IMG/VR virus record: IMGVR_UViG_3300021425_000092
Location: 1 to 36,373 of that record
Direction: 5' to 3' (one strand)
From: a virus
Length of the DNA: 36,373 nucleotides
Position 1 is the stretch's first letter; the number at the start of each line of letters is the position of its first letter. The notes below the pieces were generated by a model. It had not been told where the DNA came from. It did no database searches and was given only the letters and a program-made list of their open reading frames with translations. The translations under genes were made by a program, and so were the position numbers. Positions 1-36,373 of this stretch are shown here, in pieces.

Positions 1-216
1 AGAAATATATCCGAAGTCCGCTTGACTTCCGTTGTCCTTCCCTGCCCTGTGTCCTTTGACCGCTTGAGCAAAACAGGAAATATTCGCATTTGTTCTACGT
101 GCAACAATATTGATTATTTTACACACAATTACACACTTTCGCACACGAATATATTATTCTCATTGGTGGTAAGTCTCCAATTATATTCGTAACCCCCATT
201 CCTAAAGGGTTTTTGA
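1..216. other. No assigned gene; left edge
   Basis: No convincing complete gene is seen. On the minus strand a reading frame begins with an ATG near 92 and stays open to the window edge (first residues MRIFPVLLKRSK), but it has no ribosome binding site and is not claimed. The stretch at about 20-75 is less AT-rich than its surroundings and contains a 6-bp inverted repeat (GAAGTC, 5-nt loop, GACTTC) near 14-30. This could be part of a structured RNA or the start of a gene outside the window. Confidence 0.3.
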
Positions 217-438
217 CTAACACCACCCTCTACTTTCTCTTGGATATATGCTGAATGCATTTGCATCTGCTTTGAGTGTCGTTAATGCTAACCAATCGTG
301 TCGAGGTCCTCTATATCTTATCCTATATGAACCTGACTTCAATAATGTCTCAATATCCTCTGAATGCCTATATTTTATGGGTATATTCTTAAAGAGTGAT
401 GATTCATTCTTTGGTGACGTGTAGTTTAGTATATTCAT
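217..438 (-). CDS. Hypothetical 73-residue protein
   Basis: I do not recognise this short basic protein. It has no membrane segment and no cysteine pairs that would suggest zinc binding; a central stretch rich in Arg/Tyr (YRIRYRGPR) looks like a small beta-rich fold. The start is well supported: AAGGAG lies just upstream of the ATG. It follows the 120-residue gene after a 10-nt gap and is the last gene of a three-gene minus-strand unit driven by the sigma70-like promoter near 913-942. This is the type of small early gene that phages use against host functions, but no function can be assigned. Confidence 0.75.
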   Translation of the reverse strand: MNILNYTSPKNESSLFKNIPIKYRHSEDIETLLKSGSYRIRYRGPRHDWLALTTLKADANAFSIYPRESRGWC

Positions 439-448
439 ATGTTTCTCC

Positions 449-811
449 TTATTTTAAATAGTCTGGACCATATAGTCTCATAGTTCCCATAGGTATCTCA
501 TAACCTTCTAAGAGATTCCCTCTTGCTTGATTCAATGCTGGAGTATTCCAACCTGCACTTTTTAATACATCTCCTACTTTGAAATGCTTAAAGTTTGTTT
601 TATTAATGAATCCCCATACTTGTCTTTGGTTCTCGTCAACACATATGATTTTAATGTATTTTCGGCCTTCTGAATACGTATGGTGCGTGGTCGTTTTAGT
701 GTGTTCCCATGTCTTATGCATGACTTCAGTCAATCTATTACAGAGTTCATCGACCTTTTGATATAAGTCTTGCTCTTGGTTGACTTCGTTTACGAGTGCT
801 GATAATTTCAT
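449..811 (-). CDS. Hypothetical 120-residue protein
   Basis: Soluble protein with a helical, charged N-terminal half (about residues 1-40) and a C-terminal part rich in aromatic residues and glycine (VWGFINKTNFKHFKVGDVL). The latter reads like a small beta domain of the type seen in many uncharacterised phage proteins. The ATG is preceded by AGGAGA at good spacing, and its first bases overlap the stop of a 32-residue leader gene (ATGA type overlap), so translation is probably coupled. It is the middle gene of the early-type unit transcribed from 913-942. No catalytic motif was seen, and the function is unknown. Confidence 0.8.
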   Translation of the reverse strand: MKLSALVNEVNQEQDLYQKVDELCNRLTEVMHKTWEHTKTTTHHTYSEGRKYIKIICVDENQRQVWGFINKTNFKHFKVGDVLKSAGWNTPALNQARGNLLEGYEIPMGTMRLYGPDYLK

Positions 812-906
812 ATGATTTCTCCTATTGTGATTAATGTGAATAAACCTACTAGAGTTGTGATAAAGTCTCTGTCTAGTAGTCCGTGTTGCTTTAATGTTTT
901 TATCAT
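808..906 (-). CDS. Small 32-residue membrane peptide, leaderless
   Basis: Tiny gene encoding a peptide with a charged N-terminus (MIKTLKQHGLLDRD) followed by one hydrophobic helix (about residues 15-32, FITTLVGLFTLITIG). Two things support it. Its stop TGA overlaps the ATG of the next gene, and its own ATG lies exactly 6 nt after the -10 box TATACT of a strong promoter, the geometry seen at other genes here. No Shine-Dalgarno is possible, because transcription should begin at or next to the A of the ATG. It may be a small inner-membrane effector or a translated leader for the downstream genes; the sequence does not decide between these. Confidence 0.6.
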   Translation of the reverse strand: MIKTLKQHGLLDRDFITTLVGLFTLITIGEII

Positions 907-912
907 GTTATT

Positions 913-942
913 AGTATACGAAAAAGTGAGGGTTATTGTCAA
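913..942 (-). promoter_or_regulatory. Sigma70-like promoter, leaderless geometry
   Basis: Reading the minus strand, TTGACA (937-942), an 18-nt spacer and TATACT (913-918) precede the ATG at 906 by 6 nt. A normal start point 7 nt after the -10 box falls on the A of the ATG. The element is nearly the same as those at 8881-8910 and 30745-30774, including the preceding GC of GCTTGACA or CGCTTGACA. Confidence 0.8.
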
Positions 943-1004
943 GCTCAAAGCTCATCTTTTTATCGTGGTTCCTTGGCGCCGTGGTGTATCTTCGTGGTTC
1001 GGGG
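943..1004. promoter_or_regulatory. Divergent intergenic region with direct repeats
   Basis: Between two divergent promoters lies a GC-richer stretch with a 9-bp direct repeat, TCGTGGTTC, at 963-971 and 992-1000, a third partial copy (CGTGGT) at 980-985, and the palindrome GGCGCC at about 976-981. The second copy ends 4 nt before the plus-strand -35 box, where an operator or activator site would be expected. The function is inferred from position only. Confidence 0.35.
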
Positions 1005-1039
1005 TTGACGTTTGGGATATAGTCGTGTTATCATAAATA
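1005..1039 (+). promoter_or_regulatory. Tandem sigma70-like and late promoter
   Basis: On the plus strand TTGACG (1005-1010), an 18-nt spacer and TATCAT (1029-1034) form a sigma70-like promoter. A T4-type late box CATAAATA (1032-1039) overlaps its -10 and ends 5 nt before the ATG at 1045. The late element has exactly the spacing seen at 7995-8002, 17573-17580 and 27149-27156. The late call is firmer than the sigma70 call. Confidence 0.7.
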
Positions 1040-1044
1040 GTATT

Positions 1045-2187
1045 ATGCCTAGTTTAAGTTTAGCAGAAATAAAGAAATACGATTATCGAGCAGATTTGCT
1101 GGTCGATAAGGTCTTTGAGCAAAACAAAAAGAAATGCTACTTCAATACAGACAATGGGTTGTTTTGTGCATCATCAATTAAAATAGCAGGTAAGCAATTT
1201 AAAAAGTATGATAAGAGTCTTGCTGATATTATTCGTAATATGGAGAAAGGAAAGAAACTTGAAATCGTAGGTAAATACAAAGGTAAGAATGCATTGAAGA
1301 CCATCAGTGTAAGTAAATTAGAGAAGACTGAAGAGTTTGGAGGCATGCCAGCAGGTGGTAAGAGAGTCAATAAAGGTCTTAAATTCGAAGTTGATTTGAC
1401 CAATGACATTGCTGACATACTTAATGGAGTCGAACCCTCTCATGGTTATAAAGGTCCTGCTGAAGCAATCGTAGATAAGGTCTCTGCTATTCAAAAGAGT
1501 CCTGCGAATGTTGTGAAGCAAGTGGGTGGTGCTAACGTCTCACGACCTCTCCGTGAGTCTGCGGGTTCACCTTTCATTGCCCCTAATAATCATCGTCTAC
1601 ACGGTGCAAAATTAACTGACGTGAATGTTCATCATGCAAATAGTGGTGTATCACATCTATCTCTTAAGTTCGGGTCAACTCTGACATTCATGAACTCAGG
1701 TGTTTCTACGTTTCTATCGCAAGATGAGATTAAATCAGGTATGATTAAAGATAAATTAGGGTTAGCATTGTTGAATACATTTGGAATTGACATACCTAAG
1801 TTCTGTGGAATCTTTAATAATTACGGCACTAAGGTGAATGACCATGTTGTTGATGTAACAAAACACGTCAATAAATCGAATCTGAAATCATTTCTGAAAA
1901 CAGCAATCGGGTCAAACTATTATATGGTTCATGGGCAAGAAGGAGGAAGTGTCGACTTCTGGTATATGGACCCTGCACATATTAATAATTATGCAACAAT
2001 CAATTCATCAATCACTGCTTATTATGGAGGTATGCGTGGAGATGGTAAACGTCTCGATGTGACCTTTGAGAATAGTTACTTTGAATTCAAATTAAATATT
2101 AGAAATAAGCAAGGTGGTGTCTATCCCTCTCATGTGATGCTTGATTATAAATCGTTAAAGGGCATCAAAAAGTCAACATTCAAATAG
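1045..2187 (+). CDS. Hypothetical late protein, only plus-strand gene
   Basis: A 380-residue protein, not recognised with confidence. The start at MPSLSLAEIKKYDYRADLL is chosen because the late box CATAAATA ends 5 nt upstream; the frame is open for 11 more codons upstream, but that ATG would lie inside the promoter. It has a lysine-rich N-terminal third, a glycine-rich link near residue 90 (FGGMPAGGKRVNKG), and then a sequence resembling the entry to a nuclease or oligomerisation domain (GLKFEVDLTNDIADIL). A C-terminal beta-rich part includes FEFKLNIRNKQGG. The repeated acidic and lysine residues would allow a PD-(D/E)xK nuclease, but I cannot place the catalytic residues. The late promoter suggests a virion or maturation role. 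It is convergent with, and directly abuts, the tRNA gene. Confidence 0.8.
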   Translation: MPSLSLAEIKKYDYRADLLVDKVFEQNKKKCYFNTDNGLFCASSIKIAGKQFKKYDKSLADIIRNMEKGKKLEIVGKYKGKNALKTISVSKLEKTEEFGGMPAGGKRVNKGLKFEVDLTNDIADILNGVEPSHGYKGPAEAIVDKVSAIQKSPANVVKQVGGANVSRPLRESAGSPFIAPNNHRLHGAKLTDVNVHHANSGVSHLSLKFGSTLTFMNSGVSTFLSQDEIKSGMIKDKLGLALLNTFGIDIPKFCGIFNNYGTKVNDHVVDVTKHVNKSNLKSFLKTAIGSNYYMVHGQEGGSVDFWYMDPAHINNYATINSSITAYYGGMRGDGKRLDVTFENSYFEFKLNIRNKQGGVYPSHVMLDYKSLKGIKKSTFK

Positions 2188-2262
2188 TGGCACCCTGTAG
2201 GAGAGTCGAACTCCTGTTGCCGAGATGAAAACCCGGTGTCCTAACCACTAGACGAACAGGGC
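2188..2262 (-). tRNA. tRNA-Glu (anticodon UUC)
   Basis: A 75-nt cloverleaf on the minus strand. The acceptor GCCCTGT pairs with ACAGGGT, the D arm contains GTC/GAC around TAGTGGTTAG, and the anticodon stem CCGGG/CTCGG holds the loop TTTTCAT (anticodon TTC). The T arm is GGAGT-TCGACTC-TCC-like, and the 3' GCCA is encoded (CCA at 2188-2190). The TTCGTCTAG start of the D region is typical of bacterial tRNA-Glu. The 3' end abuts the stop codon of the convergent plus-strand gene with no spacer. Confidence 0.93.
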
Positions 2263-2267
2263 ACGTT

Positions 2268-3146
2268 TTACAGTAACCAAAGTTCTAAGTAGTAATCCTC
2301 AAATGGGTCAACGTTATCTGGTCTATCGATATGGATAATTTTAGTTTGTTTACAGAAATCTCTGTAATGATGGTCACGTGCAAAATATCTCTCTTCTTCT
2401 TCACCACCAGGTGCATCATATTCTTTATCTAAAAAAGGTCTCACGTTCTTCTCATATGCAGATATCAAGTCATCGTTATAATCATCGTCATTGACTCGAT
2501 AAGTTCCAACAGTTCCTGCTTTTGTTCTTATGAACTCACCATTGTATTCTGCTTCAAGTAGATGCTGAAATGTTGGATATTTTGCAACGACATCTTCTTG
2601 TGCTGACAATGTTGCAATCTCATTGTTTTGCCCATAATGGAACATCATGAAATGTGGTAGATATTTCGTATCACCTTTACCTGTCCAATCTTCGCACATA
2701 TAGATTGCTGGTAGATTCTCTGCTTCGATTCTCTCACGTTGTTCGAATGTAAGTGTATCAATCGATGCATGTTTACAATCACCTCTATCAGGTACGCCAT
2801 CGAATAAAAGTGCTTGAACAGGCATTTTGACAATTGCATTTGCATCTAAGTAGACAACTTTGTCATCTGCATTGAAGTGGTAATTGCTGAATGCATAACC
2901 CACATAAAATGATGGGTGATGATAAACATCATTCTCATCTTCTCTCTCTACTTGAATAATCTTAGTTCTTTCACCTAATGCTTCACGTATGTCATTTCTT
3001 GAATAATCAGTAATAACAGAAAATGTCCAAGGTGAATCAAGTTCAAGTATTCGATTTCTATCGAGTGATTTCTTAAGTCTACGAACATCTTCAATATTTC
3101 TAGAAGGGTCGTCCGTTGTACAAGTTGTAACAATGTGCATTGCCAT
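2268..3146 (-). CDS. Possible GT-A glycosyltransferase-like protein
   Basis: A 292-residue protein. The N-terminus (MHIVTTCT) and the segment around residues 93-110 (ADDKVVYLDANAIVKMPV) resemble the core strands of GT-A glycosyltransferases of the glycogenin/GT8 type, where YLDADxxV holds the DxD metal site; here the motif is DAN, so metal binding may differ. Later segments hold many His/Asp/Glu residues (HFMMFHYGQ, and the acidic EYDAPGGEEEERYF). No signal peptide or membrane segment was seen. AAGGAG precedes the ATG. It is the last protein gene before tRNA-Glu and follows four 2OG oxygenase genes, so it could act on the same hydroxylated product. A nucleotide-sugar binding fold is my inference; an unrelated phage family is possible. 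Confidence 0.5.
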   Translation of the reverse strand: MAMHIVTTCTTDDPSRNIEDVRRLKKSLDRNRILELDSPWTFSVITDYSRNDIREALGERTKIIQVEREDENDVYHHPSFYVGYAFSNYHFNADDKVVYLDANAIVKMPVQALLFDGVPDRGDCKHASIDTLTFEQRERIEAENLPAIYMCEDWTGKGDTKYLPHFMMFHYGQNNEIATLSAQEDVVAKYPTFQHLLEAEYNGEFIRTKAGTVGTYRVNDDDYNDDLISAYEKNVRPFLDKEYDAPGGEEEERYFARDHHYRDFCKQTKIIHIDRPDNVDPFEDYYLELWLL

Positions 3147-3160
3147 GATATATTTTCTCC

Positions 3161-3496
3161 TTATCTTCTCATTTTTGCCAAATCTTTGGCGTAGTTTTCA
3201 TCTTCTGCAAAAACAGGTACGAGATTCGACTTATGCATTGCCGCAATCCCTAACAATTTACGTTCTCCTGTATATTGCATTGGTTCGTGTTTAGGTGTTA
3301 TATTACCTGTTATATTACCTTCCCATGAAGGATAATCTTTTTTAACTTCAGCAATCACTTGGTCATAAAGTTTTTGTTGCTGAGATATTAATTCATTATA
3401 TTTAGTACGTTTTGATTTAGTACTAAATGCCTTTGTCTTTCTTTTTTTACCATGTGGTCCATATTTAATACTTGAACCTAAATTTAAATAACCCAT
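3161..3496 (-). CDS. Hypothetical basic 111-residue protein
   Basis: Very basic N-terminus (KYGPHGKKRKTKAFSTKSKRTKYNEL), a helical middle, and a C-terminus ending NYAKDLAKMRR. No enzyme motif was recognised. The N-terminal Lys/Arg patch could bind nucleic acid. It has its own promoter: TATAAT ends 7 nt before the ATG and there is no Shine-Dalgarno, so the transcript would be leaderless. The promoter lies at the end of the preceding oxygenase gene, so this gene can be expressed apart from the oxygenase cluster. The glycosyltransferase-like gene follows after 14 nt and would be co-transcribed. Confidence 0.75.
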   Translation of the reverse strand: MGYLNLGSSIKYGPHGKKRKTKAFSTKSKRTKYNELISQQQKLYDQVIAEVKKDYPSWEGNITGNITPKHEPMQYTGERKLLGIAAMHKSNLVPVFAEDENYAKDLAKMRR

Positions 3497-3503
3497 GTAA
3501 TCT

Positions 3504-3532
3504 ATTATAACCTATAAATTATTATTTGTCTA
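3504..3532 (-). promoter_or_regulatory. Sigma70-like promoter, leaderless geometry
   Basis: On the minus strand TAGACA (3527-3532), 17 nt, TATAAT (3504-3509), then 7 nt to the ATG at 3496. It uses the same -35, spacer and -10 as the promoter at 16187-16215. The -35 box overlaps the last codons of the upstream oxygenase gene. Confidence 0.7.
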
Positions 3533-4156
3533 TATGAAATTTATCCATCCTGTAATTGCATACTTTGTTTCTTTCAATGGAGGATTTCCTCTATGAACAT
3601 GAGTAAACCCTGCTGGCCAACATACGAATCTACCTTTGACTGGCGGAACTCTAACCCCTTGATATAAGAATTCTGTTTCACCTCCGTCTTCAACGTCATT
3701 CAGATAAACCATCCATGCAAGTAAACTTGTTCTATCGTATTGAGTAGTGCCTCCTTCAAAATGCCAATTGTGATACCCTTCACTAGGGCGAGTCTTTTGC
3801 ATTTTCATTTGTGCATTGTATAAACCTTGATATACACCAGAGTCTATGATTGGATATCTTATCTGCCATGAATCAATCACATCATTTTGAACCCAATTGC
3901 CTATATCTTGTAGGGGTCTATGTATCATTGGGTCCATTTCTGTCCAATAGATTGCAGTATCAGACCTCTGATGAAAATCAGAACCTGTGTCTTTACGTGT
4001 ATGACACAACCCTCTCTCCTCTAAATTATCGAACTGATGAATACATGCATCGCATATGTCATCATCTAATACGTTGTCTAATATTCGTATGTGGTCTCCA
4101 AAAGAATCGTCCCAAGGCAACTCAGGTCGATTTTGTATTTGTTCTTTATCAGTCAT
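3530..4156 (-). CDS. 2OG-Fe(II) oxygenase, prolyl-hydroxylase type
   Basis: A 208-residue protein with the double-stranded beta-helix motifs of the prolyl 4-hydroxylase-like 2OG-Fe(II) family. The iron site reads H132-x-E134 (WHFE), with distal histidine H186 or H188 (FTHVHRG) and a basic residue near the end (TKYAITGW) for 2-oxoglutarate. The glutamate in place of the usual aspartate is notable but occurs in related oxygenases. The motif GGETEF before the last strands and GRFVCWPAGFTH are typical. It uses O2 and 2-oxoglutarate to hydroxylate an unknown substrate in the cytoplasm (no signal peptide). It is fourth in a row of oxygenase genes; its start overlaps the end of the small zinc-protein gene by 8 nt. 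Confidence 0.85.
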   Translation of the reverse strand: MTDKEQIQNRPELPWDDSFGDHIRILDNVLDDDICDACIHQFDNLEERGLCHTRKDTGSDFHQRSDTAIYWTEMDPMIHRPLQDIGNWVQNDVIDSWQIRYPIIDSGVYQGLYNAQMKMQKTRPSEGYHNWHFEGGTTQYDRTSLLAWMVYLNDVEDGGETEFLYQGVRVPPVKGRFVCWPAGFTHVHRGNPPLKETKYAITGWINFI

Positions 4157-4307
4157 TCTTTTTCTCTTGGTAATATTTTAAACTGCATTCAGGACCACAA
4201 AATGGTTTTGCTGGTGAACCTTCTTCTATTGATGTATGATATTTAACTTCAGAGACTTCTATCTCCTTTTTACATACATAACATTTTACAGTTTGGGGTC
4301 TAAACAT
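4149..4307 (-). CDS. Small zinc-binding (treble-clef-like) protein
   Basis: 52 residues with two cysteine knuckles, CYVC near the N-terminus and FCGPEC near the C-terminus. The arrangement resembles small treble-clef zinc proteins. The start at MFRPQTVKCYVC is preferred over an upstream ATG in frame because GGGAGA sits just before it and the gene then overlaps the end of the upstream oxygenase by 8 nt, as its neighbours do. It lies between two 2OG oxygenase genes and may be a partner or nucleic-acid-binding adaptor for them. That role is inferred from position only. Confidence 0.75.
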   Translation of the reverse strand: MFRPQTVKCYVCKKEIEVSEVKYHTSIEEGSPAKPFCGPECSLKYYQEKKND

Positions 4308-4857
4308 TTTCTCTCCCAAACCAGACTGCAAATACCCATCGTTCACCATGATAAACAGGTTCTACTGAATGCCACACTTCAGTTGAATTATTGAATGCAA
4401 CCATCGTCCCCATATTTCTGTCAATTGTAATTCCTGGTTCTACAGTAAATTTGCCTCCCAAATAGTTATCATTGAGTGTAAAGATTGCTGTAGCATAATC
4501 GTTATCATCTGCTTGGTCTTTATGGGGCGGAAAACATGTATCAGTTCGATATACAATCACCTGAGCATAATTGACAATGTCAAAGTCTATGTGATTGGGA
4601 ACAACCTCTTGTATGACTTCAAGTGCTTTATCTAACTCATCACCCTTGAGAACTGACATTTCTTTACCATCGTGTGAATCGTATTTGAACGATGCATTGT
4701 CATCTATAGGTGTTGAAGGTGTTACATCATTGCCTTGTATATGGTCAACTTCTACCTTTTCTATGTTTGTGTGAATTTCTCTGAGTAGTTTACAACCTAA
4801 CTCATTGATTACATTTGGGGTTATCCAAATCTTATTGTGGTCTCTCTCAGTTCTCAT
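4300..4857 (-). CDS. 2OG-Fe(II) oxygenase
   Basis: A 185-residue protein with a complete 2OG-Fe(II) site: H112-x-D114 (PHKDQ), distal H163 (VWHSVEPV), and R173 (GERWVFAVWFG) for 2-oxoglutarate, in the order and spacing of prolyl-hydroxylase-like enzymes. The strand GGKFTVEPG and the GTMVAF turn fit the fold. The N-terminal half is more variable and probably sets the substrate. Its start overlaps the stop of the previous oxygenase (ATGA), so the two are translated together. The substrate is unknown. No signal peptide was seen, so it is cytoplasmic. Confidence 0.88.
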   Translation of the reverse strand: MRTERDHNKIWITPNVINELGCKLLREIHTNIEKVEVDHIQGNDVTPSTPIDDNASFKYDSHDGKEMSVLKGDELDKALEVIQEVVPNHIDFDIVNYAQVIVYRTDTCFPPHKDQADDNDYATAIFTLNDNYLGGKFTVEPGITIDRNMGTMVAFNNSTEVWHSVEPVYHGERWVFAVWFGRENV

Positions 4858-5534
4858 TTTGGTTTATAAAACGTCACCTGAGTGAATCTCCAGTCGTCCT
4901 TGTACTTAGAATAGTCATTGATATATGCACCATGCATACAGTTACCAGGAAAGATTACAGCACGATTGAATTTATGTTCTATAACTTTCTCTATTTTGAA
5001 TCTCTCTTCGACTGGATATAGAAGATTGATGTTCTCATCGTTAGTAACCCATTCCCCACCATAAACAGCAGTACCTCCGTCTTCTACTTTGTCCATATAG
5101 ACAAGAAAGTTTAACACTGATGCTTCATCAGGTGTTCCTAATTGTGAGTCGATGTGAGGGTAATGCTGTAACTCATTTGATACTTCTTTTATAGGTTGAA
5201 AACAATTGAACTCGTAAATCATATCCCATGAGTAGTCACCTTTCCACCAATACTTTCGACATATATCTAATATGCGATTATGCTCATTAAAATATTCTCT
5301 AGTCGGATGTCCGTTCTTATCTACGATTCTACAATCATAATAGTCAACACCATTTCTTGTTTGACCTGCTTCTGCATTATATTTCCAGAGTGGATATGAC
5401 CTTGATGTTATCATATCATAAATGTCCTCTGCGTTCTCATAAAAGTCATCGATGTATATAACTCCATCTTTAAATTCAGGTTTCAATACTGGACTTAATC
5501 TATAGAGTTCATCATTTGAGTATACTTTATTCAT
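4854..5534 (-). CDS. 2OG-Fe(II) oxygenase
   Basis: A 226-residue protein with H127-x-D129 (YPHIDSQ), distal H201 (GNCMHGAY) and R216 (WRFTQVTFY): an intact 2OG-Fe(II) triad plus co-substrate arginine. The segment LNFLVYMDKVEDGGTAVY matches the strand-loop of the fold, where GG precedes the next strand. The N-terminal 50 residues contain the IYIDDFYENAEDIY pattern often seen at the start of such phage and bacterial oxygenases. It starts 8 nt inside the upstream oxygenase gene. The substrate is unknown; its family differs from the other three in the cluster, so these are not simple tandem duplicates. Confidence 0.87.
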   Translation of the reverse strand: MNKVYSNDELYRLSPVLKPEFKDGVIYIDDFYENAEDIYDMITSRSYPLWKYNAEAGQTRNGVDYYDCRIVDKNGHPTREYFNEHNRILDICRKYWWKGDYSWDMIYEFNCFQPIKEVSNELQHYPHIDSQLGTPDEASVLNFLVYMDKVEDGGTAVYGGEWVTNDENINLLYPVEERFKIEKVIEHKFNRAVIFPGNCMHGAYINDYSKYKDDWRFTQVTFYKPK

Positions 5535-6303
5535 TTGGTTCCTGTTTTAAAAAATGATAACTCATATTATCACCATCATCGTATGACCCTAAATCTAATT
5601 TGTGATTGAGGTTGAATGATATTGAGTATCTTGTGTAAGGTTTGTCTTTGAGTTGTGACTTAGGAACATAATGCAAAATATAACTCGGCCAAAGTAAAAA
5701 GTCTCCGTTATGTGGAAAGAATGCCATTTCGCATTGTGATGAACCTGATGTGCTACCCATAGTTGTCATTTGGTCATCAACACAAACCTCTTGACTCATA
5801 GTTCCGTGAGAAAATACTGCATTGTGATTCGGGTTGATAAATCTGATTGGGGTTGAGTCTTCATCAACATCAACATAGAGTGTTCCTGAAACTAAAGAGT
5901 TTACATGGTCATGAACTGCATGTGAGTGTTCCGTTCCATATCTATTGAACCATGAGAAGAAATGAATGTCATGCCTTGATAGACCATCAACATGATTATT
6001 GAATTGACGACTGATAAAATCTATGTAAGTGTCTTTGAGTTGATTGACAAAAGAATTGAACCATGGTAATCCAAGTGCCTCTTGTCTTACATCTTGGTCA
6101 AAATACGTTGTGTAGTTGTTTAGTTCGTTATCACCTTCTTTTGCTTTGACTTTATCGATGAGTCTATCCATATCTGCTTTGACTTCATTGAGATTAAGAT
6201 TTAGTTGACCATGAAAAAATGGTGTAGGAAACAAGTGATATGTTGTTCCTCTTGCTGGTTGATAATGATTTTGTAAACTTTGATTAGTCTGTATTGGTCT
6301 CAT
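5527..6303 (-). CDS. 2OG-Fe(II) oxygenase-like, HxH variant
   Basis: A 258-residue protein like the putative 2OG-Fe(II) oxygenases common in marine T4-like phages. It has a FPTPFF start motif, a tryptophan/asparagine segment (FSWFNRYGTEHSHAVHDHVNS) and LSG-type strand (LVSGTLYVDVD), GDFLLWPSYILHYV and a final RYSISFNLN. The iron ligands are read as H131 and H133 (H-D-H) with distal H211; R225 would bind 2-oxoglutarate. The HxH form in place of HxD is seen in this subfamily as I recall it. It is first of the four-oxygenase row and overlaps the end of the lipoprotein gene by 20 nt, linking the oxygenases to the lysis-type genes. Confidence 0.8.
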   Translation of the reverse strand: MRPIQTNQSLQNHYQPARGTTYHLFPTPFFHGQLNLNLNEVKADMDRLIDKVKAKEGDNELNNYTTYFDQDVRQEALGLPWFNSFVNQLKDTYIDFISRQFNNHVDGLSRHDIHFFSWFNRYGTEHSHAVHDHVNSLVSGTLYVDVDEDSTPIRFINPNHNAVFSHGTMSQEVCVDDQMTTMGSTSGSSQCEMAFFPHNGDFLLWPSYILHYVPKSQLKDKPYTRYSISFNLNHKLDLGSYDDGDNMSYHFLKQEPNE

Positions 6304-6829
6304 TCTTTTTCACTTCAATCCCGACTCCCTTATCTCCATTCGGCATTGTTACATCACGATAATAAATTATTACTTCACCTAGTTCTCTTATATATCTACG
6401 AACTTCTTGGTTGTTTATCGTCATCTTCTTATAGTCACCTATTGTGGTTCCTACGAAAACGACATCACCATTGTTTTGTGCTTTCATGTCATCTAAGAAT
6501 CTATCGAGATATGTATAACCGACTGGCCAATCTGGATTCTCTCTATCTTCTAGTTCACATTGTTTTGGTCTTTTGAGTTCTTCTTCACCCTTTTCATTAT
6601 ATCTTTTAGGGTCGAATGAGATTGATTTCTTACATGGGTTGGTAATTCTTGCCTCTGATACAACATACCATTTTGGAGTTTGTAGAGATATCTCTCTCGG
6701 TAATGTTGGTTGCATGATATCCAGTTGAACTGGTTTTGTAACAACTTCTAATTTCTTTGTGCCTAATAATGAGCAACCACTAATCGTTACTGCTAGTGCT
6801 GTCAAGATTACTAATTTCTTTAGTATCAT
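6284..6829 (-). CDS. Lipoprotein, probable outer-membrane spanin-like subunit
   Basis: A 181-residue lipoprotein. The signal peptide is MILKKLVILTALAVTISGC with lipobox ISGC and lipidated C19. The mature part has short extended segments with many prolines (DIMQPTLPREISL, KWYVV) and then a conserved globular region. The gene begins inside the preceding membrane/coiled-coil gene (50-nt overlap in a different frame), the arrangement of two-component spanin genes (Rz/Rz1), which fuse inner and outer membranes at the end of lysis in Gram-negative hosts. The size is larger than classical Rz1, so the o-spanin role is an inference from order and topology. Confidence 0.65.
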   Translation of the reverse strand: MILKKLVILTALAVTISGCSLLGTKKLEVVTKPVQLDIMQPTLPREISLQTPKWYVVSEARITNPCKKSISFDPKRYNEKGEEELKRPKQCELEDRENPDWPVGYTYLDRFLDDMKAQNNGDVVFVGTTIGDYKKMTINNQEVRRYIRELGEVIIYYRDVTMPNGDKGVGIEVKKNETNTD

Positions 6830-7163
6830 TCTCTAACTCCCTTAAAACGTCATCTGTACCTTTGTTGAATCTCAATTCCATCAAACCTGGTTTTGCAACT
6901 GCAAGTTTTTCGAAGTTATGTTTTGATAAGATTTGTAGATATTTGTCTTTATCTGCTTCGATTTGTGCATTTCTTCTGGATAGATTCTGTAATGCTTTGC
7001 CTTGTTTCTCAAAGTTCTCTTGCATTACTCTCATTGTTTCTTTCTGTTCCTCTACTGCATAATTTAATTTTAGATTATTCTCAGTGAGTGTTTGATTTTC
7101 GTTATACAACCAAAATGATGTTCCTCCAAGAACAAGTATGATTGCTATAAAAAACTGATACAT
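6780..7163 (-). CDS. Inner-membrane coiled-coil protein, probable i-spanin
   Basis: 127 residues: one N-terminal membrane helix (about residues 3-19, YQFFIAIILVLGGTSFWLY) followed by a long periplasmic helical stretch (residues 25-85) with heptad-like Leu/Ile/Asn spacing. Then comes a segment KPGLMELRFNKGTDDVLREL of a kind I recall from spanin-like proteins of marine phages. Topology and the overlap with a lipoprotein gene match the Rz family: the coiled coil spans the periplasm and meets the lipoprotein. Its ATG overlaps the stop of the cytochrome gene (TAATG). No endolysin or clear holin was seen next to it in this window. Confidence 0.65.
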   Translation of the reverse strand: MYQFFIAIILVLGGTSFWLYNENQTLTENNLKLNYAVEEQKETMRVMQENFEKQGKALQNLSRRNAQIEADKDKYLQILSKHNFEKLAVAKPGLMELRFNKGTDDVLRELENDTKEISNLDSTSSND

Positions 7164-7603
7164 TACAATTCAACCTCAATAAATTTACCAATAGTCTCAA
7201 TGTCTTGCTCTGATAACATGCCTGCTTGTGCCCACATGGTTGATGACATTGCTCCTACTTCTCCTCTGTTCTTATATGTAGTCAATCTGTCGATGATATA
7301 ATCTGCTGATTGACCTGCAAGTGCTGGAAATACTGCCATGCCTTCTCCATTCTGACCATGACATGCGGCACAACCTGCCCATAAACTTCTGATTGAAGAG
7401 AATTCATCTTGTGATGCGAGTTCATTTTTAATACGTTCTATTTCTGAGGCAGTGCCATTTATTCTGACATACTCTTCGTAACATTCACCTGTGCATGAAT
7501 GACCACCACTAACTCCAGAGTATTCTAAATCTGGATATACCTTAAAACCAAAGAACAAACTTATTGCGAGTGTTCCTAATAATGCCATTCCTAATTCTTT
7601 CAT
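7163..7603 (-). CDS. Membrane-anchored c-type cytochrome
   Basis: A 146-residue protein with an uncleaved or signal-anchor hydrophobic helix (residues 5-21) and a C-terminal class I cytochrome c domain. The heme motif is CAACH (78-82), followed by GQNGEGMAVFPALAGQ, and the axial methionine is probably M119 or M123 in the segment before LSEQDIETIGKFI. This pattern matches the c4/c553-type domain of bacterial electron carriers. Residues 25-70 hold two further cysteines (C37, C41). It would act in the periplasm after heme attachment by the host cytochrome-maturation system. A c-type cytochrome in a phage is unusual; flanking overlaps (TGATATG before, TAATG after) show that it belongs to this phage operon and is not a contaminant. 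Confidence 0.9.
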   Translation of the reverse strand: MKELGMALLGTLAISLFFGFKVYPDLEYSGVSGGHSCTGECYEEYVRINGTASEIERIKNELASQDEFSSIRSLWAGCAACHGQNGEGMAVFPALAGQSADYIIDRLTTYKNRGEVGAMSSTMWAQAGMLSEQDIETIGKFIEVEL

Positions 7604-7604
7604 A

Positions 7605-7772
7605 TCAATTTATGTAATTTCTCCTGTTTCTTAAGGCAGTTCTTAACTTACCATTTTTGCTTCTGTAGGGTTCAGTAATACATTTAGTACCTTCTAGACT
7701 CTTTGCAAGTAAAAGGTAAATACTAAACAATGCAATTAGAGATATTCCACTTAAAAATAATAATTCAATCAT
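7605..7772 (-). CDS. Small 55-residue single-pass membrane protein
   Basis: One N-terminal membrane helix (about residues 3-22, ELLFLSGISLIALFSIYLLL) and a basic tail (KNGKLRTALRNRRNYIN). This is N-out or N-in single-pass topology with a positively charged cytoplasmic tail by the positive-inside rule. GAGG upstream and two consecutive ATG codons (7775 or 7772) overlap the end of the preceding gene; the second was chosen. The stop lies 2 nt before the cytochrome start, so the two are translated together. Size and position would allow a holin-like or cytochrome-partner role, but there is no direct evidence. Confidence 0.7.
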   Translation of the reverse strand: MIELLFLSGISLIALFSIYLLLAKSLEGTKCITEPYRSKNGKLRTALRNRRNYIN

Positions 7773-7989
7773 CATAATCCTCTATAATATAATTTAGTCC
7801 TGCAGAACTTCTGTACTCTACTATTTTATCTTCATCTGTTCGAAATTTCAAGTGCTTTTCTTTCTGAACCAGCACTTTTTTAACGATATACGACCTATCG
7901 TCTGCATCTCCCCATTCTTTATTGAATGATACAGTTATCTTATACCTTGTTAAAAACAAGGACTTTATCCATGTCCATATGTTATTCAT
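7765..7989 (-). CDS. Hypothetical 74-residue protein
   Basis: Short protein with an N-terminal amphipathic stretch (NNIWTWIKSLFL), then a compact beta-rich sequence (YKITVSFNKEWGDADDRSYIVKKVLVQKEKHLKF). I recall similar small proteins in marine myoviruses, without known function. A late box ACTAAATA ends 5 nt before the ATG and no Shine-Dalgarno is present, so the transcript should be leaderless. It heads the late unit that runs on through the 55-residue membrane protein, cytochrome c, the spanin-like pair and probably the oxygenases. Confidence 0.8.
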   Translation of the reverse strand: MNNIWTWIKSLFLTRYKITVSFNKEWGDADDRSYIVKKVLVQKEKHLKFRTDEDKIVEYRSSAGLNYIIEDYDD

Positions 7990-7994
7990 ACTTC

Positions 7995-8002
7995 TATTTA
8001 GT
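7995..8002 (-). promoter_or_regulatory. Late promoter box ACTAAATA
   Basis: The minus-strand octamer ACTAAATA is followed by GAAGT and then the ATG at 7989. The 5-nt spacing is identical to three CATAAATA boxes in the window. T4 late transcription starts about 6 nt after the box, so the mRNA would begin at the A of ATG. Confidence 0.65.
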
Positions 8003-8009
8003 ACAGAAA

Positions 8010-8363
8010 TTAGGCAACTGCTTTTTCTGACTCGATTTCTGCAACCAAGTCATCAAAAGAACCACAGAAGTATGCTGATTCACTTTCCTCATAAGGAACA
8101 GTTTCAACACCTGTGATATAGTCAAATGAACCTGAAAGTCCATTGAACCTATTCACATGTTGCATGACTAATGCACATGCTGATGCTTCTGTAACAGAAG
8201 GCACATGATAATAATCATGGTTACCAGGACCATATGCATCTTTTTCGAAGATTTCCTTCGTTACATCGAAGGATACAATATAAGTGCAACCACCCTTATA
8301 TTTGTAAAAGTTAGTTCCATACTCCTCAACATTCTGAGTGTTTATTTGATATGCATATTTCAT
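8010..8363 (-). CDS. Hypothetical 117-residue protein
   Basis: Soluble protein, not recognised. It contains a tyrosine/glycine-rich N-terminus (YGTNFYKYKGGCTYIVSFDV), a middle with EASACALVMQHVNRFNG, and an acidic C-terminus. No clear catalytic or metal motif was seen, although Cys and His are scattered (C26, H49-type). GGAGA lies before the ATG, and only 1 nt separates it from the stop of the nucleotidase gene, so it is in the operon started by the promoter at 8881-8910. Confidence 0.75.
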   Translation of the reverse strand: MKYAYQINTQNVEEYGTNFYKYKGGCTYIVSFDVTKEIFEKDAYGPGNHDYYHVPSVTEASACALVMQHVNRFNGLSGSFDYITGVETVPYEESESAYFCGSFDDLVAEIESEKAVA

Positions 8364-8364
8364 A

Positions 8365-8874
8365 TTAGTCTCCTTTTCTTAATTCTTTTAACGTTGCAAT
8401 AGTTTTCTCAGCACTTTCATGTAGTATACCAATTCCACCATTATCTTCCCATGCTTTGATGTTCTTCTCTCTGTCATCAATCAGAACAAAACCATCTTTT
8501 GCAAAGGCACCTTTTTGACTTCCACTGTAAGTGCAAGTAACAACAACTGTTGGGTCGATATACTTTCTAACCCATGTGTTTTTGTCATAGACAACTAACT
8601 CTCTGTTGACTGTACCTGCGGCAGTAAGTATCTCCCAAGGAAGACCAGTGTGTTTGATATAACCTATCAAATCAGCATAATCTACCATCGGAGGTAATAG
8701 TCCAAAAAGTCTTTTGTTTGTTAATTCTTCTTTCCTGAGGTCATACTCAGAATGACCAGCATCGTCACTGGTGAGGGGTTTACCCATCATTTCAGAACAA
8801 CCTGCAAGGAAGTCTGCTACTACTCCGTCCATATCAACGAAGATTCTTTTTACATTTTTTATTTCTTTTTTCAT
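8365..8874 (-). CDS. 5'(3')-deoxyribonucleotidase-like HAD phosphatase
   Basis: 169 residues, HAD superfamily, NT5C-type. Motif I is DMDGVVADF (nucleophile D14, acid/base D16), motif II is the ILTA turn in the middle, a lysine near SQKGAF serves as motif III, and LIDDREKNIKAW is motif IV. The family removes the 5'-phosphate from (deoxy)nucleoside monophosphates and would tune nucleotide pools beside nrdA/nrdB. The start at MKKEIKNVKRIF is chosen because the -10 box TATACT lies 6 nt upstream, which gives a leaderless mRNA; 18 further in-frame codons upstream would overlap the promoter. The same start geometry occurs at the second HAD gene at 30738. Confidence 0.85.
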   Translation of the reverse strand: MKKEIKNVKRIFVDMDGVVADFLAGCSEMMGKPLTSDDAGHSEYDLRKEELTNKRLFGLLPPMVDYADLIGYIKHTGLPWEILTAAGTVNRELVVYDKNTWVRKYIDPTVVVTCTYSGSQKGAFAKDGFVLIDDREKNIKAWEDNGGIGILHESAEKTIATLKELRKGD

Positions 8875-8880
8875 ACTGTT

Positions 8881-8910
8881 AGTATACCAAAAATCAGCGG
8901 TCATTGTCAA
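8881..8910 (-). promoter_or_regulatory. Strong sigma70-like promoter, leaderless geometry
   Basis: On the minus strand TTGACA (8905-8910), 18 nt, TATACT (8881-8886), then AACAGT and the ATG at 8874. The -35 lies within the last codons of the HExxH gene. Its design is the same as 913-942 and 30745-30774. Confidence 0.85.
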
Positions 8911-9205
8911 GCGTTCTTTCGAGGGCATATGCTTCGTTTTCGTCTATTTCACGACCTTCTATTATCTGCTTTGCATGAATCATTTCATGTGCAAGAGTGA
9001 CATATCTTTCACTGTCCAATCTTACATAGATATTGAGATAAGTTTTACCCTTGAATACTCTAGGGTGTTCTATGATACCTTTTTGTTGAAATGAGGGAGG
9101 GAGACGATATATGTTTATCTCTGCGTTTGCATCAGAGATTTCTAAGGTGTTCGCAAATTTTACTGCCTTTTCTAACAGTCCGTTAACATTACAAAATATA
9201 TGCAT
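8894..9205 (-). CDS. HExxH metalloprotease-like protein
   Basis: A 103-residue protein with a zinc-peptidase helix LAHEMIHAKQ (HEMIH) followed by IIEGREIDENEAYALE, where a glutamate about 20 residues downstream could be the third ligand, as in gluzincins and SprT/WSS1-like minimal peptidases. The N-terminal part is a short alpha/beta region (INIYRLP, KTYLNIYVRL). The substrate is unknown; such small phage peptidases may process phage or host proteins. It follows the zinc-ribbon gene directly (TAAATG), and its end carries the -35 of the nucleotidase promoter. Confidence 0.75.
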   Translation of the reverse strand: MHIFCNVNGLLEKAVKFANTLEISDANAEINIYRLPPSFQQKGIIEHPRVFKGKTYLNIYVRLDSERYVTLAHEMIHAKQIIEGREIDENEAYALERTLDNDR

Positions 9206-9358
9206 TTATTCATCATCTATATCATCAAAAAACCAATCGTCTATTTTAGTTGAACAAAATGTGCATACTGTTGGTTTTAACTCTTCGATTGGCTCATTTA
9301 TGGGTTCTATTTCGAATTCATTCTGACATTCATCACAATAATATCTATACTTAGTCAT
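9206..9358 (-). CDS. Small zinc-ribbon protein
   Basis: 50 residues with two CxxC knuckles: CDEC near residues 8-11 and CTFC near residues 34-37, separated by an acidic loop, and a very acidic tail (DDWFFDDIDDE). This is a minimal zinc ribbon of the kind found in small regulatory or nucleic-acid-binding proteins. It overlaps the previous gene by 8 nt (ATGACTAA), and its TAA is directly followed by the next ATG. The acidic tail argues against simple DNA binding. No specific family is claimed. Confidence 0.75.
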   Translation of the reverse strand: MTKYRYYCDECQNEFEIEPINEPIEELKPTVCTFCSTKIDDWFFDDIDDE

Positions 9359-9629
9359 AAGTTATATATCCGTCCTCTGATTTTCCTGTGTTAATTATAT
9401 GTCTTTGAAATACTTCTTCAAACTCTACGACTTCTGGTTCACCATTAGGTGCTTGTTCGATGCAATAGGGAAGAACTGCTCTTGCTTCAGACTTTTGAAA
9501 GTCTAAACCACATGTGAATATTCTGACTTCGCAAAATATTCTGTCAATCTGAGAGCATAGATGTTTCCATCTTTCACATTCTACATCTTGCTCTGGGATT
9601 GGCGGCAAATATACGTGAACCTTTCTCAT
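9351..9629 (-). CDS. Hypothetical 92-residue protein
   Basis: Not recognised. The sequence begins MRKVHVYLPPIPEQDVECERWKHL and has four to five cysteines in the first 55 residues (C18, C25, C33, C40, C56). These are spaced irregularly, so metal binding or disulfides are possible but unproven. There is no membrane segment. Its start overlaps the glutaredoxin stop (ATGA), which places it in the ribonucleotide-reductase operon; a redox partner role is conceivable from context. Confidence 0.7.
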   Translation of the reverse strand: MRKVHVYLPPIPEQDVECERWKHLCSQIDRIFCEVRIFTCGLDFQKSEARAVLPYCIEQAPNGEPEVVEFEEVFQRHIINTGKSEDGYITYD

Positions 9630-9856
9630 TGCATATCAGTCTTTACAAGTTCTTCTAATTCAGTGTAACCACCAATTTTGTTTCCATCAACTATAATTTG
9701 TGGAAATGTTCTTGCAGTTGGAAATGTTTCCATCATTTCTTCTCTTGTGAAATCAAATCCTAGAAGTTTATATTCATACTCTTCACCGATTCTTTCACAT
9801 AGTGCTTTTGCTTTGTCACAAAATGGACAATTATCTTTTCCGTATATTTCAATCAT
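9626..9856 (-). CDS. Glutaredoxin
   Basis: A 76-residue classic glutaredoxin with active site CPFC (residues 9-12 region, NCPFCDKAK), the cis-proline TFPQIIVDG and the GGYTEL end motif. It reduces the C-terminal cysteine pair of ribonucleotide reductase, using host glutathione. It sits downstream of nrdA and nrdB, separated from nrdB by a 33-residue gene with overlapping start and stop codons, so it is made with the enzyme it serves. Confidence 0.93.
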   Translation of the reverse strand: MIEIYGKDNCPFCDKAKALCERIGEEYEYKLLGFDFTREEMMETFPTARTFPQIIVDGNKIGGYTELEELVKTDMQ

Positions 9857-9954
9857 CTTGCTTTTAACTCCTCAACTTGTTTAGTTAGTTCTTTTAATCT
9901 CTCAAGTATCTCATCGAGTAGATTCTTAATATGGGTATTTGTAGGATGTCCCAT
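9853..9954 (-). CDS. 33-residue helical peptide between nrdB and glutaredoxin
   Basis: A very short gene whose ATG overlaps the nrdB stop (TAATG) and whose TGA overlaps the glutaredoxin ATG. The peptide is almost all helix, with leucines at heptad-like positions (NLLDEILERLKELTKQVEELKAR), i.e. a short coiled coil. Exact coupling on both sides argues that it is translated. It may oligomerise or bind a reductase subunit; no family was recognised. Confidence 0.6.
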   Translation of the reverse strand: MGHPTNTHIKNLLDEILERLKELTKQVEELKAR

Positions 9955-11051
9955 TACAATTTAAAGTCTGCAAATGTATCATCTGATACATCTTGTTTAA
10001 TACCACCTATGACATAAGATTCAATCTCAGTCTCTTGTGGTGCATTCTGAAGTCCTCTACTGTTGAACCAGTGTTGTGTCCATGGTAAAGGGTTATTTGC
10101 ACTAGAGATATCGTATATAGGATTGAGTCCTATTGCACGTAATCTCTTGTTTGCAATGAATTCTACATATTGACCTAGTAGAGGAACAGATAGACCAATC
10201 ATTGAACCATCTTTGAATAGATACTCTGCCCATTCCTTCTCTTGTGCAACTGCATCTTCATACATTGCATAGACTTCTTTCTCACAATCTCTCATAACCT
10301 TGTTCATCAACTTATCATTCTCATGGTTTTTATATGCCTTGAGTATATGTTGTGATACTGCAAGATGTTGTGCTTCGTCACGTGCAATGAATGATATAAT
10401 CTTTGCTGACCCTTCCATAACTTTGAGTTCACCAAATCCAAATGAACATGCAAATGAGACAAAGAAACGAATCCCTTCTAGGATATTGACTGATATAAGT
10501 GCAAGATATAATGCCTTATATAAATCGTAGTCTTCGACCTTGAGTCCTAATAACCTTCTTCGTCCCAATGCAATGAAATCATCGTATTTTTCTGTAACCA
10601 TTTCTGCTCTTTTGATGATTGCTGGTTCATCTATAATTGTATCAAATATATCACTAGGGTCTGCATAAACATTTTTTATAATATGAGTGTAAGACCTGCT
10701 ATGAATGGTCTCCATAAAGTCCCAAGTGATGATACAAGATTCAAGTTCAGGCAGAGTCACGAAAGGTAAAAATGCTATGGATGGTGCCCTACCTTGAACT
10801 GAATCTAAAAGTGTTTGATATCTTAAATTTGATGTGAAGATATGTTTTTGGGCATCTGTTAATGATTGGTAGTCTGCTCGGTCTTTCTGTAAAGATACTT
10901 CTTCAGGTCTCCAGAAAAACCCTAATTGCTTTTGTGTAAGTTTATCAAAGATTGGATATTTGAATTCATCAAATCTTTGAGTGTTTAGTTCTTCACCAAA
11001 GAACATCTTGTTCTTTCTAAAATCTACATTGCTCTTGTTAAATACCGTCAT
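9954..11051 (-). CDS. nrdB: Ribonucleotide reductase class Ia, small (radical) subunit
   Basis: A 365-residue protein with all features of class Ia R2. The first iron ligand is D83 (LLDSVQGR), then E114 and H117 in METIHSRSYTH, with the radical tyrosine Y121. The second half-site is RDEAQHL near residue 230, with a further glutamate earlier. The length is normal. It assembles the diiron-tyrosyl radical and delivers it to NrdA to make dNTPs for phage replication. Its ATG overlaps the stop of the 2OG oxygenase gene, and its stop overlaps the 33-residue gene. Confidence 0.97.
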   Translation of the reverse strand: MTVFNKSNVDFRKNKMFFGEELNTQRFDEFKYPIFDKLTQKQLGFFWRPEEVSLQKDRADYQSLTDAQKHIFTSNLRYQTLLDSVQGRAPSIAFLPFVTLPELESCIITWDFMETIHSRSYTHIIKNVYADPSDIFDTIIDEPAIIKRAEMVTEKYDDFIALGRRRLLGLKVEDYDLYKALYLALISVNILEGIRFFVSFACSFGFGELKVMEGSAKIISFIARDEAQHLAVSQHILKAYKNHENDKLMNKVMRDCEKEVYAMYEDAVAQEKEWAEYLFKDGSMIGLSVPLLGQYVEFIANKRLRAIGLNPIYDISSANNPLPWTQHWFNSRGLQNAPQETEIESYVIGGIKQDVSDDTFADFKL

Positions 11052-12001
11052 TTATCTACCCTTTTCAAATCATTGTAATAATTTACGCATTTTTCTAATG
11101 TCTCTCTACCTTCTCTTGTTTGTTGATAATGTTGATATTCGTCCATGAATTTCACATAATCATCTTGTCTTTTATCATCAGAGTGATACTTACTTAGTCT
11201 TCCGTCATGCTCTAAAGTACCTATTTTTAAATCACCTGCAATTCCTTTATCACCCAACTTACCATCTTTGTAGAAATTCTCTAATCTTCTCATTTCACCT
11301 CTTCTGTTATAGAAGTGAACAAAAATATGATAACTATATTCTCCTAAGAAATAATCTCTCCAATGAGGTATATTAGGTCCTTGATATAGTAATACATCTC
11401 CAGGTTCTAATAATAGTTGCTTACAACCATTTTTCTTTCTTTCTCTCTGAGAATAATCTTGTGACTCATTCTTTACAGTTTCTGCATCTTCTGTAATATA
11501 GTTTTTGTCATTCCTTAACCATATTGGCCAAGGTGAACCATCATCTGATTGATACTCTAAACAAAGTGTTGCACTAACTTCACATGAAGGTCTATCTAAA
11601 TGAGAACCTAAATATGCACCTCTCTCATATTTACGAGAATATGCATAAGTAATTCCTAAGTCTAAATCAATATGTCTTTTTAATTCTTGATGCAACCAAT
11701 TGTGCAATCCAATTGCCCATGGGGCAGAGTATTGTGCTGTTGATTTACCTATTGAAGAAGCAGGATTCTTATACGTGATATCATTCTCTTCTCTGTAAAG
11801 ACCTGAACTTTCAGAATGCTCATGTGCTTTCCAATTATCAAGTGTCATATTTATAATATCTTTTGGTATAAGATTCTTTAAAACAACATATCTATCGAAC
11901 ATGAATTTCCATGTTGTTTCATTTGTTATTCCTTTGATGTTCTTACCACTTCCCGCATCAAAGATTCTGTATTCTACAGTTTTATCTTCAAATGGTATCA
12001 T
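11048..12001 (-). CDS. 2OG-Fe(II) oxygenase between nrdA and nrdB
   Basis: A 317-residue protein with the oxygenase core in residues 115-235: H134-x-D136 (GSHLDRPSCEVSATLCL) and distal H213 (GPNIPHWRDYF), preceded by EPGDVLLYQ, the usual strand before the distal histidine. The C-terminal 85 residues are charged and helical. The start is taken at MIPFEDK, where the ATG overlaps the nrdA TGA; an ATG three codons upstream is possible. It is larger than, and distinct from, the four oxygenases at 3.5-6.3 kb. Its place between the two reductase genes, with ATGA overlaps on both sides, suggests that it is made together with the dNTP-producing enzyme. A nucleotide or DNA-base substrate is possible but unproven. 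Confidence 0.85.
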   Translation of the reverse strand: MIPFEDKTVEYRIFDAGSGKNIKGITNETTWKFMFDRYVVLKNLIPKDIINMTLDNWKAHEHSESSGLYREENDITYKNPASSIGKSTAQYSAPWAIGLHNWLHQELKRHIDLDLGITYAYSRKYERGAYLGSHLDRPSCEVSATLCLEYQSDDGSPWPIWLRNDKNYITEDAETVKNESQDYSQRERKKNGCKQLLLEPGDVLLYQGPNIPHWRDYFLGEYSYHIFVHFYNRRGEMRRLENFYKDGKLGDKGIAGDLKIGTLEHDGRLSKYHSDDKRQDDYVKFMDEYQHYQQTREGRETLEKCVNYYNDLKRVDK

Positions 12002-14301
12002 ATTGCACATGCCTCACAATCTTCATCTTCATATCCACTCATCACATTTGCGGCATCGTCTACAGCACTTGGTAAGTCTTCAACAACATCTTCAGTTTTA
12101 CCATCCATTGTATTTTGATAATAAGATGTCTTCCAACCATATTTGTAAGTGTTGAGTAAATCTTTTGCCATAACTGATACAGGAACTTCTCCGTTCTCAT
12201 AATTTTCAGGATTATATGACCAGTTTCCACTTATGCCCTGGTCAAAGAACTTCTGCATAACTGCAACAACATTAATATAACCAGTATTATCTGGCATGTC
12301 CCATAAAAGAGTGTAAGCAGATTTTAGATGTGAGTATTGAGGCACGATTTGTTTGAGTGTACCTTTCTTGCTCTTTTTAACTGACAAGTAATCTCTTGGT
12401 GGTTCAATACCATTAGTTGCATTACATACAACACTTGATGACTCACTTGGCATTTGTGCTGTAAGTGTAGAATGTCTTAGACCATGAACTTGAATGTCCT
12501 TTCTGAGTTTCTCCCAATCCATTTTGTAATTCGGTTTTACTAATTCATCAACATCTTTCTTGTATGTGTCGATAGGTAAAATGCCTTCTGCATATTTTGT
12601 CCTGTCAAAGTATTCGCATTCTCCTTTTTCTTCTGCAATTTTGTTAGATGATTTCAATAGGTAATACTGAAACTTCTCTGTCAATTCATGGACAATTTCC
12701 CATGCTTTTGGGTCATCGTATTTGACTTTATGTTTTGCAAGATAATGTGCAAGACCAATGTAACCAATACCTAAACTTCTTCTTGCACGTGTAGATATCT
12801 CTGCCGCCCTTACAGGATATTCTTGATAATCAATCAGTTCTTCTAATCCTCTAACTGCGATGTCACATAAAGATTCTATCTCATCGTCTTTGATAACACC
12901 TACATTTATTGCTGACAAGATGCACAATGCAATCTCACCTTCACCATCAATGTGTTCTATAGGGTCAGTCGGAAGAGTGATTTCTTGACATAGATTACTC
13001 ATGTTCACTTTGTCTAAAAATGAACTATGAGTATTACTATGGTCTATATTCATAATATAGATTCGACCAGTCTCCGCTCTTTCTTTTAATAAATCTGTAA
13101 TCAGTTCTCTTGCACTGATTTTTGTTTTTGGTATTGATGTTGCTCTCTCATACTTTTCATAGAGTTCATCAAACTCAGGTGTCCCAAATGCCTCATATAA
13201 ACCTGGCACATTATGTGGACTGAAAAGTGTAATCTCTTCATTTGCAAGAAATCTTTTGTAGAATAGTTCTGACAACTGAATTGAGTAGTCTAACTTCCTG
13301 ACACGATTGTCTTCAGTCCCCTTGTTATTCTTGAGAACAATGATGTCTTCGATTTCTTGGTGCCATATAGGAAAGTGGACTGTCGCACTGCCTCCTCTGA
13401 CACCGTTTTGTGTACAGCATCTAACTGTTGACTCAAACTTTTTAAGGAATGGGATAACTCCTGTATGTTGAACTTCACCACCTCTGATTTTCGAACCAAT
13501 GCCTCGTATTCTTCCTGCGTTGATTCCGATTCCAGCACGTTGAGCGACATATCTTCCGATTGCCATGTCACTTGAGAAGATACTTCCGAGAGAGTCGTCT
13601 GAATCAACGAGAACACAACTTGCAAATTGTTTAAGCGGCGTTCTAACACCTGCCATAATTGGTGTTGGTATATTAATTTTGAATTGCGATGATGCATCGT
13701 AATACCTCTTTACATAATCTAATCTATTTTCGCCATAGTTTCTAAACAATGTCATGGCGATTAACATATACATGAATTGTGGTGTTTCGTAAATGACACC
13801 ACTGCTTCTGTCTTGAATTAAGTATTTGTCTACAACTTGTTGTAAACCTGCGTATGTGTAATCAAAGTCTCTGCTATGTCTTAAATAACTATTCAACTTC
13901 TTAAGTTCTTTATCTGAGTAATCATCTAATAAGTCATTGATGTAAACTCCTTTGTCTATGTTTCTTTCAATGATATCTTTGAGAGGTGGATAGATTTCTG
14001 CATCTTTCCATTTTGTATTGAATACTTGTTTCTGAATTGCAAACAATAAAAGTCTTGCGGCAACGAATTGATAATTAGGAGATTCAAGTGAGATTAAATC
14101 ACTTGCACTTTTGATAAGAATCTTTTGTATCTCACCTGTTGTGATACCATCATAGAATTGTAGTCCACTATTCATTTCTACTAAAGACTCAGAAACACCT
14201 GTGATGCCTCTACATGCCTTCTCTACCATTTTATGTATTTTGTCTAAATTGATTTCTACTTTTGAACCGTCAGACTTGACTACTTTGATATCTGAATTCA
14301 T
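11998..14301 (-). CDS. nrdA: Ribonucleotide reductase class Ia, large (catalytic) subunit
   Basis: A 767-residue protein with an N-terminal ATP-cone (residues 1-95, DIKVVKSDGSKVEINLDKI), which is the allosteric activity site. The active-site cysteines are in FASCVLVD, NLCQEI and LCILSAINVG, the radical-transfer tyrosines lie near the C-terminus, and the tail CEAC carries the redox pair re-reduced by glutaredoxin. It reduces ribonucleoside diphosphates to deoxy forms. The start ATG overlaps the primase TGA, and its stop overlaps the oxygenase start. It is full length with no sign of an intron or split, although phage nrdA genes often carry them. Confidence 0.97.
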   Translation of the reverse strand: MNSDIKVVKSDGSKVEINLDKIHKMVEKACRGITGVSESLVEMNSGLQFYDGITTGEIQKILIKSASDLISLESPNYQFVAARLLLFAIQKQVFNTKWKDAEIYPPLKDIIERNIDKGVYINDLLDDYSDKELKKLNSYLRHSRDFDYTYAGLQQVVDKYLIQDRSSGVIYETPQFMYMLIAMTLFRNYGENRLDYVKRYYDASSQFKINIPTPIMAGVRTPLKQFASCVLVDSDDSLGSIFSSDMAIGRYVAQRAGIGINAGRIRGIGSKIRGGEVQHTGVIPFLKKFESTVRCCTQNGVRGGSATVHFPIWHQEIEDIIVLKNNKGTEDNRVRKLDYSIQLSELFYKRFLANEEITLFSPHNVPGLYEAFGTPEFDELYEKYERATSIPKTKISARELITDLLKERAETGRIYIMNIDHSNTHSSFLDKVNMSNLCQEITLPTDPIEHIDGEGEIALCILSAINVGVIKDDEIESLCDIAVRGLEELIDYQEYPVRAAEISTRARRSLGIGYIGLAHYLAKHKVKYDDPKAWEIVHELTEKFQYYLLKSSNKIAEEKGECEYFDRTKYAEGILPIDTYKKDVDELVKPNYKMDWEKLRKDIQVHGLRHSTLTAQMPSESSSVVCNATNGIEPPRDYLSVKKSKKGTLKQIVPQYSHLKSAYTLLWDMPDNTGYINVVAVMQKFFDQGISGNWSYNPENYENGEVPVSVMAKDLLNTYKYGWKTSYYQNTMDGKTEDVVEDLPSAVDDAANVMSGYEDEDCEACAI

Positions 14302-15323
14302 ACTCTTTTAAACTCCTTTAACTGTAATTTTGCTGAAAGTCCATATGTGGTGCATCTATCTATAATATCTGTTACTTCTTGTTCTGTCAATCCACTTAAT
14401 ATCATATCATTTATATCTTTACATTCTGATATTCTTGTATCATTCCAAATGCAAACACGATAACCAAGGTCAATGACCTCTTCTATCTTTTTAATGATTT
14501 CTTTGTTTCGTGGTTCGTTGTCGAAAATGAGTATTGAACATTCTTTTATTTCTTCACTTATCTTTTTAAAATCACTGCCTGCAACTGCGATGCTGTTTTG
14601 TAAAAACAAACTATCTATAGGACCTTCAGTAACATAGATAGTTTTTGTTTTGTCGACTTTGTTTAGATTGAAGATGAGTGGCGTATCTTCTTCGAATCTC
14701 ATAGTCAAATATCTGAGAGGTGAACTGTTAATTGCACGACCAGATACACCTATTAGTTTACCAGTTTCACTATAGAATGGTATAACTATTCTAGGGTCAT
14801 TACCCAAAACACGATTTCTGTATTTTGGACTCAGAAATGATAAGACTTGGGCATTATCAACATACCACAAATCTTTCATCATTTCTTCTGATATCTTTCT
14901 CTCTAAGAGATAATTTCTTGCGATTGCCTTTTCTGATACAGGAACTGCAACTGCTTTGAGAGAATCATCTTTTGTATTTAGATGATTGATTTCTCTTGGA
15001 GTAAACTTGAACTTACTTGCAGGTGGCATTTTTTGAACAGGTTTTTTACCCTGGTCTTTTAACCATTCTTTTAGATATTCTTTGTGCTGAATAGGAAAAT
15101 GGTCTTTGATAAAATTGACACTTGATGTGGTTTTTCCACAATTATGGCACTTGTAAATGAATGAATTGTCTTTTACAAAGTGATAACCACGACTTTTGTA
15201 TTTGTTCTTTTGTGAATCACCACAGTAAGGACATCTGTGATTGAGTGTGTTTTCATTTACCCACTTTGCCATGTCTAAAGAAGACATGACTAACGACAAA
15301 TATTTTCGTTCTAACCATAGCAT
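14298..15323 (-). CDS. DNA primase, T4 gp61 type
   Basis: A 341-residue protein with an N-terminal zinc ribbon of C31, C34 (CPYCGDS) and C59, C62 (KCHNC), then a TOPRIM core with TEGPIDSLF (232-240) and the metal-binding acidic segment FDNE (267-270). It synthesises RNA primers for lagging-strand replication with the gp41-type helicase found at 33.7-35.1 kb. The start at MLWLERKYLSL is supported by the promoter whose -10 lies 7 nt upstream, and by the tyrosine-leucine pattern before the zinc ribbon, as in marine phage primases. No ribosome binding site is present, which fits a leaderless mRNA. Confidence 0.93.
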   Translation of the reverse strand: MLWLERKYLSLVMSSLDMAKWVNENTLNHRCPYCGDSQKNKYKSRGYHFVKDNSFIYKCHNCGKTTSSVNFIKDHFPIQHKEYLKEWLKDQGKKPVQKMPPASKFKFTPREINHLNTKDDSLKAVAVPVSEKAIARNYLLERKISEEMMKDLWYVDNAQVLSFLSPKYRNRVLGNDPRIVIPFYSETGKLIGVSGRAINSSPLRYLTMRFEEDTPLIFNLNKVDKTKTIYVTEGPIDSLFLQNSIAVAGSDFKKISEEIKECSILIFDNEPRNKEIIKKIEEVIDLGYRVCIWNDTRISECKDINDMILSGLTEQEVTDIIDRCTTYGLSAKLQLKEFKRV

Positions 15324-15330
15324 GTATATT

Positions 15331-15359
15331 ATTATACACTAAAATGGTTGTTATTGTAA
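15331..15359 (-). promoter_or_regulatory. Sigma70-like promoter of the primase-nrd operon
   Basis: On the minus strand TTACAA (15354-15359), 17 nt, TATAAT (15331-15336), then 7 nt to the ATG at 15323. The -35 reaches into the end of the upstream membrane-protein gene. It would drive primase, nrdA, the oxygenase, nrdB and the genes after it. Confidence 0.75.
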
Positions 15360-16178
15360 GTCTTTTTTCTTAATGTTTTTGAGTTTATCTTTAGGGACTT
15401 GAATGACGTATCGTGTTTCATTGATAGGTCTTTTCTCTTCTTCTTGTCTTGGTCGTGCAATCATACCAGTTGCTGATACAAGTAGTAACACCGCAAGAGG
15501 GTCGAATACAAAGATTAAAGCATATATTACCCATCGAACTGCGTTGTCAAGATACTTGACAGACTCTTCCTGACCGTAAATTGCTTCGGCCACATATTTA
15601 ATTGGACCTATTTTGGCCGTTTGTTCGAGTTGTCTTCTCTGTATAGGTAGTTTTTCTTCAGTATATTGTGTTATCAAATCTATTGATGCATCGATATCTT
15701 CTGCAATCTGTTTTCTCTCGTCACGTTGTTGTCGATTGATATAATTCCTATCTTGTGGACGACCTGTGGTGACGACTAGGTCGAGTCCTGAGAGTCTATC
15801 CTGTAGTCTTTGAACTTTTGATTGCTCTGCTTCAATACGAGTGTCAAGTATCGATAACTCTAAATTATTGCCATCTCCTACAAGATTTACTTCGATGTTT
15901 GCTTTTGATAGATAACCAAATATACCAAGTGATGTGATTAACATCAACACTGCTACTGAGGTTAGCAAATAGTATTTTAGATAGTTTAGTTTTTCCCACA
16001 ATAGATGTAGATATGCGGCAGTTACTAACTTACCAGTTTCTAATGCCGTCATCATAACAACTGTGCCTAGATATGCACCTGCAAACATTGTTGCCATACC
16101 TATAATCGAGAAGTATGCGGCGATTCCTGCTATGACCAACGAGGTCAATAAGGCAAGATAATTTAAAAACTTGACCAT
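15351..16178 (-). CDS. Membrane protein with central coiled coil
   Basis: 275 residues. Three hydrophobic segments lie in the N-terminal 95 residues (about 5-23, 27-45 and 70-90). A long soluble helical region follows (about 100-185, rich in Glu/Arg/Gln, ILDTRIEAEQSKVQRLQDRL), then one more membrane segment (about 212-235, WVIYALIFVFDPLAVLLLVSA) and a basic tail. Similar proteins occur in marine phages, without a known role as far as I can recall. Topology suggests an inner-membrane sensor or envelope-remodelling protein. It has its own near-leaderless promoter inside the end of the phosphatase gene, so it is probably early or middle expressed. Confidence 0.75.
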   Translation of the reverse strand: MVKFLNYLALLTSLVIAGIAAYFSIIGMATMFAGAYLGTVVMMTALETGKLVTAAYLHLLWEKLNYLKYYLLTSVAVLMLITSLGIFGYLSKANIEVNLVGDGNNLELSILDTRIEAEQSKVQRLQDRLSGLDLVVTTGRPQDRNYINRQQRDERKQIAEDIDASIDLITQYTEEKLPIQRRQLEQTAKIGPIKYVAEAIYGQEESVKYLDNAVRWVIYALIFVFDPLAVLLLVSATGMIARPRQEEEKRPINETRYVIQVPKDKLKNIKKKDLQ

Positions 16179-16183
16179 AACGA

Positions 16184-16993
16184 TTAATTATAACGTTTTC
16201 TTAGTAGTTTGTCTAGATGTTTTGAGTATTCTTGATTCTTTCTGCGATAAAGACTTCTACTTTTTACGAGTGGTGTATCTGTTGATACTGCTGAACCCGT
16301 AGAGTTCATAGGTGCATCTTCACTAATCATATCAAAGTTTAGATATTCCATCATTGCATCTGCAAGTTGTACACCTGCTCTGTAATCTGAAGGATAATGT
16401 AGACCTGCTTCACATCTTCCATACGCACATATATCTGCCGCCTTTCTTAAATCTTCTGCGACTTCAGGATATAATTTAGTGTAATAATTTCCAACTGCAT
16501 ATGCTAGAACACAATGACCTGATGGATAAGATGGAGTATTTGCTGTACCTGACTTGAACTTTTCGAATTTTATATTTAAAAACTCTGCAACTTGATATGG
16601 TCTAGGTCTGTTGAAATGACCTTTGTAATGATTGTAAATAGGTTTTATACTTTCTTCTAACTTCTCTATGGTTTCATCTTTGTAATCAAAGTTGTTCTCA
16701 GATAAAACTTCTTTGATATAATACCATGGGTCATGGTCGCAATTGATGAATTGTTGTTTGACCTCATCAGTGGCATTAGCAACTAACTTTTGTATAAATT
16801 TAATCTCATCAAGTGTTTGTTTAGATGAATTATTCGGTGGGGGTGGCAATACGATATTCACCCAACCAGCATCAAAAAGTTTTATCTTTTTATACTTAGG
16901 ATTTTTGAGTTCTGATTGAGGTTTGAAGACTAGATTGTCAACTTCTAAAACTGCCTCAATAAACATCTTCTGCTGTGAATATGATTTTGTCAT
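16184..16993 (-). CDS. PAP2 / class A acid phosphatase family protein
   Basis: A 269-residue protein with the three signature blocks of the PAP2/vanadium-haloperoxidase superfamily: K124...RP at 129-130 (KGHFNRPRP), PSGH at 157-160 and R193...H199-x-x-S-D (RCEAGLHYPSD). The family forms a phosphohistidine intermediate and removes phosphate from lipids, nucleotides or small esters. No clear signal peptide or membrane helices were seen, so it is of the soluble class A acid-phosphatase type but possibly cytoplasmic or virion-borne. Its start overlaps the end of the late gene upstream by 38 nt, so it is probably transcribed late. Substrate options are nucleotide monophosphates, polyphosphate or lipid head groups. 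Confidence 0.85.
   Translation of the reverse strand: MTKSYSQQKMFIEAVLEVDNLVFKPQSELKNPKYKKIKLFDAGWVNIVLPPPPNNSSKQTLDEIKFIQKLVANATDEVKQQFINCDHDPWYYIKEVLSENNFDYKDETIEKLEESIKPIYNHYKGHFNRPRPYQVAEFLNIKFEKFKSGTANTPSYPSGHCVLAYAVGNYYTKLYPEVAEDLRKAADICAYGRCEAGLHYPSDYRAGVQLADAMMEYLNFDMISEDAPMNSTGSAVSTDTPLVKSRSLYRRKNQEYSKHLDKLLRKRYN
16187..16215 (-). promoter_or_regulatory. Sigma70-like promoter, near-leaderless
   Basis: On the minus strand TAGACA (16210-16215), 17 nt, TATAAT (16187-16192), then 8 nt to the ATG at 16178. It lies within the last codons of the phosphatase gene and matches the promoter at 3504-3532 in both boxes and spacer length. Confidence 0.65.
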
Positions 16994-17567
16994 TGTTTAT
17001 GTATCCTTCGTAAATTGTGATGCCATATCCTATACTTGCTTTCTTCACATCACTAACCTTTGTTTTTGCTGGATATACTTTTATTTCACCATTCTCTTCA
17101 AAGTTCTGTTTGATTTGAGTGCGAAGATGATATGTTTCTTGTGCTGACAATTTACCTACGTTAATTGATTCAGTCAATTGTTCTGGTTGAATTTTACCTT
17201 CTTTCTTTAGATGATGATAAAACTTTTCAAACAGTTCATCTACTTGGTCATTTGGTAGATTCATTTCTTCTTTTAGAAGTAGTAATGCAACGGCATATGA
17301 TGCGAATGCTGACTTACCAAATGGAACTTTCTCTATTATTTTTTTGAGATTAAATACAAGTCTATGTAAAGGTGTTAGAGAGTTCTTTTCGTCTGCTGTT
17401 ATTGGATTATTATCAATATCTTTTCCGTCATCATTTTTAATTTTTTTGATTCGATTACCACGTTCATCAATAAATCCAAACTTATACGCCTTCATCTTTT
17501 TAAAAGGTGTAGTTAACATCTTCAGAATTCTGAAAACTATGAGACTGTCTATAACTCTGTTTGCCAT
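16956..17567 (-). CDS. Late conserved phage protein, probable virion component
   Basis: A 203-residue protein with an N-terminal helix (VIDSLIVFRILKMLTTPF), a segment AYKFGFIDERGNRIKKIKNDDG, then HRLVFNLKKIIEKVPFGKSAFASYAVALLLLKE. I recall similar proteins in marine T4-like phages, where they are listed as structural or unknown. A late box CATAAATA ends 5 nt before the ATG, and the context of structural-type genes supports a virion or assembly role. The LTES segment near residue 145 could be a protease-accessible linker. No enzymatic motif was seen. Confidence 0.75.
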   Translation of the reverse strand: MANRVIDSLIVFRILKMLTTPFKKMKAYKFGFIDERGNRIKKIKNDDGKDIDNNPITADEKNSLTPLHRLVFNLKKIIEKVPFGKSAFASYAVALLLLKEEMNLPNDQVDELFEKFYHHLKKEGKIQPEQLTESINVGKLSAQETYHLRTQIKQNFEENGEIKVYPAKTKVSDVKKASIGYGITIYEGYINNDKIIFTAEDVY

Positions 17568-17572
17568 AGAAC

Positions 17573-17580
17573 TATTTATG
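17573..17580 (-). promoter_or_regulatory. Late promoter box CATAAATA
   Basis: The minus-strand octamer CATAAATA lies exactly 5 nt (GTTCT) before the ATG at 17567, which places the expected late start point on the A of ATG. It lies just after the stop of the upstream gene. Confidence 0.8.
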
Positions 17581-17582
17581 CT

Positions 17583-17954
17583 TTATAAATCACGAAGTCT
17601 TTGAGCCAACTTTTCATCTATGTGAATTTCTGGCATCCAATCTTCAGTGATATAACCTAGATATAGTAGTATTGTTTTAATTGATGTCCAATGTTTGTCA
17701 TCTGTAATTTTGAAACGTAACATTCTCATGCATGGTTCAAAACCGAAAACATTGAATAGGGTGATGATATGATTAAGCATCAGACGTTCTCTGAGTTCAC
17801 CTAAGTCATAATATCTATGAAGTAATCGTTTGAGATATCTGAATCTGCGAACATCTTCTTTGAAGTCTTCGATGTCCTCGCATTGAGGGTCATCGTAATG
17901 CTTCATCGCATACGCTGAAAAGTTCTTCGCTGTAATTTTGTCAAAAAGACCCAT
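17583..17954 (-). CDS. Conserved T4-like marine phage protein, unknown
   Basis: 123 residues, mostly helical, with the pattern NFSAYAMKHYDDPQCEDIEDFKEDVRRFRYLKRLLHRY then GELRERLMLNHIITLFNVFG. I recall close relatives in many T4-like cyanophages and pelagic phages near assembly genes, without an assigned function. The late-type box ACTAAATA lies upstream. No membrane segment or catalytic motif was seen. Confidence 0.8.
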   Translation of the reverse strand: MGLFDKITAKNFSAYAMKHYDDPQCEDIEDFKEDVRRFRYLKRLLHRYYDLGELRERLMLNHIITLFNVFGFEPCMRMLRFKITDDKHWTSIKTILLYLGYITEDWMPEIHIDEKLAQRLRDL

Positions 17955-17965
17955 AATGTAAAATG

Positions 17966-17973
17966 TATTTAGT
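17966..17973 (-). promoter_or_regulatory. Possible late promoter box ACTAAATA
   Basis: The minus-strand ACTAAATA lies 11 nt before the ATG at 17954, giving a leader of about 5 nt. It fits the CTAAATA variant at 7995-8002 but not the fixed 5-nt spacing, so it is a weaker call. Confidence 0.45.
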
Positions 17974-17978
17974 TAGTA

Positions 17979-18401
17979 TTAAACTAACTGGCCGTAAACT
18001 TTATAAGAACCTGTTTCTAATCTTTCGTATCTTACTTTTAAATCGTAAGTTTTTTCTTCTTTATCTAGTTCATCAATCGGTGTGTCTACAGATTTACCAG
18101 TGATTTCACCGTATCTGCTGAAAGAAAGACTCATTTCACCTGAGTCACCGAATTCTTCTTCCATTGCCATCTCGCCTTGGTCTGCACTTCTCATTCTTGC
18201 AATACCTAGTTGACCTAGTTTAGACTCCATTTGAGCAACAGCGGCATTTGGGTTTAAAAATTCTGATACTGCTACGTGTCCTAATATTGCGTTGATTGTG
18301 TTTTTTACATCAGCATCGTCTACATTATGAGGTATATGACGTGAGGATAATCCAGCACTATCTCCTGTAAACTCTAATATAAATTCTCTAAAACTTTTCA
18401 T
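17979..18401 (-). CDS. Late protein with capsid-targeting-like N-terminus
   Basis: A 140-residue protein starting MKSFREFILEFTGD, which closely resembles the N-terminal capsid-targeting sequence of T4 internal proteins (MKTYQEFIAEA). The body is acidic, with methionines and glutamates in the middle (QGEMAMEEEFGDSGEM) and a C-terminal beta-like stretch (YDLKVRYERLETGSYKVYGQL). The ILE-F position would be a poor prohead-protease site, because A, G or S is expected after the glutamate. AGGAAT lies before the ATG. It is probably a head-internal or minor structural protein; no other domain was recognised. Confidence 0.7.
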   Translation of the reverse strand: MKSFREFILEFTGDSAGLSSRHIPHNVDDADVKNTINAILGHVAVSEFLNPNAAVAQMESKLGQLGIARMRSADQGEMAMEEEFGDSGEMSLSFSRYGEITGKSVDTPIDELDKEEKTYDLKVRYERLETGSYKVYGQLV

Positions 18402-18423
18402 AATTATTCCTATGTTGTTTTTA

Positions 18424-18963
18424 TTATGCTACACTAATATTTGCGTAAGTTCCAGTTCCTGTAGCACCTAATCTATCACCTACAACAAACACTTTATCAG
18501 AAGCAGTAGATGTTCCGTCATCTACAATTGTTCCACTGATTGTTTGTGCGCCGATTGATAAGTCTTCTGTTTCAGAAGGGACAGTAAATGTAAACTCGAT
18601 GTTGTTTTTACCATCATGTGCCGCGGCAGTTGCTGTGATTGAACCTGTTACTGAACCTGTAACAACTAATGTTGCACCGTTAGTTACGTCAACGTTCTCA
18701 TTGTAGTTAACAACTACAGTTCCTGTATCGCCTTGGTCGTATGATGCATCTTTGAAGTATACACCTGTTATGTCTGCGTTACCTACAGCAGTTGCAAGAT
18801 TTAATCCACCACTAACAGCAACTAGAACTTCTTCTAAGTTTCTAGAACCGACAGATTTCTTAAGAACCCATCCTTCTGATTTAGCAACACAATTATTCTT
18901 GTCTTCTTGCTTTAGGTATTTTGGTTTTGATTCATCTGAATCTGATATTCCCCATAATGCCAT
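18424..18963 (-). CDS. Ig-like virion protein (probable)
   Basis: 179 residues. The N-terminus MALWGISDSDESKPKYL is of a type seen on structural proteins of marine T4-like phages. Residues 60-165 are beta-rich, with Thr/Val/Gly repeats (VYFKDASYDQGDTGTVVVNYNENVDVTNGATLVVTGS, taken in parts), the composition of a bacterial Ig-like domain as found on capsid or tail decoration proteins. GGAG precedes the ATG. It would be exposed on the virion and could bind host glycans. It has less lysine than the neighbours, so it is not one of the charged internal-type proteins. Confidence 0.7.
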   Translation of the reverse strand: MALWGISDSDESKPKYLKQEDKNNCVAKSEGWVLKKSVGSRNLEEVLVAVSGGLNLATAVGNADITGVYFKDASYDQGDTGTVVVNYNENVDVTNGATLVVTGSVTGSITATAAAHDGKNNIEFTFTVPSETEDLSIGAQTISGTIVDDGTSTASDKVFVVGDRLGATGTGTYANISVA

Positions 18964-18980
18964 TTTATTTCTCCTTAATT

Positions 18981-19535
18981 TTATGCAACCTTTAATTTTG
19001 CGATTGCATTAAAAACTTTCTTAAAGTTTTTAGTATCTTTTTGTAATAGTTGTAAGTATTTAGCACGAACAGGTCCTTTAACCTTCATTAAAATGTCATA
19101 AACTTTGACTGCATCGTCTCTTTTGACTTTAGTCTTTTTCATGTCATCTGTTCGAACTTCACCATCTTTAGTAACATCTTTAAACTTTTTTAATTGCATT
19201 AAGATGTTAGCATCTGGTCTATTTTGCACACCTTTGGCAACTGAATGAAATGCATCTAATGCCCTTTGATAGACATTATCTTCACCTGCTTCAGCATACT
19301 TACCACCTGCCATAGTAGAAATCTTTTCTAATCTCTTCTTCAAATCTGCTTCAGATTTTGCTTGTGCTACAGCACGTGCAACTTTTTTATTACCAGCATC
19401 AGACATCATTTCAAAATCAGAGATTTTTTCCATGATTTCTTTGACTTTAAGAGTTTCTTTTTTTATATAACCTAACTTTAAAAGTTTTTGTCTAAATGCT
19501 TTAACTCTTGCATCTGCTGTTAATACTTTTTCCAT
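18981..19535 (-). CDS. Lysine-rich helical late protein
   Basis: A 184-residue, highly basic, almost wholly helical protein with no cysteines and no known motif. Its segments (VKAFRQKLLKLGYIKKE, KKVARAVAQAKSEADLKKRLEKIS, LQLLQKDTKNFKKVFNAIAKL) suggest helical bundles or DNA-associated internal head proteins. It overlaps the gene before it through TAATG coupling. A capsid-internal role is inferred from composition and neighbours. Confidence 0.7.
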   Translation of the reverse strand: MEKVLTADARVKAFRQKLLKLGYIKKETLKVKEIMEKISDFEMMSDAGNKKVARAVAQAKSEADLKKRLEKISTMAGGKYAEAGEDNVYQRALDAFHSVAKGVQNRPDANILMQLKKFKDVTKDGEVRTDDMKKTKVKRDDAVKVYDILMKVKGPVRAKYLQLLQKDTKNFKKVFNAIAKLKVA

Positions 19536-19861
19536 TAATCTCTTTCCATATCGATGACACCATCATAATGTCCTCTTTCGATACCACCCATGTAATCAAA
19601 TATTGCCTGTTCTGCATTTACTAAACTTTGATATATTGCATGTGGATTACCAATTCTAGGAGTTCCACCTGTTTCAGCAGTATATTGCATATTATCTTGC
19701 ATCTTTGCAATTTTTTGAATTGCTTTTTGCATGGTCTTTAAAGCTTTGAGTTCTTTCTTTCTATCGAACTCTTTACCTTCAAACTTCGTAGGTTTATACT
19801 GAGCTATTCTTGCCTCTTCTAATTGATGCATTTCTCTATATGTTTCTAATAAATTTTTCAT
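19535..19861 (-). CDS. Charged helical late protein with LEEA site
   Basis: 108 residues starting MKNLLETYREMHQLEEARIAQY. The start is chosen at the ATG that overlaps the previous stop (TAATG); a longer frame upstream would lie within the previous gene. The early sequence LEE-A fits the T4 gp21 prohead-protease consensus (L/I-x-E before A/G/S), so the first 20 or so residues may be a removable capsid-targeting segment. The rest is lysine-rich helix (KELKALKTMQKAIQKIAKMQ). No other function was seen. Confidence 0.7.
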   Translation of the reverse strand: MKNLLETYREMHQLEEARIAQYKPTKFEGKEFDRKKELKALKTMQKAIQKIAKMQDNMQYTAETGGTPRIGNPHAIYQSLVNAEQAIFDYMGGIERGHYDGVIDMERD

Positions 19862-20109
19862 TATGCCTTTTTCCCTTTTCCGTCCCAACTTACTATCTGA
19901 TATAATTTCCATTTCTTCTTCTTAGCAAGTTTACCATCGATAACTGCTTTTGGAGTCTTTGCAAAGATATCTTTCATTCTTTGCTTTGCCGTTTTTAAAT
20001 CATCTTCTTGGTCGTTTAACTTCCACATGCCATCTGTAACTTGTGTAGCAATAACGAACTTCTGGTGTATAGTTGCACCTTCTTCTAAAAAGTCTCCAAA
20101 ACTTTTCAT
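19861..20109 (-). CDS. Small protein with capsid-targeting-like N-terminus
   Basis: 82 residues starting MKSFGDFLEEGATIHQKF: MKSF-x-x-FLEE-G matches the pattern of T4 internal-protein targeting sequences, and L8-E-E10 before G11 fits the prohead-protease site. The remainder is a compact alpha/beta sequence (VIATQVTDGMWKLNDQEDDLKTAKQRMKDIF) with a basic C-terminal third. Both neighbours are coupled by TAATG overlaps. It is probably delivered into the capsid; the function of the mature part is unknown. Confidence 0.7.
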   Translation of the reverse strand: MKSFGDFLEEGATIHQKFVIATQVTDGMWKLNDQEDDLKTAKQRMKDIFAKTPKAVIDGKLAKKKKWKLYQIVSWDGKGKKA

Positions 20110-21662
20110 TACTTTAAACCTTTCGTTAACATCTTATCTACTTGTGGTGTAGACATATCTTTTTCTGTTGGGTCTCCGTATCTTGATTTACCTATGACTA
20201 ATCTTAAAAAGTCATTGACTGCCTTCTTGGCACCTTTAATTCTTATATGCTTATGCATAACTGCTGACTTCAGACCCATTCTTCTTGCCTGTTTAGCAAT
20301 TTCCATACCATGATATGCTTGTTGTTGTCCACTGTTGATTCTGTTTTTAGGGTCTACAGTAATATCTGCTACTGCTTCATCTAATATAGTTGTTTTATCA
20401 AAAGCATTTGCCCAACCTTGACTCATCAATTCTACCTTTTCTTCTGCGAATGCTTGTCCTTTTTTAGGGTTGTTTACAAATTGTGCAAAGTTACGACCAT
20501 ATGTTTTTTCGTATTTCTTAGGATTCTTTGCAATGCCTCTTAAAGCATCGACAAACTTTTTCTTATCTTTGTCATATGATTTTTTATTGTCATTATAACC
20601 ATGAAATGATATGAGTGAAGATAAAACTCTGTATAGTTTTGAATCTTTTGTTGCCCACACGTTAGGGAACTGTCTTTGTAACATGTTTGTATCAAGTGCA
20701 ACTTCTTGTAAATCTGTTTCTTCAGGTATGTATTCCATGTTTAAAAGTTCTTTGACTTTACTGAATGCTTGTTTGTATTGTCTACCTGACTGAGAATTCA
20801 TTTGATATAGTAATTCAATTACTTCGTCTTTCTCTTTATCAGAAAGTCTATTGATTATACTACCATACTTCTTGAATATGTCTGTTCCCTTTCCTTCACC
20901 TAATACTTTCTTCATAACTAAAGAGTGAAAGGCATCATCTGCTTTTACTGGATTTTTAATCTTTTGTTTGATTGCTTGATGTTCTTTACCACCATCCATT
21001 TTTTTGTATAGTTTATCGAACTCTCTCTTTTGAGCAGAAGTCATCTTTTTACCTTCATCAATCATATTATAAGAAGACATACCAAATTCTTTATGTATTC
21101 TATTGAGTAATTTCTTTTGGTCTTTTGGTGCAACTCCTAAAATAATGAGTGCGTTTCTACCGTCTTTTTTGTATTTGATACCCTCGTCATCAAGCATTTT
21201 CATTACTTTTGCTCTATATCTAGGGTCCTGTGAAATACCAAATATTTCATTTACATCTTCTTTAACTGGATTCTTTTTTCTTGCATCAACGATTGCAGTC
21301 CAGAGTTCTTCTCTAGTCATTGTATCGCCTGAACCTGCATCTTTAAATTGCATTGCAAAGTAATCTTCCATCTTATCAAAGATTTCATCAGCACTTAAAG
21401 TAGATTTAATATATTTTCTTAATTCTCTGTTTGCCTTTGCGTTGTATTGTGCGTTGACTCTTGCTTTTTTGTGAATGAATGCAAAGTAATAATCACCATC
21501 ATAGATAGGGTAACTTAAAGATAACCATGAATTCTTTAATGCACTATTATTAACATAATGAGTGCCTTTATCGTTCTTTACAATCCAATCTTGTTCTTTT
21601 TTATTGATACCAACTTTCTTTGCAAAGACTTCGATTGGCATTTCTTTTGACATTTTTGCCAT
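20109..21662 (-). CDS. Large charged late protein, unknown
   Basis: A 517-residue, lysine-rich protein without recognised enzymatic domain. Residues 1-115 include alternating aromatic/Lys segments (LSLSYPIYDGDYYFAFIHKKARVNAQY). The middle contains several LxE/IxE-G/A sites (MIDEG near 200, KVLGEG near 258, ILDEA near 430) that fit T4-type prohead-protease cleavage. The C-terminal part holds NSGQQQAYHGMEIAKQARRMGLKSAVMHKHIRIKGAKKAVNDFLRLV (in parts), which looks like a folded basic domain. GAGGT precedes the ATG. If cleaved, it would behave as a polyprotein of internal head peptides. Confidence 0.7.
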   Translation of the reverse strand: MAKMSKEMPIEVFAKKVGINKKEQDWIVKNDKGTHYVNNSALKNSWLSLSYPIYDGDYYFAFIHKKARVNAQYNAKANRELRKYIKSTLSADEIFDKMEDYFAMQFKDAGSGDTMTREELWTAIVDARKKNPVKEDVNEIFGISQDPRYRAKVMKMLDDEGIKYKKDGRNALIILGVAPKDQKKLLNRIHKEFGMSSYNMIDEGKKMTSAQKREFDKLYKKMDGGKEHQAIKQKIKNPVKADDAFHSLVMKKVLGEGKGTDIFKKYGSIINRLSDKEKDEVIELLYQMNSQSGRQYKQAFSKVKELLNMEYIPEETDLQEVALDTNMLQRQFPNVWATKDSKLYRVLSSLISFHGYNDNKKSYDKDKKKFVDALRGIAKNPKKYEKTYGRNFAQFVNNPKKGQAFAEEKVELMSQGWANAFDKTTILDEAVADITVDPKNRINSGQQQAYHGMEIAKQARRMGLKSAVMHKHIRIKGAKKAVNDFLRLVIGKSRYGDPTEKDMSTPQVDKMLTKGLK

Positions 21663-21665
21663 GAT

Positions 21666-22496
21666 TTACCTCGGCATTCCTTTTGCTACTCTACCTTTTC
21701 GCATCTTTTTCATGATGCTTCTTTCCATGTTCTCTTCGATAGGTGCATATTTCTCACCATCTTCCCACATTGCTCTGTAGGCATCTTCAACTCTCATTTG
21801 TGAAGGTGTCTTTGCTTTCTTTCTGAAGTCTCTCATGTCTTTTGGTAGTCTCTCATCTTCAAATCCTTTATGTGGGTGTTGAGAGAATCCTAATGCTTTC
21901 CATTTATTCTTTGGTGCATTGTCTACGTCCTGCATGTCTGACTCTTGCATCTGAATTTTAGGTTTGAACTTACTCATAACTTGTTTATGAAGTTTAGTCA
22001 TATCTTTTTTACCTGCATCTACGGCAAGTTCACCACCATTCAGATTATCATCATTGATATCAAGACTGATAAGATTGGTGCTTTTAAAAATATTCATTGC
22101 CTTTTCAGCATCTTTTCTATTTTTAAATTTGTATTCTACGTATGAAACCTTTTCTTCTAAAGGTTTCTCACCTTTCTCTTTCTTAGAGATTGCGATTGCC
22201 GCCTGTTGAGCAGGTGATACTGCCTCGTTTGCATATTGTAATGCTTGTTGAACTTCTTTTGATTTTAGAACTTTGTCTCCGTAGAACTTTTTAATTTCTT
22301 TACGTGCAATCGTATCTGCACCACCTAAATCAAGTGCAACTTCTACTGCTTTCTTAATTGTAGCATCGTTAACTTTGTTTCTACGGAAGTAAGTAGACAT
22401 TTCTCTACCAGTAAGTTTTTGCTTACCATATGGACCTAAAGCATTAACTTTACCATCTTTATCTAATACATTTTTTGCTTCTGAAAATAAGTTCAT
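21666..22496 (-). CDS. Charged late protein, unknown
   Basis: A 276-residue protein: short N-terminal MNLFSEAKNVL, a helical first third (TGREMSTYFRRNKVNDATIKKAVEVALDLGG), then a segment SPAQQAAIAISKKEKGEKP that recurs in marine phage structural-type proteins. A ferredoxin-like beta-alpha segment follows (SYVEYKFKNRKDAEKAMNIFKSTNLISLDINDDN, in parts). The C-terminus is basic (MKKMRKGRVAKGMPR). No strict prohead-protease site was seen. It is an unknown late protein. Confidence 0.7.
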   Translation of the reverse strand: MNLFSEAKNVLDKDGKVNALGPYGKQKLTGREMSTYFRRNKVNDATIKKAVEVALDLGGADTIARKEIKKFYGDKVLKSKEVQQALQYANEAVSPAQQAAIAISKKEKGEKPLEEKVSYVEYKFKNRKDAEKAMNIFKSTNLISLDINDDNLNGGELAVDAGKKDMTKLHKQVMSKFKPKIQMQESDMQDVDNAPKNKWKALGFSQHPHKGFEDERLPKDMRDFRKKAKTPSQMRVEDAYRAMWEDGEKYAPIEENMERSIMKKMRKGRVAKGMPR

Positions 22497-23225
22497 TTAA
22501 TATCCTCTTGATGGGTCATACATGTAACTAGGTTTCTTCTTCTTCATTCTCTGTTGAGATTTCTTCTTTATTTCATCTCTTGCTTTTTGTTTGTGAGCGG
22601 CATTAGCTTTTTGTTGATGCTTTTTCTTTACTTTTTCAAGTTCCTTTTCTCTGTCTGTCATTTGATGAATAGGTTTTGATTTACCAATCTTACCTTTAAC
22701 TTTATGCTTAGACATTTTAACACCACTTGTGCCAATGTTCTGACCTGGTTTTGTTTTCTTCTTACCGAAACCGAAGAACTCATCAACTGTTTCTTCTGAT
22801 TTAGAACCTGATACCTTTTGTGCTAAGTCTTTATCTGCTTTACCCCAGGTACCTTTACCTTTAGTTACGAATGAATTAACTCTTGCCAATCCCCATTGTT
22901 GTGGATTAGTTCCTGGTCTATGTCCAGTTCTCCATGCGGCAACACCTCTATCGTAAACTTTCTTCAGAACAGCAAGTGGCATTCCACTTTTGTCTGCTTT
23001 CTTCTGAAGTGCGGCATTTGATTCTTCTAAATTTTCTTCTGGTAATTCTTCGACTGCTTCTTTAATATGAACTTCGAACTCTTCGTTATATGGAAATCCT
23101 TTTAGAGGATTATCAAAAACTTGTGAGAAAAACTTTTTAGCATTGTCTTTTTTGTCCTTCTGACTTTTAACAATGTATTTGTCAACTAATTGACCTGGAG
23201 TATCTTTCTTATATTCCTTTTTCAT
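22497..23225 (-). CDS. Late protein with W-x-GHRPG motif
   Basis: A 242-residue basic protein. The start at MKKEYKKDTPGQL is chosen because AGGA lies upstream; an alternative GTG nine codons earlier is possible. Around residues 85-130 it has KKVYDRGVAAWRTGHRPGTNPQQWGLARVNSF, a motif I recall as very widespread in marine phage and plasmid proteins of unknown function. The C-terminus is a poly-Lys/Gln tail with KMSKHKVKGKIGKSK. LEES near residue 70 and IKEA near 58 fit prohead-protease sites. This is a candidate DNA-binding internal protein. Confidence 0.7.
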   Translation of the reverse strand: MKKEYKKDTPGQLVDKYIVKSQKDKKDNAKKFFSQVFDNPLKGFPYNEEFEVHIKEAVEELPEENLEESNAALQKKADKSGMPLAVLKKVYDRGVAAWRTGHRPGTNPQQWGLARVNSFVTKGKGTWGKADKDLAQKVSGSKSEETVDEFFGFGKKKTKPGQNIGTSGVKMSKHKVKGKIGKSKPIHQMTDREKELEKVKKKHQQKANAAHKQKARDEIKKKSQQRMKKKKPSYMYDPSRGY

Positions 23226-23254
23226 CTTATCTGTTCCTATTTCTAGGGGCACTA

Positions 23255-24121
23255 TTAACCCTTTTTAGCATCTGCCTTTGCTTTAGCGGCAGTTGCATCT
23301 TTATAGAATTTTGCTTTTGATTGAAATTCTGCTCTGTATTTTATAACGGCATCTTTTGCTCTTTCTTCTTCTTCATTGCTATTAGCATTTTGTTCGGCGT
23401 CCATTGCTCTGTATATTTTTTGAGCAATTGCCTTTAGAGCATTGTAACCAACTTTCTCTTTGTTATCCATGCCACCGTCTGAACCACCATCTTTGCCAAC
23501 TGCCTTTCTGATTCCAGAACTATCTTGTCCTGCATCAGGTATTCTAACAGTACCGATTGACTCTTCTAAAAAAGAACGGATATCATTTAGAACTTTACCT
23601 TCTTCAATGTCTTTGCCCTGCTTTTTCTTGTAGTCTGCCGCCTGTTCATACTTATCTCTAAGTTTTTCTAATCTGTCTTGGGCGTCCCAAATTTTTTGTT
23701 GCATTTTTCTTGCTTGGTTTCTGTTTGTTGCATTTTGCTTGAATCTTTGTAACTGAGCCACCTTAGCACGTGCTTGGTCGATTTGTCTTTTGATTTGCTC
23801 TTTGTCTTCTTTGATGTCTTTTTTCTTTAAGTCTTTTTCGTATTCTTCTACTTCTTTGACTTCATACTCTTTACCAGCACATGTGAACGTTTTTTCATTG
23901 TTTGCTCTTGCTTTTGCTAGGGCACCTGTAAATTCGTTACCCTCATCTTTCATTGCTTTGCCGATTGCTTTACGTCTTTTGTGAAGGTATTCATCAGAAT
24001 CATCTACATCACCATCGTTATCGATATCTGCATCTGCTTTACCGACAGGGTCTAGTTTCTTCTTCTCTTCTAAACTGTCTACCATTAAAGAACGAATGTC
24101 TTCTAAAAATTCTTTTGTCAT
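23255..24121 (-). CDS. Late protein with EF-hand-like calcium loop
   Basis: A 288-residue charged helical protein. Residues 26-43 hold DADIDNDGDVDDSDEY, an EF-hand/dockerin-type loop with Asp at each metal position, so calcium binding is likely. A Cys-containing segment (TFTCAGKEYEVKE) follows, and then a long coiled coil (about 105-170). DIEEG and FLEES fit prohead-protease sites. The start overlaps the previous stop (ATGA). It is probably virion-associated, and calcium could stabilise it in sea water. Confidence 0.75.
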   Translation of the reverse strand: MTKEFLEDIRSLMVDSLEEKKKLDPVGKADADIDNDGDVDDSDEYLHKRRKAIGKAMKDEGNEFTGALAKARANNEKTFTCAGKEYEVKEVEEYEKDLKKKDIKEDKEQIKRQIDQARAKVAQLQRFKQNATNRNQARKMQQKIWDAQDRLEKLRDKYEQAADYKKKQGKDIEEGKVLNDIRSFLEESIGTVRIPDAGQDSSGIRKAVGKDGGSDGGMDNKEKVGYNALKAIAQKIYRAMDAEQNANSNEEEERAKDAVIKYRAEFQSKAKFYKDATAAKAKADAKKG

Positions 24122-24690
24122 TGTTTGAGTTCCCCTTTTTCGAAGTAGTCAAACATCTTTTGTTTACCTTCTTCATTGAGTTTTAATTGTTTTGCAAGTC
24201 TACCTAACATGTTTCTTTCTGTTAGTTTCTCAACTGTTTTTTCTACTGTTACTTCTTCTTCTACTACTGGAGTTTCTTCGATTTCGACTTCGTCTTTGAG
24301 TGGTTTTACACCAGCATCTTTGAACATTTTCATCAATGCATTGTTTGTAGCAAGTTTGATTTTGTTATCTTTACCTAATGACTTTACGGTCTTTAGAAAT
24401 CCCTGAGGATTTTGTTTCTGCATACCTTGAACAACTTTAACACCAGTCATGTTTAACATCTTTGCGACACCATAACCAGCATCTTTATCGCCTTTGAGAT
24501 TGAATAGTTTATCAATCATATCTCCAGCAGATGCCTCTAGTATTACTTCTTCCTCAAAAGAGTTTAACTCTTGCTCAATTTCTTCATCTAAAATCTCGTC
24601 CGCACTTTTTTCCACACTACCTTCTTTTAAAGTAATGTGATTACGCACTTCTTCGAGTTTTTCTCTCCAGTTTTCTGATTTGTAACTCAT
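24118..24690 (-). CDS. Acidic late protein with protease-like sites
   Basis: A 190-residue protein. The first 55 residues are strongly acidic and helical and hold two strict matches to the prohead-protease consensus: LKE-G (21-24) and ILE-A (50-53). The mature remainder would start near ASAGDMIDKLFNLKGDKDAGYGVAKML, a small helical fold. A proline/valine/glutamate stretch (VEIEETPVVEEEVTVEKTVEKL) forms a flexible acidic linker near residue 135. TATAAATA lies upstream, so it is expressed late. Confidence 0.75.
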   Translation of the reverse strand: MSYKSENWREKLEEVRNHITLKEGSVEKSADEILDEEIEQELNSFEEEVILEASAGDMIDKLFNLKGDKDAGYGVAKMLNMTGVKVVQGMQKQNPQGFLKTVKSLGKDNKIKLATNNALMKMFKDAGVKPLKDEVEIEETPVVEEEVTVEKTVEKLTERNMLGRLAKQLKLNEEGKQKMFDYFEKGELKQ

Positions 24691-24697
24691 AGTCTAT

Positions 24698-24705
24698 TAT
24701 TTATA
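24698..24705 (-). promoter_or_regulatory. Late promoter box TATAAATA
   Basis: The minus-strand TATAAATA, identical to the T4 late consensus, lies 7 nt before the ATG at 24690. It lies inside the end of the upstream cupin-like gene and would give a leader of about 1-2 nt. Confidence 0.7.
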
Positions 24706-24985
24706 TTTCCATTATTCTTACTACCAGGTTGCCATCACCCTTAATCAGTCTATGATACGTGTTTTTAATTATTACCATTTCTTTACCGACTTCTAAAGGT
24801 TCAGGTAAACAATCCTCTTTTTGGAATTGCCACCCATTACCAGTAAGTGTTGTTACTTTTCTTGTCCTACTATCACGGTGCCAGACAAGTTCTTCTTCTA
24901 AAACGTCTTTATCAAACGTTCTTATTATATATTGCTCATCTGTACCATGTTTTGTAAGATGTTGCTCTGTATAAGGTTTAGTCAT
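24701..24985 (-). CDS. Small cupin-like protein
   Basis: 94 residues with a single beta-barrel pattern: EEELVWHRDSRTRKVTTLTGNGWQFQ, then MVIIKNTYHRLIKGDGNLVVRI. The WHxD and YHR(x)I elements resemble a minimal cupin with possible metal-binding histidines, a type common as small phage proteins of unknown role. It overlaps the gene before it by 8 nt (ATGACTAA). It is the shortest-distance neighbour of the late box at 24698-24705, which lies in its 3' end. Confidence 0.65.
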   Translation of the reverse strand: MTKPYTEQHLTKHGTDEQYIIRTFDKDVLEEELVWHRDSRTRKVTTLTGNGWQFQKEDCLPEPLEVGKEMVIIKNTYHRLIKGDGNLVVRIMEI

Positions 24986-25235
24986 CTACTTCGGGGTCGT
25001 AATTATCGGTTTTTTGATTATAACCATAAAAACTACCTTCTTTTTCGCCTGCATCAAACATTTTTAGCACGTAATTCTCTGCTACATCTTCTGCGTAAGA
25101 CTCAGAATGATTGTGTACTTTACGTGTTTCAACAAGAAGTTGGTCTAGATATAAATCAACTTCGAATCCCTCTTGTGCTTTTCTGATGATTGCTCTTCGC
25201 TCATCACCCATATATTCACTAATCACATTACTCAT
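24978..25235 (-). CDS. Hypothetical 85-residue protein
   Basis: Soluble, acidic, mainly helical protein with VETRKVHNHSESYAEDVAENYVLKMF in the middle and a tyrosine/aspartate-rich end. The HNHSE segment could bind metal but no family is recognised. AAGGAG precedes the ATG at good spacing, so the start is well supported. It overlaps the cupin-like gene by 8 nt. Confidence 0.75.
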   Translation of the reverse strand: MSNVISEYMGDERRAIIRKAQEGFEVDLYLDQLLVETRKVHNHSESYAEDVAENYVLKMFDAGEKEGSFYGYNQKTDNYDPEVDD

Positions 25236-25252
25236 TATATACTCCTTTTATA

Positions 25253-25792
25253 TTACCAAAAAAATGAACCCCCACCAGATAGACCAACTTGTTTTGCAAA
25301 TCTTGGGAGTCTGCATGACCAATACGAAGCAGAGGTTTTATCATTTGCTGTATCGCAATTATGTCTTGCAACATATGATGCTCTTGCTTTTGTATCGCCA
25401 AACTTTACTTTCAAACCTGTGGTATCTCCAAAAGTAACTTTCTTAATGTTTTTTGTTGAAGGGTCACGAACATAAACGTAATATTTTTTCGGACCACCTG
25501 CCTTAGGTTTGTCGAGCTCTGGCTCATCTTCTTCTGCTATTTGCATCATTGGTGAATCCAATGGCACAAGTTCGTTTTCATAGACATCATATTCACCAAT
25601 GTCTGTTTCTAGTATCTCTCTGTTAAGTTCAGATAAACGTAATTTACCTTCTAAAAGTCTGCTTCTTGCTTCTTTGAATACTTCGTAGTACATTTGAGAA
25701 CCAACTCTATATGGATTGTCGTATAGTGATACTCCTGATTCTACAATCTCGTCTAATATTGTATCAATTGCTTGTTCTTTAAATGTTTTCAT
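25253..25792 (-). CDS. Late protein with conserved C-terminal ARHxC...SYWSC domain
   Basis: A 179-residue protein. The start at MKTFKEQAIDTIL is chosen over an upstream ATG because the latter lies inside the previous gene. The N-terminus resembles capsid-targeting sequences, with IVE-S (16-19) as a possible prohead-protease site. The C-terminal 80 residues form a conserved domain with KKYYVYVRDP, KVTFGDTTGLKVKFGD, ARASYVARHNCD and SASYWSCRL; I recall this domain in many marine phage proteins, where it is joined to different partners. The two conserved cysteines and the histidine could bind metal. The role is unknown. Confidence 0.75.
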   Translation of the reverse strand: MKTFKEQAIDTILDEIVESGVSLYDNPYRVGSQMYYEVFKEARSRLLEGKLRLSELNREILETDIGEYDVYENELVPLDSPMMQIAEEDEPELDKPKAGGPKKYYVYVRDPSTKNIKKVTFGDTTGLKVKFGDTKARASYVARHNCDTANDKTSASYWSCRLPRFAKQVGLSGGGSFFW

Positions 25793-25793
25793 A

Positions 25794-27143
25794 TTATTTC
25801 GTTTCTTTTGCAAGTAAATCTGCTATTTTAAGTAATGTTGCTTTGTCTTTTTTTGAAATATTTTTGAGTTGTCTGTCTAATGCAATCTTTCTGAGTGATT
25901 TACCATATTCTTTTGTAGACTCTCTCAGTCTTGGTTCTTTTCTATTGTAGTTTTGTGATACGATTGATAGATTCGATTTGTCGTTGTTCATAGGGTTATT
26001 ATCTTTATGATGGACATCTTTACCCTTGATATCTTTAAAATTCTTTAGACTTCTACGTGCTTCATTTCTTTTCTGTCTTCTTTTGACTTGCTCTGGTTTA
26101 GAATGATAATTCTCATACTCTTTTTTATAATCTCTGTCTTCCTCAACGTCTTCTTTTCTATTTTTCTTTATAGACTGCTTTGCGAGTTTCATCATTCTTT
26201 TTTGATGTGCTTGTTGTTTGTCCTTTTCTTTTTGTCTCAATTTATCTGCAAGTCTTTCTTCTATGTCTTCACCCATAACGAGTGTAGATAATTGATTGAT
26301 TATGATTTGTAATGTGCTTGGACTCATTGCAGATAGAGTTGCAAGTTGGTCTTTTGTAAGACCTTTTATTTTAGATAGTTTTTGTTGAACCCTTTTCTTA
26401 TCGAGTTTTGCTTCTGCTAAGTCATCTCCCATTCTTAAGAATAGAGTTCCTTTCTTTTGTTTTTTGTCTGATACAGTCATTCCGACCATTCGTGCCATTT
26501 GATTGATAAGACTTACACCATCAGAAGGTCTCTTAGAATACATAGTCTCCATTTTCTTTTGAATTTCTTTTGCGACTGTTCTAATAATTTGATGAGCAGG
26601 TGCTACGAGTTTGCCTTCTTCTAAATCATCTAAATCAAAATCATTCTCTTCGATAATTTCTTTGTAATCTCTACCTAATACTTTTTTGACATCTCTCTGC
26701 AATTCTTTATATGCTTTGTTATCCATATTACTTGCATCAAAATCATCAATGGTATGATACAATCGATTCATCAAACTAACATATGCAGAATTAGACTTGA
26801 ATTCTTTCTCTTTTTTTGAAAGAAGGTCATATGCTTTTTGTAATGCCTTTTTATCTTTTATGTTTCTTTTATTGAGAATTGCCTTTTCACCAAACATTCG
26901 TTTGAATTTCTTAGTGTGTTGAGATGGTTTAGTCTCTGCACCAGCATCACCTGGTGCTGGTTTGTATGCCGCAGGATTATCATCGTCCATCTTAGCACCT
27001 TTTTTGAAGTGTGCATCTCTGGCTGCTTTTGATTTCTTACTTACACCTGAGAAATATTTTGAAGGTTGAGTTCCCTCACGGTCTTTGATATCTTTATCTT
27101 GTGCGACCTTTTTAGTTTCTAATATTTTCTTTAGTAAGTCCAT
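25794..27143 (-). CDS. Large late protein with HNH-like region
   Basis: A 449-residue protein with several modules. Residues 25-90 carry KKSKAARDAHFKKGAKMDDDNPAAYKPAPGD (in parts), a segment frequent in marine phage structural-type proteins. LEE-G at 174-177 and LAE-A at 242-245 are possible prohead-protease sites. A basic coiled segment covers about 295-370. HHKDNNPMNND at 378-388, with a downstream NLSIVSQNYNRKEPR, resembles an HNH zinc-finger nuclease core (H-H...N...N). A late box lies exactly 5 nt upstream of the ATG. If active, it would be a packaged endonuclease; if not, it is a DNA-binding head protein. Confidence 0.75.
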   Translation of the reverse strand: MDLLKKILETKKVAQDKDIKDREGTQPSKYFSGVSKKSKAARDAHFKKGAKMDDDNPAAYKPAPGDAGAETKPSQHTKKFKRMFGEKAILNKRNIKDKKALQKAYDLLSKKEKEFKSNSAYVSLMNRLYHTIDDFDASNMDNKAYKELQRDVKKVLGRDYKEIIEENDFDLDDLEEGKLVAPAHQIIRTVAKEIQKKMETMYSKRPSDGVSLINQMARMVGMTVSDKKQKKGTLFLRMGDDLAEAKLDKKRVQQKLSKIKGLTKDQLATLSAMSPSTLQIIINQLSTLVMGEDIEERLADKLRQKEKDKQQAHQKRMMKLAKQSIKKNRKEDVEEDRDYKKEYENYHSKPEQVKRRQKRNEARRSLKNFKDIKGKDVHHKDNNPMNNDKSNLSIVSQNYNRKEPRLRESTKEYGKSLRKIALDRQLKNISKKDKATLLKIADLLAKETK

Positions 27144-27148
27144 GATAC

Positions 27149-27156
27149 TATTTATG
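27149..27156 (-). promoter_or_regulatory. Late promoter box CATAAATA
   Basis: The minus-strand CATAAATA, then GTATC, then the ATG at 27143. The TAA stop of the upstream nucleotidyltransferase/kinase gene forms part of the octamer (TCA-TAA-ATA). The 5-nt spacing gives a predicted leaderless late mRNA. Confidence 0.8.
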
Positions 27157-28396
27157 ATTTTTTACTTAGTAACTGTTGCTCTTTCCATTTAGTAGCAAGT
27201 TTGTTGCCAGGAAATGCTGAAGACCATGTAAGTAATTTGCTGTAAAGTTTGTTTGCTTTTTTTACCAATGTATCTAAGTCATCATCATTCATAACTTCTA
27301 CAAAATCTTTTTTAAATATGCTTCTAAATGTTGCTACGTTCTTTTGTGCTTTGTCCCAATCTTTCTTTACAATTTCGGGTGGTAATTTTCTTGGTCTAGA
27401 TTCATTTCTTTTTTGAGCATTGTCTAAACTTGTGTTAACATATACCATTTTACTTTCATATCCAATTGTATCAAGTAATTTTTTGTATTTCTTTATTTTA
27501 CTTGCATCTGATGAGGTGGTGTCAAAAATCATTCCAAGTCTACCCTCAATATAGTTATCCATATTCTTTGCAGTTAGTTTTTTTGCTTTTGCACGAATTG
27601 GGTCTACCTTTGTAAAGTCTGCACCCCTCAAATCAAGTGAAAGACCTGCTTTCTTTAAACCGTTTTCAAATGCCTTATCTGTATTCACAACTTTAAGTCC
27701 TAAGGCATTCAAACCTAATTCTTTAACAACTGTAGATTTACCACTTCCTGGTCCACCTGATAGAAATACTGCTTTGAAAATACCAGGGTCATATACACCT
27801 TCAGTGATTAAATCTTCAATCATGTAATTAGGTAATGTCTCTTCGACTATACCCATGCCCTTTTTGACTGCTTTGAATAGTTTGAGTTTATCTGCATTAC
27901 TACGAGTAGGAACACCTTCTTTGAAATTATCAAAGTCATTCTTTTCTGCATATGCTCTCATCTTAGATGCTGACATTCCTGAAACGTCATCTGAATCTGG
28001 GTCACGTTCTCCTGCAGATACTACATTAATCTCTTTAAAGTCATAAAACCCATGTCTTGCTTTTACACCATTGTATTTTTTGAGTAAATTATCAAACTCT
28101 CTGATTCTATCTGAGCCGACCATCATATTGATTTTTTCGTAACCTTGATTTTGTAATTCGTTTGCGATATCGAATACTGTTCTTGCACTGACATCAGGCA
28201 CACCAACTTTTTTACCAAAGAACTTTCTCAGAAATGATATCTTTTGTTTGTGATTAAGTGGATTCTTTAACTTATCGTTAGAGTGTGATGTGAATAGAAG
28301 TTTATCACCACCCAATTTTGCGAGTTTATTTACAAGTAACTGATGACCTGTTGTTGGTGGATTAAATCTTCCAAATGTAAAACTTACTTCTTTCAT
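27152..28396 (-). CDS. Nucleotidyltransferase / P-loop kinase fusion
   Basis: A 414-residue two-domain protein. Residues 1-185 are a cytidylyltransferase-like nucleotidyltransferase: GRFNPPTTGH (9-18) is the T/HxGH substrate motif and SGMSASKMR (139-147) the ISSTxxR-like motif. Residues 205-380 are a P-loop kinase with GGPGSGKS (214-221) and KRNESRPRKLP (329-339), the RN-x-x-R...P pattern seen in T4 polynucleotide kinase and zeta-toxin-like kinases. The two are joined through LITEG (196-200), a prohead-protease-like site. The order recalls NadR (adenylyltransferase plus ribosylnicotinamide kinase), but the kinase is closer to polynucleotide-kinase types. ATG overlaps the stop of the ligase-like gene (TAATG). 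Confidence 0.82.
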   Translation of the reverse strand: MKEVSFTFGRFNPPTTGHQLLVNKLAKLGGDKLLFTSHSNDKLKNPLNHKQKISFLRKFFGKKVGVPDVSARTVFDIANELQNQGYEKINMMVGSDRIREFDNLLKKYNGVKARHGFYDFKEINVVSAGERDPDSDDVSGMSASKMRAYAEKNDFDNFKEGVPTRSNADKLKLFKAVKKGMGIVEETLPNYMIEDLITEGVYDPGIFKAVFLSGGPGSGKSTVVKELGLNALGLKVVNTDKAFENGLKKAGLSLDLRGADFTKVDPIRAKAKKLTAKNMDNYIEGRLGMIFDTTSSDASKIKKYKKLLDTIGYESKMVYVNTSLDNAQKRNESRPRKLPPEIVKKDWDKAQKNVATFRSIFKKDFVEVMNDDDLDTLVKKANKLYSKLLTWSSAFPGNKLATKWKEQQLLSKKS

Positions 28397-29595
28397 TATT
28401 TGTCCCAATCTTTGGCAACTGTAAAGTTATTTAAACTGAACTCCATTCTGTCTACTAATTTTACTGCTTTGCCTTCTTTATCAATTGCTACATAACCCTC
28501 TGGGTTCACTGTTTTGAATCCTGTATCTGTTTTTTGAAATGTACCAATACTCTTTACTCTGTTTAATGAATCTACAATTATCTTTTTAGATTCTATCAAA
28601 CCTCTCTGAAAAATTGTCAATGCATCGATTGTTGTTTTAAGACTTCTTAATTCTCTGAGTGTTTGAACTTTGATTTCAGTCTTAAGTATCTTATGTTTCT
28701 CTGTCTTTAACTTTGCAATTACTTTCTCGTCAAAGTATTTATCGACATGATTTAGGTAGTCTTTGTACGATGGGTCAAATTTGCCTGACCTAATCTTTGT
28801 GTTCGCATATGTTTTATATGTGGCACCTGGCGCCTTTGACTGTAACATTTTATTAATATCATTAAATGTTTGTAAATTTTTCTTAGTAATCTTTCTAAAC
28901 GTTTTACCCACGACTGACAATGCTTTAGATAATTTAACTGCCTCTTTTGCGGTCATTTTTCCTGTGCCAGAAACATCTTTATAAGATGCATCATCTACCC
29001 ATACCTCTGAACTATTACCTAATGATGATGTATCAACTCCAAACTTTGCTGACATATCTTGTAACGTGCTACCTGAATATGATGTATGAAATACTATGCC
29101 TAGTTTGGCATTCTCTATTTGATTGCCTAGTTGTGAACCTTTGAGTGCGGCATACGTAATTGTGTTGGGGGTAAAGGTAACGTAATCTTCCCCACTAATC
29201 TTCTTGTCTTTTTTATCTGAATCAGTAAACATCAAGTCACCTTGAATGATGCCTGAATAGTTTAACTTGGATAGATATTTGAATGATTCGACAAACTTAT
29301 CTTGTAAGTCTCCAGATAAATCGTCTTTGATTTCTTGTTCTGTTGTGTAAAATTTTGGCTCTTTATTGAATAAAGATTTCTTTGCTATGATAAACTGATT
29401 CGTTTCTGGGTGTTTACCAACAAATAAAGCAGGAGCACCATCCCATTTTACAGTCATGTTAACACTTTTAGATACATTGCCCTTAAGCATATCCCTCAGT
29501 GACCTGAGAAAGTTTATAGATGCACGACCACCATCTATACCATTGTTGATGATTTCGTCTTCTAAATGTTCTAAATGTAGATTTTTAACTGCCAT
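28396..29595 (-). CDS. Ligase-like covalent nucleotidyltransferase candidate
   Basis: A 399-residue protein, normally described only as unknown in related phages as far as I recall. It has, in the right order, the motifs of ATP-dependent ligases and capping enzymes: KWDG (50-53; lysine would carry AMP), IIQGDL (116-121; motif III-like), GIVFH (166-170; IIIa-like), EGYV (366-369; motif IV) and KAVKLVDR (376-383; motif V-like). A roughly 200-residue insert lies between IIIa and IV. The start MAVKNLHLEHLEDEII is supported by a promoter 8 nt upstream and a further late box. It is followed with overlapping codons by the nucleotidyltransferase/kinase gene. The activity is inferred; motif spacing is unusual. 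Confidence 0.6.
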   Translation of the reverse strand: MAVKNLHLEHLEDEIINNGIDGGRASINFLRSLRDMLKGNVSKSVNMTVKWDGAPALFVGKHPETNQFIIAKKSLFNKEPKFYTTEQEIKDDLSGDLQDKFVESFKYLSKLNYSGIIQGDLMFTDSDKKDKKISGEDYVTFTPNTITYAALKGSQLGNQIENAKLGIVFHTSYSGSTLQDMSAKFGVDTSSLGNSSEVWVDDASYKDVSGTGKMTAKEAVKLSKALSVVGKTFRKITKKNLQTFNDINKMLQSKAPGATYKTYANTKIRSGKFDPSYKDYLNHVDKYFDEKVIAKLKTEKHKILKTEIKVQTLRELRSLKTTIDALTIFQRGLIESKKIIVDSLNRVKSIGTFQKTDTGFKTVNPEGYVAIDKEGKAVKLVDRMEFSLNNFTVAKDWDK

Positions 29596-29603
29596 AGTAC
29601 TGT

Positions 29604-29632
29604 ATTATAACATTTCCAAAATGAAATGTAAA
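29604..29632 (-). promoter_or_regulatory. Sigma70-like promoter, near-leaderless
   Basis: On the minus strand TTTACA (29627-29632), 17 nt, TATAAT (29604-29609), then 8 nt to the ATG at 29595. A separate late box lies at 29642-29649, so the gene has two promoters of different classes. Confidence 0.7.
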
Positions 29633-29641
29633 GCTCAGTAC

Positions 29642-29649
29642 TATTTATG
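29642..29649 (-). promoter_or_regulatory. Late promoter box CATAAATA (with leader)
   Basis: The minus-strand CATAAATA followed by GTACT, as in the leaderless sites, but with no ATG at that point. The late transcript of the ligase-like gene would have a leader of about 40 nt and contain the sigma70-like promoter sequence. Confidence 0.6.
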
Positions 29650-29662
29650 ATTTTTAAAAGAC

Positions 29663-30082
29663 TTATTCTGAAGGTTCAGATGATTCGGATTCAGCGGCAA
29701 TCAATGTATCACATTGTGTGATTTCGTTTGTCCACTTTGTAATCATTTCTGCTTTAGTTTTTGCAACACCATCTATTGTAAAATTTTCATTTTCAAAATC
29801 TTGCCATGCTTCATAGAATGCAACATCATGTCCATCTTCTGATTCAGCAGTTACTGAAGAGTGATTGCTTCTCCAATCCGCCCAATATGCTGTAGCACCA
29901 CCAGTTCCTATCCACTGCCAATACTTCCATTCAGAACTTCCATCTGCTTGATACTTAAATGATATGTTTAATTCATCTGAGGTGTCTTCGTAAAATCCTT
30001 TCCAGAATTCAGCAGTATCCTTTCTTTCTTGTAAAGTTAAAGTGTCACCTGTAGGCAAATCTAGATTATTAGTATATGGCAT
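29663..30082 (-). CDS. Hypothetical 139-residue late protein
   Basis: Acidic, tryptophan-rich protein (WKGFYEDT, EWKYWQWIGTGGATAYWADWRSNH), with a helical C-terminus ending in Glu/Ser repeats. The N-terminus MPYTNNLDLPTGDTLTLQERKDTAEFWKGF resembles nothing I can name. CGGAG lies before the ATG and a late box ACTAAATA about 28 nt upstream. Structural protein or tail-fibre accessory are possibilities; there is no direct evidence. Confidence 0.7.
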   Translation of the reverse strand: MPYTNNLDLPTGDTLTLQERKDTAEFWKGFYEDTSDELNISFKYQADGSSEWKYWQWIGTGGATAYWADWRSNHSSVTAESEDGHDVAFYEAWQDFENENFTIDGVAKTKAEMITKWTNEITQCDTLIAAESESSEPSE

Positions 30083-30109
30083 AAAAACTCCGTGATAATT
30101 TTATACTAT

Positions 30110-30117
30110 TATTTAGT
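30110..30117 (-). promoter_or_regulatory. Late promoter box ACTAAATA
   Basis: The minus-strand ACTAAATA, overlapping the stop codon of the 57-residue gene, about 28 nt before the ATG at 30082, with a Shine-Dalgarno between. It has the same sequence as 7995-8002 but gives a normal leader. Confidence 0.5.
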
Positions 30118-30286
30118 TTTTTGACAACGTATGCCCAGAGATTTTTACTTCTATTCTGTGAATTTTTAATTTAAGATTGAGTACGAGTTTTTCATTCTTC
30201 TCTTTTTTGGCAACTCTTAACTCCTTTTTAAGATTGACCTTCTCTGTTAGAAGGTCAATAACTTCGTTCGGTTGTAATGCTTTCAC
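30113..30286 (-). CDS. Small 57-residue helical basic protein (GTG start)
   Basis: The gene begins with GTG, overlapping the last G of the TAG stop of the 3'-phosphatase (TAGTG), and ends within the late box. The product is a single long basic helix (VIDLLTEKVNLKKELRVAKKEKNEKLVLNLKLKIHRIEV), a likely coiled coil. No ATG alternative is available at the N-terminus, and the overlap supports translation. It may bind nucleic acid or serve as an oligomerisation partner. Confidence 0.55.
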   Translation of the reverse strand: MKALQPNEVIDLLTEKVNLKKELRVAKKEKNEKLVLNLKLKIHRIEVKISGHTLSKN

Positions 30287-30738
30287 TAGAAATCACCCTC
30301 TGCAACTTGAACACATGTAGTTCCTCTTTTTCTCCACATGTCGACAACTTTGTTTCTATCGTCAAAGACTACATCAATCTTTCCACCGAGTTCTTCAAAC
30401 TTGTCTGCAAGTTCTGATTTGAATTCTGCATCACATCTGAAATCGCCATTAGGTCTAAGGAAGACTCCTTTATGACCATCACCAATCCATTCTGAAATCT
30501 GTTTCTCAGTAACTTCTCTTTCTGATTCGTTTCTTGCAGAAAAGAATGCAACATCGTCACCTTGCTTAATGAATCTTTTTGCGATATCACAAACCCATTG
30601 AACAGGAGTATCATCTTCTGTTGCTTTTCTAAATGCATTCCAATCAGGTTTAAAACCTTTATCACCATTTACAAGATGTCTTCTATGTTCAACATCTGCG
30701 ATGGTTCCGTCTACATCAAAAATTACTGTCTTTTTCAT
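30286..30738 (-). CDS. Stand-alone PseT-type 3'-phosphatase (HAD)
   Basis: A 150-residue HAD protein beginning MKKTVIFDVDGTIADVEHRR. Motif I is DVDGT (D8, D10); FFSARNESE is motif II, and VVFDDRNKVVDMWR is motif IV. The end TTCVQVAEGDF closely resembles the C-terminus of T4 polynucleotide kinase-phosphatase (PseT). It lacks the kinase half of PseT, so it is a free 3'-phosphatase domain; a kinase domain sits on another gene 2 kb downstream. The family removes 3'-phosphates or 2',3'-cyclic phosphates from broken nucleic acid. The start is set by the promoter, 6 nt upstream; 20 in-frame codons before it overlap the promoter. Confidence 0.85.
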   Translation of the reverse strand: MKKTVIFDVDGTIADVEHRRHLVNGDKGFKPDWNAFRKATEDDTPVQWVCDIAKRFIKQGDDVAFFSARNESEREVTEKQISEWIGDGHKGVFLRPNGDFRCDAEFKSELADKFEELGGKIDVVFDDRNKVVDMWRKRGTTCVQVAEGDF

Positions 30739-30744
30739 ACTATT

Positions 30745-30774
30745 ATTATACCAAAAAATGGCTGTTTCTGTCAA
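30745..30774 (-). promoter_or_regulatory. Strong sigma70-like promoter, leaderless geometry
   Basis: On the minus strand TTGACA (30769-30774), 18 nt, TATAAT (30745-30750), then AATAGT and the ATG at 30738. The -35 follows the lipoprotein stop codon after only 2 nt. Spacer length and ATG distance are identical to the promoter of the other HAD gene. Confidence 0.87.
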
Positions 30775-30776
30775 GC

Positions 30777-32204
30777 TTATTCTAGATATTCTGAACATAT
30801 TTGATATGCTTCAGAACCAGTATAAGTTTGTGAATTACTCCTACATTCTTGCGTAGTTGTTGTTATACTAAACACCCATTCATTATTATAAAGTCTTTGA
30901 TAATCACCACTGTAGAGATAAGTATTATTGTAATCTACATATTGCATTGTAGTTTCAAACGAAACTAAGTCATCATAAATGTTTTGAAAGGTGGTAGTAT
31001 CTCTAAACTCAAAGAGATTCTCTAAATCATGGTCAAAATTATAGTTAGTTTCATTTGTAAAAAAGATATCAAATCTTTGTGTTGCTGAGAAGTTACTATA
31101 AAATCTGCCTACATCACCTTCAGTGTATGCTTTTCTACCTTCACCCAAAAATACTACCATATATGAAATACTATTGTCTTCAGTAATTTGTTCTATTGTA
31201 ACTGGCATACCTTCTACAATATTGCCTTTTGAAATATATGTTATTGATGTATGAAAGTTAGCATGAGTCTGAATGTTTTCAAAAGTTGCTGTATATAAAT
31301 CACCATTGCTGTCTATCAGATTACCGTTTGTATCTACGACTAAATCTTGGACTCTGAATATCTCTTCTCTAAGAAAATTATCTGTTTCTGTTTGTCTGTC
31401 GACACCAATAACATTGATTGCAAGACTATCAAACTGAGTGTTTGTCATAATGTAATCTACAATACCGGCATCTATCTGAATCCTTAGTGTAGTGTTGTAT
31501 TGATTTTCTAATGTTGCTAATACATCAAAACCCGTTTGCATGAAGTCTACGAGTCTTTCTGCGATTGCTTGTTTTGTTGTATTGCCTGACTCGATATAGT
31601 CTTCATAAAAATAAGTTATGTCGACATCAAATTTGTTTTGAAGTTCACCTGCTAAACCATTGAATTTAAATTTTAAATCCTCTTCAACTGCTTCGCCTTG
31701 TTCAGCACAACCTTCACTTACAGACATTTCCGGAGTTGCTACATCATTTAAATATGATGCAATGATTGTTGTAAAGGGTGTAATATTGCTTTGACTGTTA
31801 TCATAAGGTATAAAATATAAATCGTATGCTTCTTCTACATAACCTCTGTCTTCGTCATAAGCACCGACAGGCACCTCTGCAATTCGAGGTCTATTATAAA
31901 AACAACTTGCAGTATAAGTTTCTATATGTTCAAACTGACTAGATTCCCAATAATAGCTATTTGTTTCATTGTCATATAAAGCACTAGGTTCATCTGTATC
32001 TTGTATAAAGTTGTAGTTCATGTCTACAAATAGATTTGCACCTGAAATGTAACCATCGATAACTTTAGTATTTCCAAATGACGTGCTTGTTTGAGTAGGT
32101 GGTTGGGGAGATGATTCTATCTCTAAAACACCAAGACTAACTGGTGAACTGCCTCCACATGCTGTAAGTAAAATTGTAAGTGTTGCTATAATATAATTTT
32201 TCAT
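30777..32204 (-). CDS. Large host-like lipoprotein
   Basis: A 475-residue lipoprotein: signal peptide MKNYIIATLTILLTAC with lipobox LTAC, then GGSSP, typical of outer-membrane sorting (no Asp at +2). A Ser/Pro/Thr linker leads to IDGYISGANLFVDMNYNFIQDTDEPS, a pattern I know from proteobacterial surface lipoproteins with a small beta domain (DGYxxGAxVFxDxNxNxxxDxxEP). The rest is beta-rich with paired cysteines (about C101, C166, near the end C453, C469-type). In a phage such a protein could mask the receptor or act in superinfection exclusion. Its start overlaps the glycosyltransferase stop (ATGA). It is long for a phage lipoprotein and looks acquired from a bacterium. Confidence 0.75.
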   Translation of the reverse strand: MKNYIIATLTILLTACGGSSPVSLGVLEIESSPQPPTQTSTSFGNTKVIDGYISGANLFVDMNYNFIQDTDEPSALYDNETNSYYWESSQFEHIETYTASCFYNRPRIAEVPVGAYDEDRGYVEEAYDLYFIPYDNSQSNITPFTTIIASYLNDVATPEMSVSEGCAEQGEAVEEDLKFKFNGLAGELQNKFDVDITYFYEDYIESGNTTKQAIAERLVDFMQTGFDVLATLENQYNTTLRIQIDAGIVDYIMTNTQFDSLAINVIGVDRQTETDNFLREEIFRVQDLVVDTNGNLIDSNGDLYTATFENIQTHANFHTSITYISKGNIVEGMPVTIEQITEDNSISYMVVFLGEGRKAYTEGDVGRFYSNFSATQRFDIFFTNETNYNFDHDLENLFEFRDTTTFQNIYDDLVSFETTMQYVDYNNTYLYSGDYQRLYNNEWVFSITTTTQECRSNSQTYTGSEAYQICSEYLE

Positions 32205-33697
32205 TCTGTATAATCCGTAATTAATTTCATTCCGTAATCGTTGTTACCTTCAGGAATTTCTATTCCTTCTTTGAAGATAAGTCTGTTAGACTTAAATGGT
32301 TCGTAATCAACAAAGTGATGCCATCTTCCATATTTCCAAACAACTTTTGCTACGTCTGGGTGCATATCTGCCAACATCTGACTCTTGTTAATTGTTCCAT
32401 CAGTGTTGTAACCTTCTTTGTTTATCTTGTCTGAGTTTTCTGCATGATAAAACTCTGATGTATTACCACCTGCAACTGTTTGTGTAGCAGTTTTGCCTTG
32501 AAGAAATGCATTGAACTGAACTGTACAATCACCATCTTTCAATACTCTCAAACACAAATCAGTATCTTCGTTATATCTACCTCTCCATCTATGCTTACAA
32601 TCATTTCTGATTAAAAGGGCAGAATAGATTCTTGTGTTTGCTACGTAAGGTGGTCTGTATAAATCTGATGGTACAAAGAATCTATATTGAGGACCAGCAA
32701 CAGGAATGTTTTCATATCTATCAACGAAGTCTTCCATTGCTTTAAAACCTACACCACTTTCAAATCGTATTCTTTGATTGTTATGTAATCTATAGAAGTC
32801 TGCAATGTTATCATCAAAGACCCAATGTGAAGTTGCACCAAGTTCAATACTATGGTCCCATGCCCAATTTCTGGCACGACCAGGTCCATCACCATGATTA
32901 CTAAATGGGGCAACTAATAGTTCAGCATAAGTAATTTTGAACTTTTCAAGTGCTTCTTCGTATTGTGTTTTCTCTTGTGGTTCAATCACAATGTAATGAG
33001 GTATCTTCATACGATTGAATGACTTAGAAGTAATCATTGAATCATATCTTGTCTTTGATACAATGTACATTGGATATTTTGGTAAATCATGTCTATCTGG
33101 TTGAATCCATCTCAGATTAAAATTCTTAGGGAATACTTTTCTTGGGTGCCAGATTGCTTTTGTTTTATCATTGTATGTTTCGCCAAGTCTATTCTGTAGT
33201 TCTTTATATGCCTCTTCAGTTCTTATTTTAATTGTAATTGACCTGTAAGATTCTATCTGAGGTTGATTGAACGATGGCATATTTTGCCAATGAAGACTGT
33301 ATCTATTTTCTCTCGACAAATCAGTTCTTGGTTGTGGTTGTCTTTTTGGTTTGGCAACCATTCGTGATGTGTCTGCGATTGTAATAGGTTGCTCGTAAGT
33401 ATCACCGAAAAAGTTTGTGTTAGGGTCTGCGAGTGGAAAGTAAGTTGATGTTTGTTTTGTATCAATATACTGACCTAGTTTCTCACAAAGGTCTTTGAAT
33501 GAATCTAAGTCTTGTATATGGACAATTAAATGTTTGTAATTACCTTCTAGTTCAGCATCTGATTTAGGTATCTCAGGCAAAACTGAAGCAAACTCTTCAC
33601 CGTCTTCTGTAAATTTATCCAGTGTTGCTTTGTATTCGTCTTTAATTCTACCTTCTTTATCTAGGTAGTTATCATATTGTGCTGATTCTTTTACCAT
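32201..33697 (-). CDS. TET-associated-type (GT-A) glycosyltransferase
   Basis: A 498-residue protein. Residues 200-430 read as a GT-A glycosyltransferase of the TET-associated glycosyltransferase (TAGT) group: YPMYIVSKTRYDS (208-220), HYIVIEPQEKTQYEEAL (234-250), GPGRARNWAWDHS (271-283), FDDN (294-297; metal/nucleotide-sugar site) and YNEDTDLCLRVLKDG (375-389), the ED-type catalytic motif of GT2-like folds. The N-terminal 190 residues contain two copies of a roughly 35-residue alpha/beta motif (about 57-88 and 153-185; DSFKDLCEKLGQYIDTKQTSTYFP and EEAYKELQNRLGETYNDKTKAIWHP). TAGT enzymes are predicted to glucosylate oxidised bases. It lies next to the gp41-like helicase. Confidence 0.72.
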   Translation of the reverse strand: MVKESAQYDNYLDKEGRIKDEYKATLDKFTEDGEEFASVLPEIPKSDAELEGNYKHLIVHIQDLDSFKDLCEKLGQYIDTKQTSTYFPLADPNTNFFGDTYEQPITIADTSRMVAKPKRQPQPRTDLSRENRYSLHWQNMPSFNQPQIESYRSITIKIRTEEAYKELQNRLGETYNDKTKAIWHPRKVFPKNFNLRWIQPDRHDLPKYPMYIVSKTRYDSMITSKSFNRMKIPHYIVIEPQEKTQYEEALEKFKITYAELLVAPFSNHGDGPGRARNWAWDHSIELGATSHWVFDDNIADFYRLHNNQRIRFESGVGFKAMEDFVDRYENIPVAGPQYRFFVPSDLYRPPYVANTRIYSALLIRNDCKHRWRGRYNEDTDLCLRVLKDGDCTVQFNAFLQGKTATQTVAGGNTSEFYHAENSDKINKEGYNTDGTINKSQMLADMHPDVAKVVWKYGRWHHFVDYEPFKSNRLIFKEGIEIPEGNNDYGMKLITDYTE

Positions 33698-33699
33698 AA

Positions 33700-35079
33700 T
33701 TATACCTTAAAATCACTAAATTTAGAATGCTGACCTTTATCAAAGATAGGTGTATCAGTATTGTCACTACTGTCGATGAGTTCTTCTTGTGCATCTTGTT
33801 CAACATCATAGAATTTCATTCTGCTTCTGTCGACACCGATAACAAATCGTTTGAAGATTGTAGGGTCATTATATCTGTTCTTCAATTGTTTTACGACCAT
33901 CTGGTCAAGTTCTTCAAGTTCTTCACTTGTAATCAATGCAAACATTAAGTCTGCTGTTGCTGGTAGACCAAATGATTCTGAAGTATCTTCAAGACCAATG
34001 TCTGTAGAACCATAACCACTTCTTGTAGTTTGTGTTGCACTAACAATAGGCACATCAAACTCAACTGCAAGACCACGAAGTTCTTCAGCAATACTCTTAA
34101 CGAGTGTATAAGAGTTTGCACCAGAACCAGGTCGTACTCTATGACTTGCACAAATATTTAGGTAATCAATAAAAATCATATCTGGTCTGAAATCTTTTTT
34201 GATATCAAGTTCTTGCAATAGATGTCTGAAATGTCCAACATGAGCCGATGCAGTTGGGTATTCTTTGACAATCAGTTTGCCATTTGTTTTGTTTTTCAGT
34301 CTTTCAATCTTTGTTGAGAATTGTTTCTTAGATAGACTAGGTATATCTTTGATTGGAATGTTTAGAGTGTTTGCATCGATTCTCTCTGCAATCTTTTCTT
34401 CTGACATTTCAAGTGTGAGATATAATACGTTCTTACCCATGAGTAAACATGATGATGCATGATGACACATAAACATAGATTTACCAACACCTGTACCTGC
34501 AAGTAGAATGTTGAGTGTCTTGTTAGGAAGACCACCTTTCGTAATCTTGTTAAAGTATTCTAAATCAAATGGTATCTTTTCTTCTTCTGTATTGTAGAAC
34601 TCAAATCTATCATCTGCATCTTCAATGACATCGTGACCGATGTGAGTATCAAATGATACAGATAATGCATCTTTGAGAAGTTCTGGTATTTCACCTGTAG
34701 ACCTTTGAGACTTCTTATCAATAACTTCGATAGAATCCATGACTGCAATATAGATTGCTCTGTCTTTACACCATGATTCTGTTTCGTCAACTAACCATTC
34801 TTGTGGTGTATCATCTGTTGATGAAAACGAGTCCAACAGTTTTTTTGATGAAGCAACTATGTTATCACTAACAGTAGTCACTTTATCAAGGTTGATAAGA
34901 AGTGCTTCAACTGTTGGACTCTTGGTGTAATTGTCGAAATAATCTTTTGTAAGATTAAATACTAATTTATCTGTTTGGTCTGTAAAGTATTCTTCTTTAA
35001 GAAAGGGTATTACCTTTCGAGTGAATTCTTCATTCTGAATCAGATTCTTCAGTATTGTCTGTTCTATTCTTGTTTCCAT
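33700..35079 (-). CDS. Replicative DNA helicase, T4 gp41 type
   Basis: A 459-residue DnaB-family helicase. The N-terminal helical domain ([32 protein letters not shown]) matches gp41, and the RecA-like core starts about 170, with Walker A GTGVGKS (195-201), then ILFIDYLN-type Walker B (MIFIDYLN) and a C-terminal arginine-rich region ([16 protein letters not shown]). It unwinds the replication fork as a hexamer with the primase at 14.3-15.3 kb. The METRIEQ start is preferred; it lies inside the uvsX end (50-nt overlap). Confidence 0.93.
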
Positions 35080-36082
35080 ATTTAAAATAATCCTGTACAA
35101 CTGTTTCTAATCTTTCCATAACTTCTGGTGTGAAGTATTTTTCTGGATTGTTATTGATTGTTTTACCGAACTCTGTTTTGCCATTCGGTAATTCAACTCT
35201 CGTTGATGCCTTCTTAAAGACACCACTTGCTAATGCTAGGTCAAGTAAACCATAATATCTGTCTAGACCTTTATCGTATGTCAATCTAACATCTACGATT
35301 CTGTTCTCTACAGTCAATCTACTTTTTGCATTCTTACAGTGAATTATATTTCCAATAATTTCTGTTCCTTCTTTTTCTTTCTTCTTAGAAAGATAGATAA
35401 TTGATGATGCGGCATATTTAAGACCTGACCCACCACCCATTTCTTTTTGAGGGAACATTGAACCAATCACATCATAAGTATGATTCGTTACTATCATTGG
35501 CACACCAGCACGACCTAACTTAAGAGTAAGAACTCTGAATGCACCTTTTGTGATTTGGGCACGAGTCATATCTTTAGTTTCTTTACCTTCTGCTGTATCT
35601 TCGATTTCTTTTGTAGTTGATAACATACCAAGTGAATCTAAGACAAACATCATTTTAGGTCTATCTTTCTCTGGTGTTTCAAGATATCTATCAAGAATAT
35701 TGATTGCCTGATTTCTGAATTCTTGAACTGTTACTACAGGCACGATAACAATTCTACTTGAATCGATTCCTCTCTCTTCAATCATATCTTTTGTGATTGC
35801 AGATTCAGATTCGAAATACATTACTGCCGCCTCAGGATTATCTTCTAAGAACTGTTTGACCATTCCTAATGCAAAGAATGTTTTACCAGTTGCAGATTCA
35901 CCTGCGATTGCTGTAATCTTGTTTGAAGGAAGTCCACCGTGTAGTGAACCACTTAATAAAGCATTGAAGATGTAAGAACCTGTATCAACAAAGGCATCTA
36001 CATCTCCTGCGGCAACACCATCAGCAACGACATTTGCATATTCGTTACCTGTTGCTTTTACTAAATCATCTATAAATTTCAT
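35030..36082 (-). CDS. uvsX: UvsX-like RecA-family recombinase
   Basis: A 350-residue protein with Walker A GESATGKT (61-68), Walker [27 protein letters not shown] of the UvsX core, and [20 protein letters not shown], the L2-like loop for DNA. It drives homologous strand exchange and recombination-dependent replication. The length is near the usual UvsX size (about 390), slightly short. The ATG at 36082 has GAGG upstream; a GTG two codons earlier is possible. The promoter lies about 30 nt upstream, so unlike many genes here uvsX has a normal leader. Its last 50 nt overlap the helicase gene. Confidence 0.95.
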
Positions 36083-36112
36083 AAGCACCTCGTTTCATAA
36101 TTTATCTAGTCC

Positions 36113-36141
36113 AGTATACTAGCGTTTTATGAAAATTACAA
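36113..36141 (-). promoter_or_regulatory. Sigma70-like promoter of uvsX
   Basis: On the minus strand TTGTAA (36136-36141), 17 nt, TATACT (36113-36118). A start near 36106 gives a leader of about 24 nt with GAGG before the ATG. This is the one sigma70-like promoter in the window with a normal leader. Confidence 0.7.
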
Positions 36142-36149
36142 GAGGGTTT

Positions 36150-36305
36150 TTATTCTTCGTTTATTGAATCTTTTATTGAATCACATTTGGTGTGTTCTTT
36201 CATCATTTCTAAAAGAACTTTAACATTGGTTTCTAAGTGAATTATAAAACCGAATATTATTGCAATCATTAAAATATAAAAACAATCGATTGGAGATACA
36301 ATCAT
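36150..36305 (-). CDS. Small 51-residue single-pass membrane protein
   Basis: The N-terminal third is a hydrophobic helix (about residues 8-24, CFYILMIAIIFGFIIHL) followed by a charged helical tail (NVKVLLEMMKEHTKCDSIKDSINEE). The ATG overlaps the stop of the gene at the window edge (ATGA), so it is translated with it. No homolog was recognised. It is upstream of uvsX and may be an envelope-associated early peptide. Confidence 0.65.
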   Translation of the reverse strand: MIVSPIDCFYILMIAIIFGFIIHLETNVKVLLEMMKEHTKCDSIKDSINEE

Positions 36306-36373
36306 AGTTCTACCGTTCCGTTTGCGACTAGAACATTTCTATTTTTTAAATGTTGTTCTGCTATTTCTTCTTT
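36302..36373 (-). CDS. C-terminal end of a gene cut by the window edge
   Basis: The last 23 residues of a minus-strand frame (KEEIAEQHLKNRNVLVANGT then VEL, stop). The frame is open to the edge, and its TGA overlaps the ATG of the next small gene. It is too short to identify. Confidence 0.55.
   Translation of the reverse strand, partial: KEEIAEQHLKNRNVLVANGTVEL

Follow-up and report, generated by a model that had tools for sequence, protein, structure and literature searches.

What would a phage do with a cytochrome c, and is the gene that seems to encode one in this DNA genuine? The stretch analysed here (the window) is a 36,373-base IMG/VR record, for which an earlier note had proposed a phage-encoded periplasmic cytochrome c, placed beside spanin-like genes and perhaps maintaining the proton-motive force until lysis.

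The NrdB protein of the window is 68% identical to that of Pelagibacter phage HTVC008M, and the NrdB and gp23 of its lineage are nearest to those of HTVC008M, Mosig and Melnitz. On larger contigs encoding the cytochrome, the major capsid proteins are nearest to those of Methylophilales phage Melnitz (66-68%) and HTVC008M (65-66%). From these NrdB and capsid matches we take the window to be a fragment of a T4-like marine myovirus near HTVC008M and Melnitz; among cultured phages, its nearest relatives have SAR11 and OM43 bacteria as hosts. Host assignment by MAG labels (Planctomycetaceae, Sphingobacteriales, Synechococcus and Verrucomicrobiales) was rejected: the labels are inconsistent with each other, and the contigs are read as misbinned viral ones.

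The cytochrome gene and its product

The plus strand of 7163-7603 is stop-rich. The open reading frame lies on the minus strand and occupies exactly this interval, and its translation runs MKELGMALLGTLAISLFFGFKVYPDLEYSGVSGGHSCTGECYEEY...WAGCAACHGQNGEGMAVFPALAGQ...MSSTMWAQAGMLSEQDIETIGKFIEVEL. The features of the region are listed below in the order of the minus strand.

9954-11051, minus strand: NrdB, ribonucleotide reductase small subunit (HTVC008M match)
9857-9953, minus strand: gap between NrdB and glutaredoxin, the usual place of the cytochrome in relatives; here 97 nt with a small ORF and no cytochrome
9626-9856, minus strand: glutaredoxin (Grx), the usual downstream neighbour of the cytochrome in relatives
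7995-8002 (read 8002-7995), minus strand: late-promoter-like element ACTAAATA, upstream of the genes for g74, m56, the cytochrome and the spanins
7765-7989, minus strand: g74, a 74-aa protein (comparison of relatives' loci)
7605-7775, minus strand: m56, a 56-aa single-TM peptide with an EGTK..PY tail (comparison of relatives' loci)
7163-7603, minus strand: class I cytochrome c with one heme, 146 aa, membrane-anchored or exported (Pfam, PDB, model and alignment)
6780-7163, minus strand: i-spanin (Rz-like, phrog_739), right edge of the putative insertion
6284-6829, minus strand: o-spanin lipoprotein (Rz1-like, phrog_812)

The 146-residue product begins with a hydrophobic TM segment (residues 4-20), which is followed by a CX3C module (C37-C41), the heme motif CAACH (C78, C81 and H82), the stretches FPALAGQ and LSEQDIETIGKFI, and the axial methionine M123. 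It matches PF00034 (Cytochrom_C) above the gathering score (E=7.2e-8), and its best PDB sequence matches are Pseudomonas stutzeri c4 (1etp), a c-552 (1h1o), 8yts and c554 (2zzs). In alignment, M123 falls on the second-domain Met of P. stutzeri c4 and on the Met of 8yts. The AlphaFold model, of modest to moderate confidence (mean pLDDT 67.7, with residues 21-40 below 50), has the all-helical class I fold, with helices at residues 2-22, 41-49, 52-65, 69-82, 100-111, 121-128 and 132-145; its top PDB structure matches are c-type cytochromes only (c546/556, c554, c552 and c4). Family match, c4/c552/c554 matches and predicted fold agree, and the cytochrome reading of this ORF is borne out, on the minus strand. 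The gene resembles its neighbours in third-position GC (0.26).

Alignment of 71 distinct viral proteins reveals that C78, C81, H82 and M123 are invariant in all of them. M119 is replaced by Gln in one protein, for which reason M123 is taken as the axial ligand. A loss of CxxCH or of the axial Met in all relatives, named in the earlier note as grounds for abandoning a cytochrome, was looked for; both proved invariant. The gene is under purifying selection, with a median dN/dS of 0.21 (440 pairs). Together with the invariant heme ligands and the hundreds of viral homologues, this argues for a real gene and against a chance ORF.

Two kinds of N-terminus occur in the family. The window protein has an uncleaved-type anchor, in which no cleavage motif was found by eye; such anchors begin M[KR]ELG. 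A signal-peptide-like sequence replaces the anchor in L259, L293, L322, L325, L330, L348, L393 and other relatives, and both types join the rest of the protein at the same NLEY.G point, so that delivery to the periplasm is the feature conserved. Predicted signal anchors or signal peptides are present in the family, and the analysis supports an exported class I cytochrome c encoded by a phage, most likely an electron carrier.

The CX3C module, which sits between the anchor and the heme domain, is as invariant as the heme ligands; C37, G39, C41, Y42, Y45 and W75 are among the other residues conserved in all 71 proteins. Searches of Pfam and the PDB gave no match to it, and none of the cellular cytochromes compared was seen to have it, so that the protein may do something besides plain electron shuttling. 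Two identities for the module were rejected on reading the sequence: it is not a second heme site, since no His follows it (it is not CXnCH), nor is it CuA, the pattern of which is absent.

Distribution, origin and genomic setting

Respiratory cytochromes had been described as abnormal cargo for a phage. This holds for cultured phages, among whose 50,697 records nothing but chance matches was found up to E=5; it does not hold for uncultured marine T4-like phages, in which the gene is common. Relatives were encoded by 265 stretches in one scan of viral contigs and by 482 in another, so that the suggested search in other marine phages yielded at least 482 IMG/VR contigs carrying the family, a count of contigs in which duplicate populations may be represented more than once. 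No PHROGs family matches the protein, no full-length relative was found in phage records or plasmids, and no phage cytochrome c family was found in the open-access literature searched.

The viral heme domains form one clade (SH-aLRT 96) on a long stem, apart from the sampled cellular cytochromes. The closest cellular proteins are, weakly (support 80), gammaproteobacterial c554-like cytochromes. This type of cytochrome occurs in 217 of 274 gammaproteobacterial genomes versus 17 of 289 alphaproteobacterial ones, and the strongest alphaproteobacterial matches come from two small-genome orders. A phylogeny had been proposed as the means of finding the donor group; a domain of 76 columns cannot resolve it, the viral clade standing separate, and at most these columns point to an old, single acquisition.

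When loci were collected by similarity to the cytochrome, its most frequent neighbours were NrdB, glutaredoxin or the two together, in some cases with a small membrane gene as well; the other neighbour groups are cupin/bacterioferritin, IscU, an epimerase and small membrane peptides. To avoid the bias of selecting loci by the cytochrome itself, the 80 nearest NrdB genes were fetched, giving 56 loci with at least 4.5 kb downstream, the window left out. The cytochrome is present in 13 of the 56, a lower bound for carriage because a 153-kb relative has it far from NrdB (near 127 kb of the contig, with NrdB at about 31 kb). All 13 have it with NrdB (or m56) on one side and Grx on the other. Nearly all 56 loci contain the spanin pair, with g74 beside or near the i-spanin gene and the cytochrome elsewhere; linkage to the spanins was seen in none of the 13 near relatives with the cytochrome and full flanking sequence. 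Two other relatives, of 140 and 151 kb, show no cytochrome. Large records have one copy or none, in differing places, and two copies were found in no record.

In the window alone are m56 and the cytochrome located between g74 and the i-spanin. Relatives have g74 at the i-spanin gene or close to it, and the left edge of the insertion is accordingly placed at g74. The m56 gene precedes the cytochrome in several relatives and elsewhere stands between NrdB and Grx by itself; the two seem to have moved together, in a one-off event in the window lineage, into the space before the spanins. The spanin-like pair that had been noticed after the cytochrome was confirmed as phrog_739 and phrog_812. The supposed coupling by overlapping codons stands on one side only: the i-spanin overlaps the cytochrome by one base (TAATG), but m56 is separated from it by a 1-nt gap and overlaps the gene before it. 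Directly after the spanins (3530-6303) the window has four 2OG-Fe(II) oxygenase-like genes in a row.

From the compared loci, the cytochrome is an optional, single-copy, mobile gene of putative auxiliary function. It has the attributes of an auxiliary metabolic gene: location on a phage genome, selection, sporadic occurrence among close relatives, and a predicted host-type function. No phage oxidase, bc1 or cytochrome maturation gene was identified beside it.

Several neighbouring genes deserve mention in their own right. Cupin and bacterioferritin-like genes adjoin the cytochrome, or an IscU-like gene precedes it, in L026, L050, L079 and L035; these are iron-handling genes on phage contigs, named from sequence. 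A peptide of about 57 aa with a single TM segment and a HPMKQ motif (the HPMKQ peptide) was found in 254 viral stretches; uncultured marine T4-like phages have it widely, yet it is absent from phage records, PHROGs and Pfam. It was rejected as an obligate partner: 38 of 80 loci have it beside the cytochrome, and it also occurs in many settings where the cytochrome is missing. Adjoining the HPMKQ gene are an ORF with a CHASE2 sensor (E=1.8e-30) and a class III adenylate/guanylate cyclase domain (Guanylate_cyc, E=8e-19) at L313:599-2431, and a cyclase domain (E=1.4e-19) at L270:82-693; CHASE2-like starts are found in L283 and L291 too. A cyclic-nucleotide signalling protein from a phage would be unusual. 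On the viral contigs L250 and L291, the HPMKQ gene has long ORFs with curlin-like repeats in its vicinity.

Expression and probable function

The window gene was said to be served by a late promoter. The exact T4-type motif TATAAATA is not enriched, and none occurs near the cytochrome; such a promoter was rejected, and the [AC]TAAATA class was put in its place. Six of 13 coding-strand sites of this class lie just upstream of starts, where 0.67 are expected, and one of these start-associated sites, ACTAAATA, sits just before g74 and upstream of the g74-m56-cytochrome-spanin run, which makes late expression in the window plausible. In none of the 41 NrdB-linked cytochrome loci was a late-type element found in the 400 nt upstream, where 5.75 would be expected by chance; there the cytochrome is presumably expressed together with the genes of nucleotide metabolism.

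Class I cytochromes c are single-electron carriers between periplasmic or membrane redox enzymes, and proteobacteria attach heme to c-type cytochromes via Ccm. Against this background the protein is probably an auxiliary electron carrier for the host periplasmic respiratory chain, loaded with heme by the host Ccm, much as cyanophage plastocyanin supplies a carrier. In most near carriers, in which it lies between nrdB and grx, the gene would presumably be cotranscribed with them. The product would be exported, with its N-terminus tethering it to the inner membrane or, in some relatives, a signal peptide releasing it, and would receive heme from the host cytochrome c maturation system. In the periplasm it may then carry electrons, with the bc1 complex as the most likely donor and the terminal oxidase as the acceptor, and keep up this flow in a cell whose own gene expression is shut off. 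Respiration, ATP and proton-motive force would thereby be sustained while phage DNA is made and particles are assembled. Heme loading, redox partners and respiratory role are what we infer from the predicted protein.

The invariant CX3C module suggests a different use, namely as a redox sensor, thiol oxidase or metal handler: electrons, or a metal such as copper, would pass between the CX3C pair and the heme domain, and the respiratory chain would be no more than the sink. The conservation of C37, G39, C41, Y42 and Y45 to the level of the heme ligands, the absence of the module from the cellular homologues compared, and neighbours such as glutaredoxin, bacterioferritin and IscU all favour this use. 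We nevertheless consider it unlikely, as the CX3C may be a mere structural disulfide, the neighbours vary by lineage, and glutaredoxin, IscU and bacterioferritin are cytoplasmic proteins that would not meet a periplasmic cytochrome.

It is improbable that the protein serves a host-specific pathway other than bc1 to oxidase, for instance methanol, sulfur or nitrogen oxidation. The nearest cellular domains are c4/c554-like, from gammaproteobacteria and the two small-genome alphaproteobacterial orders; c4/c552 proteins can serve several reductases, and Melnitz, a near capsid relative, infects methylotrophs. Against this, phages with differing neighbours carry the gene, and no pathway enzyme was seen travelling with it.

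A place in the lysis cassette, with the cytochrome holding or tuning the proton-motive force and so timing holin and spanin action, is very improbable: the window gene does have a small membrane peptide directly on one side and the i-spanin, with which it shares one base, on the other, and lies downstream of a late-type element, but all 13 near carriers with enough flank are NrdB-cytochrome-Grx with the spanins apart, 0 of the 41 NrdB-linked loci has the late-type element, and in other lineages the gene adjoins bacterioferritin, IscU or cupin. The spanin adjacency, being unique to the window, is unfit as evidence for such a role, and the earlier suggestion of a tie to lysis falls with it.

Relation to known systems

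The respiratory carrier that we favour has its closest parallel in cyanophage PetE and PTOX, which are likewise found in T4-like marine phages, sporadic and mobile, PetE and PTOX being located in a mobile cassette (PMC3037559); as with the cytochrome, a small electron-transport protein is involved. Plastocyanin differs in being a copper protein of cyanobacterial photosynthesis, whereas the viral protein is a heme c, presumably respiratory, from relatives of SAR11 and OM43 phages. Among cellular proteins, the anchor-plus-domain layout resembles that of cytochrome cy (CycM), and the proteobacterial c4/c552/c554 group shares the class I domain, the CxxCH and the distal Met, the viral sequence being closest to c4/c554. 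Both differ from the viral proteins, which form a clade of their own and have the invariant CX3C added.

Virus-associated electron transport has been reported in ocean viromes, as cbb3 oxidase subunit I (PMC3474794) and as norB/nirK (PMC8115048); these are oxidases or reductases, and the portions of the two reports consulted describe no c-type electron carrier family. A phage 5-aminolevulinate synthase has been proposed to keep heme-dependent respiration running in the infected cell (PMC11480375); it is an enzyme for a heme precursor and not a cytochrome.

There is a small chance that the family is something bolder, a phage-only set of two-centre redox proteins that join an invariant CX3C thiol or metal centre to a cytochrome c domain and with which phages rewire the flow of electrons in the periplasm of abundant ocean heterotrophs while infecting them. 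The favoured reading, that of an auxiliary carrier for the host respiratory chain, would itself mean that phages of ocean heterotrophs manipulate respiration with an electron carrier of their own, the counterpart of the photosynthetic carriers of cyanophages. The gene family, present on at least 482 viral contigs, has been missed by databases of cultured phages, and would provide a testable handle on how ATP and proton-motive force are maintained in infected heterotrophs.
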